A stretch of DNA of 64,000 bases from an uncultured Ectothiorhodospiraceae bacterium (GTDB lineage: Bacteria; Pseudomonadota; Gammaproteobacteria; UBA6429; Thiohalophilaceae): NCBI GenBank assembly GCA_947259575.1, contig CAMYMU010000025.1:62001-126000 (forward strand), read 5' to 3'. The notes under the pieces were generated by a model, which was not told where the DNA came from, searched no databases, and saw nothing but the letters and a program-made list of their open reading frames with translations. Shown here piece after piece: positions 1 through 64,000 of this stretch. Made by a program: the position numbers and the translations under genes. Position 1 is the stretch's first letter. Each line of letters starts with the position of its first letter.

Positions 1-226
1 GCGGAATTCGGTCTTTGGCGATGTGTTCACTGATGGTGAGTGCAATGGAACTTTGCAGGGTGCCGATGATATTCTCTAGTGCGGAACGTTCTGCCTGTAC
101 CTGTAGCTTCATGAGTTTATTGATGCCAATGGCGAGCAGTGCGCTAATGATAATAATGACCACAACCAGCTCAAGCATACTAAAGCCTGCTTGTGTGGTT
201 TTTTTTATAGAATGAATCCGTTCCAT
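1..226 (-). CDS. type IV pseudopilin, partial (3' end outside window)
   Basis: The minus strand reads a protein of at least 75 residues from an ATG at 224..226 and runs off the left edge. After a short basic leader it has the prepilin peptidase signature QAGFSMLELVVV (Gly14-Phe15 cleavage, Glu at +5), followed by a hydrophobic helix and then an amphipathic helical stretch. This is the N-terminus of a class III signal peptide pilin or pseudopilin, exported and processed by PilD. It lies 16 bases downstream of mshG on the same strand, so it is probably an MSHA-operon pilin or minor pilin. The fragment is too short to decide between MshA, MshB and other pseudopilins. Confidence 0.8.
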   Translation of the reverse strand, partial: MERIHSIKKTTQAGFSMLELVVVIIIISALLAIGINKLMKLQVQAERSALENIIGTLQSSIALTISEHIAKDRIP

Positions 227-242
227 TGTCGGCGTTGTTTGT

Positions 243-1466
243 TTACTTTTTGATAACGCTGCTGAGTTCCCACAGAGGCAGGAATACGCCGAGTGCAAGC
301 ATGAAGACCATCGCACCAATAAGAATAATCATAATCGGTTCAATGGCGCTACTAAGATTCTTTAATTTGTAATCAACTTCACGATCGTAATAACCCGAGA
401 CATTATCGAGCATGTCATCGACAGAACCGGTCTCTTCTCCGACCTGGATCATTTGGATAATTAGTGGTGTAAACATCTTGGTACTGGCAGAGGTGCGTGT
501 CAGGCTATCGCCTTTTTCAATTCCGATACGCATTTGCTGGATCTTGTCACCGATGTAAACATTATCAACCGCATGCGAAGTAACATTTAATCCCTGGATC
601 AGAGGCACACCACTACGAACGGTTAAGCCGAATGCAGTAGCAAAGCGGGCAAGTATCGCCTCATATAAAACTGTGCCGATCAACGGAATACGTAATTTAA
701 GTCGATCCCATTTCATGCGGCCCCCCGCAGTAGTGAGGTAATGACGTAACCATAAAATTATGGCAGCACTGATAACCGCCATATGTGGCCAGTAGTTTTG
801 CATGATATTAGACGAAGCGATTAATACTTTTGTTTGCCAGGGCAGGTCAGCACCAAAGCGACTGAAGATACCCTCGAACTGTGGAATTACAAATAAGTTA
901 ATCACAACCACGGCGGCTATAATAAAAGTAAAGACGATGAACGGGTAACGCATTGCCTGTTTGATCTTGTCGCGTGTTTCTTTTTCGCGTTCAAGATACT
1001 CAGACAACTTTTGAAAAGCGCCATCTAACTCACCTGTACTCTCACCTACTTTAACCATACTGACAAATAAGTGGTTAAAGACTTTTGGGTGTTGTGACAT
1101 TGCCGCTGAGAGCTCACGACCAGACTCAAGACTATTGACTACATCTTTTAGTGTGTCAATAAGCATGGGGTTGGTCAGGTTGTCTGATAATCCATTGATC
1201 GCTCGAATAATGGGTACACCGGCTTTCATCAGGGTGTACATCTGCCGACTTAGGAAAATTAAATCCTGTAGCTTTGGTGGACGCGAACGTAGTTTACGGG
1301 CAATGATTTTTAAGTAGTCATTACCTTGCTTGAGTTCGTTGATTTCAATCGGGGTAATTCCGCTTTTAAGCAGTTGATTTGCTGCGGCATCCAGGGTGCC
1401 TGCTTCGAGTCGCCCCTTGAGTGAGTCACCAGAGCTATTGCGCGCTTTATACAGAAATAAAGCCAT
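243..1466 (-). CDS. mshG: type II secretion F / PilC-type inner membrane platform protein (MshG-like)
   Basis: This 407-residue protein is the usual length for the GspF/PilC/MshG family. It has two copies of the T2SF cytoplasmic domain (about 65-190 and 270-395) and three membrane segments (about 168-190, 220-240, 375-400). Family phrases are visible, such as FLSRQMYTLMKAGVPI and VGEETGSV. It forms the inner-membrane platform that connects the assembly ATPase to pilin insertion. Its ATG shares one base with the stop of the upstream ATPase gene (TAATG), which implies translational coupling. The MSHA assignment rests on the partner ATPase being of the MshE type; a generic PilC or GspF name would also fit the sequence alone. 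Confidence 0.85.
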   Translation of the reverse strand: MALFLYKARNSSGDSLKGRLEAGTLDAAANQLLKSGITPIEINELKQGNDYLKIIARKLRSRPPKLQDLIFLSRQMYTLMKAGVPIIRAINGLSDNLTNPMLIDTLKDVVNSLESGRELSAAMSQHPKVFNHLFVSMVKVGESTGELDGAFQKLSEYLEREKETRDKIKQAMRYPFIVFTFIIAAVVVINLFVIPQFEGIFSRFGADLPWQTKVLIASSNIMQNYWPHMAVISAAIILWLRHYLTTAGGRMKWDRLKLRIPLIGTVLYEAILARFATAFGLTVRSGVPLIQGLNVTSHAVDNVYIGDKIQQMRIGIEKGDSLTRTSASTKMFTPLIIQMIQVGEETGSVDDMLDNVSGYYDREVDYKLKNLSSAIEPIMIILIGAMVFMLALGVFLPLWELSSVIKK

Positions 1467-3271
1467 TATTCATCGCCTTCAGGATGTATTTGGTCATCCT
1501 GATCAATTGTTTCATCATGAGCATGCTCAGCCTGGCTTTCCATGAATTCTTCAGCGGATTCGTCAATCGTACCAGCAACTCGAATCACTTCTTCGATCGA
1601 GGTGACACCCTTTAATGCATACTCGAGTGCATGTTCTGCAAATGAGCGAAATCCTTCACTATTGCGCGCATGAACGGCGAACTTACTTGCATCTGAAATG
1701 CGTAAGTCATCAGCAAGTTGATCATCAATTTCCAGGAATTCAAATACACCAATACGACCGCTATACCCGGTGTTGTTACAGTGTGTGCAGCCAGTGCCGT
1801 GTTGAAACGACGCTTTACTAGAATCGCTGCCCATTAAATTAGTGATAATGGCCTTTTCCTGGGCGATAGGTGTGTACGTTGATTTACAACTATCACAAAT
1901 TTTTCTAACCAGTCGTTGGGCAACCACTGCACGTAGAGCGCTGGCGACCAGATAACCTTGTGCACCCATATCGAGGATTCGGTTTACTGTCGAAATAGAA
2001 TCATTGGTGTGAAGGGTCGACATTACCATGTGACCCGTCATTGCTGCACGTAATCCAATCTCGGCGGTTTCCTGATCACGCATCTCACCAACAAGTACAA
2101 TATCTGGATCTTGTCGTAAGGCAGCGCGTAGTACTGATGCAAAGGTTAATCCGATCCTGGTATTGACCTGGACCTGGTTAATGCGAGGTAGACGATATTC
2201 AACAGGGTCTTCAACTGTAATAATTTTTTTCTCTGAGTCATTTAATTCAGACAATGCAGAATAAAGCGTGGTTGTCTTACCGCTACCCGTTGGGCCGGTA
2301 ACCAAAACCATACCGTAAGGGCGCGTGATATTAGCGCGGAAACGGTTAAGAATATGCTCCGACATACCAAGTTGTCCGAGGTTTAACATGCCACCGGATT
2401 GATCAAGCAAACGCATAACAACGGATTCACCGGCCTGAATCGGCATGGTAGAAAGACGCACATCAACACTACGACCATGTACCCGGATGTTGAATCGTCC
2501 ATCTTGTGGGACGCGGCGCTCAGAAATATTTAAACCCGACATCAGTTTTAGGCGTGACACCAATGCCGGCGCAATCCGCTTTTCCTTCATAACCTGTTCT
2601 TGCAGGATACCATCAATACGTTGACGAATACGTAGCACCGTTTCATCAGGCTCAATGTGAATGTCGGATGCGCCGATTTGTACGGCGTCTTCAAAAATAG
2701 ATTGTAGTAATTTAACGACTGGTGCGTTTTGAACATCTTCACCTTGAACCATTTGCTCAAGGTCAATATCTGTTTCTGACAATTCATCCTGGAGTTCTTC
2801 AGCAAGGTTACTGATTTCACTTTGCTTGCGGTAGACCGTGTCAATGGTCTCAATAATGTCAGACTCTTTAACAACAGCAAGCCTGATTGGACGTTTTAAT
2901 TGCTTGGTTAAATTATCATAAGCAAAGATATCCGTCGCATCTGCCATACCGACCAACAGACTGCCATCAGGTTCTTCACGTAATGAGATACAGCGATAAC
3001 GCCGTGACAGCATCTCCGGAATAATTTGAACGGTATCGGCATCGTAACGATATTGGCGAAGATTGATATAAGGAATCTCAAGCTGTTCAGAGACCAGCTC
3101 AAGCACCTGCTCTTCTTTTACGTAGTTTTTTTCAACAAGCAGGCGACCGAGTTTAAGACCCGAGGTTTTCTGTTCCGCGAGCGCCTGCATCAACTGATCA
3201 TTCGAGATCAGACCATGCTCAACCAGAAGGTCACCAAGGCGAATTTTCTTTTTAGGGGCCGCTTCGGCCAT
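1466..3271 (-). CDS. mshE: MSHA-type pilus extension ATPase with tandem c-di-GMP-binding motif
   Basis: This 601-residue ATPase powers pilin polymerisation at the cytoplasmic face. Residues 11-34 begin RLGDLLVEHGLISNDQL and residues 40-63 begin KLGRLLVEKNYVKEEQV. They are two 24-residue repeats separated by five residues, which is the published MshEN c-di-GMP-binding arrangement. The GspE core follows: Walker A GPTGSGKTT at 325-333, Asp box and Walker B (DPDIVLVGEMRD), a His box (MSTLHTNDS), and the tetracysteine zinc motif CDSC...CTHC. The start is the ATG at 3271 with AGGA upstream. Direct c-di-GMP control of pilus extension is established for MshE of Vibrio; here it is inferred from the conserved motif. 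Confidence 0.9.
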   Translation of the reverse strand: MAEAAPKKKIRLGDLLVEHGLISNDQLMQALAEQKTSGLKLGRLLVEKNYVKEEQVLELVSEQLEIPYINLRQYRYDADTVQIIPEMLSRRYRCISLREEPDGSLLVGMADATDIFAYDNLTKQLKRPIRLAVVKESDIIETIDTVYRKQSEISNLAEELQDELSETDIDLEQMVQGEDVQNAPVVKLLQSIFEDAVQIGASDIHIEPDETVLRIRQRIDGILQEQVMKEKRIAPALVSRLKLMSGLNISERRVPQDGRFNIRVHGRSVDVRLSTMPIQAGESVVMRLLDQSGGMLNLGQLGMSEHILNRFRANITRPYGMVLVTGPTGSGKTTTLYSALSELNDSEKKIITVEDPVEYRLPRINQVQVNTRIGLTFASVLRAALRQDPDIVLVGEMRDQETAEIGLRAAMTGHMVMSTLHTNDSISTVNRILDMGAQGYLVASALRAVVAQRLVRKICDSCKSTYTPIAQEKAIITNLMGSDSSKASFQHGTGCTHCNNTGYSGRIGVFEFLEIDDQLADDLRISDASKFAVHARNSEGFRSFAEHALEYALKGVTSIEEVIRVAGTIDESAEEFMESQAEHAHDETIDQDDQIHPEGDE

Positions 3272-4018
3272 AAGTCAGTATCCTGACATCCGTGTAGTCA
3301 GGTACTTTATCGACAAATCAAAGGGTTAGCTTTAGGGTTTTAGTTTTATATATATTCTTATTTCGTCCCACTGGGACGACCCCCTTTCTTTTTGCGAAAA
3401 AAGAAAGGGGGGAAAGAAAATCGTCCCCCGTTGCAGGTGTAACCAGTGAGTTTTGGTGTTTTTTGCCCTGTCCGGTTTTGATTCGCATCCATGCTCAGCA
3501 AAACCAGGCTCGCCTTCCCTGGCTCGCTCTTATTGTATTTTTTCAAAAATCACGAAAACTCACACACCCGCACATGGGGGTATTTTGCTCACAACAGCGT
3601 TAGGGATTGAATCCGGGTGATTCGTACTGTGCCTGCTCAGTGGATAATCCCCTTGCGTTGCCATGAGAGGTGTTTGGCTAAGCGCAAGTGAAACCCGAAT
3701 GGGGCGAGGCAGGAGGCCGAGCCTTTGTGATGAGCCAGGGTTAGCACATGGAATGTGCTTACGTCGCGGGAGCACAGGGATGTGCGGAGCGACGCCTAAA
3801 CGATTGCACCGCTCTCGGCCATCCATGGCCTTCGCGGTGTAAGTACATCCTGTACAAATCTTTGCCTACTTTCTTGTCGATACAAGAAAGTAGGTCGCTC
3901 TCGGCGAGAGCGAAAAAAACACATTATGACAAGTAAAAAGAAAGGGACTCGCTTCAGTGAAGCGAAATCAGAGTAAAAAATGTGTAGTTCGCCCGTGGGG
4001 CGAAAAAACACATAAGCC
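3272..4018. repeat. 747-base non-coding block of clustered hairpins
   Basis: No convincing gene lies between mshE and pyrD. The block holds many perfect inverted repeats: 3363..3379 (TCGTCCCA/TGGGACGA), 3380..3412 (14-bp arms, GCG loop, C5T3CT5), 3743..3759 (AGCACAT/ATGTGCT), 3807..3839 (CACCGC/GCGGTG around GGCCAT/ATGGCC), 3866..3893 (CTACTTTCTTGT/ACAAGAAAGTAG), 3895..3913 (TCGCTCTC/GAGAGCGA), 3949..3965 (TCGCTTCA/TGAAGCGA) and 3988..4004 (TTCGCCC/GGGCGAA). Two hairpins are followed by the same tail, GCGAAAAAA(A)CACAT, suggesting duplicated units. Short ORFs here look like translations of repeat DNA. Blocks of this kind resemble REP or MITE-like extragenic elements; the exact family is not identified. 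Confidence 0.75.
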
Positions 4019-4957
4019 TTAATTAAGCTCCAATGTACCTATTAATTCAGAAACACTATTCAAATTATGAGCATCAAGATAATCACTAATTCCCTGATTA
4101 ATCTTAGGGCAAATTAGGGGGTCGTAGAAGAGTGCGGTGCCGATGCCGATGCCGCTGGCGCCAGCGATTAAAAATTCGATGGCGTCGTTGGCGCTGGTGA
4201 TTCCGCCCTGGCCGATGATGGGGATGTTGTGGTTTTTGCAGACCTGGTAGACCTGGTGCACTTTCAGCAGGGCGATGGGTTTTATCGCGGGTCCGGAGAG
4301 GCCGCCCTGGTTGTTACCAATTATTGGTTTTCGGACTTCGATGTCGATGGCCATGCCCATCAGGGTGTTGATCACGGCAAATCCGTCGGTGCCAGATTCT
4401 ATGCAACGTCGGGCATTTTCGGCGATATCGGTCTGATTAGGCGATAACTTGGTGATAAGTGGTTTTTGGGTGACTTTTCGGCAGGCCTCGACGACGCGGG
4501 CTGACATGTCGGGGTCATTGCCGAAGGCAACGCCGCCTTCTTTGACATTGGGGCAGGAGATGTTGATCTCCATCGCGTCGATGGGCGAGTCGTCGAACAG
4601 GCGGGCAACTTCTGCATATTCTTCGACAGTGGAGCCGGAGAGGTTGGCAATAAAGCGGGTCTCGCTGAAGTCCAGCTCGGGCAGTATTGTTTCGATGACG
4701 TGTTTGGTACCAGGGTTCTGCAGGCCGATGGCATTGATCATGCCGCTGGGTGTTTCGCAGATTCTATGCGGGGCGTTACCAAGTCGAGCTTCCAGGGTGG
4801 TGCCTTTGAGGCAGACTGCACCAATATCGGAATGGCTAAAGCCTTGCACGCGGGTATATTCTTCACCAAAGCCAACACAGCCGGACAACAGGACCAGGGG
4901 TGTTTGAAAATCCATACCGCAAAAGTTGATGGCGAGCTTGTTATTGTTGGTTCCCAT
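4019..4957 (-). CDS. pyrD: dihydroorotate dehydrogenase, class 1B catalytic subunit type
   Basis: This 312-residue FMN TIM-barrel oxidises dihydroorotate to orotate in pyrimidine synthesis. The segment NISCPNVKEGG carries the catalytic cysteine of class 1 enzymes, and its form matches class 1B (PyrDB) rather than class 1A. Phosphate and FMN-binding phrases (KLSPNQTD, NTLMG, IGQGGI, GIGTALFYDP) are present. Class 1B enzymes normally pair with the PyrK iron-sulfur/FAD subunit for NAD+ use, but no pyrK is nearby or anywhere in the window. Most gammaproteobacteria use the membrane-bound class 2 enzyme, so this could be an alternative or additional DHODH. The gene stands alone after the hairpin block. 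Confidence 0.9.
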   Translation of the reverse strand: MGTNNNKLAINFCGMDFQTPLVLLSGCVGFGEEYTRVQGFSHSDIGAVCLKGTTLEARLGNAPHRICETPSGMINAIGLQNPGTKHVIETILPELDFSETRFIANLSGSTVEEYAEVARLFDDSPIDAMEINISCPNVKEGGVAFGNDPDMSARVVEACRKVTQKPLITKLSPNQTDIAENARRCIESGTDGFAVINTLMGMAIDIEVRKPIIGNNQGGLSGPAIKPIALLKVHQVYQVCKNHNIPIIGQGGITSANDAIEFLIAGASGIGIGTALFYDPLICPKINQGISDYLDAHNLNSVSELIGTLELN

Positions 4958-5018
4958 AGCGGGGCATTGTAAAGCATTGAACTAGTCAGTGGGAGTGGGG
5001 CTGAAGAAATCAGCTTGT

Positions 5019-5056
5019 AAAAAGAAAGCCGGTGCCTCTAAAAAGAGCACCGGCTT
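5019..5056 (-). terminator. rho-independent terminator of the spondin-domain gene
   Basis: The stem AAGCCGGTGC...GCACCGGCTT surrounds a short loop containing a second CTCT/AGAG pairing. On the minus strand it is followed by CTTTCTTTTT. It lies 40 bases after the stop codon at 5097. Confidence 0.8.
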
Positions 5057-5096
5057 CATCCGCCACTTTAGTAAGTAAAGTTTGTTGTCTTTATAA

Positions 5097-5768
5097 TTAG
5101 TCCTTAACTCGACGAATGGTGATTTTGGCAACCGGGTTGTTCCAGTCATAACTTGCTGCACTCAAATCGCCATCACCATGGATACCTGGATGGATGTAAA
5201 CATACCCTTCACCTGAGGCTGGGTTGAAACCTTCACCTGTACAGGCAAACGGAGGACCGGGTATGTTGTCACATAATTCATCATTAGCTTCAGTGCCTGC
5301 ATCATAAGCGGGTGAATAAACGGTCTTCGATTTTTTACCGCGTGGACCATGAATACCATTTACAGCAAAGAATGCGTCATTGGTTGGTACTAACATAGAG
5401 GCAACACTAACGTGTGAATGGCGTCTATCAGTGCGGACACTCAGGGTCAGTGAGTGACCAGGCAATAAAACGCCATCTGCAGCAACAACGTCCAATGCGG
5501 CACCTGATGATATCAGTGAATCTCCAAGTGGTCCTGGGTTTCCGCTTTCAGCGATAATCTCGAGCTCTTCGCTGGCAGGTTCGCCAAGTTTAAAGATTTT
5601 TGTACCACGGCGATGTGATGCCACCATGATCGGTGTAAAGATTTCGCCTTGGGTTATATTGGTTACAGTGACTTCAAATCTTGCATCATCACTTGCCTGA
5701 GCTGTTCCAGTTAAAAGCATGACACATGAAAAAAGTGCCGTTGAAAAAGCGGTAGTAAAAATTTTCAT
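5097..5768 (-). CDS. secreted spondin_N-domain protein
   Basis: This 223-residue protein has an N-terminal signal peptide ending near AQA-SDDARF (about residue 25). The mature part begins FEVTVTNITQGEIFTPIMV and contains the repeated features of bacterial spondin_N proteins: GEPASEELEIIAESGNPGPL, a VASMLVPTNDAFFAVNG stretch and an acidic EANDELC segment. The ATG at 5768 is chosen over upstream starts because GGAGG sits seven bases before it and the signal peptide begins there. Two cysteines near residues 170-180 could form a disulfide. The function of bacterial spondin domains is not well known; an adhesive or surface role is inference. It is monocistronic, with its own terminator. Confidence 0.8.
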   Translation of the reverse strand: MKIFTTAFSTALFSCVMLLTGTAQASDDARFEVTVTNITQGEIFTPIMVASHRRGTKIFKLGEPASEELEIIAESGNPGPLGDSLISSGAALDVVAADGVLLPGHSLTLSVRTDRRHSHVSVASMLVPTNDAFFAVNGIHGPRGKKSKTVYSPAYDAGTEANDELCDNIPGPPFACTGEGFNPASGEGYVYIHPGIHGDGDLSAASYDWNNPVAKITIRRVKD

Positions 5769-5878
5769 TGTAATCCTCCAATGATTTACGTTCGTTGATA
5801 TTGTCAAAACAACGTGGTAAGTATCGAAGGGTAACCTCACAGAGGCTTCACACAATTCTCACTTTTTTATAACAAGTT

Positions 5879-7366
5879 TTATACAGGAAGTGCGGTTTTT
5901 TGATTGCGGTAAGCAGGAATTTGAAACGAAAAGGTGGTGCCACGATTAACTTCGCTGGATACATTTATATCACTACCGTGTAATTCTAGTATGCGTTTGG
6001 TGATGGCGAGGCCTAGCCCCGAACTGTTTGCATGTGTGCGGCTTTTATCAACACGATAGAAACGGTTAAAGATTTGGCTGAGTTCAGCCTTTGGAATACC
6101 GCAACCATTATCAGAAACATTGACAATAACTTTTTCGTTGGTTGTCTTCACCATGATCATGATCGTTCCACCACGCTCGGTATGACGCAGTGCATTTTGA
6201 ATTAGATTTTCCAGGGCGCGCTGCATCATGCCGATATCGCCGTAAACCAGTCCGGGCCTGTTTTTATAGTGATATTTTAAACTGATTCCCTTTTCCTCGG
6301 CAGCTAAAGTAAATTTCTGGATAACGTCTTGTATTAATTCCGCTAGTGAAAATGGTTCGGCATAGATAATGGATTCACATGAATCCAGTTTCGCCAGTTC
6401 GAAGAGTTCAGAAACGAGTTGACTCAAATCTTTACTATGATTTATGGATATCTCCAGGTACTTTTCTTTTTCAGTATCTGACAGGCTTTTATCTTTTAGC
6501 AGCAGCGTCTCAAGATAGCCCTGTAAGGTAGTAATCGGCGTTCTCAGGTCATGTGAGACATTTGCTATAAGATCGCGACGGACTTTATCAACATTGCGTA
6601 ACTCTTCAAGCTGCTGATTAATTTTTTCGATCAGTGCGTTAAATTTCCTTGAGAGTTGGTCTACTTCATCACCCTTTTTATGATCTCTGATTTCAATCGG
6701 TTCAAATATATTTTTGTCGACTGATTCATTCATCTGTGCGGTAAGTTTGCGTAAACGTCTTGTCATAAATGAGAAGATCATTAAGCCTGCCAGGAAGGCG
6801 ATAACAATTGCGCTAATCGCGCCCCAGCTCATTAGGCGAAGGATGTAGCTGTCTTTTAACATGCCGGCGACACCTGCATATTCTTCACCACCTAGAATGA
6901 TGTACAAGTAACCTTCGAGTTGATCGTTGTTCTTGATTGCGGCAACTGAGAAAACTTTATGGCCTGTAAGGTCGCGGGGGTCTTCTCCGGTGAGTGGGAA
7001 ACTGGCTTCTTTATTTATAAAACGTTGCAGTGGTTTTGTGTCAATGAATTTACGCTTAACTTTGGCATAAGGTGCAACATAGTCGAGGATTTTTCCCTGG
7101 GGATCGAGCAGGTAGACTTCAATATTCGGGTTGATCACCATCATCATGTGAAAGGTCTGCTTAAGGGCGGACTTATTTATTTTTGAATCGTCAAAGAATT
7201 TAAGTTCGGCGATAACGTGATCGGCTAGCGTCTCGTTTAGTCGCTGGGTGACTTCCTGTTGATATTGTTCACCGACATAAGGAATAAGCTGGGTAAAGAG
7301 CAGACCAAATAGACACAGAATAACAAATAGTGAAATGGCCAGTTTACTGTAGAGTGAACGTAACAT
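5879..7366 (-). CDS. sensor histidine kinase (EnvZ/PhoR class)
   Basis: This 495-residue inner-membrane kinase has TM1 at about 8-30, a periplasmic sensor at 31-175, TM2 at about 178-200, HAMP at 200-255, HisKA with the phospho-acceptor His272 in NVSHDLRTPITT, and a HATPase domain with N box QNALRHTERGG, G1 VSDNGCGIP and G2 SSGLGLAITKRI. All catalytic boxes are intact. It begins one base after the stop of its response regulator, so the two are co-transcribed. The periplasmic domain contains a PAS-like pattern (VYLLDPQGKILDY), but the ligand cannot be read from the sequence. Confidence 0.92.
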   Translation of the reverse strand: MLRSLYSKLAISLFVILCLFGLLFTQLIPYVGEQYQQEVTQRLNETLADHVIAELKFFDDSKINKSALKQTFHMMMVINPNIEVYLLDPQGKILDYVAPYAKVKRKFIDTKPLQRFINKEASFPLTGEDPRDLTGHKVFSVAAIKNNDQLEGYLYIILGGEEYAGVAGMLKDSYILRLMSWGAISAIVIAFLAGLMIFSFMTRRLRKLTAQMNESVDKNIFEPIEIRDHKKGDEVDQLSRKFNALIEKINQQLEELRNVDKVRRDLIANVSHDLRTPITTLQGYLETLLLKDKSLSDTEKEKYLEISINHSKDLSQLVSELFELAKLDSCESIIYAEPFSLAELIQDVIQKFTLAAEEKGISLKYHYKNRPGLVYGDIGMMQRALENLIQNALRHTERGGTIMIMVKTTNEKVIVNVSDNGCGIPKAELSQIFNRFYRVDKSRTHANSSGLGLAITKRILELHGSDINVSSEVNRGTTFSFQIPAYRNQKTALPV

Positions 7367-7367
7367 G

Positions 7368-8102
7368 TTAGTGAACAGCAGCGTTCGGTAGTTTGGCGTC
7401 AGATGTTTTTGCGAACTTATAACCGACTCCCCACACCGTCAGAATGTGTGTCGGGTTGGCGGGATCATTTTCTATTTTCGAGCGTAACCGATTGATATGT
7501 GAGTTCACTGTATGTTCATATCCATCATGGCCGTAGCCCCAGACCTGATCGAGCAACTGACTACGGGTATATACTCGGCCAGGGTGACTGGCAAAGTGCC
7601 AGAAAAGATCAAACTCCTTCGCAGTGAGCTCAATCTCCTGTTGGCCCTGGACAACCGTACGTGTGTCGGCATTCAATTCAAAGTCGGCAAACTTAATGGA
7701 GTTAGTTTCAGGCTCATTTGAACCTGCCTGATAGCAGTCAAGGCGACGGAAAATAGCATTCACCCGGGCAAGTAGTTCCTGAATGCTGAAAGGCTTAGTC
7801 AAATAGTCATCAGCACCGATTTCAAGACCCAGCACGCGATCGACTTCTGTGCTCTTGGCGGTCAACATCAGGATCGGTGTGATAATGTGGCGGCTACGCA
7901 ATTCGCGACAGATTTGCAGCCCATCCAATTTAGGCAACATCAGATCCAGTAAGATCAGGCTATATTGGTTGCTGAGCGCCTTATCCAGTCCAGCACGGCC
8001 ATCCGGTGCCCGTTCGACCTGATACCCATTATCAACCAGATGCAGTGAGACCAAGTTAGCAATATCCTGGTTGTCCTCGATGATAAGTACATGTTTAGTC
8101 AT
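7368..8102 (-). CDS. OmpR-family response regulator
   Basis: This 244-residue protein has a receiver domain (acidic pair Glu9-Asp10, phospho-acceptor Asp53 in LLDLMLP, conserved Lys in LTKPFS) and a C-terminal winged helix (SRSQLLDQVWGYGHDGYEHTVNSHI). It is cognate to the kinase that follows. The start is placed at the ATG at 8102 because MTKHVLIIEDNQDIA is the usual beginning of the family; the longer reading frame to 8153 adds a hydrophobic leader that makes no sense. No strong ribosome-binding site is visible. Confidence 0.92.
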   Translation of the reverse strand: MTKHVLIIEDNQDIANLVSLHLVDNGYQVERAPDGRAGLDKALSNQYSLILLDLMLPKLDGLQICRELRSRHIITPILMLTAKSTEVDRVLGLEIGADDYLTKPFSIQELLARVNAIFRRLDCYQAGSNEPETNSIKFADFELNADTRTVVQGQQEIELTAKEFDLFWHFASHPGRVYTRSQLLDQVWGYGHDGYEHTVNSHINRLRSKIENDPANPTHILTVWGVGYKFAKTSDAKLPNAAVH

Positions 8103-8224
8103 ATATTTATATGTGATGGTTGTTATATGTTCATAGTAGAAAAGAAATATCACAAAAGGTTCACGGGGCGACAGAATATAAAAAGGTGGGTAGACTGCTG
8201 ATGACTTAACACAAAGTGTTTTCG

Positions 8225-8689
8225 ATGTTTGAAATAGTCTTATACGAGCCTGAAATACCCCCCAATACAGGTAATATTATTCGGTTGTGCGCAAATACCG
8301 GCTGCAACTTGCATCTGATTGAGCCCTTGGGTTTTGAACTGGACGATGCAAAACTGAAGCGTGCCGGTCTCGACTATGATGAGTTTGCCGCGGTACAGAC
8401 TTATCCATCCTATCAGGCCTTCCTTGAGAAAGTTAAGCCTGCCAATGTTTACGCATTATCGACTCATGGTCGTCAGTCATTTTTTGAGGCGAGTTTTAGA
8501 CCGGGCGATGCCTTTTTATTCGGGCCCGAGACACGTGGCTTGCCTAAAGACCTGTTAAAAAGTATGGGGAATAAACATGTGTTGCGGTTGCCAATGCAGG
8601 TTGAAAGTAGAAGTTTAAATTTATCGAATACGGCCGCTATTGTTGTGTACGAGGCTTGGCGGCAGACGGGTTTTCCTGGTGCTGAATAA
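8225..8689 (+). CDS. trmL: tRNA (cytidine/uridine-34 2'-O)-methyltransferase
   Basis: This 154-residue SPOUT methyltransferase aligns along its length with TrmL (YibK): FEIVLYEPEIPPNTGNIIRL at the N-terminus, FGPETRGLP and SLNLSNTAAIVVYEAWRQ in the knotted SAM-binding region. TrmL methylates the wobble ribose of tRNA-Leu isoacceptors. The ATG at 8225 is preferred over the in-frame GTG at 8216 because the family begins M-x-x-IVLYEPEIP. Confidence 0.95.
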   Translation: MFEIVLYEPEIPPNTGNIIRLCANTGCNLHLIEPLGFELDDAKLKRAGLDYDEFAAVQTYPSYQAFLEKVKPANVYALSTHGRQSFFEASFRPGDAFLFGPETRGLPKDLLKSMGNKHVLRLPMQVESRSLNLSNTAAIVVYEAWRQTGFPGAE

Positions 8690-8803
8690 ACAAATATGCG
8701 GCAGAAACTCGAGTAATTATGCGCGCTGCCATTAGTATAGTGTTGGGCTATGCTTAAAGACCCACTTGCCGAAATATATAAAATTATTATTTGTGTGGTA
8801 TGA

Positions 8804-11800
8804 ATGGTTCAGGTCAGATTTAAAACGGTTAATTCGAGTCTCTATTTTCAAAAGCTTAATGTGAGTTCGCCAATCATGGCGATGATTGTGCTGGTGCTGA
8901 GTTTATCGATTGGTATCATTTCACTATCACCATTGGCGCATGCCGAGATAGCTGCAGTGCCATCTGAGCAATCCGCAGAACTACAACTCACCGACAAGGA
9001 ACGTGAGTGGCTCGCGGCCCATCCCACAGTCAGCTTTACCGGCGATCCAAACTGGTTGCCTTATGAGGCATTTGATAGTGATGGTAATTATATAGGTATT
9101 GTTGCTGAGCACCTTGAGCTCATCAACAAGGCCACTGGTCTGCAATTTGAGATGAGTCCAAGTAAGACCTGGACCGAGTCGACTGAGAAGGCAAAACAGG
9201 GCGTGGTTGATGTTCTCTCAGAGACCGATGATTCAGATTTAAAATCCCATCTCGACTTTACAGATCCATATATTTCGAATCCTATTGTAATGGCGATGCA
9301 TTGGCATGAAAGCAGCGCAGATCACCGCCACGATCATTTTGTCGAAGGCATTGATGAGTTAAAAAACCATAAAATCGCACTGATTAAAGATTATGGTTAC
9401 GCTGCAAAGATACGTCGAAAATATTCTCACATTGATTTTATAACCGTTGATGATATTCAGCATGGCCTGCTAGCTGTCTCGACCGGTGAAGTAGATGCAT
9501 TACTCTGTACACTAGCACTTTGTAGTTACACTATTTCTGAGCTTGGACTAAATAATGTCAGGATAAGCGGCAGGACTGAATTTGATACTAAATTAGCCCT
9601 GGGTGTACAAAAAAATCTCCCGATTTTACATTCAATCTTAAACAAAGCGATTGCCACCATCACACGAGATCAACAACAGGTCATTCTTGATAAGTGGATA
9701 AAACAGAAATTTGAAGACAAGACCGATTACACGTTGGTCTATCAAATACTCATCGTTGCCGCGATCTTGATTGCTGTATTTGCATTTTGGAATCGACGTC
9801 TTGCCAGTGAGATTAGTCTAAGAACTGAGACCGAAAAAGAGCTGAAGTCAGCAGAAGAGACCTTACGAATTTCACAACAGCGTTTGTTATTGCATCGAGA
9901 GCATACCCCGTTAGCAGTGGTGGAATGGAATACCGATTTTGAGATCGTCGGTTGGAACAAATCTGCGCAGCGCATTTTTGGCTTTACTCAACAAGAGGTG
10001 CTTGGACAACATATCACTAATAATATATTGCCAGATATTGAACGCGAGGCAGTTGATAAAGTATGGGAAGATTTGTTGAAGAATCGTGGCGGCATGCGCA
10101 GTACCAATGAAAATATTACTAAGGATGGTCGCAGCATACTCTGTGAATGGTACAACACTCCTTTGGTGAATGAAGAAGGCGAGGTAATTGGTGTTGCCTC
10201 GTTGGTAGACGATATAACAGATCGTAAAAGAGCGGAGGAGAATTTACGTCTTTCTTCCTTAGTACTTGAGAGCAGCAGTGAAGGCATGGTAGTTACGGAT
10301 TCAGATAACAAGATCATTGCTATCAACCCGGCTTATACAAAAATTACAGGCTATGAGTTAGACGAAGTTATTGGTAAAGATCCTGGTGAATTCGCTTCAG
10401 GCCGGCATGACAAAGCCTTTTATAGTGACATGTGGAATCAGCTTGAGACAAAAGGGCAGTGGCAGGGCGAAATCTGGGATAAGCATAAGGACGGCCATGA
10501 CTACGCACTATGGTATACCATTAATACTATTAATGGTGAAGATGGTAGTGTGCAGCGATATGTCGCGATGTTTTCAGATATTACCGAGCGAAAATTATCA
10601 GAGGAGATGATCTGGAGGCAGGCAAACTTCGATGAACTGACGGGTTTGCCAAACAGGAATATGTTCCATGATCGCCTAGAGCATGAAGTCATTAAGTCAA
10701 CACGCGCTGGTTTGTCGCTTGCCTTACTGTTAATTGACCTTGATCAATTCAAAGATGTCAATGATACGCTGGGACATGATGTCGGTGATATTTTATTGCA
10801 GGAAGCTGCTAGTCGTATTAGTTCATGTGTGCGCGAGTCTGACACTGTTGCACGTTTGGGTGGTGATGAATTTACAGTGATTCTATCCGAATTAGAAACT
10901 AAGAATCATATTGAGGATGTTGCACAGAAAATTGTTAAATGCCTGACAGATGATTATCGAATTGGCGACGAATTAGTGCAGATATCTGGCAGTATCGGTA
11001 TTACTATGTATCCAAATGATACAAACGATGTCGATACGCTTATCAAGAATGCTGACCAGGCGATGTATGCGGCGAAGAAAAAAGGACGTAATCGTTTTAG
11101 CTATTTTACGCAATCATTGCAAGATGAAGCACATAATCGTTTGAAATTAAAAAATGATTTACGTGGCGCACTAAATTATGAGCAGTTCGTAGCGCATTTT
11201 CAGCCAATTGTCGATTTACGCTCTGGAAAAATATTCAAAGCAGAAGCACTACTTAGATGGCAGCACCCAGAACGCGGCATGGTTAGCCCAATGGATTTTA
11301 TCCCATTAGCAGAGGAAACAGGTTTTATCAACGAGATCGGAGACTGGGTGTTTAAGGAGTCTGCTCGTTGCGCACAAAGCTGGAGCAAAAAATTCGGTAG
11401 CGACTTTCAGGTCAGCGTTAACATGTCACCTGTGCAATTTAAGATCGAAGGTGAAGCCTTTGCCCTAGAGTGGTTCCAGTGCTTGAACGAGCTTGGAATA
11501 TCAGGCAAAAATATTGTTGTCGAAATTACCGAAAATTTACTGTTGAATGCTGAAACAAATGTAATCGATAAATTACTTTGGTTGCGTGATGCAGGCATTC
11601 AGGTGGCGATTGATGATTTCGGTACTGGTTATTCATCACTATCTTACTTAAAGAAATTTGATATCGATTATTTAAAAATCGATCGTGTCTTTGTGAAAAA
11701 TCTTGAGACGGATAAAAATGACATTGTGTTATGCGAGGCGATTATTGTGATGGCGCATAAGTTGGGTTTAAAAGTTATTGCCGAGGGCGTAGAGACAGAA

Positions 11801-11932
11801 GGTCAGAAAAAGTTGTTGGCCGATGCAGGCTGTGACTTTGCCCAGGGCTATCTTTATTCAAAACCAGTACCTGCAGATGAATTCGAGATTTTTTTAACTG
11901 CACAGCAGGAAAAGATGGCGGGCAATGGTTAA
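8804..11932 (+). CDS. periplasmic SBP_bac_3-PAS-PAS-GGDEF-EAL c-di-GMP enzyme
   Basis: This 1042-residue membrane protein has an N-terminal hydrophobic segment (about 22-47), a periplasmic solute-binding-protein family 3 domain (about 55-295), a transmembrane helix near 307-327, two PAS domains (about 355-475 and 480-600), a GGDEF domain with intact ARLGGDEF, and an EAL domain with EALLRW and DDFGTGYSSL. An RxxD I-site (RESD) sits exactly five residues before GGDEF, so product inhibition of the cyclase is possible. The EAL catalytic residues also look intact, giving a potentially bifunctional enzyme responding to an amino-acid-like ligand. It is monocistronic, convergent with gpsA. Confidence 0.9.
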   Translation: MVQVRFKTVNSSLYFQKLNVSSPIMAMIVLVLSLSIGIISLSPLAHAEIAAVPSEQSAELQLTDKEREWLAAHPTVSFTGDPNWLPYEAFDSDGNYIGIVAEHLELINKATGLQFEMSPSKTWTESTEKAKQGVVDVLSETDDSDLKSHLDFTDPYISNPIVMAMHWHESSADHRHDHFVEGIDELKNHKIALIKDYGYAAKIRRKYSHIDFITVDDIQHGLLAVSTGEVDALLCTLALCSYTISELGLNNVRISGRTEFDTKLALGVQKNLPILHSILNKAIATITRDQQQVILDKWIKQKFEDKTDYTLVYQILIVAAILIAVFAFWNRRLASEISLRTETEKELKSAEETLRISQQRLLLHREHTPLAVVEWNTDFEIVGWNKSAQRIFGFTQQEVLGQHITNNILPDIEREAVDKVWEDLLKNRGGMRSTNENITKDGRSILCEWYNTPLVNEEGEVIGVASLVDDITDRKRAEENLRLSSLVLESSSEGMVVTDSDNKIIAINPAYTKITGYELDEVIGKDPGEFASGRHDKAFYSDMWNQLETKGQWQGEIWDKHKDGHDYALWYTINTINGEDGSVQRYVAMFSDITERKLSEEMIWRQANFDELTGLPNRNMFHDRLEHEVIKSTRAGLSLALLLIDLDQFKDVNDTLGHDVGDILLQEAASRISSCVRESDTVARLGGDEFTVILSELETKNHIEDVAQKIVKCLTDDYRIGDELVQISGSIGITMYPNDTNDVDTLIKNADQAMYAAKKKGRNRFSYFTQSLQDEAHNRLKLKNDLRGALNYEQFVAHFQPIVDLRSGKIFKAEALLRWQHPERGMVSPMDFIPLAEETGFINEIGDWVFKESARCAQSWSKKFGSDFQVSVNMSPVQFKIEGEAFALEWFQCLNELGISGKNIVVEITENLLLNAETNVIDKLLWLRDAGIQVAIDDFGTGYSSLSYLKKFDIDYLKIDRVFVKNLETDKNDIVLCEAIIVMAHKLGLKVIAEGVETEGQKKLLADAGCDFAQGYLYSKPVPADEFEIFLTAQQEKMAGNG

Positions 11933-11951
11933 GCAGCTTTTGTCTTTTAAT

Positions 11952-12962
11952 CTAAGCTGTTTCTGGTTTCGGTGCGCGGTCCATCAAGATCTTCACAGCT
12001 TCCTTAGGTGCAAGTCCTTCATGTAGCACTTTGTATACCTGCTCAGTAATCGGCATATCGACATTATTGTCCTGTGCAAGTGAATAGATAGTTTCTGAGG
12101 TGCCAATACCTTCTATGACCTGACCGATATTCTGTTTGGCCTGCTCCAGATCCAGGCCTTTACCTAAAGCAAGACCGAAGCGTCGATTGCGTGACTGGTC
12201 ATCAGAACAGGTTAGAACCAGGTCGCCTAATCCGGATAGGCCCATAAAGGTCTCGCGCTGACCACCGAGTGCAACGCCAAGATGCATAATTTCATTGAGG
12301 CCACGTGTGATCAGCGCGGCACGGGTGTTGGTACCGAATCCCATTCCGTCAGCGATACCTGCGGCTATCGCCATAACATTTTTAGCCGCGCCACCAATTT
12401 CAACGCCGATGACATCATCACTGGTGTAAGTAAGAAAATTTTTGCTGTGCAGGGCAATAGCCAGTTCTTTGGCAAATTCTGCATCTTTGGATGCAACCGT
12501 TATTGCACCTGGCATATCGCGCGCGACTTCACCCGCGAAAGTAGGTCCGGAGACAGCTGCGATGGGAATCGCTGTTTGCAGTTCTTCAAGTACGATTTGA
12601 TGTAGTAGTTTGCGTGAGCCTTTCTCGAGGCCTTTTGTACCCCAGGAAAGACGGTGTTGATCTGTTAATAAGGGCTTTATCTTATGCAGCGTTTCACGAA
12701 ATGCATGAGAGGGTACGACTATTAAAATAGTCTTTGCCTTTGCCAGGCAGTCGTTTAAATCAGAAGAACAGACCAGGTTGTCATGAAATGCGATGCCAGG
12801 TAAAAAGCGCTCATTGCTGCGCGATTTCTGCATGGCCTCCACATGTTCAGGTCTGTGCGACCAGAGGTGAGTTTCATGTCCAGCCCGTGCTAGTTGCATA
12901 GCGAGTGCTGTTCCCCAGGAGCCGGCACCCAGAACAGAAAAGATATGTGAGTTGGCTTCCAT
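11952..12962 (-). CDS. gpsA: glycerol-3-phosphate dehydrogenase [NAD(P)+]
   Basis: This 336-residue cytosolic enzyme reduces dihydroxyacetone phosphate to sn-glycerol 3-phosphate for phospholipid synthesis. The Rossmann motif GAGSWGTALA is near the N-terminus, and the family signatures KNVMAIAAGIADGMGFGTN and GLSGLGDLVLTC are present. It closes the secB operon: it starts 12 bases after secB, an arrangement common in gammaproteobacteria. Confidence 0.97.
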   Translation of the reverse strand: MEANSHIFSVLGAGSWGTALAMQLARAGHETHLWSHRPEHVEAMQKSRSNERFLPGIAFHDNLVCSSDLNDCLAKAKTILIVVPSHAFRETLHKIKPLLTDQHRLSWGTKGLEKGSRKLLHQIVLEELQTAIPIAAVSGPTFAGEVARDMPGAITVASKDAEFAKELAIALHSKNFLTYTSDDVIGVEIGGAAKNVMAIAAGIADGMGFGTNTRAALITRGLNEIMHLGVALGGQRETFMGLSGLGDLVLTCSDDQSRNRRFGLALGKGLDLEQAKQNIGQVIEGIGTSETIYSLAQDNNVDMPITEQVYKVLHEGLAPKEAVKILMDRAPKPETA

Positions 12963-12974
12963 GCAGAGAGCGAC

Positions 12975-13457
12975 TTAATTAACGGTTTCTGTCTCTGAAG
13001 CCTGGGCTTGTTGCATATGTTGCTGGTAGAGCGCATCAAAGTTAATCGGCGCGAGCAACAGCTGTGGAAAGCCGCCACGAGTGACGATGTCAGAAACAGC
13101 TTCACGTGCATAGGGGAACAGTATGTTTGGGCAAAAGCTTCCTAACATGCCATGTAAATCTTCATCCGAGAATCCCTCGATTGAGAAAATACCGGCTTGA
13201 TGAATTTCACAAAGGTAAGCTGTGTTTTCTCCGAGTTTAGCCGTTACTGTCAATGATAAAACGACTTCATAAGTGTTTTCACCAATAGGGCTGGCATTGG
13301 TATTTAGGTCCAGGTTATTTTGTGGCTCCCACTTCTCAGTAAAAGTCTTGGGCGAATTAGGTGATTCAAATGAAATATCTTTAGTATAGATCTTTTGAAT
13401 ATTGAATTGACCTTGCTGTTCTGCATTGCCCTCTGTGCTTTCTTGCGATTCGCTCAT
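12975..13457 (-). CDS. secB: protein-export chaperone SecB
   Basis: This 160-residue protein holds precursor proteins unfolded and delivers them to SecA. Family motifs include [13 protein letters not shown] and [14 protein letters not shown] followed by [11 protein letters not shown]. It lies between trxC and gpsA on the same strand. The N-terminal 20 residues are rich in Ser, Glu and Gln and are more variable, as usual. Confidence 0.96.
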
Positions 13458-13506
13458 GGTATTGTTCTCTATTAGTTATTCTATGATTTGGTTGTACTGA
13501 CTTATT

Positions 13507-13935
13507 TTATGTCCTGGCCCACTGTTTCAGACTATTTAAATCCATTGCACCCGCGCTACGGTTTACTTCCTGTCCATTTTTAAACTTGGCTATGGTGGGG
13601 ATGCTACGTATTGCGTATTGCCCTGCCAGGTTTTGTTCCGTTTCTGTATTTACTTTTGCAAGTATAAATTGCGTGCTTAGATCTTGTGCGGCTTGCTCAA
13701 ATACTGGTGCCATCATTTTGCATGGACCACACCAGGGTGCCCAAAAGTCAACGACAACTGGCAAGTCATTGCGGGTAATAAACTTTGTAAATGTTGTCTG
13801 GTCTAGCTCGACTGGTTTGCCTGAAAATAAAACTTGCTGACACTTGCCGCATTTACCACCAGCCTTAAGCTTGTCTGCAGGAAGGCGGTTAGTACTATGA
13901 CAATGTGGACAGACAACGTGGATCGATTCTGACAT
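13507..13935 (-). CDS. trxC: thioredoxin 2
   Basis: This 142-residue thioredoxin has the N-terminal zinc-binding extension with two CxxC pairs (CPHC and CGKC) and the active site WCGPCKMMAP. It reduces protein disulfides in the cytosol; E. coli TrxC belongs to the OxyR regulon. It lies between grxC and secB in a thiol-redox gene cluster. Confidence 0.95.
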   Translation of the reverse strand: MSESIHVVCPHCHSTNRLPADKLKAGGKCGKCQQVLFSGKPVELDQTTFTKFITRNDLPVVVDFWAPWCGPCKMMAPVFEQAAQDLSTQFILAKVNTETEQNLAGQYAIRSIPTIAKFKNGQEVNRSAGAMDLNSLKQWART

Positions 13936-13952
13936 ATGATTCTCGCGTTGAC

Positions 13953-14210
13953 TTAGTCCAGTCCAAGTTTTGCGTCGAGTTCGCCCTGAGCTTCCAGGTG
14001 ATATAAGTCATCACAACCACCAATGTGGTCGTCATCTATGAATATTTGTGGAACGCTGCTGCGTCCCGATAATTCCATCATCTCTTTGCGTCTTTCTGTC
14101 TCTACATCGACGCGAATTTCATTGTATTCCATGCCTTTTTGCTCGAGTAACATTTTGGCACGCGTGCAGTAAGGACAAAAAAGTGTGCTGTAAATATTTA
14201 TCTTTGCCAT
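13953..14210 (-). CDS. grxC: glutaredoxin 3
   Basis: This 85-residue class I glutaredoxin has the dithiol active site CPYC at residues 12-15, the GSH-binding SVPQIFIDD segment and GGCDDLYHLE. It reduces disulfides and glutathionylated proteins using glutathione. It lies 6 bases from the rhodanese gene and 17 from trxC, so the cluster is very likely one transcript. Confidence 0.95.
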   Translation of the reverse strand: MAKINIYSTLFCPYCTRAKMLLEQKGMEYNEIRVDVETERRKEMMELSGRSSVPQIFIDDDHIGGCDDLYHLEAQGELDAKLGLD

Positions 14211-14216
14211 TCGTAT

Positions 14217-14642
14217 CTACTTCTTGGTAAGGGGGAGATTATCTGCTTGCCATGCGGTGACACCACCGCTTAGGTTATAAACTTGTTCAAAACCTTCTTT
14301 CTTAAGCATTGCGCATGCCTGTCCGGAACGCTGTCCAGTTTTACAGCCGACGATAACGGGTTTTGATTTGTATTTTTCCAACTCTTTAAGGCGATCCTTT
14401 AGGTAGCTTAAAGGAACGTGGACAGAGTTTATGATATGGCCGCCGGCATACTCGTTGTCTTCGCGCACATCGACAACAATCGCATCTTCACGATTGATTA
14501 GCTGGGTGGCAATGGCCGGGTTCGCATTTTTGTAACCCCGCAGGCGGGCACCGATAAAGCTGTAAATAACCATTATAAACAGCGCAATCCATGCAGCGCT
14601 GAGGATATAGTGATTACCTATGAATTCAATAAATTGTTCCAT
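14217..14642 (-). CDS. membrane-anchored rhodanese-like sulfurtransferase (YibN type)
   Basis: This 141-residue protein has one N-terminal membrane helix (about 11-30) and a rhodanese domain whose catalytic cysteine is in the loop VGCKTGQRSGQA. Single-domain rhodaneses carry persulfide on that cysteine. YibN is the usual neighbour of grxC-secB in gammaproteobacteria. Here it is the first gene downstream of a two-cysteine ArsR regulator, which recalls the E. coli ygaV-ygaP pair (persulfide sensor and membrane rhodanese). Confidence 0.9.
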   Translation of the reverse strand: MEQFIEFIGNHYILSAAWIALFIMVIYSFIGARLRGYKNANPAIATQLINREDAIVVDVREDNEYAGGHIINSVHVPLSYLKDRLKELEKYKSKPVIVGCKTGQRSGQACAMLKKEGFEQVYNLSGGVTAWQADNLPLTKK

Positions 14643-14662
14643 ACCAATTTGCCTAAATTGTT

Positions 14663-14704
14663 TGTCATTAATTTGTCATTAAAATGACATGAGAGTACAT
14701 GACA
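14663..14704. promoter_or_regulatory. candidate operator: repeated TGTCAT/ATGACA half-sites
   Basis: The 16-base palindrome TGTCATTAAAATGACA occupies 14674..14689. A further TGTCATTA lies just before it (14663..14670) and another ATGACA follows near 14699. The array lies 20-60 bases upstream of the rhodanese start, between that gene and the ArsR-type regulator. It is a plausible binding site for that regulator. Confidence 0.5.
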
Positions 14705-14784
14705 CTAGTTTAATGTGTATTACGTGGGTGAAATTCAAGTCCGTGGCCGTGATGGCCAGTGACGTGATTCAACAGAATGTGTTG

Positions 14785-15108
14785 TTAGTCATCCAGACCG
14801 GTGCTACAGAAAACTTCACGCATCATACCGATTAAACGCAATGTCCTTTGATCACCAACCTTATAATAAACGCGGTTTGCATCTTTGCGTGCAGATAATA
14901 TTCCCTTGTCACGCAAAATAGCGAGATGCTGTGAAATATTGCTCTGCGAGGTTCCGACGTGTTCAACAATATCCTGTACGCTGATTTCACTGTCACCTAA
15001 AGTACATAAAATTTTCAGACGCAGTGGGTGTGACATTGCTTTAAGTGATCGGGAGGCGCGGTCGATATCTTCATCACGCGTTATCAGACCTTCTAGTTCT
15101 TCCATCAT
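14785..15108 (-). CDS. ArsR/SmtB-family repressor, probable persulfide sensor (YgaV/SqrR/BigR type)
   Basis: This 107-residue winged-helix protein contains LKAMSHPLRLKILCTLGDSE and recognition helix QSNISQHLAILRDKG. Two cysteines (Cys35 at the end of the LKIL helix and Cys101 near the C-terminus in EVFCSTG) sit where YgaV, SqrR and BigR have their persulfide-sensing pair; no metal-site ELCVCDL motif is present. It lies upstream of rhodanese-grxC-trxC on the same strand with candidate operators between, so reactive-sulfur control of that operon is a reasonable inference. The start is one of two adjacent ATGs (15108 or 15105); the GTG at 15120 lacks a ribosome-binding site. Confidence 0.85.
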   Translation of the reverse strand: MMEELEGLITRDEDIDRASRSLKAMSHPLRLKILCTLGDSEISVQDIVEHVGTSQSNISQHLAILRDKGILSARKDANRVYYKVGDQRTLRLIGMMREVFCSTGLDD

Positions 15109-15390
15109 AGGGTACACCAAGTGGTTAGGACGATTTAATTATGGGATCGACCTGCAGATTCTTACACAGGTGCCCTTTATTAACAAAACATTATACAATA
15201 ATCTACCGTTTGAGAAGGCTATTAACACTATTTTTACCGAGTATTTCAAAAAGATTTTGTGATATCATGCTAACTACTTGTTTTAATTGAATTTTCATGA
15301 TTTTGTAATGCATCAAATTATGAATTAGACTCTGTCTAAATCGATTGGTGTTTTTAATATTTTATTAATGAAATAAAGAACTTAGATTAA

Positions 15391-16953
15391 ATGTCAGATT
15401 ACGCAAAACCGATGCTCCTGATTATCCTGGATGGCTTTGGCTATTCAGAGGAAACCGAGGCGAATGCTATTGCAGCCGCCAAAAAACCTACCTGGGATAA
15501 GCTATGGGCGAAATACCCTCATACCTTTATTAATGGATCGGGCGCCTCGGTTGGCCTGCCAGCTGACCAAATGGGTAATTCTGAGGTAGGGCACCTGAAT
15601 CTTGGCGCAGGCCGGGTGGTTTACCAGGAATACACCCGAGTTGATCGCTCGATTAAAACCGGCTCGTTCTTTACCAATCAAACCCTGGTGGATGCTGTTC
15701 AGAAGGCAGTGGACAATAATAAAGCTGTGCATATTATGGGCCTGCTCTCTCCCGGCGGTGTACATAGCCACGAGAACCACATCCATGCCATGGCGGAAAT
15801 GGCGGCCAAGCAAGGCGCGAAAAAAATATATGTGCATGCATTTCTTGACGGCCGCGATACTGCACCGAAGAGTGCAGGTGATTCTATCAAGAAGATGGAT
15901 GCAAAATTTACTGAGCTGGGTGTTGGACGTATTGCCTCGATTATAGGTCGCTACTTCGCGATGGACCGAGATCATCGCTGGCCACGCATCCAGCGATCCT
16001 ATGATGTGATGACCTTAGGCAAGGCCGATTTCCAGGCCGAGACGGCACTGGGTGGATTAGGTGCTGCCTATAATCGTGATGAAACAGATGAGTTTGTGCA
16101 GGCCACCGCGATAGTCCCCGAGGGTGAAAAACCCGTTTGTATAGAAGACGGTGATAGTGTCATCTTTATGAATTATCGATCCGACCGGGCCCGGCAGATT
16201 ACGCGCCCCTTTATTGAGCCAGATTTTGATGCTTTCGAACGTGAGGCGACCCCAAAGCTGGGTGTGTTTGCGTCTTTAACTGAATATAAATCAGATTTTG
16301 ATGTACCAGTGGCTTACCCACCTGAGCGACTGCACAATGTGTTTGGTGAATATGTCAGTAGCCTCGGACTAAACCAGTTACGTATTGCAGAAACAGAGAA
16401 ATATGCGCATGTCACTTTCTTTTTTAATGGTGGTCGTGAAGAGCCGTTTGAATTTGAAGATCGTGTATTGATTAATTCTCCCAATGTTCCAACCTACGAT
16501 TTGCAGCCTGAAATGTGTGCACCTGAGCTAACCGTTAAACTGGTTGAAGCAATTGAAGGTGGTAACTACGATACGATTATCTGTAATTTTGCCAACCCGG
16601 ACATGGTCGGTCACACCGGTAATTTTAATGCGACCGTAAAGGCCATCGAGGCCATTGATGAATGTCTAAGTCACATCTATAAAGCGATAAAAAGGACAGA
16701 TGGTGAGATGATCATCACCGCCGATCATGGTAATGCCGAGATGATGATGAATCCGGAGACGGGACAGGCGCACACGGCACATACTACTAATTTGGTACCT
16801 CTTATCTATGTTGGACGAGATTTACCATTGGTAAATCAGGGTGTGTTATCAGATATTACACCGACCATGCTTGAACTCATGGGGCTCGAACAGCCAGGTG
16901 AAATGAGCGGCCACTCCCTGATCCTGAAACAAGCTGAAACTGCCGAAACATAG
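15391..16953 (+). CDS. gpmI: 2,3-bisphosphoglycerate-independent phosphoglycerate mutase
   Basis: This 520-residue alkaline-phosphatase-superfamily enzyme interconverts 3- and 2-phosphoglycerate using two Mn2+ ions. Its nucleophilic serine is in [11 protein letters not shown]; metal ligands appear in [29 protein letters not shown] and [10 protein letters not shown]. It is transcribed divergently from the ArsR gene across 282 AT-rich bases in which I see no further gene. Confidence 0.97.
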
Positions 16954-17054
16954 GCCGCGATAATTCTGTTTGAGCTACTATTGCAGCATAAAACTACCTC
17001 AACGGCTAATCTGGCGCTATACCTTTAGCGCTCAACTCGGTTACACTGGCTTGC

Positions 17055-18281
17055 ATGTTTCAGATTGGAAACACACCTCAATTGGGTCTCAAGACGACTC
17101 TTCGTAAAGCGCTTGTCAGCGTTAGTCTGGTTTGTCTATTGTCATTGCCGGCACCCTGGTTACTACCGGGAAGTCCATCGGGGTTTGCTTTAGCCGATAG
17201 TGATGATGAGGAACAACAGGCCGCGCTTGATAAAGTGCGTCGTGACATCGGCAAAATGCAGAAGGAGATTCGAAAGACTCAGCTGCTGCATGACTCGGTT
17301 CAAAAAGAAGTACTAAAACTCGAAATAGAACTGGCACGAATTCAAAAAGATCTTAAAGTCGTTAAGCGCAAAATTCGTAGTGAACAATCCAAGCTCAGTA
17401 AACTTTATCGTAAAAGAAAGTCACTGAAAAAAGATCTCAAAGCTCAGCATAAATTGCTGGCTGGCCAGGTGCGATCTGCTTTCATGATGGGCCGCCAGGA
17501 ATATATCAAGATCATTCTCAACCTTGAAGATTCATCGTCGGTTGGGCGTACTATGACCTACTACGATTATTTTAACCGAGCCCGTATTAATCGTATTGAG
17601 CATTCACGTAACACGCTTGTCTCATTGCAGACTGTCGAAGCCAATATTAAGAAACAAACCGCGAAACTTAAGCAGACCCGTGAACAATATTCCAAAAAGC
17701 AAAAAGAGCTAAAGGCTGTTTCTAAATCACGTGCCGTCGTGGTGGCAAGTCTACATTCGGAATTAGTTGATAAAGAAAAGGATTTATCACAGTTGCAGGA
17801 AGATGAGCGACACCTGCAAAAGTTAATAACCGATCTGGATCAGGCCATTCCCGATATTTTGACGGACCCAGGCAAACGTACCCCATTTGCAAAGCTAAAA
17901 GGAAAGCTGCGTTGGCCGACAAAAGGGAAGTTAAATGCACTTTATGGAAAACGCCGTAACTCGAGCAAGGTGAAATGGACTGGCGTCATGATCAGGGCCA
18001 ATAGTGGCAGTGATGTAAAAGCGGTTTCACATGGTCGAGTTGCTTTTGCCGACTTCCTGCGTGGCTATGGTCTGCTGCTGATCATTGATCATGGCGATGG
18101 CTACATGAGTTTGTACGGTCATAATCAGGCTATATATAAAGAGATTGGAGAATGGGTCGAAGCTGGCGAGCTCATCTCGAGTGTGGGCACCAGCGGTGGC
18201 CAGCAACATGCGGGCCTGTATTTTGAGATTCGACACAACGGTAAGCCAACTAATCCGGTACGCTGGTGTCGAAGGGGTTAA
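17055..18281 (+). CDS. envC: EnvC-like murein hydrolase activator (degenerate LytM)
   Basis: This 408-residue periplasmic protein has a signal segment (about 15-47), long coiled coils (about 50-280) and a C-terminal M23/LytM domain (about 300-405). The peptidase sites are altered: the first metal motif (HxxGxD in active enzymes) reads KWTGVMI, and the HxH pair reads LYFEIR, so it should be catalytically dead, as EnvC is. EnvC activates amidases AmiA/AmiB at the septum. The order envC-ctpA-yibQ is a conserved gammaproteobacterial cluster downstream of gpmI. Confidence 0.92.
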   Translation: MFQIGNTPQLGLKTTLRKALVSVSLVCLLSLPAPWLLPGSPSGFALADSDDEEQQAALDKVRRDIGKMQKEIRKTQLLHDSVQKEVLKLEIELARIQKDLKVVKRKIRSEQSKLSKLYRKRKSLKKDLKAQHKLLAGQVRSAFMMGRQEYIKIILNLEDSSSVGRTMTYYDYFNRARINRIEHSRNTLVSLQTVEANIKKQTAKLKQTREQYSKKQKELKAVSKSRAVVVASLHSELVDKEKDLSQLQEDERHLQKLITDLDQAIPDILTDPGKRTPFAKLKGKLRWPTKGKLNALYGKRRNSSKVKWTGVMIRANSGSDVKAVSHGRVAFADFLRGYGLLLIIDHGDGYMSLYGHNQAIYKEIGEWVEAGELISSVGTSGGQQHAGLYFEIRHNGKPTNPVRWCRRG

Positions 18282-18394
18282 GAGTAGCAGGCTGGGCTGA
18301 GGAGCAATTTTAGCTGTATTAGCGGCTTATAAATGCTATAAACTATTGTTTTGGAAGTATGAATTTAGGGGCCGAGTGCCTGAGGAATTGTTGT

Positions 18395-19711
18395 ATGAAT
18401 AACTTTACACGGAATACGCTCATTTTGCTGACCGGTCTGTTAACGGGAATGATGCTGGCCATTGGCAGTGGCGTCTGGGCAGAGCGTGACAGCGGCCAGG
18501 CCCAATCTATCCCTGTCGAGGATATCCGTTCTTTGAGTGAAGTCTTTGGCAAAATCAAAGATAACTATGTCGAAGATGTAGGCGATAAGGTCCTGCTTGA
18601 AAATGCGATTCGCGGCATGCTGACTGGCCTGGACCCACACTCGACCTATCTGGACAAAGAAGCCTTTCATGAGCTTCGCGTCGGTACAACCGGCGAGTTC
18701 GGTGGACTCGGTATTGTCGTCGGTCTGGAAGACGGTTTCGTAAAAGTTATTTCACCGATTGATGACACACCAGCACAACGCGCGGGCATCAAAGCCGGCG
18801 ACTTGATCATCCGCCTGGATGGCAAGACAGTAAAAGGCATGAGCCTCGATGATGCTGTTAAGATCATGCGCGGTCGACCTGGCACCTCCATCGAATTACT
18901 GGTTGTGCGCACCGGTGAAGACAAACCCTTAACCTTCAAAGTTACACGCGACAAGATTCGCGTTCAAAGCGTGAAAAATAAGACATTGGAAAAAGGTTTT
19001 GGTTATGTACGTGTCACACAGTTTCAGGAACGCAGCAGTAGTGACCTGAAAAAACAGATCTCAAAACTGAAGAAAGAAAACGGTGGCAAGTTAAAAGGTA
19101 TCGTGCTTGATCTTAGAAACAATCCAGGCGGCCTACTGGACGCGGCGGTTGAAATCTCAGATATCTTTATCACCAAAGGCCCGATCGTCAGCGTCAAAGG
19201 TCGTGATGATGACAATAAAGTTGTTCATAGCGCCAAACCAGATGACATGCTCGACGGAGCACCTATCGTGGTACTGGTCAATGGTGGTTCAGCATCAGCC
19301 TCTGAAATTGTAGCCGGTGCATTACAAGATCATAAACGTGCAGTTATTATGGGCACTAAGACCTTTGGTAAAGGTTCTGTACAAACGGTTGTGCCACTAG
19401 GCAACAATACCGCGATTAAACTTACTACAGCCCGCTATTACACTCCATCAGGTCGTTCTATCCAGGCGAAAGGTATCGAGCCTGATATCGAGATCCAGAA
19501 TCTTAAGGTCACAAATGGTGAAAAAGAACCAGTTGGCCAGGTTAAAGAAGCGGATCTAACAGGGCATCTTGAAAACGGAGAAGACGATGAAGAAAATGGC
19601 GACTCTGTGACTAGCAAGAAAGATGAAAAGAAAAATCTTGCCAATGAAGATTATGCTCTATACGAAGCGCTGAACTTATTAAAAGGGCTAACGCTGTTGA
19701 GTGGGCGATAA
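18395..19711 (+). CDS. ctpA: carboxy-terminal processing protease (S41)
   Basis: This 438-residue periplasmic protease has an N-terminal membrane or signal segment, a PDZ domain (about 75-155; GGLGIVVGLEDG and DLIIRLDG) and the S41 catalytic domain with serine in GGSASASEIVAGALQ and lysine in FGKGSVQTV. It trims periplasmic substrates at their C-termini, probably including murein hydrolases. The acidic, lysine-rich C-terminal linker (DDEENGD then KKDEKK) is low-complexity. The ATG at 18395 with GAGG upstream fits a signal peptide better than the ATG at 18359. Confidence 0.93.
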   Translation: MNNFTRNTLILLTGLLTGMMLAIGSGVWAERDSGQAQSIPVEDIRSLSEVFGKIKDNYVEDVGDKVLLENAIRGMLTGLDPHSTYLDKEAFHELRVGTTGEFGGLGIVVGLEDGFVKVISPIDDTPAQRAGIKAGDLIIRLDGKTVKGMSLDDAVKIMRGRPGTSIELLVVRTGEDKPLTFKVTRDKIRVQSVKNKTLEKGFGYVRVTQFQERSSSDLKKQISKLKKENGGKLKGIVLDLRNNPGGLLDAAVEISDIFITKGPIVSVKGRDDDNKVVHSAKPDDMLDGAPIVVLVNGGSASASEIVAGALQDHKRAVIMGTKTFGKGSVQTVVPLGNNTAIKLTTARYYTPSGRSIQAKGIEPDIEIQNLKVTNGEKEPVGQVKEADLTGHLENGEDDEENGDSVTSKKDEKKNLANEDYALYEALNLLKGLTLLSGR

Positions 19712-19786
19712 GAATTGTTTGCCGAGTCTGATGAGATATAGATTTTGATTGTATGGGCAAATAACTAAATAAGAGGTGTAAGCAGT

Positions 19787-20581
19787 ATGCGCGTTTTTTT
19801 AGGCCTGTTCTTCTTTGTGGTCGCAAGTGCTAACGCAAATGCTGCGGAAACAGCTTCACTATATAATACACCAAGAGTTGCAATTATTATTGATGATCTC
19901 GGTGACCGTTTAAGAGACGGCCGCCGAGTTATCGATCTTCCTGGCCAACTAACGTTTGGCATTCTACCTTATACACCTTATGCAAAAAAACTTGCAGCCT
20001 ATGCCTCCGAGCGGAATAAGGAACTGCTTTTACATCTACCGATGGAAGCGGTAGAGCAGAAGTATCTTGGCAAGGCAGGTTTACACTCGGCAATGAGTCA
20101 GGAGGAATTTTTTACTAGCCTCAATACCAGCCTTGGTTTCATAAAAAATATCCGCGGTGTCAGTAATCACATGGGTAGTCGCTTGACCCAAAATACACAA
20201 ATGATGAGCTGGTTAATGCAGGGTATCTCACAGCATGGTGATCTTTACTTTGTCGACAGCCGTACCATCGACACTAGTCGTGCACTGATATCTGCACGTG
20301 ATCAAGGTTTGGCGCACGCGACCCGTGATGTGTTTCTGGATCACAATCGTCAACCGGAAAGAATTAGAAAGCAGTGGAACTATTTTATTAAATACGCCAA
20401 CAGAAAGGGTAGTGCCATTGCGATAGCGCACCCATACCCAGAAACGATTCATTTTTTGAAAGAAGTCTTGCCTGAGCTTGAGCAAAATAATATCAAGCTT
20501 GTACCTGTTTCAGAGCTTATTCTGTGGCGTCATAACAGAGGCAAACTAGCATGGCGAAAACAGACAACGAAGTCCCCTTAG
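19787..20581 (+). CDS. yibQ: divergent polysaccharide deacetylase family protein (YibQ/DUF610)
   Basis: This 264-residue protein has a signal peptide (to about residue 20, ANA) and the family motif VAIIIDDLGDRLRDG, followed by LTFGILPYTPYAKKLA, LLLHLPMEA and VSNHMGSRLTQ. The Asp-Asp, His and Asp residues typical of the NodB-like barrel can be seen. Its substrate is not established. Its last 31 bases overlap the next gene. Confidence 0.9.
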   Translation: MRVFLGLFFFVVASANANAAETASLYNTPRVAIIIDDLGDRLRDGRRVIDLPGQLTFGILPYTPYAKKLAAYASERNKELLLHLPMEAVEQKYLGKAGLHSAMSQEEFFTSLNTSLGFIKNIRGVSNHMGSRLTQNTQMMSWLMQGISQHGDLYFVDSRTIDTSRALISARDQGLAHATRDVFLDHNRQPERIRKQWNYFIKYANRKGSAIAIAHPYPETIHFLKEVLPELEQNNIKLVPVSELILWRHNRGKLAWRKQTTKSP

Positions 20582-21126
20582 TACTCGTTCCTCTGGCACA
20601 GGGTTGCGAGGAGCTTGAAGCCGTCACTATTACCGATCTACTTACACGTGCAGGATTTAAGGTTGTCACTGCAGGTTTGGATAATCAGCCGGTCAAAGCC
20701 AGTCGCGGCATGGTATTAGTTCCAGAGAAAACAATGGCTGACGTCATGTCAACGTCTTTTGACTTAATAGTCTTACCAGGTGGTCTCCCAGGTGCGGATC
20801 ATTTGCGTGAAAATCAAAACGTGCAAACAAAACTCAAACAAATGGCGGAACAAGATAAATATACTGCAGCTATATGTGCCGCGCCGATGGCGCTGGCGAC
20901 AGCCGGTTTACTCGAGAATAAAAATGCGACGAGTTACCCTGGCAGTATGGATAATTATCCAGTAGCAGGAATGAATTACAGTGATGATTCAGTCGTTGTT
21001 GACGGGAAAGTGATTACATCACGTGGCCCAGGTACCGCGATGGACTTCGCCTTAACACTAATTGAGCTACTTGCAGGTAAACAAAAAAGAGATGAGGTTG
21101 AGGCAGCGTTGATGCGCCCAGCTTAA
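20551..21126 (+). CDS. DJ-1/PfpI family protein (YajL-like)
   Basis: This 191-residue protein matches YajL/DJ-1: VPLAQGCEELEAVTITDLL with the conserved glutamate, DLIVLPGGLPGADHLR, and the oxidisable cysteine in AAICAAPMALA. Proteins of this family act in oxidative and carbonyl stress and as chaperones; the exact activity (deglycase or other) is debated. It overlaps yibQ in another frame, so translation is probably coupled. Confidence 0.92.
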   Translation: MAKTDNEVPLVLVPLAQGCEELEAVTITDLLTRAGFKVVTAGLDNQPVKASRGMVLVPEKTMADVMSTSFDLIVLPGGLPGADHLRENQNVQTKLKQMAEQDKYTAAICAAPMALATAGLLENKNATSYPGSMDNYPVAGMNYSDDSVVVDGKVITSRGPGTAMDFALTLIELLAGKQKRDEVEAALMRPA

Positions 21127-21190
21127 AAACTGGCTTACAGGTAAGCATTAATAATAAAAAAGATATGAAATATATTGGGGTAAGTAAGTT

Positions 21191-22174
21191 ATGAGAATTA
21201 TTGAAGTCCTAGCGGACTGCGGCCATGTAGACACAATACGTGGTATTGCTGAACACAATGAAATTCTTGATTGTTGGGTTGATCATAGTGCTGAAGAAGA
21301 ACGTTGTAGTATGCGTTTATTAGTGCGGGTCGAGAAACAGCAAGTTGTACTTGATGCTATCCAACAAGCACTCGCTGCATTACAAAACTGGAGAATCATT
21401 ATTCACCCAGTTGAAGCGGTATTACCTCGAGCCGAAGAACAACAAGAGCCCGCAAAAAAATCCAGTGGTGGCCGAACCCGTGAAGAGCTATATGTTGAAA
21501 TTGAAGCAGGCGCGCGGGCCGATGCCAATTTTTTCTGGTTAGTAATTTTTTCCACGATTGTCGCAACGATAGGTCTAATTGAAGATAATGCCGCTGTTGT
21601 GATCGGGGCGATGGTGATTGCACCCTTGCTTGGCCCAAACATCGCACTCGCCTTTGGCGCAGCCTTGGGTGACAAGGTTTTAATTTTACGTTCACTACAA
21701 ACCAATGTAAGTGGTATGTTGATCGCCCTTGTACTCGCTTTTTGTATCGGTTTGATGTGGGAGTTTGAGTTGGTGAGTCATGAATTGATGTCACGTACAG
21801 ACGTGTGGGTTTCCGGGATCGTAGTAGCACTCGTCTCAGGTGCTGCGGGTGTGCTGTCACTTACTACCGGTGTCTCTAGCACCCTGGTGGGAGTGATGGT
21901 CGCGGTTGCATTGTTACCACCGACGGTAACAGTGGGTTTAATGCTGGCTAGTGGTAATTTTAAACAGGCGCTTGGAGCAGCGTTGTTACTGGCTGTAAAT
22001 GTTGTCTGCGTAAACCTGGCTGCAAAGTTGGTCTTTTTATTTAAAGGTGTAAAACCACGAACCTGGTTGGAAAAACGAAAAGCACGACAATCAATGTTAA
22101 TTTATATCGTGTTTTGGGTTGTTACGTTATTAATTCTGGTTGGTAGCATGAATTTCTACCACCTATATTTCTAG
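21191..22174 (+). CDS. DUF389 / TIGR00341 family membrane protein
   Basis: This 327-residue protein has an N-terminal soluble ferredoxin-like segment (1-100) and about six membrane helices with the family signature IEDNAAVVIGAMVIAPLLGP and VALLPPTVTVGLML. Distant members have been described as transport or stress proteins, but no activity is assured. A GGGGTAAGTAAGTT leader precedes the ATG. It is convergent with ubiB. Confidence 0.88.
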   Translation: MRIIEVLADCGHVDTIRGIAEHNEILDCWVDHSAEEERCSMRLLVRVEKQQVVLDAIQQALAALQNWRIIIHPVEAVLPRAEEQQEPAKKSSGGRTREELYVEIEAGARADANFFWLVIFSTIVATIGLIEDNAAVVIGAMVIAPLLGPNIALAFGAALGDKVLILRSLQTNVSGMLIALVLAFCIGLMWEFELVSHELMSRTDVWVSGIVVALVSGAAGVLSLTTGVSSTLVGVMVAVALLPPTVTVGLMLASGNFKQALGAALLLAVNVVCVNLAAKLVFLFKGVKPRTWLEKRKARQSMLIYIVFWVVTLLILVGSMNFYHLYF

Positions 22175-22196
22175 CTAAGATTTAAGATTTTTTCGG

Positions 22197-23867
22197 CTAT
22201 TCATCGTTTGGTTTTTTATCCTTAGGCCAGGCGGCGATGAGGATGGCGATGCCGGCACCACCAAACAGCCATGACAGATAAGGTAAATTGCCTAACATTG
22301 CCTTGGAAAACCCATCCATCGCAGCGATGATTGCTGCAGATAAAAAGAAACCGGTTCCAGTTATTGCAGCAAAAGTGCGTCGATTACTGCGACGTATTTC
22401 AGCCTTGATTGAGTTCAGTTGTTGCTCTTCAATAGTGACGCGTAACTTACCCGCTTTGGCCTGCTCAATAACATCGTAAACCAGGTTAGGTAGTTTCGGT
22501 AAACGCTCAGCCCAAAGTGGTACATTCTCTTTTAAGTGTTTAATTAAAGCACGAGGACCGATCTGTTCGGCCATCCAGCGTTCCAGGAAGGGTTTAGCCG
22601 TTTTCCATAAATCCAGTTCAGGATAAAGCTCACGACCTAGGCCTTCAATATTCAACAAGGTTTTTTGTAACAGGACCAGCTGTGGTTGAACTTCCATATC
22701 AAATCGTCGTGCAACCTGGAACAGTCTTAACAATAGTTGGCCAAACGAAATTTCCTTGAGTGGTTTATCAAAGATGGGTTCACAGACGGTACGAATCGCA
22801 GCTTCAAATTCTTCTACTCGTGTTCCTTTCGCTACCCAACCAGAATCGATATGTAACTGCGCAACGCGTCGGTAGTCACGATTAAAAAAAGCTAAAAAGT
22901 TTTCTGCCAGGTAACGTTGGTCACTGGAATTTAAACTACCCATGATGCCGAAGTCGACAGCGATATATTTACCTTCAGGTGAAACAAAGATATTGCCGGG
23001 ATGCATATCGGCATGGAAAAAGCTATCACGAAAAACCTGGGTGAAAAATATTTCAACGCCATGTTCGGCAAGTCTTTGTAGATTGATATTTTCGCGCTTT
23101 AATTCGTCGATGTTACTAATGGGGATACCATGAATGCGTTCCATCACAAAAACATTTTGGCGCGAATATTCCCAGTAAATTTCGGGTACGTAAATTAAGC
23201 TTGAGTCAACAAAGTTACGTCGTAGCTGTGAGGCGTTGGCCGCTTCGCGCATCAGGTCCAACTCATCAAGAATGGTTTTTTCAAATTCACGTACGACTTC
23301 ATTGGGGCGTAATTTTTTCCCCTGTGGCCAATGCCTTTCAACACCAGCCGCGATGGCATAGAGCAGCTGAATATCACGCTCGATCACGGGTTTGATTGTG
23401 GGGCGTAAGACTTTGACCACAACACGTTTACCGTTATGTAAGACAGCACCATGGACCTGCGCGATTGAGGCCGAGGCAAATGGGGTAGTTTCAAAACTCG
23501 CAAACAGGGTATCGATGGATTCCCCGTATGCCTCTTCAATGAGTTTGCGTGATACATCGTCGGGAAAGGGGGGCACCTGATCCTGAAGTTTAGTCAGCTC
23601 GATAGCAATGTCATCAGGTAACAGGTCGCGGCGAGTTGAGATAATTTGCCCAAACTTGACGAAGATAGGACCAAGTTCTTCCAGTGCCAGGCGAATACGC
23701 ACACCGCGGGGTTGAGGCTTGCGCGGTATCCAGTGCCAGGGCATAGCGTATTGCAGCCAGCGGATGGGCCTGAACAAATGGCTGGCCAGAATGAGGGCGT
23801 CCAGCCGGTGACGTACCAGCACCCAGCTGATGTACATTAAGCGTAAAAGTTGACCGGGTGCAGACAT
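22197..23867 (-). CDS. ubiB: ubiquinone biosynthesis kinase-like ATPase UbiB
   Basis: This 556-residue AarF/ABC1/COQ8-type protein has the KxGQ-type motif [16 protein letters not shown], the Ala-rich loop ASIAQVHGA, the kinase-like [10 protein letters not shown] and VDFGIMG motifs, and C-terminal hydrophobic segments (about 495-515 and 525-545). It supports assembly of the aerobic ubiquinone pathway. In many gammaproteobacteria it forms ubiE-ubiJ-ubiB; here ubiE and ubiJ are about 16 kb away. Confidence 0.95.
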
Positions 23868-24008
23868 ACTTGCTGGTATCTTCCTGGGTAGTGTTTCCTG
23901 ATTGGTACAGGGATTATTCTAAGCGTTTGAATAGTCTAGAGAATATGGTCGCATTTAGCCAGTGAATTTGGCTGTTTCTAGCCTCGGTTTATGAAGTGCC
24001 GAAATTCC

Positions 24009-24497
24009 TTAGCTGCGCTTTTGGATGACCACCGTGCCGGCGAGCTTGTCATGCCAGCCTTGTTTGCGACGATCAAAGGCTATCCAGAATAACCCAAGCA
24101 TAAAAGGTAGTGTGGAAACGTAATAGCCCAGATAGCGGATGATCAGTTGAGTTTTACTCGGTTTGCCAAATGTTTTTGCATCAACAATCTCAGCGTTGAC
24201 GGCCATTTTTCCCGGCGTCGCTGATTTAAACATCCAAAACAAAACAATTGCGATGGCCGGTAAGACGTACTTTATTATGAACTCACTAAATTCAGGTACC
24301 AGGTTACTTAACATCTGATCGACATCAGGGGCGACTTTAATGGTGATAAATCCTTCACCATAGAAAATAAATAGTAGTGGGATGATCACGACAGAGACGG
24401 CAATTGAATCAATGACCGCAGCGGCTAATCGAAGCCAAAAACCAATGTATACAATCTTTTCTTGTTTAGTATCTTTCTTGTCTTTTGTATCTTGCAT
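24009..24497 (-). CDS. RDD family membrane protein
   Basis: This 162-residue protein has the RDD family shape: GFWLRLAAAVIDSIAVSVV with the Arg/Asp positions, a central helix around 90-110 containing PGKMAVNAEIVDAKT, and a last helix before DRRKQGWHDKLAGTVVI. RDD proteins are membrane proteins of unclear, possibly transport, function. It follows two small membrane proteins on the same strand, 21 bases downstream, and probably shares their transcript. Confidence 0.85.
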   Translation of the reverse strand: MQDTKDKKDTKQEKIVYIGFWLRLAAAVIDSIAVSVVIIPLLFIFYGEGFITIKVAPDVDQMLSNLVPEFSEFIIKYVLPAIAIVLFWMFKSATPGKMAVNAEIVDAKTFGKPSKTQLIIRYLGYYVSTLPFMLGLFWIAFDRRKQGWHDKLAGTVVIQKRS

Positions 24498-24518
24498 ACT
24501 TTATTAAATAACTGGTGA

Positions 24519-25082
24519 TTATGCTTCAAATTGTCGGTACGGGGCCTTGTCAGCTTTAATGAGAATTAGGAGCAGAATGATCTCGATAACGATAGCAGCC
24601 ATGGTACCGCTCATAAAAAACAGGCCGGTATCATCAAATGCGGAATAAGCAAAAAAGGTGCGGGCAACACCAAGGCTGATACTTAAAGGTAATGCAATAA
24701 ATAAGTAGCGTATCGCCTGGGGTTTGAGTTGCATTAAGGCGATAGCACCGAACATGTAGAAACCATTTATTGCCATGGCGAGTACCCCTGAAATAACCAT
24801 CCAGGTTTTGTACCAGTCAGGCATATTGAGCATTTTTTCAAATGCATTCACAAACCATTTCATAAAATTGATAACGCCCTGGTTTGCGGGATCATTATAG
24901 CGTTCAAGTTCTTCAGTAATGGTACCAAACTCTTTAATCACTTGATCGTATTGTTGTTTTTGATGCTCAAACATTAGTGGGCTCATCGCCTCCTGAACAC
25001 CGCCCAGTGCTCCAAAGCCACTTAATATGATGCCTACGACCGCAACAAATGTCACCCAGCCAGGTTTTCGTTGAGTATTCAT
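24519..25082 (-). CDS. membrane protein of unknown function (4 TM)
   Basis: I do not recognise this 187-residue protein. It shows about four membrane helices (about 8-28, 90-115, 125-145 and 150-178) and a charged periplasmic or cytoplasmic stretch (35-80) with EHQKQQYDQVIKEFG. It starts within the end of the upstream gene (4-base ATGA overlap) and precedes the RDD gene, so the three membrane proteins form a small operon. The pattern is similar to proteins often annotated as DUF4064/DUF2569-like, but I cannot support a family. Confidence 0.7.
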   Translation of the reverse strand: MNTQRKPGWVTFVAVVGIILSGFGALGGVQEAMSPLMFEHQKQQYDQVIKEFGTITEELERYNDPANQGVINFMKWFVNAFEKMLNMPDWYKTWMVISGVLAMAINGFYMFGAIALMQLKPQAIRYLFIALPLSISLGVARTFFAYSAFDDTGLFFMSGTMAAIVIEIILLLILIKADKAPYRQFEA

Positions 25083-25417
25083 TGATCCAAATCCTTTTCA
25101 TGTTGAGTTGTGGGGACAAATGATAATTTCATCGGGCGCCATTTCGAATAAATCCAGAGCGAGATCGCATAACTCACCCAGAAGAAGGCACTCCAGAATA
25201 AGGCAAATAAAAACATAAAGGGAAGTGTTACCAGACCTTTAAGCAATCCATCAGCACCGGTTAGGTAACTGTCGCCAAACTTGAGGACTTCGAAGCCAAA
25301 GAAACTGAGGGTGCTGAGAATAATGAGCAGCAATGACGGGAAAATGAGGTTGCCGATATAGAGAATTTTAAACAGCGTTGAGAAACTGATACGTTGTGCA
25401 GTAATGCCCTCGACCAT
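25079..25417 (-). CDS. small membrane protein of unknown function (2-3 TM)
   Basis: This 112-residue protein has hydrophobic segments near 15-40, 55-78 and 80-98, and ends with a polar tail. It is the first gene of a three-gene membrane-protein operon with 24519..25082 and 24009..24497. The sequence AGTTTAACG lies 32 bases upstream of its start codon, exactly as it does upstream of the gene at 27414..27983. Confidence 0.65.
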   Translation of the reverse strand: MVEGITAQRISFSTLFKILYIGNLIFPSLLLIILSTLSFFGFEVLKFGDSYLTGADGLLKGLVTLPFMFLFALFWSAFFWVSYAISLWIYSKWRPMKLSFVPTTQHEKDLDQ

Positions 25418-25448
25418 GAGTATGCCCCCTACAGCCTGATTAATGCCT

Positions 25449-25494
25449 AGTTTAACGGGCTAAAACCAGCTTGAAAACCTTGTTCTAGTTATTT
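25449..25494 (-). other. weak attC-like boundary
   Basis: On the minus strand AAATAAC follows the thioesterase stop codon after nine bases, and CGTTAAACT follows 30 bases later. These resemble the R'' and R' boxes of an integron recombination site. The stretch between them is not convincingly palindromic, so this is a weak candidate supported mainly by its position and by the shared CGTTAAACT with the site at 28016..28063. Confidence 0.25.
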
Positions 25495-25503
25495 AATAGT
25501 AGG

Positions 25504-25899
25504 TCAGCTAAAAATCGAGTCCAGTGATTCTGGTAAAAATGGTCGACCACGCTCATTGACGCCGGTGCCGGTGATTTTGGCCTTGAGCATGAGTTTTTCA
25601 TCTGCCGTCCGGTAGATGTCTTGCAGAAAGTCAAAGCGCAGCTTTGATGAGCGCTCTAGATTTAATCCGACCCAGAAATTATCGCCACTCGTCAGAGGGA
25701 TTTTATAATCGATTTCTGCTCTAACCACGACCAGGTTGATCTTCTGGCGAGTAAGCTCAGCAAAATCGATTCCAACCGAAAGCAAAAACTCATGACGAGT
25801 GTGTTCGAGGTAGTTTTGGTAGACGCTATTATTGACTACGCCCTGTAGATCACACTCGTAATCACGTACCTTAAAATCCAGTTTATATTGATAATCCAT
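25504..25899 (-). CDS. acyl-CoA thioesterase (4HBT/YbgC hotdog fold)
   Basis: This 131-residue hotdog protein contains RDYECDLQGVVNNSVYQNYLE, the 4-hydroxybenzoyl-CoA thioesterase type motif with the catalytic aspartate followed by GVVNN, and EHTRHEFL. It should hydrolyse short- or aromatic acyl-CoA; the substrate cannot be predicted. It stands alone between two attC-like boundaries in the cassette-like region. Confidence 0.88.
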   Translation of the reverse strand: MDYQYKLDFKVRDYECDLQGVVNNSVYQNYLEHTRHEFLLSVGIDFAELTRQKINLVVVRAEIDYKIPLTSGDNFWVGLNLERSSKLRFDFLQDIYRTADEKLMLKAKITGTGVNERGRPFLPESLDSIFS

Positions 25900-25906
25900 T
25901 TACTTT

Positions 25907-25962
25907 AGCCAACTGATATTCATTTGGCTTAGCATAACAAAATTTGGCTAGTTGTGTTATGT
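25907..25962 (-). other. possible degenerate attC site / inverted repeats
   Basis: Read on the minus strand, this stretch starts with ACATAAC (which includes the stop codon of the gene at 25957) and ends with GTTGGCT. Inside are the direct repeats TAGCCAAAT and AAGCCAAAT and the inverted TTGGCTA. The same R''-like ACATAAC and an R' of the form GTTRRCT occur in the strong attC at 29249..29323. Inner pairing is poor, so it may be a relic. Confidence 0.3.
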
Positions 25963-26850
25963 CCTGCGTGAGACAAACACCAGGTCTTCTGGAAAATGAG
26001 TCATACGAATTTTTTTGCCTTTGACTTCAACCAGATTATCCAGGTGTGTCAGATTCCAGTCCGGTCTGTACCAGACCTGATCATTCTCACTTCGCTCATC
26101 CAGCCAGGTAATAAATTGTGCTCGGTTAAATGAATCAAAATCATTATAGTAATCAGTGATTCTACGAAAGAGTTTAGGATAAATATTGTAAAAGCTCTGA
26201 ACATGTTCTTCTTTACTGATATCCACCCAGTAATTTGTCCAGTCGTATTGCCAGATATTCTTACCAGCATAAATTGCGCTAAGTGCGGCGTCACGCAAAG
26301 TCTCACGCAAGCTACTGTAAAGAGTGTCATAGAACAAAGGATAAACCAGGCCATTGACAAGCAATTTGTAGTTAAGACTACGTTTTAACAATGCGTTGTT
26401 TACATACTGCCAGCTACCGTCACTTAAGGCTGTTGTACCGGTAAAGCAAAATGAAACCGGTCGGCCATGAAAATCTAGCTGCTTGGAGAGTATAAATCCT
26501 TTTTGCCCGTCGTTCGCTGGGGGTTTGACCCGATAGCCATCGGCTTTATAGGTCACAGGATTCATGCCGATTCGGCCAGTCAGATAATCGCGTGAGTCTT
26601 CTGCCTGTGGATATGGTTGGCGTGAACCCCCATAATGGATCTCTGTTGCATCAATACCTTCGAAGCGCAGGTTTAGACTGCCGATATGGGTAAGTCGATA
26701 AGGGCGGCCGACACGTTGTAGATCGTCAAGGTGAGACGGGTTGCTCGGCTTGAAGTGCATAGAGTCACCATCCGGCTGAAACGAAGTGTCTCTACCCGTC
26801 TTGCTTTTGCCGGTTAGATGAAATGTGCCCTTTATAAGTTTATATGGCAT
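25957..26850 (-). CDS. hypothetical protein with SNase-like N-terminal motif
   Basis: This 297-residue protein is not one I recognise as a named family. Its first 70 residues resemble a staphylococcal-nuclease-like fold: GTFHLTG...PDGDSMHF followed by RLTHIGSLNLRFEGIDATEIHY, comparable with the DGDT and VRLxGIDAPE motifs of SNases. The centre contains SFCFTGTTALSDGSW and a long helical region with many aromatic residues; the end is VEVKGKKIRMTHFPEDLVF. There is no signal peptide. Whether the catalytic Arg, Asp and Glu of SNase are all kept is uncertain. Its stop codon lies inside an attC-like box. Confidence 0.7.
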   Translation of the reverse strand: MPYKLIKGTFHLTGKSKTGRDTSFQPDGDSMHFKPSNPSHLDDLQRVGRPYRLTHIGSLNLRFEGIDATEIHYGGSRQPYPQAEDSRDYLTGRIGMNPVTYKADGYRVKPPANDGQKGFILSKQLDFHGRPVSFCFTGTTALSDGSWQYVNNALLKRSLNYKLLVNGLVYPLFYDTLYSSLRETLRDAALSAIYAGKNIWQYDWTNYWVDISKEEHVQSFYNIYPKLFRRITDYYNDFDSFNRAQFITWLDERSENDQVWYRPDWNLTHLDNLVEVKGKKIRMTHFPEDLVFVSRRT

Positions 26851-26963
26851 GGTTAGTCCCTCAACTAGTCACCTTGTTACATTATATATAGAGAGAGCTT
26901 ATAAAATGGTGACATCTAGAGTAATTTTTTCATTATTTTTGGAATAGACGTATTTTTAAAGCT

Positions 26964-27407
26964 TCAGGCGTTGGCTAAAAATCGATCCAGGGCATTGGCA
27001 AATTCGCGGCGGTCGGTTTGACTCAATGGCGGTGGACCTCCCGAGACAACACCACTACCACGCATTTCATCCATAAAATCACGCATCGTTAGCTTTTGGC
27101 GGATTGTCTCGCGATCGTAGCGTTCACCACGCGGGTTTAGTGCCTCACCACCCTTTTCCAGAACTTCAGCAGCCAGTGGAATGTCGGAGGTAATGACTAA
27201 TTCGCCCTCAGCGACATGCTGAACAATATAATTATCAGCAACATCAAAGCCCGGTTGGACACGAATTGATTTGATAAAAGTAGAGCGCGGCGTATTGAGA
27301 GGTTGGTTCGCAACCAGGATCAATTCACAGCGTACACGTTCAGCCGCGCGGTACAAAATATCTTTGACCACATTCGGACATGCATCAGCGTCGACCCAAA
27401 TTCTCAT
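26964..27407 (-). CDS. YaiI/YqxD family protein (DUF188)
   Basis: This 147-residue protein aligns end to end with the UPF0178/YaiI family: [37 protein letters not shown] and [13 protein letters not shown]-like [12 protein letters not shown]. The fold is PIN/NYN-like with conserved acidic residues, hinting at a nuclease, but no function is established. It starts six bases after the stop of the upstream gene, with which it is likely co-transcribed. Confidence 0.92.
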
Positions 27408-27413
27408 ATAGGA

Positions 27414-27983
27414 TTACTGACGGCGTAGCTCATTGTTGTCGGTGTGTTCAAACTCGCTGCCATAGATATCTACCATGGTTGTCTCAGAATAAGATAAGAC
27501 ATCGTTTGCGATAACAATTTTGTGTTTAAAATTAGTGGTGCGTGCATTATCACGCATAAAAGGGGACTGAATAATTTGCCAGTCTTGACTGTTCTGATCC
27601 GCGGAGACTTCCAGCACCATACTGCCATCTGATTCAGCCTGACCATTATGGTTACCACCTGCGAGCAAGGATACTGCACGCGGTATATTCAAAGAATGCA
27701 TAATGATGCCGCCACTAGCATCCCACATCCAATAGCCGGTCTCATCATGAAAAACGATGTCATTTGATTTGCGTTTAACCACCTGTCGATAATGAACAGC
27801 AGCCAGGACCTGTTCTTCTGCGTTGGTAACATAATCTTCAACGCCTGAAAAGATTATAGTTTCATAATAAGGATTATTTTCGACACCATCGGGTTCCGGC
27901 GCGACATCTTTGCCTTTATCGCCGTTCCAGGTGCCAATCAGTGGTTGTAAGGGTCCATAATCAATATTATTAGAGTCGCTCAT
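27414..27983 (-). CDS. FABP-like / nitrobindin heme-binding beta-barrel domain protein
   Basis: This 189-residue protein has the beta-barrel family features: PLIGTWNGDKGKD (the GxWxGxG-type motif), an HYRQ strand, ETGYWMWD, and C-terminal FEHTDNNELRR containing the histidine that is the heme ligand in nitrobindins. Relatives bind ferric heme and isomerise peroxynitrite; that activity here is inference. The 5' untranslated region is preceded by an attC-like site whose right box AGTTTAACG lies 32 bases before the ATG. Confidence 0.85.
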   Translation of the reverse strand: MSDSNNIDYGPLQPLIGTWNGDKGKDVAPEPDGVENNPYYETIIFSGVEDYVTNAEEQVLAAVHYRQVVKRKSNDIVFHDETGYWMWDASGGIIMHSLNIPRAVSLLAGGNHNGQAESDGSMVLEVSADQNSQDWQIIQSPFMRDNARTTNFKHKIVIANDVLSYSETTMVDIYGSEFEHTDNNELRRQ

Positions 27984-28015
27984 AATCTGAACCTATTGTT
28001 GTGTATATCTAAAGA

Positions 28016-28063
28016 GTTTAACGCCAGAGACCTGTTCAGGAAAGCCATGTTTTCTGGTTAAGT
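28016..28063 (-). other. candidate attC site (short)
   Basis: On the minus strand the site begins ACTTAAC and ends GTTAAAC, both exact matches to the RYYYAAC and GTTRRRY core boxes. It is internally paired by CCAGA/TCTGG and CCTG/CAGG. It overlaps the stop codon of the gene at 28058, which is common in integron cassettes. At 48 bases it is a little shorter than usual attC sites. Confidence 0.45.
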
Positions 28064-28633
28064 TAACGCCCTTCTCCTTATAACGACAACGACGATAAAG
28101 ACCAGACACCCGAGCCCAGTCAGTGCCGGAAAAAGAATCGTGGTAACGGATAAATTCTCTAATGCAATGATAACAAAAAGATTGCGCGTCGCCATCAGTA
28201 CGAAAAATGTCATCTGTTCCTCAAAAGGGTGAAAATAGGCCTTGCGTATAGTGGGCCCGAAACCGATGACGTCAACCGAGGTCAGGATCACTACGGCCCA
28301 CAAAGGGTCGTTGGACAGATACCAAAATGGGATCGCACTCATAGCGACGATAAAGAATGCCCAATCGGATCGGGTGATCGAGCTATCTGATTTTTTCAGA
28401 TAGGCGAGGAGGGCAACATAAACGGTGATGATACCCGAAACACCGATAGGCCACGCACCAACGCCGCCTTTATCGGCGAGTTGGGCAAGAAACACGATAA
28501 AGGTGGTAGAGCCCCAGATAACCCAGGAAAACACATGGGGTTTGGTTTTGCCTTGTAGGATAGATCGAATATAGGGAAAAAAAGCGATAAAGGTCAGGGC
28601 AATCGCAGCGAAGCTAAAGACTTGCCTATACAT
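28058..28633 (-). CDS. membrane protein, PQ-loop/SWEET-like, about seven TM
   Basis: This 191-residue protein has about six or seven short membrane helices. Two half-motifs recall PQ-loop proteins: FFPYIRSILQGKTKPHVFSW near the N-terminus and GFGPTIRKAYFHPFEEQ in the second half. The helix arrangement (three-one-three) would fit a MtN3/saliva-like transporter, but the glutamine of the PQ pair is missing in both halves, so the call is tentative. Its ATG follows directly on an ACATAACAA box after the ytoQ stop codon, leaving only 14 bases between genes. Confidence 0.65.
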   Translation of the reverse strand: MYRQVFSFAAIALTFIAFFPYIRSILQGKTKPHVFSWVIWGSTTFIVFLAQLADKGGVGAWPIGVSGIITVYVALLAYLKKSDSSITRSDWAFFIVAMSAIPFWYLSNDPLWAVVILTSVDVIGFGPTIRKAYFHPFEEQMTFFVLMATRNLFVIIALENLSVTTILFPALTGLGCLVFIVVVVIRRRALT

Positions 28634-28642
28634 TTGTTATGT
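28632..28642 (-). repeat. isolated attC R''-like box (ACATAACAAAT)
   Basis: The 11-mer ACATAACAAAT on the minus strand is identical to the left end of the strong attC at 29249..29323. Here it lies six bases after the ytoQ stop codon, and the next gene starts inside its right end. It may be a truncated recombination site where two cassettes fused. Confidence 0.3.
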
Positions 28643-28647
28643 AAATC

Positions 28648-29091
28648 TCACTCTTTACTTATCACATATTTCAGGATTTCAACAACTTGCTCTGCTGTCG
28701 TGGCCCAGGCCATGGCAGCCGCGTCGACTTCCTTAAGGGGGTGAATTATGCCTTCATCATGCAGGGTGATATATGGTGTGCCAAGTGCAGCACAAAAGCC
28801 AGCATCAAAAGCTGCATTCCATTGTTTATACTTGTCTCCGAACCGGACGATGGCTAAATCACAATTCTCTATTAATGTCTTAGTTCGAATCGCATTAACT
28901 TTCGCAGATTTATGATCACGCCAAAAGTTCTTATCTTCTGCACCAAGCAAATCGCCAGCTGCGTCGCTAGCCTCATGATCTGTGACAGCTGAGTTAAAAG
29001 TGATGGACAGGTTATGCTTGTCGCAACCATCTTTAATCTGCTGTCTCCAGTCAGTGTGGATTTCACCAGAGAGGTATATATTCCAGTTCAT
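28648..29091 (-). CDS. ytoQ: YtoQ family protein
   Basis: This 147-residue protein aligns with the YtoQ family along its length: IYLSGEIHTDWRQQI at the start, WRDHKSAKVNAIRTKTLIENCDLAIVRFG in the middle and TPYITLHDEGIIHPLKEVDAAA near the end. The fold is related to nucleoside 2-deoxyribosyltransferases (GEIHTD, FDAGFCAALGTPYI), but the biochemical role is unknown. AGGAAAAATT precedes the ATG. It sits alone between attC-like sites. Confidence 0.93.
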   Translation of the reverse strand: MNWNIYLSGEIHTDWRQQIKDGCDKHNLSITFNSAVTDHEASDAAGDLLGAEDKNFWRDHKSAKVNAIRTKTLIENCDLAIVRFGDKYKQWNAAFDAGFCAALGTPYITLHDEGIIHPLKEVDAAAMAWATTAEQVVEILKYVISKE

Positions 29092-29130
29092 AATTTTTCC
29101 TATATTAATAAATAATCAATTCTTTCGTTG

Positions 29131-29203
29131 ATCTCACAATTGAGTCAATTAGTGAGCCACCAGCGAAGCTGTAGTACATCGACTCTCGAATGCATAGTTA
29201 GAT
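29131..29203 (-). other. candidate attC site (mutated right box)
   Basis: On the minus strand it begins with a perfect ATCTAAC box and ends GTGAGAT, one mismatch from the complementary GTTAGAT. Inside are GAGTC/GACTC pairing and a CAGC-TTC-GCTG hairpin. The mismatch affects the invariant GTT, so it may be inactive. It lies immediately beyond the stronger attC, with a gene-free interval of 45 bases between. Confidence 0.45.
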
Positions 29204-29248
29204 GTATTTTATGGGGTATTACTACTGCCATTACGGTATACCCATTTA

Positions 29249-29323
29249 AGTTAACGCTTGAGTTAAGTGTCTTCCAAAAAGTGAAGCTATCGGTCTTCTA
29301 CAGACTTGAATGATTTGTTATGT
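29249..29323 (-). other. integron attC recombination site
   Basis: Read on the minus strand, the 75-base site runs from ACATAAC to GTTAACT. Its left end TAACAAATCATTCAAG matches the aadA1-type attC (TAACAATTCGTTCAAG) at 14 of 16 positions. Its right end CTTAACTCAAGCGTTA is identical to that site over 16 bases, as I recall the aadA1 sequence. The centre contains GAAG/CTTC pairings. It lies 19 bases after the stop codon of the DUF1330 gene on the same strand, the normal place and orientation for a cassette attC. No integrase gene is in the window. Confidence 0.8.
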
Positions 29324-29342
29324 AGTATAAAGATGAATTTTA

Positions 29343-29633
29343 CTACAAGCATCCATCAACCAAAATAAGTTTGCTAGTTGTGGTGTTTTTACGTAATTCA
29401 AAAAGTGATTGTGCCTCCGGGTCCTGTAGGAAATCATTAGCATTTTCCCTCGAGGGGAATTCAATCACAACCATTCTTTCAGGATTCCAGTCACCCTCCA
29501 TCACAGTTGGTTCTTCACCCAGTACTATATATCTTCCTGCGTGCTTTTTTATGAATTCAGGAATACTTTTTATGTATTCCATAAATGTCTCGATATCATG
29601 AATAGTAAGATCCAATATAAGATATGCTTTCAT
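29343..29633 (-). CDS. DUF1330 family protein
   Basis: This 96-residue dimeric alpha-beta barrel type protein has the DUF1330 pattern: AYLILDLTIHD..FMEYIKSIPEFIKKHAGRY, GEEPTVMEGDWNPERMVVIEFP and FLQDPEAQSLFELRK. No enzymatic role is established for the family. With the attC downstream it makes a classic one-gene integron cassette. Confidence 0.88.
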   Translation of the reverse strand: MKAYLILDLTIHDIETFMEYIKSIPEFIKKHAGRYIVLGEEPTVMEGDWNPERMVVIEFPSRENANDFLQDPEAQSLFELRKNTTTSKLILVDGCL

Positions 29634-29657
29634 AACTGGATATTCCTATAGTGCATT

Positions 29658-29918
29658 TTATTTAACGTTATCGTTACAGTTTTTGTTATTACTGCCTGCA
29701 CACTCGTTTTCATTGCCAGTACCGACTATGCCACCTTCCATCTGTGTTTCAGCAGGTGCAGCGACAGGGGCAGTAGCAGGTTTTGAAAGGGGGTGTGGTT
29801 TGTCTGTTGTCGCGGGCATAGCAGCTGGCTCAGTACTTTGTTGGCTGACACTGGAGCACGAAGAGAGGGCAACAAGTGTAGCGATAACAATAACGGCGAC
29901 GCTTAATAGCAATTTCAT
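29658..29918 (-). CDS. small predicted lipoprotein
   Basis: This 86-residue protein has an N-terminal hydrophobic segment ending in the lipobox ALSSC (lipidated Cys near residue 21). It is followed by a low-complexity Ala/Pro/Thr linker and a short Asn-rich C-terminus with two cysteines (NECAGSNNKNCND). I recognise no family. Its ATG overlaps the end of the DUF6502 gene by four bases, so it is in that operon. Confidence 0.7.
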   Translation of the reverse strand: MKLLLSVAVIVIATLVALSSCSSVSQQSTEPAAMPATTDKPHPLSKPATAPVAAPAETQMEGGIVGTGNENECAGSNNKNCNDNVK

Positions 29919-30754
29919 TTTTTCTCTTCCTGTATATAGTGCAGAGCCAAACCTAGCTTCATACGCTTGTTTTCATGCTGTGCTTGTTGTTCTGTGTCTG
30001 GATTGTGGTCGCGGTCGTGTTTGGCGAGCACCTTGTTGATATCTTCCAGACACTGTTGTGCACGATCGTTGATGAGTTGACGAAGTTCAGCAACGGACTC
30101 CACCGGGATGTTGTCATAGTAGACTTTACGTTGAAAATACTTATCGTCTTCATTCTCTATATTGTGTTCAATGGTATTCATAAGTTCTGCTAAATTCTCT
30201 GAAAGCAGTTTAAATTGCTCAACACTACCCGCATCCGGAATATAGGCCTGCTTAACTAATCGTAATTGGCCTTCGCTGTCCTGTTCGATGGCACCAGTGC
30301 GACTCAGCTCGTCGGCAATCGTACGTGCCGTGATGTCACCGCTGTAATCCTTCACCAGTTGTGAAAAGTTCGGCGAACCCTCTTCAAAGTTTAACGAGAC
30401 AGGTTGGCCATTTGGGTCTAGGAATCGTGGGTCACTCACCCAGCCACTGATAACGCGGGCCGCGCGGTTGAGTTTATGCAGGGCTTCGATTTGCTCAGCT
30501 TCGTTTTGATTTAACAGGCGATGGACCTCTTTGCGCGATAAGCCGGTAATGGTGGAGATCCGTGAGGTTGTTTGCTTGCGCCCGGGAATCGCAAGGTCTA
30601 TTTGCGCCGCATCGACAAAGGCGGCCTTGGCCGCCTCAGCGAATTCACCGTAACCCATGCCACGCCGCAGTAAGATGCGCGCCAGCGGCCTCAGCATAAA
30701 GCGAATGTACTGGTAGATCTGGGTACTGGTCTCTGTGTCGCCTAATTTGCCCAT
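29915..30754 (-). CDS. DUF6502 family protein, probable DNA-binding regulator
   Basis: This 279-residue cytoplasmic protein has an N-terminal region LRPLARILLRRGMGYGEFAEAAKAAFV and a helix-turn-helix-like stretch RISTITGLSRKEVHRLLN (about 60-80), typical of the DUF6502 family. The C-terminal half is helical and charged. The ATG at 30754 with AAGG upstream is favoured; in-frame ATGs at 30793/30796 and 30823 are possible. It is divergent from the vWA lipoprotein gene, and an array of TGGGA/TCCCA half-sites lies in the shared promoter, which suggests autoregulation by this protein. Confidence 0.75.
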   Translation of the reverse strand: MGKLGDTETSTQIYQYIRFMLRPLARILLRRGMGYGEFAEAAKAAFVDAAQIDLAIPGRKQTTSRISTITGLSRKEVHRLLNQNEAEQIEALHKLNRAARVISGWVSDPRFLDPNGQPVSLNFEEGSPNFSQLVKDYSGDITARTIADELSRTGAIEQDSEGQLRLVKQAYIPDAGSVEQFKLLSENLAELMNTIEHNIENEDDKYFQRKVYYDNIPVESVAELRQLINDRAQQCLEDINKVLAKHDRDHNPDTEQQAQHENKRMKLGLALHYIQEEKK

Positions 30755-30808
30755 ATGGCCTTGTTCATCACGTCTTCTAAATAGTGTTGCCATCATACCC
30801 GATCTTGC

Positions 30809-30836
30809 TTGACATCCCAACAAAATGGGATATTAT
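30809..30836 (+). promoter_or_regulatory. sigma-70 promoter for the vWA lipoprotein gene
   Basis: A perfect TTGACA (30809..30814) is followed after 16 bases by TATTAT (30831..30836). The spacer contains TCCCA and TGGGA half-sites of the operator array. Confidence 0.65.
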
Positions 30837-30865
30837 TCCCAATATTAGATGGGAAATAATTCCCA
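30815..30865. promoter_or_regulatory. operator array of five alternating TCCCA/TGGGA half-sites
   Basis: Half-sites occur at 30815 (TCCCA), 30826 (TGGGA), 30837 (TCCCA), 30850 (TGGGA) and 30861 (TCCCA), about one helical turn apart. The second/third and fourth/fifth pairs form two 16-base palindromes, TGGGATATTATTCCCA (30826..30841) and TGGGAAATAATTCCCA (30850..30865), identical at 14 of 16 positions. The array covers the -35 to -10 spacer and the start region of the vWA gene and the upstream region of the DUF6502 gene. Confidence 0.7.
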
Positions 30866-30912
30866 ATTAAGGACGACCTACTCAATCAATGAATTAACCA
30901 GGAGTGATTAAT

Positions 30913-32559
30913 ATGAAATATACAAGCATTTTCAATAAGTTAGGGGTTATGAGTGGCGTGATCGCCGTGATCCTGCTGTCAGGTTGCGGGGTGAGGGATG
31001 TGTCACATCAAGAAGCCGTTAGTAGAGCACCACATCCTTCTTATCCTCAAGCAAAACCCGCAGCGCAACCTATGACGGCGGCAATCCATGCGTCTGCTGA
31101 AACAGTGGGAGTCCATGGTAGCGGGCAGTACCTGCAGCCCAACTATGATGCCCTGGATCGGGAGGAATACAACAAAATCAGTGAAAACCAGTTTTTAGCG
31201 GTGCTGGAAAATCCCATGTCGACCTTTTCCATTGATGTCGACACTGCGGCCTATAGTAATGTCCGTCGTTTCATCAACCAGGGTAGCTTGCCTCCCGTTG
31301 ATGCGGTGCGGATCGAAGAGATGATCAATTACTTTGATTATGACTATCCTGCACCAAAGGTTAATGTACCATTTTCTATAACGACTGAATCAGGTCCGGC
31401 GCCCTGGAAACCGGAACATAAATTGGTACACATTGGCCTAAAGGGTAAGGTCATTGATGAAGCCCAGTTACCAGCCGCCAATCTTGTTTTTCTGATCGAT
31501 GTATCAGGTTCAATGTCAGCGCGTTTGCCGTTGGTTAAATCATCGATGAAACTGCTGGTTAAAAAGATGCGCCCCCAGGACCGGGTTGCGATTGTTGTGT
31601 ATGCCGGTGCGGCAGGGTTAGTGCTTGAATCTACTTCGGGTAATGATAAAGAAACAATCTATGATGCGATTGATAACTTGCAGGCCGGTGGTAGTACTGC
31701 AGGTGGAGCAGGTATTAAGCTCGCTTATAAAGTCGCGTTAGATAATTTCAAACAAAATGGAAACAATCGTGTAATCCTGGCTAGTGATGGTGACTTCAAT
31801 GTTGGGTCAAGCTCGCAAGCGGATTTACAAAAGTTGATTGAGAACAAACGCGAATCAGGTGTGTTCCTAACCGTGCTTGGTTTTGGTATGGGTAATTACC
31901 GTGATGGTTTGGCCGAGACACTGGCTAATAAAGGAAATGGAAATTATGCTTATATTGATTCCATGCAGGAAGCGAAGAAAATACTCGTCAATGAATTTGG
32001 CGGTACCATCATGACCATTGCTAAGGATGTAAAGCTACAGATCCAGTTTAATCCGGCTGCAGTCAAGTCGTATCGTTTGATCGGTTATGAAAATCGCTTG
32101 TTACGTAATGAAGATTTTGATAACGATAAAAAGGATGCCGGTGAGTTGGGCTCTGGACATACCGTTACAGCAATTTACGAAGTGATCTCAACTAAAGCCG
32201 GTGAAAAAATAAAGACGGGCAAATCACCACGTTATATCAAGCAAGAGAAACAGGTTAGTACAGCAGATGAACTTATGTATGTGAAATTCCGTTACAAAGA
32301 ACCGGATGCTGATAAGAGCAAACTAATTGAAAAAATAGTTAAACGAAGCGATGATCAATCTGATAGCCATCGTTTTCAGTTATCAGCAGCCGTCGCAGAG
32401 TTTGGTATGTTGTTACGAAATTCACAGTTTAAAGGTAAGGCAAACTATCAACAGGTGATCTCACTGGCACGTGCAGGTAAAGGTGAAGATAAGCATGGAT
32501 ATCGTAGTCAGTTTATTACTATAGTGGAGACCGCTGAAGAAATTGCGGCGGTTAAATAA
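30913..32559 (+). CDS. von Willebrand factor A lipoprotein, YfbK family
   Basis: This 548-residue protein has a lipoprotein signal (LLSGC, lipidated Cys near residue 25), a linker, the YfbK N-terminal domain (ENPMSTFSIDVDTAAYSNVRRF), a vWA domain with the MIDAS motif VFLIDVSGSMSARLP, and a C-terminal DUF3520 region (about 370-540). The start at 30913 has AGGAG eight bases upstream; the GTG at 30904 is less likely. It is anchored in the envelope. The function of YfbK is unknown. Tight control is suggested by the operator array. Confidence 0.88.
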   Translation: MKYTSIFNKLGVMSGVIAVILLSGCGVRDVSHQEAVSRAPHPSYPQAKPAAQPMTAAIHASAETVGVHGSGQYLQPNYDALDREEYNKISENQFLAVLENPMSTFSIDVDTAAYSNVRRFINQGSLPPVDAVRIEEMINYFDYDYPAPKVNVPFSITTESGPAPWKPEHKLVHIGLKGKVIDEAQLPAANLVFLIDVSGSMSARLPLVKSSMKLLVKKMRPQDRVAIVVYAGAAGLVLESTSGNDKETIYDAIDNLQAGGSTAGGAGIKLAYKVALDNFKQNGNNRVILASDGDFNVGSSSQADLQKLIENKRESGVFLTVLGFGMGNYRDGLAETLANKGNGNYAYIDSMQEAKKILVNEFGGTIMTIAKDVKLQIQFNPAAVKSYRLIGYENRLLRNEDFDNDKKDAGELGSGHTVTAIYEVISTKAGEKIKTGKSPRYIKQEKQVSTADELMYVKFRYKEPDADKSKLIEKIVKRSDDQSDSHRFQLSAAVAEFGMLLRNSQFKGKANYQQVISLARAGKGEDKHGYRSQFITIVETAEEIAAVK

Positions 32560-32562
32560 GAA

Positions 32563-32599
32563 TTAACCCTCTCCTGCTGGAGAAGTGGGAGAGGGTTAA
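32563..32599. repeat. 12-bp-arm hairpin after the vWA gene
   Basis: TTAACCCTCTCC pairs with GGAGAGGGTTAA around a 13-base loop, three bases after the stop codon. There is no T-run, so it may be an extragenic palindrome or a stability element rather than an intrinsic terminator. Confidence 0.5.
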
Positions 32600-32817
32600 C
32601 TATTTACCAAAGTCGATTTGGCTTTGTAGTAGTTCGCATTATCGAGCGCCAAGTCTAATTAGTCTTTAAAGAAAGCAGTTGAGGACTGGAAGCTTAATGA
32701 TTCAGGGCTATAGTTTTCAAGTGACTTACTCAAAGTATACTGTATTTTTTATAATGTTTTTGGCTTGGAAAGAGCCGTTTGTGATGTATGGGCGGAAAAA
32801 TGGTCTACAGCAGGTAA

Positions 32818-33378
32818 GTGCGTGATTTGATGAAGGTCTTTACGAAATACTTTGTAGTACTCTTGCTATTTAGTTTGTCGCAAGCGAGTAGAGCAGCTGA
32901 ACCCAACATCACTGCCGAAGAGCCTAAGCTCCGGGCCGCGATTGTGCTAGGTATCTTAAGGTTTACCAATTGGCCTGAAGATGCCCCTCTCACTAATTCG
33001 CTTAATCTATGTACTGCCGGTAGCCCTTCTTCCAGTGCTGCATTGGCTGAGATTAGTAGTAAACGACAGTTTCAGACCTTGCCCATCGTTATCTACAAAC
33101 TCAATAGTAATTCATCAGACTTCTCTAAATGTAATGTCCTGGTTATGGGCGCAAATGTAAATGGTGAGCTGTTGAAGAATTTATCTGACAGTGAAGCATC
33201 TCATGGTGTCTTGACAGTTTGTGATAACTGCAAGACCAGTAATGAAGATGCGATGGTCTACCTGGTGCGTGTTGAAAATCGAATAGCTTTTAAAATTGAT
33301 CTGAGCCAGTCAAGTAAAAATGGGATGAAATTTAGCTCTTCATTATTAGAGCTTGCAACTGAGGTAGTAAAAGACTGA
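32818..33378 (+). CDS. yfiR: YfiR-like periplasmic regulator (DUF4154)
   Basis: This 186-residue protein has a signal peptide (cleavage near SRA-AEPNI) and the YfiR/DUF4154 pattern: KLRAAIVLGILRFTNWP, LNLCTAGSP, a central CNVLVMG, SHGVLTVCDNC and RVENRIAFKIDLSQS. Four mature cysteines could make two disulfides, as in Pseudomonas YfiR. YfiR represses the diguanylate cyclase YfiN in the periplasm. The stop codon overlaps the ATG of the YfiN-like gene (TGATG). The start may be GTG 32818 or ATG 32830; both give a good signal peptide. Confidence 0.88.
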   Translation: MRDLMKVFTKYFVVLLLFSLSQASRAAEPNITAEEPKLRAAIVLGILRFTNWPEDAPLTNSLNLCTAGSPSSSAALAEISSKRQFQTLPIVIYKLNSNSSDFSKCNVLVMGANVNGELLKNLSDSEASHGVLTVCDNCKTSNEDAMVYLVRVENRIAFKIDLSQSSKNGMKFSSSLLELATEVVKD

Positions 33379-35789
33379 TGCCACAGAATACCAACAAAAG
33401 AATGTTTAAACACAGAGTGCTCAAGGCCTTCAGGCTAGCAATTGTTGTTGGTTTATCCGTAGCCTTTGTTGTTCTAAGTGGGCTTAAGTATAAACATGAT
33501 GATGAATGGCTAGGTAATGATATAGAGATCATCGGTAACATATTCGGGAACCGTTCAGCCGCGGCGTTAGTATTCAACGATGCAACGACAGCTAACAAAA
33601 ACCTCAGAGCTGCACGTTTTCACCAGTCCATAGATTTACTTTGTTTATATGATAAAACTGGAAAACTATTTACCCACTATGAGGTTAATACAACTAACAA
33701 AGTTTGTGATTTATGGGAGGCCGGTCCAGGTTTAAATAGATCACAACGTGAAAATAGTCTTATGGCTATAGTCATCATGAGGTCGATTATTGATCAGGAT
33801 GAGTTGTTAGGCCATATCACTATTTATAGCAATAAAAACGCAATTTTAGAGTCATTGTTAAAATTTGGTTTTACCTTGCTATTTGTGTTCGTAGGTTTGT
33901 GGCTGATTATGTCCTTTACGATTAAAAGAGCGTTAGCAAAAATTATGCTGCCACTTGAAGAATTAAATGCAACAGCAAAAGATATAGCATTTCATAAGCT
34001 ATACGAAACGCGTGCACAAAAGTTGAGTGAAGATGAAATTGGAGAGTTGGTTGAAGTATTTAATCAAATGCTGGATTCGATTGCTGAAGAGAATCGTGCC
34101 CTGATTCAGTCAGAGTCAAGGTTTAGATCATTAACTAACGGCTCACCAGTAGGAATATTTCAACGTGATGATAATGGAAACATATTATACGCCAATGATA
34201 AATGGTACGAAATAACGGGACTAAATAGAGAGAGTACTGATAAATTCCACAGCAATATTCTCGAAACTTACAAGAGACAATATGAAAATTCATGGAAAGA
34301 TATGAGCGAACGATCAGGGACTCAAATAAATGAATTTTCTTATAAAAATCCAATTACTGAGAATATTCAGTCTTTTATGGAATACACCTCTGCCCTATAT
34401 GATTCGGAAAAAAGTGTAGAGGGCTATATTGGTACTTTACTGGATGTTTCTGAATTAAAAGATGCGCAGATTGAGCTTGAAAAGCTCGCATTTTATGACC
34501 CGTTAACAAATTTACCGAATCGTCGCTTTTTCCGTGATCATTTGAATTATATTGTTGCCGATGCAAAGCGTAATATGCTCAATATCGCTATATTGATGCT
34601 TGATTTGGATAATTTTAAGAAAGTAAATGACTCGCTTGGGCATGACACAGGCGATAACTTGCTCGAAATCATAGCTGATCGAATGCAAGCAATTGTACCT
34701 GAGTCGTGTGTATTATCCAGAATGGGTGGTGATGAATTCTTATTTTTGTTAGTAGATGCAAGTGCAGATGAAGCAGCAGTAATTGGCCAGAAGATACTCG
34801 ATACTATTAGTGAACCTATCGATATAAGTGGACATGTTCTTGAAATTAGCGGTTCGATTGGTGTGGCGATGTATCCAGATGATGGTGTGACATCACATGA
34901 TCTTATTAAGAATGCCGACATGGCTCTTTATAACGCAAAGGATAAAGGGCGCAAGCAAGTTAACTTCTATTCAAGAGAATTGGACAAACATATTAAGGAA
35001 AACTTGCGTTTAGAGGGCAAACTGCGAAAGGCGATCAATAACGAAGAATTTTGCGTATATTTACAACCATTTTATTCTACAGAACAAGAGAAGAACGTCT
35101 GGGCTGAAGCATTATTACGTTGGCCTGACAAAGATGAAGGGTTTATTCCACCCGACAGATTCATACCACTGGCTGAGAGTTTGGGAGTGATTCACAAACT
35201 TGGTCGTTTTGTTATTACTCAGGTATGCAACCACTTAACTACACATAAATATTATTTAGAGAATAGTGGTATCGATGGTATATCTGTCAACCTATCTGCA
35301 CTAGAATTTTACTCACGCAATTTCCTACCTGAAGTACGTAGCATACTGAGAGATACGAAAGTCGACCCTACAAAACTTGAATTTGAAATTACTGAATCGA
35401 TTGTGATGGGGGATTCAGAAAATGCAATTCATATCATGAAGTCGTTACGTGATTTGGGCTGCAGATTATCAATAGATGACTTTGGAACAGGGTATAGTTC
35501 ACTCTCATATTTAAAACGCTTTCCAATTACATCATTAAAAATTGATCAATCATTTGTCACAGATATTCCATCGGATAAAAATGATATCGAAATATGCACC
35601 GCTATTATTGCTATGGCACACAAATTAGGATTATCCGTCGTTGCCGAAGGCGTTGAGACAGCTGCACAACGTGACTTTTTTATCGAGCAGGACTGTGAGT
35701 TACTTCAGGGTTACCTGTTTGCCAGACCAGAAGATATTAATGAGTTTATTAAACGCGGAAGAAGCAACACAATACGAAGTATAAAATAA
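33378..35789 (+). CDS. YfiN-like membrane protein with CHASE8-HAMP-PAS-GGDEF-EAL
   Basis: This 803-residue protein has TM1 (about 16-36), a periplasmic CHASE8-type domain as in YfiN/TpbB (FGNRSAAALVFNDATTANKNL), TM2 (about 158-180), HAMP, PAS (about 245-365), GGDEF with intact SRMGGDEF and EAL with EALLRWPDK and DDFGTGYSSL. There is no RxxD I-site five residues before GGDEF. Classic YfiN ends after GGDEF; here PAS and EAL have been added, so the protein could both make and degrade c-di-GMP. It is translationally coupled to the YfiR-like gene and followed 12 bases later by a TonB-dependent receptor. Confidence 0.9.
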   Translation: MPQNTNKRMFKHRVLKAFRLAIVVGLSVAFVVLSGLKYKHDDEWLGNDIEIIGNIFGNRSAAALVFNDATTANKNLRAARFHQSIDLLCLYDKTGKLFTHYEVNTTNKVCDLWEAGPGLNRSQRENSLMAIVIMRSIIDQDELLGHITIYSNKNAILESLLKFGFTLLFVFVGLWLIMSFTIKRALAKIMLPLEELNATAKDIAFHKLYETRAQKLSEDEIGELVEVFNQMLDSIAEENRALIQSESRFRSLTNGSPVGIFQRDDNGNILYANDKWYEITGLNRESTDKFHSNILETYKRQYENSWKDMSERSGTQINEFSYKNPITENIQSFMEYTSALYDSEKSVEGYIGTLLDVSELKDAQIELEKLAFYDPLTNLPNRRFFRDHLNYIVADAKRNMLNIAILMLDLDNFKKVNDSLGHDTGDNLLEIIADRMQAIVPESCVLSRMGGDEFLFLLVDASADEAAVIGQKILDTISEPIDISGHVLEISGSIGVAMYPDDGVTSHDLIKNADMALYNAKDKGRKQVNFYSRELDKHIKENLRLEGKLRKAINNEEFCVYLQPFYSTEQEKNVWAEALLRWPDKDEGFIPPDRFIPLAESLGVIHKLGRFVITQVCNHLTTHKYYLENSGIDGISVNLSALEFYSRNFLPEVRSILRDTKVDPTKLEFEITESIVMGDSENAIHIMKSLRDLGCRLSIDDFGTGYSSLSYLKRFPITSLKIDQSFVTDIPSDKNDIEICTAIIAMAHKLGLSVVAEGVETAAQRDFFIEQDCELLQGYLFARPEDINEFIKRGRSNTIRSIK

Positions 35790-35801
35790 AGGTACAGGAA
35801 A

Positions 35802-37811
35802 ATGTACAAAATAAATATTTATACGCAACATGAAAACAAAATATACAATTTAATTTGTTGGTTTGTTGTCTTATTTTGTTTTAACTCACTCGTTTACGCA
35901 GCTGATAAGCAGAATATTGAGTTAGCTGCACAAACACGAAACCTTGAGCTGGAAGAGTTGTTGCGAATGGATCTTCGCCAGTTGACTAATATCGATGTGT
36001 CATTGGCTTCGCGCATTGAAGAAAAACAGTTCAAGGCGCCTGCTGCAATCTACGTACTAACGCAAGAAGATATTCGCCGCTCAGGTCATCGACGATTACC
36101 TGAAATATTACGTATGGTCCCGGGATTACATGTGGCTAAGCTCGATGCAAATAAGTGGGCAATAAGTTCTCGTAATAGTCAGTCACGCTTTACTAGCACA
36201 ATGTTAGTTATGATCGATGGTCGTCATGTTTTTACTCCATTTTACGCTGGTGTCTATTGGGAAAGTCAGGACACCTTTATTGAAGATATTGAGCGCATAG
36301 AAATAGTGCGTGGACCAGGTGGCTCGCTTTGGGGCGCCAATGCGGTTGATGGAATCATTAACATCATCACCAAATCAGCTACCAATACTCATGGCAGCAA
36401 AGCATACGCCTTAGCCGGTGCCGGTGAAATGAAGTATGAGGCTGGTGCTCGCTATGGTAACAAAACTGCAAGTGAGATTAACTACAGAGTGTTTGCAAAA
36501 GGATACAAAACTGATACGGGGGAATATCTTGGGACTGACGACAGTAACAATAATGGATATGCGCCAATTGGAGCAGATGCGAACGATGAGGGAAAAGCTC
36601 AGCAAGCGGGTTTTCGCATGGACTGGAACTCAGGTAAGGACAGTTATATGTTACAGGGAAATGCCTACCAGGGTGAGTTCGATGAAGACCGTGTGGTTAG
36701 CAGTACACGTGTACCTAACACAATAGAATCTGAAGGATATAACGCGGTATTTAACTGGAAGCGACAGTTAACTAATGGAGAATCGCTCATGGTGAATGCC
36801 TTTGTTGATCAGATTAGTCGCGATGACAATATTCTAATGAATGATGAAGTCACTCTGGATGTTGATCTGCAACACACTATTTTACTATCTAATCATAATG
36901 TCGCCTGGGGCCTGGGTTATCGTTATTATGAGAATAAAGCTCGGATTACTGACCCAACTAGTTGTGGATTTGCCACGCCGTGTTTTGCTGTTGATCCTGA
37001 GGAGAAAGACTTATCAACCTGGAGCGCCTTTATACAAGACCGAATAATTTTATCTGATCAATATGCAATAATAATTGGCTCAAAATTCGAGGACAATGAT
37101 TATACTGGGTTTGAATACCAGCCCTCACTTCGTGGCCTGTGGACACCGGATAACGATACAACATATTGGGCTGCTGCAACACGTGCAGTGCGTGTCCCTG
37201 ATCGGGTTAATACTGACGGTATACTGGATTTTGGTGGTACGACTATATCTATTGGCAATATAAATCAAGAATCATTTATAAATTACACCTATGAGCTGGG
37301 TTATCGTAAGCGCTTATCAAATACCTGGATTCTGGATGGGACTGTTTTCTACAGTGACTATCGTAATACAGCACAGACTACTTCAGGTATTGATGATGTA
37401 TTTGGATTTGAGGGTTACGTGAAGTACCAGCACAACCAGGACCTCCGTATGGAATTAGGTTATACCTTTAATGAAGGTGATACTATTTTTGCTAATGGTA
37501 GCACTGAACCGCGTTCGAGATTACCCAAGCATACTATTTTTCTACGTTCTAATTATGATCTTAGAAATGATATGGATCTGGATGCTATGGTCTATTATGT
37601 TGATGATAGCAAGAGTTCTAGTGGAACCACTGATATCCATGCCTATACGCGTGTCGATCTACGCTATGGTTGGCGACCAATGAAGAATTTGGATTTGAGT
37701 CTGCTGCTGACCAATATGCTGGATGATGCGCATGCTGAAAATCGAGATCCCACCAAGATCAATACAGGTGTGAAACGTGGCGCTATGTTGAAACTAACCT
37801 TTACAAATTAA
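35802..37811 (+). CDS. TonB-dependent outer membrane receptor
   Basis: This 669-residue protein has a signal peptide (YAADKQN, about residue 34), a plug domain (APAAIYVLTQEDIRRSGHRRLPEILRMVPG and ERIEIVRGPGGSLWGANAVDGIINIITK) and a 22-strand barrel ending in a C-terminal aromatic-type sequence LKLTFTN. A clear TonB box is hard to place; the candidate is TNIDVSLAS before the plug. The substrate is unknown. It lies in an operon with YfiR- and YfiN-like genes, so it may act as an outer-membrane ligand sensor or a c-di-GMP-controlled uptake system. Confidence 0.92.
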   Translation: MYKINIYTQHENKIYNLICWFVVLFCFNSLVYAADKQNIELAAQTRNLELEELLRMDLRQLTNIDVSLASRIEEKQFKAPAAIYVLTQEDIRRSGHRRLPEILRMVPGLHVAKLDANKWAISSRNSQSRFTSTMLVMIDGRHVFTPFYAGVYWESQDTFIEDIERIEIVRGPGGSLWGANAVDGIINIITKSATNTHGSKAYALAGAGEMKYEAGARYGNKTASEINYRVFAKGYKTDTGEYLGTDDSNNNGYAPIGADANDEGKAQQAGFRMDWNSGKDSYMLQGNAYQGEFDEDRVVSSTRVPNTIESEGYNAVFNWKRQLTNGESLMVNAFVDQISRDDNILMNDEVTLDVDLQHTILLSNHNVAWGLGYRYYENKARITDPTSCGFATPCFAVDPEEKDLSTWSAFIQDRIILSDQYAIIIGSKFEDNDYTGFEYQPSLRGLWTPDNDTTYWAAATRAVRVPDRVNTDGILDFGGTTISIGNINQESFINYTYELGYRKRLSNTWILDGTVFYSDYRNTAQTTSGIDDVFGFEGYVKYQHNQDLRMELGYTFNEGDTIFANGSTEPRSRLPKHTIFLRSNYDLRNDMDLDAMVYYVDDSKSSSGTTDIHAYTRVDLRYGWRPMKNLDLSLLLTNMLDDAHAENRDPTKINTGVKRGAMLKLTFTN

Positions 37812-37842
37812 AAAAGGGGCAGTAAAAACTGCCCCTTTTTTT
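37811..37842. terminator. bidirectional rho-independent terminator
   Basis: AAAAAGGGGCAG and CTGCCCCTTTTTTT form a strong GC stem with A-run and T-run on the two sides. It lies directly after the receptor stop codon and serves the convergent pfp gene too. Confidence 0.92.
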
Positions 37843-37863
37843 GTTCTAACAACTCAATAATAC

Positions 37864-39282
37864 TTAGATTTCAAATGTACCCTTGAGTTTCTTTGGTACC
37901 GCAACACCCTTGATGCGTACATACTTAGGCATGCCATCTTTATAAGGAGGATAGTCTTCACCCTTAATTAGAGGCTCCATGTAAGTACGACAGGCCTTAG
38001 TGATACCGTAGCCATCTTTAGTGATGAAGTTCTCTGGCATCATCTTTTCAACGTTAGCAACCTTGCTCAGGTCAGCCATACCGACTTTCCATTTAAAAGG
38101 TTTGTTCGAGATACGATCAACCGTAGGCATAACAGAGTTATGACCTTGAATTGCGAACTGAACCGCTGCTTTACCCATTGCATAAGCCATATCAACGTCA
38201 GTCTTAGAGGCAATGTGACGTGCTGCACGTTGTAAATAATCTGCAACCGCCCAGTGGTTCTTAAGACCTAACTCAGATTGAATCATGCCGCTGATAACTG
38301 TGGCAGCACCGCCCAATTGACTGTGACCAAATGCGTCTTTAAGACCACTCTCAGCCAGGAAGCGACCGTCAGGCCAGTGAACGCCTTCAGAAACAACAAC
38401 AGAGCAATAACCGTGTTTGTTGACCAGTTCGTTAACCCGAGCCAGGAATTTCTCCTGATTGAACTCAACTTCAGGGAACAGGATAACAGTTGGGATGGGT
38501 GTGTCATCAGTAGATGCCAGACCACCAGCTGCTGCAATCCAGCCCGCATGACGACCCATAACTTCAACGATGAAGACCTTGGTTGAAGTCTTTGACATAG
38601 AGGCTACGTCGAAAGAAGCTTCGCGTGTTGATACCGCAACATACTTAGCGACTGAACCAAAACCAGGGCAGTTGTCAGTAATAGGCAAATCGTTATCAAC
38701 GGTCTTAGGCACGTGGATTGCCTGGATTGGGTAACCCATTTCTTTTGATAACTGAGAGATCTTGTAACAGGTATCAGCAGAGTCACCGCCACCGTTATAG
38801 AAGAAGAAGCCAATATTGTGTGCTTTGAAGACTTCGATCAGGCGCTCATATTCACGACGATTTTCTTCAAGTGATTTCAGTTTGAAGCGGCAAGAACCAA
38901 ACGCACCAGATGGTGTGTGGCGTAGCGCTTTAATGGTTGCAGCAGATTCTTTGGTAGTATCGATCAGGTCTTCAGTCAGCGCACCGATGATACCGTTACG
39001 GCCGGCATAGACTTTTCCAATCTTATTGCTCTTGCGAGCAGCTTCGATTACACCAGCAGCACTTGCGTTAATAACAGCTGTTACACCACCAGATTGCGCA
39101 TAGAAGGCATTCATAGGTGGAGTCTTAGGCTTAGCTTTACGCTTGGTAGCCTTTTTCTTGGTTACTTTTTTCTTAGCAACCTTCTTTTTGCCTTTTTTCT
39201 TCGTTACTTTCTTTTTGCTGGTTTTTTTCTTTACGGCTTTTTTCTTAGCCGCTTTCTTCTTTGCTTTCTTTTTCGTAGCCAT
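37864..39282 (-). CDS. pfp: PPi-dependent 6-phosphofructokinase with lysine-rich N-terminal tail
   Basis: From residue 57 (MNAFYAQSGGVTAVINASA) this is a complete PPi-type phosphofructokinase: the donor-site motif is GGGDSADT, and PKTVDNDLPITD has the lysine that marks PPi enzymes. It interconverts fructose 6-phosphate and fructose 1,6-bisphosphate reversibly. Before it are 56 residues with 31 Lys, one Arg and no acidic residues, arranged mostly as KKKxx repeats (x = A, V, T, S, G), like histone H1/AlgP tails. The ATG at 39282 has GGAG nine bases upstream, while the internal ATG at 39114 has no ribosome-binding site, so the tail is probably translated. Confidence 0.93.
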   Translation of the reverse strand: MATKKKAKKKAAKKKAVKKKTSKKKVTKKKGKKKVAKKKVTKKKATKRKAKPKTPPMNAFYAQSGGVTAVINASAAGVIEAARKSNKIGKVYAGRNGIIGALTEDLIDTTKESAATIKALRHTPSGAFGSCRFKLKSLEENRREYERLIEVFKAHNIGFFFYNGGGDSADTCYKISQLSKEMGYPIQAIHVPKTVDNDLPITDNCPGFGSVAKYVAVSTREASFDVASMSKTSTKVFIVEVMGRHAGWIAAAGGLASTDDTPIPTVILFPEVEFNQEKFLARVNELVNKHGYCSVVVSEGVHWPDGRFLAESGLKDAFGHSQLGGAATVISGMIQSELGLKNHWAVADYLQRAARHIASKTDVDMAYAMGKAAVQFAIQGHNSVMPTVDRISNKPFKWKVGMADLSKVANVEKMMPENFITKDGYGITKACRTYMEPLIKGEDYPPYKDGMPKYVRIKGVAVPKKLKGTFEI

Positions 39283-39349
39283 TAAATGTTCTCCATTAAG
39301 CTAGTATTTGAATGTTTAAAGTTAATTCTGTTCAGATTTATCCAATTCG

Positions 39350-39484
39350 TTATTTGCATAATCCTGATTTGATTTCAGCATCGGTTTGTTGCGCTTCGAT
39401 GTCATGGCCACGAGCTTTTTTCAAGGTGGCCGTGATAAGACGAATTTCGTCTTTGGTGAATTCGGGTCTACGTGTGTTCGACAT
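39350..39484 (-). CDS. small ORF, 44 residues, unknown
   Basis: The minus strand encodes MSNTRRPEFTKDEIRLITAT followed by LKKARGHDIEAQQTDAEIKSG and LCK. It is a charged, helix-favouring peptide with balanced codon use, 67 bases upstream of pfp on the same strand. Its ribosome-binding site is weak (GGCGAATAAAAT). I recognise no family. It could be a small protein co-transcribed with pfp or a chance ORF; protein-like composition makes the former somewhat more likely. Confidence 0.5.
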   Translation of the reverse strand: MSNTRRPEFTKDEIRLITATLKKARGHDIEAQQTDAEIKSGLCK

Positions 39485-39602
39485 ATTTTATTCGCCAAAT
39501 TTCGGGGCTGCAAAGGATACTCGATTGAGCGAATAATTGCATGCAATTCAACGCAAGTATTTTAGTGAAAATGTGGGTGAATTCCCGAGAAAAATAGCTG
39601 TT

Positions 39603-40235
39603 TTAGTCGGTTTCTTTGTTCAGTTTTTCTTGCAGATTGGAGATTCGGGCGGCCAGACGCGCAACGTCATCGCGAAGCGATTCGACATCACTAAAAAAGG
39701 CCTCAACTTCCTGTTTCTCAGGCAGGATGTTTACCTCTTCTTGCAGGTATTCCCGCCCGTTTTGCTGGGCACGCTCACTGTTGTTTCGCCACCATGCCGC
39801 CATTTCACGAATTGCGTGCCCGGTCTTGTGGGCAACAATATCACCAGTGACCCTGGAGAGGTGTTCTTCCCAATCGATATCCATATTTTCGAGCAACTTT
39901 TTAAAGCGCTGGCCAAGCTCGACATCACCACTGATAGTAACCTCACCGGCGAACATGACTTGGGTGTCATTCATGATGGTCAGTTTGGCCAGGGAGACGG
40001 GGCGCCCGGAGATGGTGGTGTCAGGCGCACCCTGATACTGGCTCATAATGGACATCCCCTGGGTCTGGGGCAGGCAATATAGAGTCAACCCAGTATCCTG
40101 AAGCTCGATGGCAATGACCTTGTCCGAGAGCTTGCTGAGTTGTTGCAAGGTATCCGGATCCATCTGCAAATAGGTGTTGATTGCGGTTTCCAGCGCCGCA
40201 GTGAGGGCCATGCTGATTTCGGCTTTGAGACTCAT
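39603..40235 (-). CDS. ubiJ: ubiquinone biosynthesis accessory factor UbiJ (SCP2 domain)
   Basis: This 210-residue protein has an N-terminal SCP2 lipid-binding domain (LETAINTYLQMDPDTLQQLSKL to about 120) and a C-terminal coiled coil (about 165-205, SDVESLRDDVARLAARISNLQEKL). UbiJ organises the soluble Ubi complex and binds isoprenoid intermediates. It follows ubiE after 36 bases on the same strand. Confidence 0.93.
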   Translation of the reverse strand: MSLKAEISMALTAALETAINTYLQMDPDTLQQLSKLSDKVIAIELQDTGLTLYCLPQTQGMSIMSQYQGAPDTTISGRPVSLAKLTIMNDTQVMFAGEVTISGDVELGQRFKKLLENMDIDWEEHLSRVTGDIVAHKTGHAIREMAAWWRNNSERAQQNGREYLQEEVNILPEKQEVEAFFSDVESLRDDVARLAARISNLQEKLNKETD

Positions 40236-40271
40236 GGGGTTAATACGGGGCTAATTAGACTTTGATGCTCA

Positions 40272-41018
40272 TTAGACTTTAAAACCACGATGCAGGGCGA
40301 CAATGCCGGCGGTGAGATTGTGGTACTGACACTGGCTAAAACCGGCATTCTCCATCATTTCCTTGAGGGTCTCCTGATCAGGGTGCATCCGAATCGATTC
40401 AGCCAGATATTTATAGCTTTCTGCATCATTAGTGATGAGCTTGCCCATAAATGGCAGGATCTTGAAGGAATAGGCGTCATAAACTGGATTGAGAGCCTTC
40501 ACGGTTGGCTTGGAAAATTCAAGCACCATAACCTGGCCGCCTGGCTTGAGGACCCTATACATGGAGCGCAGAGCTTCATCCTTGTCTGTCACATTACGCA
40601 GACCAAAGGCGATGGTAATGCAGTCGAAGTGGTCGTCGGGAAAGGGCAGGTGTTGAGCATTGGCCTGCACAAATTGGATATTACCCGCAATACCGCGGTC
40701 TGCCAGCCGATCCCGGCCTACCTTGAGCATAGAATCGTTAATGTCGGCCAGTACCACTTCACCCTCGGGACCCACCAGGCGTGAGAATTTGGCCGCCAGG
40801 TCACCGGTACCACCGGCGATATCCAGCACCCGTTGACCCTGACGCACACCACTAAGCTCAATCGTGAGACGCTTCCAGAGGCGATGGATGCCCATGGACA
40901 TCAGGTCATTCATAACGTCATATTTCTGTGCGACTGAGTGAAAAACCCCGGCCACTTTGCCCTGTTTTTCTTCCCAGGAGACGTCTTCGAATCCGAAATG
41001 GGTGGTTTTATCGTTCAT
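40272..41018 (-). CDS. ubiE: ubiquinone/menaquinone methyltransferase UbiE
   Basis: This 248-residue SAM-dependent C-methyltransferase has [21 protein letters not shown], the SAM motif [15 protein letters not shown], and the UbiE signatures [17 protein letters not shown] and [14 protein letters not shown]. It methylates the C2 position of the demethoxyquinone ring. The ATG at 41018 matches the family start better than the upstream GTG at 41036. It forms ubiE-ubiJ without ubiB. Confidence 0.96.
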
Positions 41019-41196
41019 AAGTAAATAATAAACCACCAGAGCCGGAAAGCATACCTGAAAGCTTACCCCTCAGGCCCGGAAAGTCGGGACTAAATTCCGC
41101 CCTATTTTTTTATTTGTTAACCCAGCCGTGGGAGCTGGTTCGTATATATACCGAAGACGAGATAAACAACAACGACACACAATTGGAGAACACAAA

Positions 41197-41340
41197 ATGA
41201 AAAATTTGACACGTAAATTAGCTGCTGTAGCCGCAACCATGGCAACAATGATGTATGCAACCGGTGCACAAGCCGCTTGTTACTACCAGAGCTACTGGGA
41301 TGCGTACGGTAACTGGGTCACCTACTGGCAGTGTTACTAA
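41197..41340 (+). CDS. exported 21-residue Tyr/Trp-rich Cys-flanked peptide precursor
   Basis: This 47-residue ORF has GGAG eight bases before its ATG, a typical Sec signal peptide (MKNLTRK then a hydrophobic stretch ending GAQA at residue 26) and a predicted mature peptide of 21 residues beginning ACYYQSYWDAY and ending TYWQCY. Nine of the 21 residues are aromatic (six Tyr, three Trp). The only two cysteines are at positions 28 and 46, second and penultimate in the mature peptide, well placed for a ring-closing disulfide. It has its own terminator. I recognise no family. No transporter, protease or immunity gene is adjacent, although the ccm thiol-oxidation operon is convergent. Confidence 0.75.
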   Translation: MKNLTRKLAAVAATMATMMYATGAQAACYYQSYWDAYGNWVTYWQCY

Positions 41341-41374
41341 GCTGCACTCCTCAGGAGAGCAGGTAAACTCAAAA

Positions 41375-41404
41375 GGCGCTCAACAGACGTTGGGCGTTTT
41401 TTTG
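41375..41404 (+). terminator. rho-independent terminator of the small peptide gene
   Basis: GCGCTCAAC and GTTGGGCG pair (one G-T wobble) around AGAC and are followed by seven T. It lies 34 bases after the peptide stop codon. Confidence 0.85.
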
Positions 41405-41424
41405 CTTGTGGGTAGAGTCGATGT

Positions 41425-42717
41425 CTATCGAGTTATCATTATGGTGACAGGTTCGGAGCCGGTGACCTGAACAGGGCCTATTTTAGTTTCTATATCACCT
41501 GCTTGCTTTATCGCCCGAGTTGATTTGGTGATACGTGCAATAATGTTTACCTGCTGTTCACCGGACAATTTATTCATCGGGCTTAATGAAAGACTGTCAT
41601 TTAGAGTCACGGTCATGGGTAAGTCTTTTACCTGAGCTTTGTCATACATCGCCAATGGCATTTTCATGCCTTCAACGCGTTGTGCATAGATCATAACAAT
41701 ATCGGTGTCAGAAACGCTTGCGCGTAATGTAGGATCGATGCTTACCTGGACTTTGATACTGGCAGTAGCACTTGCAGTGGGGGCTAATGGTGAAGGCTCC
41801 GGTGGAGATGCCTGTAATGGTGTCTGGGCTGCTGAGCTAGCAAGTTGACGCTCTGCATTATCGATAAGCGTCTGTACCTCATGGCTTGATTGAGGACTAC
41901 CAGCAACCAGTGGTAATAGTTTTTTCCACAGGCTGAGTGCTGAGGTGAGATCGCCATTATCCCGATAACCAAGACCTGTTAGCCATAAGGCGGTTGGGTT
42001 TTCAGGTGCAATTTCTAGTGCCCGTTTAGCCAGTTCAAACGGTTCTCCACGCATATCGCCATTACGTGACATGGTCAGTGCGTCAGCCATGCCAAGCAAC
42101 ACTTCGGCTTGATCGCCTACAAGTGTATGTAATTGTCGGAAGGCCTCAGCCGCTTTACTGTATTGCTGCTGTACCATGTAGGTTCTGGCCAGAGTGTACC
42201 AGCCATCTGGGTTATTAGGGTTTTGTTGTAGCTTAGTTTCCAGTCTTGCCAGGACCTCTTCCATGCTGCCGGCATGTTTCTGTTGGTCTTGTTCTGTCTG
42301 TGTTTGCGCGGCATGTGGATTGCTTGCTTGCGTGCTGGCGGTATCGACGCTTGCAGAAATAGCCTTGGGTTCTCCCCAGTATTGATAGAGCCCAAAGGCA
42401 ACAAATGGGATCGCTGTTAATAGGATAAAAATATTTCGTTTGTACTGATTGGGGAGTTCAGAGCGAGTGCTTTCTTCAGTTACTGTATCTTCAAGTAAAG
42501 CCAGTTCGATTTCGTCGCGAGATTGATCATACTGTTGTTGTGTAATCTCATTTTGTTTTAACTGGTTTTCAAGTTCAGCGAGTTTTTCGCGGGCGATGAC
42601 AATATTGGTTTGTTTGGTAGTGTCAACAATCTGTTTCTGTTGACTCAACAACGCCGGTGCGATTAACCACATGACCAGGACAAGCAAGGCGATCGACAAA
42701 AGTATAAAACCAATCAT
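41425..42717 (-). CDS. ccmI: cytochrome c maturation protein CcmI
   Basis: This 430-residue protein has two N-terminal membrane helices (about 3-22 and 95-113), a cytoplasmic leucine-zipper-like loop between them, TPR repeats (about 150-280) and a C-terminal beta domain with SIKVQVSIDPTLRASVS. CcmI binds apocytochrome c and hands it to CcmF/CcmH. It is the last gene of the ccm operon; its ATG overlaps the ccmH stop. Confidence 0.92.
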   Translation of the reverse strand: MIGFILLSIALLVLVMWLIAPALLSQQKQIVDTTKQTNIVIAREKLAELENQLKQNEITQQQYDQSRDEIELALLEDTVTEESTRSELPNQYKRNIFILLTAIPFVAFGLYQYWGEPKAISASVDTASTQASNPHAAQTQTEQDQQKHAGSMEEVLARLETKLQQNPNNPDGWYTLARTYMVQQQYSKAAEAFRQLHTLVGDQAEVLLGMADALTMSRNGDMRGEPFELAKRALEIAPENPTALWLTGLGYRDNGDLTSALSLWKKLLPLVAGSPQSSHEVQTLIDNAERQLASSAAQTPLQASPPEPSPLAPTASATASIKVQVSIDPTLRASVSDTDIVMIYAQRVEGMKMPLAMYDKAQVKDLPMTVTLNDSLSLSPMNKLSGEQQVNIIARITKSTRAIKQAGDIETKIGPVQVTGSEPVTIMITR

Positions 42718-43217
42718 TTATCGTCATCCTTTTGATCATCTGCTGAATCGTCTTCTAAAAGTTTTCGAGTACGTTTGCGATCCTCTTCACTGAGGGTGAC
42801 AGGTTTTGCCTTGTTACGTCTTGCAATATTGTAGAGTAAAAGAAAAATTGCAACGAGTAATCCGATAATTGGACCAATCCAGAGTATCGAGGTAATAGAG
42901 TTTAGGGGCGGGTTATACAACACATACTCGCCATAGCGTTCAACCATATAATTAGCGACTTCCTGGTCAGTCTTATCCGTGGTGACCATTTGGTAGACTT
43001 TATCGCGTAAGTCTTGCGCCAGTTGCGAATCCGAGTCGGCCAGGTTTTGGTTTTGGCAGACCAGGCAACGTAATTCATCGATCAGTTTATGATAGCGACG
43101 CTCTTGTTCATCACTACTAAACTTACGCACTTCCACTCCGGCCTGAACCGATACAGCGAGACTGCTAAGGATCAGTAGAATAACAGCGGACAGGCGGGTT
43201 TGTGTTGTCAACTTCAT
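42714..43217 (-). CDS. ccmH: cytochrome c maturation protein CcmH (CcmL/NrfF type)
   Basis: This 167-residue protein has a signal peptide, the thiol-reductase motif LRCLVCQNQNLADSDSQLA and one C-terminal membrane helix (about 108-128). It reduces the apocytochrome CXXCH disulfide together with CcmG. It overlaps ccmG by four bases. Confidence 0.95.
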   Translation of the reverse strand: MKLTTQTRLSAVILLILSSLAVSVQAGVEVRKFSSDEQERRYHKLIDELRCLVCQNQNLADSDSQLAQDLRDKVYQMVTTDKTDQEVANYMVERYGEYVLYNPPLNSITSILWIGPIIGLLVAIFLLLYNIARRNKAKPVTLSEEDRKRTRKLLEDDSADDQKDDDK

Positions 43218-43747
43218 GCCGGTTCCTGTTTTAATTTTTTAATCAGTGGTAACAGGGTGCCATAAATTTCATCCGGACCAAGTGGGCCTATGTGTTTGTA
43301 ACGAATAATACCCTTGCGATCGATCAAAAATGTTTCGGGTACTGCATACACACCATAATCAATCCCGACGCTACCTTTAGTGTCAGTAACAACAATTCGA
43401 TACGGATTGCCAGTTTGTTCGAGTAGTGATTTTGCCAGCTGATTCGAGTCACGGTAATTCAGTCCGACCAGGCTGACAATATCCTGACGTGCAAGCTCCA
43501 ATAAATGTGGATGCTCCTGTCGACAACCTACGCAGTCTGAGGTCCAGGCATTCAATAGCCATACCTTACCTTTCAATAGCTCTGGGCTAAATGTGGCGGT
43601 CGGGGCATATAAGCGCGGCAATGTGAACTCAGGGGCAGGTTTTTCCATGAGGGGTGATGGAATATAACGTGGATCATTTGTTAGACCGATCGCAAGAAAT
43701 ACGATCAGAATTATAAACAGCAGCAGGGGAATTAAGAACTTCAGCAT
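43214..43747 (-). CDS. ccmG: thiol:disulfide interchange protein CcmG/DsbE
   Basis: This 177-residue membrane-anchored thioredoxin has an N-terminal helix (about 2-22), the active site SDCVGCRQEHP and the GVYAVPETFLIDRKG cis-proline loop. It supplies reductant to CcmH. The ATG at 43747 overlaps the ccmF stop (TAATG); the longer reading frame to 43882 lies inside ccmF. Confidence 0.95.
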   Translation of the reverse strand: MLKFLIPLLLFIILIVFLAIGLTNDPRYIPSPLMEKPAPEFTLPRLYAPTATFSPELLKGKVWLLNAWTSDCVGCRQEHPHLLELARQDIVSLVGLNYRDSNQLAKSLLEQTGNPYRIVVTDTKGSVGIDYGVYAVPETFLIDRKGIIRYKHIGPLGPDEIYGTLLPLIKKLKQEPA

Positions 43748-45738
43748 TATGCCAATTCTCCTGACGCTGGTGCGCCTGATTGTACTTGCGCTGCCTTGGT
43801 TACGGGTCTGCGTTCTCTTCGGTAGCGCTTGTCGAGTATCGCGATCAATCCACCGAGCGCCATGAATATTGAACCAAGCCATATCCAGCGAATAAAGGGT
43901 TTATGATACAGGCGCAGCGTCCAGGCACCTTGCTGCCCACGTTTTTCACCAAGGGCAACAAATAGATCACGGGTTAAACCTGCATCGATGGCGGCTTCAG
44001 TCATGGGGCTTTGCTGTGAGAAATAATGACGTTTCTGTGGGCGTAATTCGCTAACCACATCATTGCCTTTTGAAACTACGACTAAACCTTCAAATCCTCG
44101 GTAGTTTGGACCTTCAAAGGGTTTGGCACCATCGAAGCGGTAATTGAAGTTGCCCATCTGATAGCTTTCTCCGGGTTTCAGCAACACATCTTTCTCGCTT
44201 GAGTAAACAGAGGTGAGGGTAATACCGACACAGAAGACTACAACTCCAAGGTGAGCGACGTGGGTGCCGTAATAACTGGGGGGTGTCTTACGTAAGCCAG
44301 CAATGGATATAGAGCTGTTTTTGAATCGTTGCATGAAACTATAGAGGGTACTGATGGCAATCCACCACGCCAGTACCATGCCGAGCAAGGCAGAGAAAGA
44401 AAAGTAAGGCATCAACAAGGTGCTAATGACACCGAGTGCAATGCTTGCAACAAACTGTATGCTAGCCGGCGTAATAATGCGTTCAGGATTATCCTGTTTC
44501 CAACGGAGAAACTGGCCAACACCGAGCAGCAACGCAAGAGGTGTTCCCAGTAACACAAAAATAAAGTTGAAATAGGGTGCGCCCACCGAGTATTTACCTA
44601 ACTCAAGCGCAACCGTGATAATCGGAAACAGAGTACCGCCGAGGATGCATACCGCGAGTACGACCAGAATCACATTGTTAAGTAGCAAACTTGTTTCACG
44701 GGAAAGCAACGCAAAGTTTCCATGGGATTTTATTAATGGTGCACGAGTGGCATAGAGTATCAGTGAGCCACCGACCACGAGTACCAGGAAGACCAGGATA
44801 AACAAACCGCGTTCAGGGTCGGAGGCGAAGGAGTGCACCGAGACTAATACTCCTGAACGCACTAAGAAAGTACCAAGCAGGCTTAGGGAAAAAGTAAAGA
44901 TCGCCAGTAGTGCAGTCCACGCCTTGAAGCTACCGCGTTTGTCGGTGACCGCTAATGAATGGACCAGGGCAGTGCCGACTAACCAGGGCATAAAGGATGC
45001 GTTTTCGACCGGGTCCCAGAACCACCAACCACCCCAGCCCAGTTCGTAATAGGCCCACCAGCTGCCAAGTGCGATACCAAGGGTAAGAAAGATCCAGGCG
45101 ATGTTGGTCCAGGGTCGTGACCATCGCGCCCAGGCTGCATCAAGTCGACCACTCCACATGGCTGCAATTGCAAAGGCGAAGGCAACCGAAAAACCAACAT
45201 AACCCATGTATAACATCGGCGGGTGTATCGCCAGTCCTGGGTCTTGCAGTAAAGGATTGAGATCATGTCCCTGCGTGGCCGCTGGCAGTAATCGTGTAAA
45301 TGGATTGGAGGTAATGATCATAAATAATAAGAAACCAATACTGACCCAACCCATTATTGATAATACGCGGGCGAGCATAATGTTGGGAACCTGTCGGCTG
45401 AAAATACTAACCGCAAAAGTCCAGAGACTCAGGGTGAAGGCCCAGAGTAGCAGTGAACCTTCATGTGCTCCCCAGACAGCGGAGACTCTATATAATAAGG
45501 GCAAGGCGGTGTTCGAATTTTGTTTTACATAGGCGACAGAAAAGTCATGGGTGACGAAGGCGTAGATTAAGCAGGCTAATGCCACCGACAAAGAAAGGAA
45601 CTGCGCTTGTGCCGCTGGACGTGCGACTAAAACCAGATTCGTGATACGACTAAAACTACCAAGTAGTGGTAATACAGCCTGAAGCAAGGCGCAGATCAAG
45701 GCAACGATCAGCGCGAACTGTCCAAGTTCAGGGATCAT
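43747..45738 (-). CDS. ccmF: cytochrome c heme lyase CcmF
   Basis: This 663-residue polytopic protein has the tryptophan-rich WWD heme-handling motif (YYELGWGGWWFWDPVENAS), HPPMLYMGYVG and about 14-15 membrane helices. It ligates heme from holo-CcmE to apocytochrome c. It overlaps ccmE by four bases. Confidence 0.97.
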   Translation of the reverse strand: MIPELGQFALIVALICALLQAVLPLLGSFSRITNLVLVARPAAQAQFLSLSVALACLIYAFVTHDFSVAYVKQNSNTALPLLYRVSAVWGAHEGSLLLWAFTLSLWTFAVSIFSRQVPNIMLARVLSIMGWVSIGFLLFMIITSNPFTRLLPAATQGHDLNPLLQDPGLAIHPPMLYMGYVGFSVAFAFAIAAMWSGRLDAAWARWSRPWTNIAWIFLTLGIALGSWWAYYELGWGGWWFWDPVENASFMPWLVGTALVHSLAVTDKRGSFKAWTALLAIFTFSLSLLGTFLVRSGVLVSVHSFASDPERGLFILVFLVLVVGGSLILYATRAPLIKSHGNFALLSRETSLLLNNVILVVLAVCILGGTLFPIITVALELGKYSVGAPYFNFIFVLLGTPLALLLGVGQFLRWKQDNPERIITPASIQFVASIALGVISTLLMPYFSFSALLGMVLAWWIAISTLYSFMQRFKNSSISIAGLRKTPPSYYGTHVAHLGVVVFCVGITLTSVYSSEKDVLLKPGESYQMGNFNYRFDGAKPFEGPNYRGFEGLVVVSKGNDVVSELRPQKRHYFSQQSPMTEAAIDAGLTRDLFVALGEKRGQQGAWTLRLYHKPFIRWIWLGSIFMALGGLIAILDKRYRRERRPVTKAAQVQSGAPASGELA

Positions 45739-46190
45739 GGTTTGCTACCTTCCATTTGTTGTGGCGAGCTTTTCTTTTTGAGGCTATCGGCAACTTCTTT
45801 TGGCATATAATTTTCATCATGTTTGGCAAGAACTTCATCGGCAATAAAGATGCCTTGATCGTTTAACTTGCCCTTGGCGATAACGGCTTGTCCTTCGCGA
45901 AATAGGTCGGGCAGGATGTCGCCATATGTCACGGTGATGGTTTTGCCGTAATCTGTAACATCGAAGCGTACTTCAACAGACTCATTGGATTTAACCACAC
46001 TACCGGCGGCGACCATGCCGCCAATATTAAATCGCTGACCGGTGGGTGCCTTACCTTCAGCAACTTCACTGGGTGTAAAGTAAAGCATCAGGTTTTCCTG
46101 GAAGGCAAAAAAAACGAAGCCGCCTGCGATGAATATTGAAACGACCATTAAAACGACGAGCTTTAAACGACGTGCGCGAGCCGGATGCAT
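45735..46190 (-). CDS. ccmE: heme chaperone CcmE
   Basis: This 151-residue protein has one N-terminal helix and an OB-fold periplasmic domain; the heme-binding histidine is in VLAKHDENYMPKEV. The shape is a His-type CcmE rather than a Cys-type. It overlaps ccmD by one base. Confidence 0.96.
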   Translation of the reverse strand: MHPARARRLKLVVLMVVSIFIAGGFVFFAFQENLMLYFTPSEVAEGKAPTGQRFNIGGMVAAGSVVKSNESVEVRFDVTDYGKTITVTYGDILPDLFREGQAVIAKGKLNDQGIFIADEVLAKHDENYMPKEVADSLKKKSSPQQMEGSKP

Positions 46191-46348
46191 TAGATTTGAT
46201 CCTCCTGAAGCATATGTTTGATCCGTTTTATTATTTTTTTCTTTTCAAACAATGGTAGTAACAGGCTGGCAATCAGTACCACACCTGATATGGCATAGGC
46301 GGACCAAACGAAGGCCGCGTAACCGCCCATGTGTAAAAAATCAGCCAT
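46190..46348 (-). CDS. ccmD: heme exporter protein CcmD
   Basis: This 52-residue protein reads MADFLHMGGYAAFVWSAYAI, a hydrophobic helix, then a basic tail FEKKKIIKRIKHML. The FLxMGGYAxFVWxAY pattern is diagnostic of CcmD. It overlaps ccmC by eight bases and ccmE by one. CcmD helps release holo-CcmE from the CcmABC complex. Confidence 0.93.
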   Translation of the reverse strand: MADFLHMGGYAAFVWSAYAISGVVLIASLLLPLFEKKKIIKRIKHMLQEDQI

Positions 46349-47090
46349 CGGTTTTATCTCCCAGAGTATCTTTTACCCATTGGCTACGTCGTTCTCGCCA
46401 CAGCACTTCATTGCGAGACCGCAAGAGTAACACAATGCCATAAAACAACTTGAAGGCAACGGCCATAATCAGTAGGGGTATGAGCATACGGGTATCAATT
46501 GAGGGGTTATCAAACTTGGTGACTGTCGGTCCCTGGTGCAGGGTGTTCAACCAGATGACTGAATAATGGATGATAGGTATATTGATGATACCGACCAGGG
46601 ACAGGATCGCAACTGACTGTGCGGCTTTGCGCTTATCATCGATGGCACTATAGAGTCCGATTACACCTATATATAAGAAGAGTAATATTAGCTCTGAGAC
46701 CAGCCTGGCATCACCCCATTCCCACCAGGTTCCCCACATAGGTTTGCCCCAGATTGAACCGGTGACTAGCGCCAAAAAAGTGAAGCTCGCGCCTATTGGG
46801 GCGCTACTGAGCATCACGATTTCCGCCAGTTTCATGTGCCAGATAATCGCGATGGCTCCGCTAATGGCCATCACCATATAGACAAACATGGACATCCAGG
46901 CCGCAGGGACGTGCACATACATAATCCGAAAACTATCGCTCTGTTGATAATCGGCGGGCGCATAAACCAGGCCACCATAAAGACCAATGACAAACAGGAC
47001 AAAGCAGATCAGGCTTAACCATGGCAGCCACCGACCTGACCATCGATAGAAGGTTGGTGGTGAACCAAGCTGATGAAACCATTTATACAT
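46341..47090 (-). CDS. ccmC: heme exporter protein CcmC
   Basis: This 249-residue protein has six membrane helices and the WWD-type motif MWGTWWEWGDARL. It loads heme onto CcmE. It abuts ccmB without a gap. Confidence 0.97.
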   Translation of the reverse strand: MYKWFHQLGSPPTFYRWSGRWLPWLSLICFVLFVIGLYGGLVYAPADYQQSDSFRIMYVHVPAAWMSMFVYMVMAISGAIAIIWHMKLAEIVMLSSAPIGASFTFLALVTGSIWGKPMWGTWWEWGDARLVSELILLFLYIGVIGLYSAIDDKRKAAQSVAILSLVGIINIPIIHYSVIWLNTLHQGPTVTKFDNPSIDTRMLIPLLIMAVAFKLFYGIVLLLRSRNEVLWRERRSQWVKDTLGDKTDG

Positions 47091-47756
47091 TTAACTCACA
47101 CTCACTCGTAAGGCTGCCGCGGTTGCCCAGGGTGCCAGACTTAATGACAGTACCAATAACGCGATCAAAAAACTTATAGAGGCTGCAATTGGATAGCCGG
47201 CTATATAGGTTGTAACGGTCTGGCTGGCAAAGATCAATACCGGGACAAACAAGGGTAATACCAATAAAGACAAGATGACTCCACCGCGACGCAAGCCAAC
47301 CGTCAAGGCGACACCGATTGAACCAATTGCACTTAATACAGGCGTACCTATTAGTAACGTTAAAAACAGAATTTTGGTTGCATCAAACGACAGGCCAAGC
47401 ATCATACCTAATAGGGGGCCAACCAGAGTGACTGCAAGGCCGGTGATGATCCAGTGGGCGATGATCTTCGCCAGTACCAATAGCGAAGTCGCCTGGGTGC
47501 TGATAATCATCTGCTCAAGGGCGCCATCTTCCATATCTGAACGAAACATGTGATCAAGGCTTAAGAGTGCTGAAAGCAAGGCCGCGATCCAGACAATCGC
47601 CGGTGCAAAGTCTACTAACACCTCAGGCTTTGCGCGCAGGCCAAGCTGGAATAAAACGATCACTAAAACAAAAAACAACATTGGATTAAGCAACTCGGCA
47701 CGGTGGCGAATCGCTAAAATCAGATCTCGTTTCAATATGGTTATAAAAACATTCAT
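47091..47756 (-). CDS. ccmB: heme exporter protein CcmB
   Basis: This 221-residue ABC-transporter membrane subunit has six helices and the CcmB pattern AELLNPMLFFVLVIVLFQLG and DMEDGALEQMIIS. It works with CcmA. It starts eight bases after the ccmA stop. Confidence 0.96.
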   Translation of the reverse strand: MNVFITILKRDLILAIRHRAELLNPMLFFVLVIVLFQLGLRAKPEVLVDFAPAIVWIAALLSALLSLDHMFRSDMEDGALEQMIISTQATSLLVLAKIIAHWIITGLAVTLVGPLLGMMLGLSFDATKILFLTLLIGTPVLSAIGSIGVALTVGLRRGGVILSLLVLPLFVPVLIFASQTVTTYIAGYPIAASISFLIALLVLSLSLAPWATAAALRVSVS

Positions 47757-47764
47757 CGTATTGT

Positions 47765-48436
47765 TTAAGACAAATTTAAAACCTCGTAGTGGGCGCCGCT
47801 TATATTTAAGGTTTGATGTGAGGTGACGATTGCAATCCCTTTGCGTTGGGTGTGGGTCTCTAACAATTCTTCGACCAGAGCAACACCCTGGCTATCAAGC
47901 GCCGTGAGTGGTTCATCCAGAATCCAGATCGATGTGTCACTTAACAGACAACGGGCCAGGGCCAGGCGACGACGTTGTCCGGCTGAGAGTGCATGGGCAA
48001 AGGTGAGCTTTTTTTTATACAGGCCAACCTGTTTAAGCGTGGCGTCCAGATTTGCCAATTTGTTGCTGGCGTGGTTATTTTGTTGTTTGCCCTGTGCGAG
48101 CACTGCAGCGACATGCAGGTTTTCCTCGACGGTTAAGTCTTGCTTAATCCCATCGGTATGCCCCACATAACTGATTTGGGTGTGATACTGGTCATGTTGT
48201 TTATCAATGGGATTATCACCCCACATGACCTGGCCGCTATCGGATCGTGTCAGGCCACAGAGGATTCTTAATAGAGTGGTTTTACCTGAGCCATTGGCGC
48301 CCTGGATATGAAAAATCTGACCGGGTTTTATCGAGAAGGAAATATCTTTGAACAGCCAGCGATCCTGCTTTTCAGATGACAACTTTCGTGCCGATACTAT
48401 ATTGACATCAGCATAGGGTGTCTGGCTGTTATCCAT
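47765..48436 (-). CDS. ccmA: heme exporter ATPase CcmA
   Basis: This 223-residue ABC ATPase has Walker A GANGSGKTTLLR, signature LSAGQRRRLALARCLL and Walker B IWILDEPLTALD. It is the first gene of ccmABCDEFGHI. ATP hydrolysis releases holo-CcmE. The 244 bases upstream hold no gene. Confidence 0.96.
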   Translation of the reverse strand: MDNSQTPYADVNIVSARKLSSEKQDRWLFKDISFSIKPGQIFHIQGANGSGKTTLLRILCGLTRSDSGQVMWGDNPIDKQHDQYHTQISYVGHTDGIKQDLTVEENLHVAAVLAQGKQQNNHASNKLANLDATLKQVGLYKKKLTFAHALSAGQRRRLALARCLLSDTSIWILDEPLTALDSQGVALVEELLETHTQRKGIAIVTSHQTLNISGAHYEVLNLS

Positions 48437-48642
48437 AGTGAATCACTGTTTGCAGGTTTATAAGTTTTAAATGACTTTTAGATTAAAAAGCATGACTGAT
48501 ACTGCTTTTCCGCAATAAATATCAGTTTAAAGTTTATATCTAATTCAATAGGATACTAGGATACAGAATTTGATGCGCAAAGTAGAGTTCTACTTTACGA
48601 TAGAATGGTGCTGATTGGTGAAGGGAGTTGGTGTAGTTAGTG

Positions 48643-48670
48643 CGGGGTACCACCTTTTGGTGGGACCCCG
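48643..48670. repeat. hairpin downstream of the hslVU-DUF971 operon
   Basis: CGGGGTACCACC pairs with GGTGGGACCCCG around TTTT with one mismatch. It lies 11 bases beyond the DUF971 stop. No clear T-run follows on the minus strand, so termination is possible but not certain. Confidence 0.45.
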
Positions 48671-48680
48671 ATAATAGGAA

Positions 48681-49058
48681 TTACTGAAGGTGTTTGGGCT
48701 GGGGGCGCTCGTGGCCAGCCTCTTTCATGCGTTTCAGGTAGTTTGCCCAGATTTCCTCATGGTCTTTACCTAAACGGTAGAGGACGTCCCAGGAGTAGAT
48801 ACCGGTATCATGATTGTCATCAAAGAAGAGCTGTACGGCATAATTACCCACTTGCTCAATCTTGGTAATATCCACATCCTGTTTGCCGATTTGTAGTACT
48901 TCCTGACCCGGTCCATGACCTTGTACTTCTGCCGAGGGAGAGTTGACGCGCAGATACTCCGCACTGAGCTCAAATTTTTCACCGGTATTAAACTCAAGCT
49001 CCAGAGTATGGGCGTTTGAGTGGTAAGTAATATTTGTTGGGATGTGTTTTTCTGACAT
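48681..49058 (-). CDS. DUF971 family protein (GBBH-like N-terminal domain)
   Basis: This 125-residue protein is a stand-alone gamma-butyrobetaine hydroxylase-like N-terminal domain: ELEFNTGEKFELSAEYLRVNSPSAE and QLFFDDNHDTGIYSWDVLYRL. The zinc cysteines of full hydroxylases are absent. Genes of this family commonly follow hslU; the role is unknown. It lies 22 bases after hslU. Confidence 0.92.
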   Translation of the reverse strand: MSEKHIPTNITYHSNAHTLELEFNTGEKFELSAEYLRVNSPSAEVQGHGPGQEVLQIGKQDVDITKIEQVGNYAVQLFFDDNHDTGIYSWDVLYRLGKDHEEIWANYLKRMKEAGHERPQPKHLQ

Positions 49059-49080
49059 CGTAAATTACCTCAAGATATTT

Positions 49081-50433
49081 TTAGAGTATGTAGCGGCTTA
49101 GATCTTCATCTTCAGCCAGGTCACTCAAATGTTTGTCAACGTATTCGACATTGATGGTGATGGTTTCACCGCTATTATCTGAAGCGGCAAAAGAAATTTC
49201 TTCGAGTAGGCGTTCCATCACCGTGTGCAGACGGCGTGCACCGATATTTTCTGTGCGCTCATTGACCTGCCAGGCAACCTCAGCAACACGCTTAATACCA
49301 TCTGCCTCAAAGACAAGATTGACATTTTCTGTATCCAATAAGGCACTGTATTGTTCAGTCAGTGAGGCATCGGGTTCTGTCAGGATCCGGACAAAGTCAT
49401 CAGTGCTTAGCGCTTCCAGTTCGACACGAATAGGAAAACGGCCTTGAAGTTCCGGAATGAGATCGGATGGCTTCGCAACATGAAAGGCACCGGATGCAAT
49501 AAATAAAATATGATCGGTTTTAACCATTCCGTACTTGGTTGTAACAGTTGAGCCTTCGACTAATGGTAACAGATCACGCTGGACACCTTCACGTGAGACA
49601 TCGGCACCACCGGAGTTCTCACCGCGCTTGGCAATCTTGTCCATTTCATCAAGAAACACAATTCCATGTTGCTCGACTGTTTCGAGTGCACGCGCTTTTA
49701 ATTCGTCTTCATTGATAAGGCGAGATGCTTCTTCTTCTATCAGTAGCTTACGTGCTTGATGGATAGGTAATTTACGTGACTTTTTCTTGCCGCCGCCCAT
49801 ATTGGCAAACATGCCCTGTAGCTGACTAGTCATCTCCTCCATACCTGGAGGCGCCATAATTTCTACGCCAACGTTAGGTGTGCTGACTTCGATTTCAATT
49901 TCCTTATCATCCAGTTCACCTTCGCGCAGCTTTTTACGGAATTTTTGCCGTGTTTCAGTTTGGCGATCGGTTTCAGTTTCTTCACCATCGCTATTAAAGC
50001 CAAAACTACTGCCTCGTGCAGAAGGTAACAAGATATCAAGCACGCGTTCTTCCGCAGCATCTTCAGCACGGTTGCGAACCTTATTGGTTTCCTGTTCACG
50101 AACCATTTTAATTGCGATGTCCATCAAGTCACGCACAATGGACTCAACATCACGACCGACATAACCAACTTCAGTAAATTTAGTCGCTTCGACTTTTAAG
50201 AAGGGGGCATTCGCCAGCTTGGCAAGACGGCGAGCGATTTCGGTTTTGCCGACACCGGTCGGGCCGATCATTAAGATATTCTTAGGTGTGATTTCGTTGC
50301 GAAGGGATTCATCAACACAACTACGACGCCAGCGATTTCGTAATGCAATCGCAACGGCACGCTTAGCGCTGTCTTGTCCAATAATATGTTTGTCCAGTTC
50401 ATGGACAATTTCCCGTGGGGTCATTTGTGGCAT
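49081..50433 (-). CDS. hslU: HslU ATPase subunit of the HslUV protease
   Basis: This 450-residue AAA+ unfoldase has Walker [17 protein letters not shown], Walker [12 protein letters not shown], sensor region [28 protein letters not shown] and an I-domain inserted at about 110-240. The C-terminal residues (DLSRYIL) are the tail that docks into HslV. Confidence 0.97.
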
Positions 50434-50453
50434 GTGATTTAGAATTCCAGTCT

Positions 50454-50993
50454 TTAGTAATCAAGTTCTTCGATAGTAAAGTTTTGATTGGTGTAAATGC
50501 AGATCTCGCCAGCAATCGTCAGGGACTTCTCAATAATCTGGCGAGCATCGAGTTCAGAGTTATTCAATAATGCGCGTGCTGCCGAGAGAGCATAGTTGCC
50601 TCCCGAGCCAATCGCGATAATGCCTTGTTCGGGTTCAATCACATCACCGATTCCGGAAATGATCAAAGAGCTTTCACTGTCGGCAACTGCGAGCAGTGCT
50701 TCCAGTCGGCGCAGGGTACGATCAGTCCGCCAGTCTTTGGCGAGTTCGACTGCAGCACGAACCAGATTACCAGAATGCTTTTCGAGCTTGCCTTCAAAAT
50801 ACTCGAACAGGGTAAAGGCATCCGCGGTGGCGCCTGCAAAACCCGCCAGCACCTGGTCGTGGTAGAGACGCCGAACTTTACGTGCATTGCCTTTCATGAC
50901 GGTCTCGCCGAGCGTTACCTGGCCATCACCACCGATGACAACCTTATTGCCCCGTCGTACTGACAGGATTGTAGTACCGTGAAATGGTTCCAA
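50454..50993 (-). CDS. hslV: HslV peptidase subunit, TTG start
   Basis: The mature enzyme starts at the first threonine of TTILSVRRG, followed by [24 protein letters not shown]. From the TTG at 50993 the protein is 179 residues with a short propeptide MEPFHG, like the MExFHGTT form of many bacteria. GGGAG lies six bases upstream of that TTG. The longer reading frame to 51035 is not supported by a ribosome-binding site. It lies 20 bases upstream of hslU. Confidence 0.93.
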
Positions 50994-51154
50994 TGTGGAC
51001 TCCCTAAAGTCAGGTGGGCTGCGATTGTACAACACTTATTATTTCTTGTTACAACCCGGGATTTTTATAGGGTCGGATCGGGAAGGACTCAAGGTAGATC
51101 AGTAAAAAAGACCGTGCTGTATTAGCTTAACCCGCTAAAACTAAAGGGATATTT

Positions 51155-52276
51155 CTAGACAGCGCCTGCCGAGGTGACTGCCTGGCGGTCACTTTTGCGT
51201 CGGAAGTAAGCACTCGCTCCTGCCGCGGTGATAATACACCAGACTGCGAACAGGGCACCGGGCAAGGCGACCTCGGGTTGATCCTTGAAATGCGCCAGGG
51301 CTAGGGCCACACCCATACCGGCATTCTGCATGCCGATTTCAATCGCGAGCGTAATCTGGTGAGTCCGGTCAAAGCGATAGAGTTTCGCCAAAAACCAGCC
51401 GGTCAGGTAGCCCAGGGCATTGAGTAGAATCACCAGTGCCATCACCCAGCCGCCAACCTTGCCGATAGACTGCTGGTTTTGTGCCACCGCATAGGCACAG
51501 ATGATTATGATTGAGAGCGAGGCGATGGCCGGCGCGATCTCTTTGGCCCAGTTGAGGATGGGCTCGGCCTGTCCTGGTCGGCGTAAACTGGTGAGTAAGG
51601 GCAGGCCAACTAAAAAGCTAAATGCGAGTAGTTGTTGCCATACTAAAAAGTTAGCGAAGAAGTGAAATAGCCCAAGTACGATCGCGGCACCGATGATGTG
51701 AAGCGCAAAACGGTTAAGCGAAAAACCTTTATCGAGGTAAAGGCGCATTAACATCCCACCCGCTAGAGGGATCACTAATATATAGAAGATCGTCCACATC
51801 AGCTTCAAAGGATTCACGTCAATGTTCTGGTTGGCAAACAGATCGATGAGCATCGGAGTAACAAAGGGTGCCAGGAAGGTCGCGACCGTGGTCAGTGCGA
51901 TCGAGTAAGCTAGAGCGCCTTTGGCTAGATAGACAATCACATTCGATGCCATTGCCCCGGGCGCACTACCGACAATGATAAATCCAAGTGCCAGTGCCGG
52001 TGGTAATCCAGCAAGCGTGACAATTCCAAATGCGAGCAGTGGCATAACTACAAACTGGGTGAAAACACCAAGACCAATATGCAGTGGATGCTTCAAGGTG
52101 ATAAGTAAGTCACTACGATTTAACACGACCCCCAGCGAAAACATGGTGGCAGCAAATAATTCTTTAAAAATATGTTCGAAGACCAGGAAGGTACCGGGAA
52201 AGAAAAAACCAACGACGGCGGCGAGTAGAGTTAACACCGCCATGTAGGTCGCTATTAAACGCAGGATGGATATCAT
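51155..52276 (-). CDS. bile acid:sodium symporter (BASS) family transporter
   Basis: This 373-residue protein has about ten membrane helices and the BASS pattern TMFSLGVVLNRSDL, GSAPGAMASNVIVYLAKG and EIGMQNAGMGVALA. Homologues move organic anions such as pantoate, pyruvate or bile acids with Na+; the substrate here is unknown. The ATG at 52276 is preferred to the TTG at 52294. It is 33 bases downstream of the GGDEF-EAL gene. Confidence 0.9.
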   Translation of the reverse strand: MISILRLIATYMAVLTLLAAVVGFFFPGTFLVFEHIFKELFAATMFSLGVVLNRSDLLITLKHPLHIGLGVFTQFVVMPLLAFGIVTLAGLPPALALGFIIVGSAPGAMASNVIVYLAKGALAYSIALTTVATFLAPFVTPMLIDLFANQNIDVNPLKLMWTIFYILVIPLAGGMLMRLYLDKGFSLNRFALHIIGAAIVLGLFHFFANFLVWQQLLAFSFLVGLPLLTSLRRPGQAEPILNWAKEIAPAIASLSIIIICAYAVAQNQQSIGKVGGWVMALVILLNALGYLTGWFLAKLYRFDRTHQITLAIEIGMQNAGMGVALALAHFKDQPEVALPGALFAVWCIITAAGASAYFRRKSDRQAVTSAGAV

Positions 52277-52309
52277 TGCGAAATGATACCACAACCCTTG
52301 CCTGAAAGA

Positions 52310-54862
52310 TTAGCTGGCGATATTACGCACGTTAGATGTTGACTTAATTAATTTTGGCGAGGGTTTTGCAACGTAGAAGCCCTGGATATGATCAACACCA
52401 CACTCCTTAAGTAGGCGAATAATTTCTGCTGACTCAACGAACTCGGCGACGGTTTGTTTACCGAGTGTATGAGCGATGTTAGTTATGGAACGTATGATTG
52501 CTCGGTCCATTGGATCGTTGGCGATGTCTTTAACAAACATACCATCGATCTTAATGTAATCGACCGGCAATCGTTTTAGATGTGAAAACGAGCAGTAGCC
52601 GCTACCAAAGTCATCGAGTGCAAAGCGACAGCCCAGGGCACTGAGTTCGTTGATCAGTCGGGTTGCAGAGTAGAGATCATTGATTGCACAGGTCTCAGTG
52701 ATCTCAAATAAAAATCGGCTGGCATCGAGGTTGTATTTTTTAATTCCCTCACTAAAGAGCGGCACCATAACCTCCGGATCCAGGCTTTGGCCGGAAAGAT
52801 TTATCGTAAAGGTAATGTGTTCATTCTCTGGACCCAGCTCGGCCATGCGTTTCATCGCGGCATGAATTACCCAGCTATCAATGTCGCTCATCATGTTAAA
52901 GCGCTCAGCCGTGGGCAAGAATGCATTAGGTGATATGGGCTCGCCATGACTGTTATGTAGGCGAATTAAAACTTCGTAAGTGTTACAACAGTCGGAGGTT
53001 GAATTCGCAAGGTATTCACATAGTTTTCCATCTTCTGGTAGTTTGTCCATATCAAGTTCGTGTAAGGGCACAATAGGCTGGTAGTAAAGCTGGAAGTTAT
53101 CTTTTTCTAAAGCAGTGTGCAGACGTGCTGACCAGCCTAGCTCGAGGTCCATTGCCGCTTTTTCATCATGTTCAGGGCTATAAATATGTGTTGAATTACG
53201 GCCCTGACTCTTTGCCATGTGGCAGGCAATGTCCGCGTTTGCAAGTATTTCACCGTGGGACTGGGTGTGTTCATTGATCAGTGAGACACCGACACTGGCA
53301 TGTATTTTATAGGAGCGTCCTTCACGCACGAAATCATAGTTGGACAGAATTTCTCGAAATTTATCGGCTACCTGAAAAACATCGTCGCCATCAACATTGC
53401 GTAACAGAATTCCAAATTCATCACCGCCTAGTCGGCCTAGCATATCAGTCTGTCGCAAGCGACTTTGTAACTGGTGTGCAACTTCAATCAATAATTGATC
53501 GCCAGCGGCGTGACCGATGGTATCGTTGATGTATTTAAAACGATCCAGATCGATATAGACAAGCGCGCTAGATTCCTCGGATCGTTTTAGTCTATGTACT
53601 TCCTGCTCAAGATGATCTTCGAGATATTTACGATTCAGAAGCTTGGTCAGTGGATCATGATTGGCTTGCCACTTCAGTTCTTCTTCCAATAGCTTACGCA
53701 CCGAGACATCACGGAAGGCAACCACGGCGCCTTCATGATGGCCGTCTATTCGTAGTGGGTAAATAGTAAGTTCTACCTGAATCGGTGTGCCATCGGTGCG
53801 CATGAAGATGGATTCAACGCCCTGTAATTCTTTACCTTCACTAATAGCCTGTTTCAGGAAATGCAGATCGGTAGTGCTGGCAAAAGAGTTCATGCTCTCG
53901 TAACGGTGAAACAATTGATCGGGGTGATAGCCAATTAATTGCTGGTCAGCTTCGAAACCGAGTATTTGGCAGGTTGCTGGATTAACAAAGGTGATCAGGC
54001 CATCTTGATTGACGCCGTACACACCATCACCGACTGAGGTTAAGATGCCTTCAAGACGGGTACGCTCCTGTTCAATGCGATTGGTAATGCGGATGCTACG
54101 ACTCATCGCTGCGACCCGGGCGTTGAAGAGATCGACGGGTTCACTTTTAAACATACATTCAACGGCACCAGCCGCCAATGAGCTTTGAATGACTTTGTCC
54201 GAATAGGTGCTGGTTAGAACCGCAAGAATAATGTTAGCCGTGTGTGGATTTCGCCGTAAGCGTTTACACAACATGTCGCCATTTTCATCCGGCATATAAT
54301 AATCAATGATGGCAATATCAAAGTGTTCGTCCATCGCCTTTTGCAGTGCTTCTTCGGCGCACGATGCTGTCGCGACTTCATAGCCCGACTTCTCAAGCTC
54401 GCGCCTGAACTTTACCCGTGCCGTCGGCGAATCATCCACAATCAGCACTTTTATTGCCATATCGGTATCGATATCACAGCTGGCCTCGATCATATGGTTG
54501 TTGAGGAGTTTGGGTAAGATCTTGACCACATCCTCATAGGTATCCCACATGCAAAAGGCGCTATTCACCCGCGCAGAGGTCCAGCCAAGTTTGGCTGAAT
54601 CGGCATCGTGGGCAAGGACAATCAGGGGTAAATGTTCATAGGGTGAATCACAGAGCACCGCGAGTAGTTCATCGGTACTGCTATTGGTTTGCTCGGGCCA
54701 GCCCAGTACGACTGCGTCGTACTCATCTGGATTATCAATCAGGTGCTCAAGGCCAGAGACAAAATCTTCATGAACGGTGACGGTGTAGGTGTGTTGAGCG
54801 AGGCTCTTTTTCATCACATGGCAGAGCGTAGCGGAGGTCTCGATCAGCAGGATTTTATGCAT
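52310..54862 (-). CDS. response regulator REC-REC-PAS-GGDEF-EAL (EVL variant)
   Basis: This 850-residue soluble protein has two receiver domains, PAS, GGDEF and EAL. The first receiver (1-125) is degenerate: the phospho-acceptor position reads VVLGWPE without Asp. The second (about 132-250) is canonical: VLIVDDSPTARVKF, IIDYYMP, and the lysine of MFKSEP. GGDEF is intact (GRLGGDEF) and preceded by the I-site RQTD at the right spacing. The EAL signature reads EVL, but NLSGQSL, FEITETCA, LDDFGSGY and the late Glu/Gln motifs remain, so phosphodiesterase activity is possible. No kinase is adjacent. Confidence 0.9.
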   Translation of the reverse strand: MHKILLIETSATLCHVMKKSLAQHTYTVTVHEDFVSGLEHLIDNPDEYDAVVLGWPEQTNSSTDELLAVLCDSPYEHLPLIVLAHDADSAKLGWTSARVNSAFCMWDTYEDVVKILPKLLNNHMIEASCDIDTDMAIKVLIVDDSPTARVKFRRELEKSGYEVATASCAEEALQKAMDEHFDIAIIDYYMPDENGDMLCKRLRRNPHTANIILAVLTSTYSDKVIQSSLAAGAVECMFKSEPVDLFNARVAAMSRSIRITNRIEQERTRLEGILTSVGDGVYGVNQDGLITFVNPATCQILGFEADQQLIGYHPDQLFHRYESMNSFASTTDLHFLKQAISEGKELQGVESIFMRTDGTPIQVELTIYPLRIDGHHEGAVVAFRDVSVRKLLEEELKWQANHDPLTKLLNRKYLEDHLEQEVHRLKRSEESSALVYIDLDRFKYINDTIGHAAGDQLLIEVAHQLQSRLRQTDMLGRLGGDEFGILLRNVDGDDVFQVADKFREILSNYDFVREGRSYKIHASVGVSLINEHTQSHGEILANADIACHMAKSQGRNSTHIYSPEHDEKAAMDLELGWSARLHTALEKDNFQLYYQPIVPLHELDMDKLPEDGKLCEYLANSTSDCCNTYEVLIRLHNSHGEPISPNAFLPTAERFNMMSDIDSWVIHAAMKRMAELGPENEHITFTINLSGQSLDPEVMVPLFSEGIKKYNLDASRFLFEITETCAINDLYSATRLINELSALGCRFALDDFGSGYCSFSHLKRLPVDYIKIDGMFVKDIANDPMDRAIIRSITNIAHTLGKQTVAEFVESAEIIRLLKECGVDHIQGFYVAKPSPKLIKSTSNVRNIAS

Positions 54863-54986
54863 GTAATAGTATCCAGGTACTTGCCTCCATGCGCGTTTAC
54901 GACCAAATAAACTGCAAGGTCTGAATTGCTGCTTAGGCTTTCTATATCGGTAGGATGTGGTGAATCTTTAACACTATTTATAATGA

Positions 54987-55022
54987 GGAAAACCCGGACA
55001 AATCGTGTGACTTATCCGGGTT
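54987..55022 (-). terminator. probable terminator after the mlaC-like gene
   Basis: On the minus strand ACCCGGATAA and TTTGTCCGGGT pair and are followed by TTTTCC. It lies 31 bases after the stop codon at 55054. Confidence 0.6.
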
Positions 55023-55053
55023 CCTTAGAGTAAGTTATTGTTTTTTCGGTTAA

Positions 55054-55761
55054 TTAACTGTTGGTGGCTGTACGCAATTTGCTGTTGCGAGACTGAAGTG
55101 AAGCGATAAGTGCGTCCAGTCCACTTGCTTTGATCTCACTGGCAAAGCTGGTTTTGTACGTGGTGATAACTGAGACACCTTCGACGCTGACGTCAATAAT
55201 TTTCCAGCCCTTACGGGTCTTGTGTATCTTGTAATTCACCGGTACTGCTTTACCCGACTTTGGCTGTACTTCCGAGCGCAACAAAATTTGCTTTGCGTTT
55301 GAGTCGGCAGGCTCAAAGAAGACCATGATGCTTGGGTCTAGAATCTCGTCGTGTGAATTCAAATACTCAGTTAACGCTGAGGAATAAAAACTTAGCAACA
55401 GCTTTCGAAAAGCCTTGATGAAGCCAATTTTTTGCTTTTTGCTAGCGGTATCCCAGTGTGCACCCAGTACATATTTCGAGGCGGTGATGAAGTCCAGGTG
55501 GGGTAGCAGGATATCTTCGATAAGGCCCTGGGTCACCTTTGGATCCTTTTTGATTCGATCGCGGTTATTGTTGAGGGCGGTGATCATTTCCTTGGCGGTT
55601 TTCTCAAGCATGATCTTGGGGTTGTCTTCGGCCTGGGCGAACGGAATGCTGCTGGCCAAAAGCGCAAAAATTGCCAGGACTACTAGCCATGCCTTAGCAC
55701 TCATGCGAGGAAACGGTACAGCTTTCGCGACGCGTTTATTGATGTTTCGTTTGATATCCAT
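55054..55761 (-). CDS. mlaC: MlaC/Ttg2D-like periplasmic phospholipid-binding protein
   Basis: This 235-residue protein has a signal segment (about 25-47, PFAQAEDNP) and the MlaC (Tol_Tol_Ttg2) domain: PHLDFITASKYVLGAHWDTASKKQKIGFIKAFRKLL, LLRSEVQPKSGKAVPVNYKI and GWKIIDVSVEGVSVITTYKTSF. MlaC shuttles phospholipid between MlaA and MlaFEDB. It is an orphan here: no mlaFEDB or mlaA is near. The ATG at 55761 has GGGGGC upstream. Confidence 0.88.
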   Translation of the reverse strand: MDIKRNINKRVAKAVPFPRMSAKAWLVVLAIFALLASSIPFAQAEDNPKIMLEKTAKEMITALNNNRDRIKKDPKVTQGLIEDILLPHLDFITASKYVLGAHWDTASKKQKIGFIKAFRKLLLSFYSSALTEYLNSHDEILDPSIMVFFEPADSNAKQILLRSEVQPKSGKAVPVNYKIHKTRKGWKIIDVSVEGVSVITTYKTSFASEIKASGLDALIASLQSRNSKLRTATNS

Positions 55762-55885
55762 AAGTGCCCCCGATTCTAAAAGTCTCTTACATACTATATC
55801 GACAGGCTGTAGTCCTATCCGTTCCATGACTAACTCACAGCCCTGTTCATGTATTGCTTATGCTATGGTAAGGCTTAAACTATAG

Positions 55886-56938
<1,053 letters not shown>

Positions 56939-56967
56939 ATCTTGACTAAAGCCGTGCTAGCTTCGTT

Positions 56968-57027
56968 AAAAATGAGTTCGCAATGCTCATTGACCCATCA
57001 GTCAACTCCGCTTATGAACTCATTTTT
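56968..57027 (+). terminator. long inverted repeat after hemB
   Basis: AAAAATGAGTTC and GAACTCATTTTT are perfect 12-base arms 36 bases apart. The right arm ends in five T. It may act as a terminator for hemB, although the loop is longer than usual. Confidence 0.5.
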
Positions 57028-57106
57028 GCCTTGCTATCATCGACTTTATTCAATTTTAGCTGCATCTTTTGTGAAGAATCATTTTTTTATACCAGAGTAA
57101 TAATTG

Positions 57107-57985
57107 ATGCCAGACGATCTATTTGATTTCGGTGAGCGTGTCGAACGCTACGCGGTAATGGGTAATCCCATTAACCACAGCAAGTCACCGATGATCCACA
57201 CTCTGTTCGCCCAGCAAACGAATCAATCGATTGAATACACGGCGATTCATGTTGATCTCGGTGGTTTTGATCAAGCAGTGGGCAACTTCAAAGCCAGCGG
57301 CGGTAAAGGTTTAAACATCACTGTGCCTTTCAAAGAAGAGGCATGGGCCTTAGCAACCGAGCGAACTGACCGTGCAGAACGCGCTGGTGCAGTTAACACT
57401 CTCAAGTTTGTCGATAATAAAATCCTGGGTGAAAACACCGATGGCATCGGTCTGGTTACTGACCTGACGGCCAATCACGGCTGTGAACTCAAAGGTAAGC
57501 GTATTTTGTTACTCGGTGCCGGCGGTGCCGCACGCGGTGTGATTGCGCCACTAATGGAACAACAACCCAGCGAAATCATTATTGCCAACCGAACACCGGA
57601 TCGCGCGGTTGGCCTCGCGGATCACTTCGCTGATTTAGGCCAAACAAATGGATGCAGGATTAGCGGTAGTGGTTTCCCCGGCCTCGAAGGCCAACAGTTT
57701 GATATTGTAATCAATGCCACCGCAGCCAGTTTAAAAGGCGAAGTCCCACCGCTGCCGAATGAATTGTTAAATGACAATGCCGTTTGTTATGACATGATGT
57801 ACGGCGCAGAACCCACTGCATTTATGAACTGGGCAACAAACCACGGTGCTGCAAAAGTGCAAGATGGTTTGGGTATGTTAGTCGAACAGGCCGCGGAATC
57901 ATTTTATATCTGGCGAGGTGTGCGCCCGGATACTAAGAGTGTGATTCAGACTATTCGCCACTCGATTGCACCAGCTAGCAAGTAA
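57107..57985 (+). CDS. aroE: shikimate dehydrogenase
   Basis: This 292-residue NADP enzyme has the shikimate-binding NPINHSKSPMIH, catalytic Lys in NITVPFKEEAW, NTDGIGL and the nucleotide loop LLLGAGGAARGVI. It reduces 3-dehydroshikimate in the aromatic pathway. The ATG at 57107 is used; a TTG codon precedes it directly. It converges on a cassette-like pair of minus-strand genes just 21 bases away. Confidence 0.96.
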   Translation: MPDDLFDFGERVERYAVMGNPINHSKSPMIHTLFAQQTNQSIEYTAIHVDLGGFDQAVGNFKASGGKGLNITVPFKEEAWALATERTDRAERAGAVNTLKFVDNKILGENTDGIGLVTDLTANHGCELKGKRILLLGAGGAARGVIAPLMEQQPSEIIIANRTPDRAVGLADHFADLGQTNGCRISGSGFPGLEGQQFDIVINATAASLKGEVPPLPNELLNDNAVCYDMMYGAEPTAFMNWATNHGAAKVQDGLGMLVEQAAESFYIWRGVRPDTKSVIQTIRHSIAPASK

Positions 57986-58006
57986 TTTATCAACAAAGCC
58001 AACGCG

Positions 58007-58282
58007 TTATTTATCACCCATTTTTTTCTTGCGCTCATTTGTGAATTCCCACCACTTTCTAGGTGGCCCACCTTCCATAAACTTTACAACCGAAATGAAT
58101 ATATCAATAACACATGGATCATGTTGGATGCCTGTTGAATTGCAAAGATCACTGTACATTTGATATGGGTCTTTGCCTATTAACTCTATTGGCTCTTTTA
58201 TTCCCAATAGAATTAAATTATGTTCGATGGCTTTACCAACATTAGGTATGTCTTGTAATTTCTTAATCTCACTCCGTGGCAT
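58007..58282 (-). CDS. helix-hairpin-helix protein, Cdd1/pathogenicity-locus family
   Basis: This 91-residue protein matches the small Cdd1 family: LQDIPNVGKAIEHNLILLGIKEPIELIGKDPYQMYSDLCNSTGIQHDPCVIDIFISVVKFMEGGP-type order, here quoted only by its parts IPNVGKAIEHNL (helix-hairpin-helix), DPYQMYSDLC and DPCVIDIF. The first part would bind DNA non-specifically; the function is unknown. It starts 14 bases after an attC-like site, as cassette genes do. Confidence 0.85.
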   Translation of the reverse strand: MPRSEIKKLQDIPNVGKAIEHNLILLGIKEPIELIGKDPYQMYSDLCNSTGIQHDPCVIDIFISVVKFMEGGPPRKWWEFTNERKKKMGDK

Positions 58283-58296
58283 ACTTTTTATTTCCG

Positions 58297-58361
58297 CCTT
58301 AACGGTTGAGCCAACAGGCGCGCCGCATTATGGCAAGCTAGGGTTTTGCGACTGGTTAGGT
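58297..58361 (-). other. candidate attC site
   Basis: On the minus strand the 65-base stretch starts with a perfect ACCTAAC box and ends GGCTCAACCGTTAAGG, close to the usual right end of attC sites. The inner arms CAGTCGC and GGTTGAGC-type sequences pair partly. The site overlaps the last codons (QPNQSQNPSLP) and stop of the upstream membrane protein, and the next gene starts just after it. No integrase is in the window. Confidence 0.45.
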
Positions 58362-59023
58362 TGCGATTTTGCAAACTCATAAACTCGGAATGCAAATATA
58401 ATGTATAAAGATGCCACTACAGAATAAATAATATTCAACACTGTAACTAGCAACCAATAAGCTACACTTGTCTCGTCGAAGAACCATGCTAATAAATAAT
58501 AAGGCGCATAGAGCACTAAGGTTATTATTATATAACCACCAAGAATCACCCAAATATAGTCTTTAGTTATAGCCCAGCTGTTTTTCATTGCATCTAATGG
58601 CTTGCTTTGATTTAGAAGCAACTCGAACTCAGAGAACGCGTAACGTATAGCAAATATAATTCCAGGTATTATTAATAGAAAAAGACCAAATGTTATGACT
58701 ACACCAATAAAAATGCTCATAACTACATATGGAACCCAAAACTTAATTCCTAGTCTCCATGACGTCTTTGCGTCAATGGTTTCGCCTGAGATTACTGATG
58801 CTATATAAAATACGACACCAACCGCATATATTGGATAAGCTACAAACCCTATAATCATTGGTATTAGCCGCTCGGACAATACGAATTCTTCACTGGCTAA
58901 AAAGTACTGATAAAATGCTGTAAGCGTTTCTATTGGTACTACTATTGGAAGAATGATCAAAGATATCGCAATCACATGGATTTTGAAGAATGACCAGGTA
59001 TCCATTAGTGACTTATTAAGCAT
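58328..59023 (-). CDS. YciC-like polytopic membrane protein, cassette-like
   Basis: This 231-residue protein has about six membrane helices. The segment ISGETIDAKTSWRLGIKFWVPYVV, then LFLLIIPGIIFAIRYAFSEFELLL and SWAITKDYIWVILGGYIII, is typical of the UPF0259/YciC or DUF975-like group, whose function is unknown. AGGAG lies close before the ATG, directly downstream of GTTATGT, a possible cassette boundary. Its polar C-terminal tail is encoded by attC-like DNA. Confidence 0.75.
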   Translation of the reverse strand: MLNKSLMDTWSFFKIHVIAISLIILPIVVPIETLTAFYQYFLASEEFVLSERLIPMIIGFVAYPIYAVGVVFYIASVISGETIDAKTSWRLGIKFWVPYVVMSIFIGVVITFGLFLLIIPGIIFAIRYAFSEFELLLNQSKPLDAMKNSWAITKDYIWVILGGYIIITLVLYAPYYLLAWFFDETSVAYWLLVTVLNIIYSVVASLYIIFAFRVYEFAKSQPNQSQNPSLP

Positions 59024-59193
59024 TCATACTCCTAATCGCAACATAACAGTGTACTAGATAGAATATCGCATATCACGGATATGTTTACTTCCATTTTTTC
59101 AGTCGTGAAAGGAATAATTTTGCCACAGCTTTCTAAGCAATTCCTGGTTTATCTCGACAGTTCTACGGAGATTGTTAACGTTTATTTGCTAAA

Positions 59194-59955
59194 TTATAAA
59201 TCCGCAAAGAGTCTTTTACCGAGTAGCGCCACAGCGATCACTACAACAAGCCCTAACACTTTTTCGATCGTTCTTGCCGAATAACGTTTTGCCCCTAAGT
59301 AGGAGCCAAGCAGTCCACCTACGATCACGGCTAGGATTAGCGGCAGGTAGTGCATCAAGTCGATAGGTTGGTGGACGAAGCGTGCCGATAAACCGACCGC
59401 AGAATTAACCCAGACAAAGATGGCCCCGCAGGCCGCGGCTTCTTTGGCCGTACCTAAACCCAACACCAGTATTAATGGGATTAAATATATCCCCCCGCCG
59501 ATACCAACCGCACCGGCAATAAAGCCTAATAACATGCCGGCAATAATAGATATAATTAAACGTTGTTGTTGGTTAGTGTCGAGTTTTAGATTAATTTGTT
59601 CAACAAAGTAGATCCGGATCAGAACGAAAATCAGGCTTGCCCATAAAATCCAGAGAAAAATATTTTCTGGTAAGTGCAGGCTGCCACCCAGATAAGCTAG
59701 TGGGATAGATGAAAGTAAAAAGGGTAACAGTAAATTTAGGCGGACATGCCGATTAAGAATAAAGGTTATCGAACCGATCGTTGTTACAAACAGGTTGAGG
59801 GTTAAAGATATCGTTGGAATCGCAACTGATGTGACGCTGAAGATGGCAAGCATCGCTGTGTAAGATGAGCCACCACCAAGACCGACTGAGCTATATAGGA
59901 ATGCAATCAGAAACAGAATGGGGATCAGAAATAAACTGTATTCGTATTCTGGCAT
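59194..59955 (-). CDS. TauE/SafE family anion exporter
   Basis: This 253-residue protein has about eight membrane helices and the two TauE/SafE repeats: SSVGLGGGSSYTAML and GAVGIGGGIYLIPLILVLG. Members export sulfite, sulfoacetate or related anions; the substrate is not predictable. It is the last gene of a run of envelope genes that starts at 63256. Confidence 0.92.
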   Translation of the reverse strand: MPEYEYSLFLIPILFLIAFLYSSVGLGGGSSYTAMLAIFSVTSVAIPTISLTLNLFVTTIGSITFILNRHVRLNLLLPFLLSSIPLAYLGGSLHLPENIFLWILWASLIFVLIRIYFVEQINLKLDTNQQQRLIISIIAGMLLGFIAGAVGIGGGIYLIPLILVLGLGTAKEAAACGAIFVWVNSAVGLSARFVHQPIDLMHYLPLILAVIVGGLLGSYLGAKRYSARTIEKVLGLVVVIAVALLGKRLFADL

Positions 59956-59969
59956 TGGTCTTTAATCGT

Positions 59970-60365
59970 TTATGGCTGGCAACGGCGTGTGAACAGCCAG
60001 ACGCCGAGTATATATAATACCGTTAAGCCAATCACGATCACGCCACCCCAAAACGAGACAGGCATGAGATATGAGGCATCGGAGCCGTCCGTTGCAATCA
60101 AATATACAAATTCATCCAGGGCCATACTTAGCCCGATGCCAAACATAATTATCAGACCATCAGCTAGTTTAGTTTTGCACTCTGAAAGGAGTAACGGAAC
60201 TGCGGCTATGGTGAGTACAAGTAGACCGGTAAAGAGGTGATGTATATTGTATTGTCCAATATCAAAGTTACTGTTTGGTGAAATATATAAAGAGACACGC
60301 AAAAAGATAAACGTGAGTACTATAGAGGCGATTAATAATAACGCACGTTTAGTTGTTTGTTTCAT
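59970..60365 (-). CDS. small membrane protein of unknown function (4 TM)
   Basis: This 131-residue protein has four hydrophobic segments (about 8-28, 42-62, 72-92 and 102-125) with the conserved-looking GIGLSMALDEFVYLI, an acidic residue inside a helix. I recognise no family. AGGAGA lies five bases upstream of the ATG at 60365, which is inside the end of the upstream lipoprotein gene (17-base overlap). Confidence 0.75.
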   Translation of the reverse strand: MKQTTKRALLLIASIVLTFIFLRVSLYISPNSNFDIGQYNIHHLFTGLLVLTIAAVPLLLSECKTKLADGLIIMFGIGLSMALDEFVYLIATDGSDASYLMPVSFWGGVIVIGLTVLYILGVWLFTRRCQP

Positions 60366-60843
60366 GACTGTCTCCTGATTTCGGTGCTGCAAGCTTAATC
60401 GATCTATTTTCAATACCCGCCAGAATGCAATTAGTACTCTTAACCGAGCTTTTATCCTGGTACTGCTGCTGGCAGGCTAGTAAATCTGGTAACACGCTCT
60501 GTATTGAATCAGGCAAAGACTTGCCTAATAGTTCTCGCTGACAGAGTTCAAATCGGTAAGTTGTATATACCATCTCATTTAGCTCAGTGTATTGATAGAC
60601 CTCGTCACTTATTTCATACATCTTCTCAAGTAGACGCAGGCTGTTTTTTTCAAGCGGCGGTAATTTTGATTTTAGATCCTCGTTAGTCTTACCCTTATCG
60701 CGTAAACGAATAGCAGTGCGTGCGGCCTGCATCTCGAAGCCACATTCTTCGTTTATCTCTTTTGCGGTATCAGGAATGTTACGTGTGGCGCAGCCAGTGG
60801 TAAGGATCAATAGAATCAGCAAACAGACCGTTTTAAGACTCAT
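60349..60843 (-). CDS. predicted lipoprotein of unknown function
   Basis: This 164-residue protein starts MSLKTVCLLILLILTTGCAT with lipobox TTGC (Cys18) and has a helical mature domain with several cysteines (NEECGFEMQAARTAIRLRDKG, LACQQQYQDK, TNCILAG). I recognise no family. It overlaps the end of the DUF2007 gene by 11 bases and the next membrane protein by 17, so it belongs to the same operon. Confidence 0.75.
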   Translation of the reverse strand: MSLKTVCLLILLILTTGCATRNIPDTAKEINEECGFEMQAARTAIRLRDKGKTNEDLKSKLPPLEKNSLRLLEKMYEISDEVYQYTELNEMVYTTYRFELCQRELLGKSLPDSIQSVLPDLLACQQQYQDKSSVKSTNCILAGIENRSIKLAAPKSGDSHETNN

Positions 60844-61117
60844 CGTTTTGATCTTGCTCGTCATTCTCATCCTTCTCAGCAGTCTCATCGGAGATCTCAA
60901 ATTCACCTGATTCATAGCGCTCGATAATATCCTTGGCACGGTGTTCATCATCCTTAGCAACAATAACCTGGATCATGTTGGTAACCGGGAGTTCACCAAA
61001 CGCACCTTGCAGATAGTGTCCGGTGACCTCAGATTCGACACCATGTTTTGCTAGTAAGCCCTGTAAGAGGTGGGCTTCGGTGGTGGAGTTTGCTGAGTAA
61101 ATCGCAACCGTGGCCAT
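60833..61117 (-). CDS. DUF2007 domain protein
   Basis: This 94-residue protein carries the DUF2007 (putative signal-transducing) fold: YSANSTTEAHLLQGLLAKHGVESEVTGHYL and VIVAKDDEHRAKDIIERYE. The C-terminal 25 residues are almost entirely Asp, Glu, Asn and Gln. Its ATG shares one base with the lgt stop codon. Confidence 0.88.
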   Translation of the reverse strand: MATVAIYSANSTTEAHLLQGLLAKHGVESEVTGHYLQGAFGELPVTNMIQVIVAKDDEHRAKDIIERYESGEFEISDETAEKDENDEQDQNDES

Positions 61118-61908
61118 TAAGCACGTCCTGCCGATTTTCGGCTGATATACAAGATCACAAAACCGAGAATAATAAATGGGATGCTTAGCCAGTGGCCGAC
61201 GTTGAGTGGCAGGCTCAGTACATAATCGGCCTGTTCTGTTTTGACAAATTCAATCAGGAATCGAAAGCTGAAGATACTGACAAACATGGTGCCGATCATA
61301 AAACCATCGCCAAGCTTACCTGCTCGAGTTTTATATAGGTAAAACAACAACAACAAAGTAAATAAATAAGCAGCGGCTTCATAAAGTTGTGCGGGGTGAC
61401 GTGGAACATTATCAAAGCGTGGGAAAATAATACCGAATACACTTTCTGTTTCTTTGCCGAGAATTTCAGAATTAAAAAAGTTACCTAAACGAATCGACAT
61501 CGCACCCAGCGAAATGGGAATCGAGAGTCGATCGGTAATATAGAAAAAGCTATCGCTGCTGTTGCGCTGAAAAATATAGACAGCGAGCAACATGCCAACA
61601 GTACCACCATGACTGGCGAGGCCACCTTTCCATACAAAAAGAATCTCAATAAAGTGTTCGAGGCTGGAAAAATAATATTCCGGTTGGTAAAAAATACAGT
61701 GACCCAAACGAGCGCCGATAACGGCACCGCCAAACATGTAGTAAAGCAGGCGATCCAGTTGTTTGACGTCTTTGTTTTCACGTTTATACATCCAGGTCAT
61801 GATGTAAAAACCGATCAGAAAACCGGAGACAAACAGCAGTCCATACCAACGCAACTGTAGCGAGAACAGTTCAAAGATAACGGGGTCCGGGTTCCAGACT
61901 GGATGCAA
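61117..61908 (-). CDS. lgt: prolipoprotein diacylglyceryl transferase
   Basis: This 263-residue, seven-TM enzyme transfers diacylglycerol from phosphatidylglycerol to the lipobox cysteine. The signatures VIGARLGHCIFY, LASHGGTVGMLLAVY and SIRLGNFFNSEILG are present. It is upstream of DUF2007 and a lipoprotein gene on the same strand. Confidence 0.97.
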   Translation of the reverse strand: MHPVWNPDPVIFELFSLQLRWYGLLFVSGFLIGFYIMTWMYKRENKDVKQLDRLLYYMFGGAVIGARLGHCIFYQPEYYFSSLEHFIEILFVWKGGLASHGGTVGMLLAVYIFQRNSSDSFFYITDRLSIPISLGAMSIRLGNFFNSEILGKETESVFGIIFPRFDNVPRHPAQLYEAAAYLFTLLLLFYLYKTRAGKLGDGFMIGTMFVSIFSFRFLIEFVKTEQADYVLSLPLNVGHWLSIPFIILGFVILYISRKSAGRA

Positions 61909-61927
61909 TATAATTTCCTCAGTGCTG

Positions 61928-63256
61928 TTAGTGTTGGTTTTCTTCGATCAATTGCTGAATTTTTGCCACTATATCAGGATTGTCCCATTCAACACTACCA
62001 AACAGGGCGTAACGAATTTTGCCCTGTTTATCCAATACATAACTGGTGGGGAAGGCAAATACCCGCCAGTCTTTTAAGGCCTGCCCGTCTTTATCCATGA
62101 CGATGGGAAAATCGACTTTCACACGCGTAGTGAGAAATTTTTCAACTTCGGCATTGGTCTCAGCCATATTTACGCCAAGGATGGTAAACGACTCATTTTT
62201 GAATTTGTCAGATAAACGCTGCATGGAAGGCATTTCATGTACACAGGGTGGACACCAGGTCGCCCAGAAATTAACTAACACGACCTGACCCTTGAGTGAA
62301 TCGAGTTTCAGTATCTTGCCATTCAGTTGCGCGAGATCCAGCGGCGGTGGATTTGGATCACCCTTAAATGTCTGAAGTTTACGTTCCTGTTTACCGCGGC
62401 TTGCTGATGTTTCAGTTAGTTTAGTTGCAGGGTTGTGTGTCCTGCTTTTTTGTACTGTCAGTAGCTGGGTTGCGAGTTTTAGTTCTTTCCATAAAACGGC
62501 TGTTGCCTGTTGTTCGCGCTCGAATGCATCCGGTCGAAAGTAAAAACGATCACGCAGGCCAGGTAAGACTTTAGTATAAATATCACTGCCACTGGTTTGC
62601 AGCGCGTCGCTAGTTTGTTTGAGTTTCCAGAACCAGGGTGATTTGTTGGGTTGTAGTATATAAATAGGAGCATCTGTCGCCTTAACGATAGGCATGAAGC
62701 GAGCAGCGGTACCTGGCTCGGGGGTCTCAACAAATAGTTTGGGACTAAGCAACACCACACCACTGAATTGGGTCAGGATCTTATTTTGATTGGTGTTAGC
62801 CAATTGCCAGTCTCTTACACCGCGCAGCACAGGAATAGCGCCACGACCACTGCCACCAATCACAACTTTTTTCCTGGTTGCGACCGCTGCAGTAATTAAT
62901 TTTTTAAAACCCTCACCCGAGAGGCGATCCATATTGCTGGCTGTGTTGGGTAAGAAGTAGGCCTCAAGTAAATCCACTAACCAGACTTCAATATTATGTT
63001 GAGCGAGTTGTCGAGCGAGTTGCTGGTCAATCTTTTGTATGCCACGTTCATGTGGTTGCCATATGAAAAGCGTCTTACCAGTGGCAGGAAACTTTTCAAT
63101 ATTTATCTCGGTTTCATTGTTGATGCTAAGCGCGAAAGATTCACTGGAAATATCTTCAGTGCTACTTGTCCCGGCAATCAGCATGGAATTAGCAGAGATT
63201 AAGCAAATCGCTAAAAAAGCCGTTAACAGGCACTGGATTTTCGATTTTTTAAACAT
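61928..63256 (-). CDS. fusion of alpha/beta-hydrolase-like domain and TlpA thioredoxin domain
   Basis: This 442-residue exported protein has a signal segment (to about residue 30), an alpha/beta-hydrolase-like region (about 45-270) with the elbow VVIGGSGRGAIPV, and a C-terminal TlpA/ResA thioredoxin domain (about 300-440) with NFWATWCPPCVHEMPSM and a cis-proline in AFPTSYVLDKQG. TlpA-type domains reduce periplasmic disulfides, often for cytochrome biogenesis. The combination with a hydrolase-like domain is unusual. The hydrolase Asp/His partners are not clear. The start may be 63256 or 63283. Confidence 0.82.
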   Translation of the reverse strand: MFKKSKIQCLLTAFLAICLISANSMLIAGTSSTEDISSESFALSINNETEINIEKFPATGKTLFIWQPHERGIQKIDQQLARQLAQHNIEVWLVDLLEAYFLPNTASNMDRLSGEGFKKLITAAVATRKKVVIGGSGRGAIPVLRGVRDWQLANTNQNKILTQFSGVVLLSPKLFVETPEPGTAARFMPIVKATDAPIYILQPNKSPWFWKLKQTSDALQTSGSDIYTKVLPGLRDRFYFRPDAFEREQQATAVLWKELKLATQLLTVQKSRTHNPATKLTETSASRGKQERKLQTFKGDPNPPPLDLAQLNGKILKLDSLKGQVVLVNFWATWCPPCVHEMPSMQRLSDKFKNESFTILGVNMAETNAEVEKFLTTRVKVDFPIVMDKDGQALKDWRVFAFPTSYVLDKQGKIRYALFGSVEWDNPDIVAKIQQLIEENQH

Positions 63257-63339
63257 ATAGATCTTTTGACGAGCTCGTCTCATATCCTTAATATGGCGCG
63301 CTTATATATAGTAACAAGATACAGCATAGGAGCTGAAAG

Positions 63340-63504
63340 ATGAATAAATGGGAATGCATGATCTGCGGGTTTATCTACGATGAAGCCGAGGGTCTCCCCG
63401 ATGATGGTATTGCCCCAGGCACTAAGTGGGAAGACATTCCTGACGATTGGCAGTGCCCAGAGTGTGGCGTGTCAAAAGCAGATTTTGAAATGGTCAAACA
63501 GTAA
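63340..63504 (+). CDS. rubredoxin
   Basis: This 54-residue protein has the two iron-binding knuckles CMICG and CPECG (with WECxxC-G and DWQCPECGV contexts) and [12 protein letters not shown]. It is a one-iron electron carrier. AGGAG lies before the ATG, and it is followed 14 bases later by a rubredoxin reductase-like gene. Confidence 0.97.
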
Positions 63505-63518
63505 TAATTAAACTCACC

Positions 63519-64000
63519 ATGACGCATATTGTCATCATTGGTACCGGCCTGGCCGGCTATAACCTGGCGAGGGAACTCCGCAAGCGTCCCGAAGAGATCG
63601 AGCTAACCCTGATCACGCGTGATGACGGTGCCTTTTATTCCAAGCCGATGTTGTCAAATGGACTCGCCAAGCAAAAACAGGCCACCGATTTACCCATGGG
63701 TGATGCCGATAAAATGCGGGCTGATCTAAAGGCCAGCATATTGACCCATACTGCGGTCACGGCGATTGATCGCGAGACACAAGCGCTGCAACTCGATAAT
63801 GGCGAGCAAGTGAAGTACGACAAACTGGTCATCGCAACCGGTGCTAATCCGATTCGTTTTCCTATCGACGGAGATGGTAGTGATGATGTCCTGGTGGTTA
63901 ATAATCTCGATGACTATGCAAGATTTCGCACCAAGCTTGAGGAAAAAACCAAAGTTAAATCCAGTGCTAAATCCAGCGTCGCGATTATTGGTCCGGGCCT
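63519..64000 (+). CDS. rubredoxin-NAD(+) reductase-like FAD oxidoreductase, partial
   Basis: The first 160 residues are present; the gene runs off the right edge. The N-terminus has the FAD motif VIIGTGLAGYNLARELR, followed by FYSKPMLSNGLA, KYDKLVIATGANPIRFP and the start of a second dinucleotide motif (VAIIGPG). This is the pattern of the AlkT-like/NorW-like reductases. With the preceding rubredoxin it forms an NADH-to-rubredoxin pair, often serving oxygen or ROS reduction or hydroxylases. Confidence 0.9.
   Translation, partial: MTHIVIIGTGLAGYNLARELRKRPEEIELTLITRDDGAFYSKPMLSNGLAKQKQATDLPMGDADKMRADLKASILTHTAVTAIDRETQALQLDNGEQVKYDKLVIATGANPIRFPIDGDGSDDVLVVNNLDDYARFRTKLEEKTKVKSSAKSSVAIIGPG

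Follow-up and report, generated by a model that had tools for sequence, protein, structure and literature searches.

Short periplasmic and hairpin peptides described to date

MgrB is a protein of 47 amino acids with two periplasmic cysteines, in which a C-terminal Trp and the residues Asp, Phe, and Gly are needed for the inhibition of the sensor kinase PhoQ (PMC8404706), and thanatin, a hairpin of 21 residues closed by one disulfide, is able to block a periplasmic assembly protein (PMC11395501). Here, we describe a small gene in a 64,000-nucleotide stretch of DNA (the window) from an uncultured Ectothiorhodospiraceae bacterium. Its 47-residue product very probably gives rise to an exported peptide of 21 residues, a disulfide-closed hairpin rich in Tyr and Trp.

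Like MgrB, the product has 47 residues, with its first periplasmic Cys at residue 28 and a pair of cysteines, both of which are functionally required in MgrB, and it has Asp, an aromatic residue, Gly, and a C-terminal aromatic residue within one small periplasmic segment. However, MgrB is membrane anchored, with cysteines at positions 28 and 39 and 10 residues between them, whereas 17 residues lie between the cysteines of the window peptide, whose AxA-type signal is predicted to be removed. With this Cys spacing, a weak hydrophobic core followed by an AxA site, and no Pfam match, the peptide does not belong with the MgrB proteins. Its resemblance to thanatin lies in the length of 21 residues, the beta-hairpin, the single (here putative) disulfide, and the compact turn. 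Thanatin is a cationic insect peptide with cysteines 11 and 18 near the turn, whereas the window peptide is bacterial, has a Cys at both ends, and is acidic, which sets it apart from thanatin-like cationic hairpins and their net positive charge. LytA239-252, a choline-binding hairpin, is also a short aromatic beta-hairpin that folds alone (PMC4471590), but it has no disulfide and is part of a repeat array. The window peptide matched no profile of choline-binding or YD (RHS) repeats, and only one copy was found in the genome. Designed trpzip peptides have cross-strand aromatic pairs of the kind expected here at non-hydrogen-bonded sites (W8/W14 and Y4/W18), but the window peptide is natural, has a different turn and probably a disulfide, and varies among Trp, Tyr, and Thr at position 8 in its relatives. 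The trpzip-type W8/W14 pair is expected from the equal strand lengths in the AlphaFold2 (AF2) model; the copy in genome G455 has Thr8.

The small gene and its predicted hairpin product

The open reading frame at 41197-41340 is a real, unusual small gene. It begins with ATG at 41197, ends with TAA at 41338-41340, and encodes MKNLTRKLAAVAATMATMMYATGAQA followed by ACYYQSYWDAYGNWVTYWQCY. With codon statistics trained on the 39 long open reading frames of the window, the 47-codon frame has a log-odds score of +8.9 bits, compared to 12.4 +/- 5.7 for pieces of real genes of equal length; only 0.16% of pieces taken from real genes in a wrong frame score this high, and the remaining five frames at the locus score between -18 and -52. 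A preliminary description of this DNA had noted a strong ribosome-binding site and a T-run terminator, and both are borne out: the GGAG core at 41185-41188 lies 8 nt 5' of the ATG, and a 3' hairpin at 41371-41402 with a run of seven T residues (41397-41403) folds as RNA into a 14-bp stem, a structure that a simple terminator scan had left unlisted. A search of the surroundings gave no sigma-70-like promoter. The gene has no companion: its neighbors, ubiE on one side and ccmI/cycH on the other, are both encoded on the minus strand. A role as a leader peptide was ruled out because the gene is equipped with a separate terminator and the gene that follows is oriented towards it. A regulatory RNA is likewise unsupported, as Rfam gave no match for the locus and its whole RNA folds no better than shuffled sequences (z = -0.65).

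Coordinates of the small gene, its expression signals, and predicted product features in the window
Feature	Position	Strand	Basis
Shine-Dalgarno sequence TTGGAGA	41183..41189	+	Sequence, mRNA fold
47-codon gene, including TAA	41197..41340	+	Sequence and codon statistics
Predicted Sec signal peptide MKNLTRKLAAVAATMATMMYATGAQA	41197..41274	+	Sequence inspection, hydropathy, low-confidence AF2 region
Predicted mature 21-mer ACYYQSYWDAYGNWVTYWQCY	41275..41337	+	Sequence, composition
Predicted beta-strand 1, residues 28-34 (CYYQSYW)	41278..41298	+	AF2 DSSP E28-34
Predicted turn DAYGN, residues 35-39	41299..41313	+	AF2 loop between strands
Predicted beta-strand 2, residues 40-46 (WVTYWQC)	41314..41334	+	AF2 DSSP E40-46
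Intrinsic terminator, 14-bp stem, AGAC loop, 7 T	41371..41403	+	Sequence, RNA fold

Sequence inspection and hydropathy agree with the Sec signal peptide proposed earlier. The layout is of the AxA type, with K2, R6, and K7 in the n-region, a weak and short hydrophobic core at about residues 8 to 20, and an AQA cleavage site, with cleavage after AQA-26 assigned by eye from the AxA rule. Q-A-A-C is not a lipobox, and a lipoprotein was hence ruled out. Nor does the product have the layout of a class II microcin, as its leader is of the AxA Sec type and not of the double-glycine type and no exporter adjoins the gene. The composition given for the mature part was correct: it has six Tyr, three Trp, and two Cys (positions 2 and 20) and an aromatic fraction of 0.43. 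Its calculated pI is 4.05, with a net charge of -1 and one Asp as the sole charged residue, and it contains no Lys, Arg, His, Met, or Glu. With ubiE and ccmI as the neighbors, it also holds that no dedicated exporter or immunity gene adjoins the gene, and no gene for a modifying enzyme (RiPP, radical-SAM cyclophane, or lasso) does so.

AF2 run on the single sequence predicted a confident beta-hairpin that places the two cysteines at the ends of facing strands. The mean pLDDT was 94 for residues 31 to 40, 85 for residues 41 to 47, and about 57 for the signal region, with values of at least 90 at 13 residues. The strands are of equal length around D-A-Y-G-N, with Asp at position i and Gly at i+3, and the turn therefore fits a 3:5 type I turn with a G1 bulge. 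The strand alternation of such hairpins is known, for example from ubiquitin, and by this rule the facing non-hydrogen-bonded pairs implied are C2-C20, Y4-W18, S6-T16, and W8-W14. Disulfides and Trp pairs are favored at such sites, and from this geometry we infer a Cys2-Cys20 disulfide. The disulfide-closed cycle proposed in the preliminary description is thus supported insofar as the predicted fold unites both cysteines, and it is refined here to a beta-hairpin with a probable disulfide. A Foldseek search against the PDB returned only generic hairpins (SSB, SH3, and similar), with a best E value of 4.0.

Relatives in Rhodobacteraceae and a conserved face

The 47-residue product matched no family in Pfam, NCBIfam, or PHROGs at an E value of 10 or below, in line with the earlier statement that it belongs to no known family, and no PDB sequence matched it. 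No relative was found in plasmids and phages by tblastn or over GTDB and IMG/VR with an 8-mer back-translation, and looser DNA patterns in IMG/VR gave matches that were out of frame or not exported. A phmmer search with the 47-mer of about 57 to 58 related genomes, including three congeners, and of 369 genomes of the class gave only out-of-frame or internal chance matches. A lack of conserved homologues had been named beforehand as evidence against the peptide. In this respect the outcome is mixed, as no homologue was found in the three congeners or in 33 further members of the family, but relatives exist in Rhodobacteraceae.

These relatives emerged from a degenerate scan for C-x5-W-D-x2-G-x-W-x5-C over about 85,000 GTDB species genomes, which gave 60 stretches, 33 of them in frame. 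Only one of the 60 lay in a short exported open reading frame, that of Alterinioella nitratireducens (Rhodobacteraceae; locus L072); the best other match (L097) was ruled out, as it lies in no signal-bearing short open reading frame. Pattern samples of the order, the phylum, and Alphaproteobacteria gave real candidates only in the window genome and Alterinioella. The tail pattern D-x-aromatic-G-x-W-x-T-x3-C-aromatic-stop was absent from some 780 other proteobacterial genomes (window genome and Alterinioella excepted) and from IMG/VR. Alterinioella encodes two tandem exported peptides of 60 to 69 amino acids. The first ends in MFKTVLTAAAFALIAAAAHASTGGALPDLAIMTATETAYYCEWVTVWDGWGNWVTVYECF-stop and, at the positions left free by the pattern, scores 4.6 standard deviations above the mean of the other pattern matches, and its paralogue directly downstream ends in YYCEWVTVYDYWGNWVTVYECW-stop. 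With this second paralogue as the query over 395 family genomes, a third relative, GYYCEWVTVTDYWGNWITVWQCF-stop, was found in the Rhodobacteraceae genome G455. This copy and the window peptide both have W-Q-C-aromatic-stop, and the window sequence played no part in finding it. It is situated at a contig edge (L111; G455:C37, about 244892-244960), which removes its N terminus, the upstream part, and any tandem neighbors; a NUDIX-like gene, read by eye, adjoins it.

All three Rhodobacteraceae peptides end in C-x5-[WYT]-D-x-W-G-N-W-[VI]-T-V-[YW]-[EQ]-C-[FW]-stop, and the window and Alterinioella peptides have in common a signal peptide and a single residue between the last Cys and the stop. In the C-terminal 20-residue hairpin, C, D, G, N, W, T, and C are invariant and positions 4, 11, 18, and 21 are aromatic; the search pattern itself dictated C2, W8, D9, G12, W14, and C20 and left the other shared residues free. 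The window peptide is identical to its relatives at 8 to 9 of 20 hairpin residues, of which the pattern accounts for up to six. From sequence comparison, either shared ancestry or convergence on one design may account for the likeness of the window and alphaproteobacterial peptides. AF2 predicted the same hairpin for the second Alterinioella paralogue, modeled alone and from its single sequence, with strands at residues 50 to 56 (Cys to Tyr) and 62 to 68 (Trp to Cys). In contrast to the window peptide, the Alterinioella peptides have a linker of about 20 to 30 residues, predicted to be helical, between signal and hairpin and are more acidic; the relatives have two to three acidic residues within the hairpin. 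Over the 22-codon tail, the tandem genes differ by four synonymous and three nonsynonymous codon changes, giving a dN/dS ratio of about 0.24 from few events.

Across the four peptides, 7 of the 8 even strand positions, which are the non-hydrogen-bonded sites of the hairpin, keep the same residue class, compared to 1 of the 6 odd positions (P = 0.016); with the pattern-imposed positions removed, the counts are 4 of 4 and 1 of 6 (Fisher P = 0.024). On this basis, a single conserved face is predicted, in which the disulfide is joined by the aromatic residues at 4 and 18, the Ser/Thr residues at 6 and 16, and Trp14. As only two distant lineages are known, few independent changes lie behind this analysis. 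In the relatives, mostly Glu or Val takes the place of the window peptide's Tyr3, Gln5, Tyr7, Tyr17, and Gln19. Much of the Tyr excess thus lacks conservation, and readings that depend on the full set of nine aromatic residues are weakened.

At the Alterinioella locus (L072, 7037-7494), identity between the paralogues is about 98% in the signal-peptide DNA (2 differences in the 75 nt of 25 codons) but about 78% in the tails, and the linkers in the middle are unequal in length, which suggests a recent duplication or a gene conversion of the 5' part. Just 5' of the first tandem gene, two near-identical palindromes, TTATCAGATAACAAACAC and TTATCCGATAACAAACAC, are found 21 bp apart (L072, 6977-7018). 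They look like a repressor operator, and no similar palindromes were found 5' of the window gene.

Possible functions

While the gene and the hairpin anatomy are well supported, a function can only be inferred. Our best explanation, which we put forward tentatively, is a small envelope peptide that binds one periplasmic or outer membrane partner through its aromatic face and tunes this partner, much as MgrB acts on PhoQ or thanatin on LptA. Sec export and oxidation by DsbA-type enzymes are established envelope biology. By this route, the prepeptide would be exported by Sec, signal peptidase I would presumably cut it to the 21-mer, and a DsbA-type enzyme would oxidize the 21-mer in the periplasm to form the putative Cys2-Cys20 disulfide. 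The 21-mer would then fold into a two-stranded beta-hairpin around the D-A-Y-G-N turn, in which the disulfide, pairs 4/18 and 6/16, and Trp14 would provide a rigid conserved face opposite a variable one, and the aromatic face together with the edge strand may bind and modulate one envelope partner. Binding to a single partner best accounts for a periplasmic edge-strand peptide that is acidic, rigid, and aromatic, and it is our judgment that regulation is to be preferred over attack, adhesion, or self-assembly. The gene statistics, the ribosome-binding site, the terminator, both AF2 hairpins, the relatives, the one-face constancy, and the dN/dS ratio all argue for the envelope-partner reading, for which MgrB is a precedent. 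On the other hand, the three gene neighborhoods indicate no partner: Alterinioella has a DUF2147 gene and a glutamine amidotransferase gene, probably hisH, next to the peptides, and no linked gene is common to the window (ubiE/ccmI), Alterinioella, and L111 loci. The gene is also absent from all congeners searched, an uncommon pattern if its product regulates a conserved envelope protein. The single-sequence basis of the AF2 models and the small number of lineages behind the face analysis count against this reading as well.

A rival reading is a released, narrow-target antibacterial hairpin, neutral to acidic and similar to thanatin or a BamA signal, that would attack the outer membrane assembly machinery of neighboring cells. 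We consider this unlikely, although thanatin, likewise a 21-residue one-disulfide hairpin, binds LptA/LptD (PMC11395501), and patchy distribution and tandem duplication are reminiscent of weapon genes. All four peptides end in Phe, Trp, or Tyr, which, placed behind a beta-strand, would imitate the strand end of an outer membrane protein. However, position -3 from the C terminus, where the outer membrane signal usually has a hydrophobic residue, is Gln or Glu. The mature part is acidic and has no Lys or Arg, and the surroundings contain neither an immunity gene nor an exporter that would carry the peptide across the outer membrane. The preliminary description had proposed, among other roles, an antimicrobial or a metal- or heme-binding peptide. 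A pI of about 4 and the lack of His and Met argue against a cationic antimicrobial as well as a heme or metal ligand, and metal or heme binding is weakened further by the predicted pairing of the cysteines. A redox or metal/heme peptide that works through a Tyr/Trp ladder or the Cys pair is extremely unlikely. The aromatic cluster next to the disulfide on one face and the adjoining cytochrome c maturation genes would suit it, but Glu and Lys are missing from the mature peptide as well, several Tyr residues are replaced by Glu or Val in the relatives, and the ccm neighborhood is not common to the loci.

With 43% aromatic residues, one charge in 21 residues, and strong strand propensity by AF2, uncharged aromatic hairpins could stack into fibers or coat the cell surface. 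Such self-assembly seems quite improbable, given the acidic hairpin residues and predicted helical stalk of the relatives and the lack of an adjoining repeat array or curli/Fap-type secretion genes. Very unlikely is a minimal carbohydrate- or choline-binding hairpin that sticks to cell wall or surface polymers like one choline-binding repeat: a single LytA hairpin folds alone and is aromatic rich in a similar style (PMC4471590), but Pfam cell wall-binding models were unmatched at an E value of 10 or below, and such repeats normally occur in arrays and without a disulfide. The locus might also be a young orphan open reading frame, or a small RNA that happens to contain a reading frame, with no peptide function under selection, as the gene is missing from the three congeners, two of which, with the ubiE flank read, have other genes upstream of ubiE, and a discrete terminator stands in a locus without an Rfam match. 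We regard this as distinctly unlikely, because the codon bias, ribosome-binding site, signal peptide, and design in common with the Alterinioella and G455 peptides speak against it, as does the RNA fold.

The peptide is outside Pfam, NCBIfam, and PHROGs, with relatives found here in two alphaproteobacteria only. Exported open reading frames of this size escape gene callers and family libraries, and to our knowledge very few natural 20-residue peptides fold alone. It is conceivable, though again tentative, that these peptides represent an undescribed class of Sec-exported, disulfide-closed aromatic hairpin minipeptides, scattered in Gram-negative bacteria, that control an envelope assembly or signaling protein of their own cell or of a neighbor. 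If true, a natural, gene-encoded stapled aromatic hairpin made through the usual Sec/Dsb pathway would represent a new regulator of the envelope, or a new weapon, and would offer a ready-made scaffold for producing hairpin peptides in bacteria.

The region upstream of ubiE differs among three species of the genus (window, 41037-41430; L014, 2260-3010; L015, 690-1480). In the congeners, it contains a lipoprotein-like gene of up to 149 amino acids (G003) or a DUF1456 gene (G002), and gene turnover may be frequent at this site.
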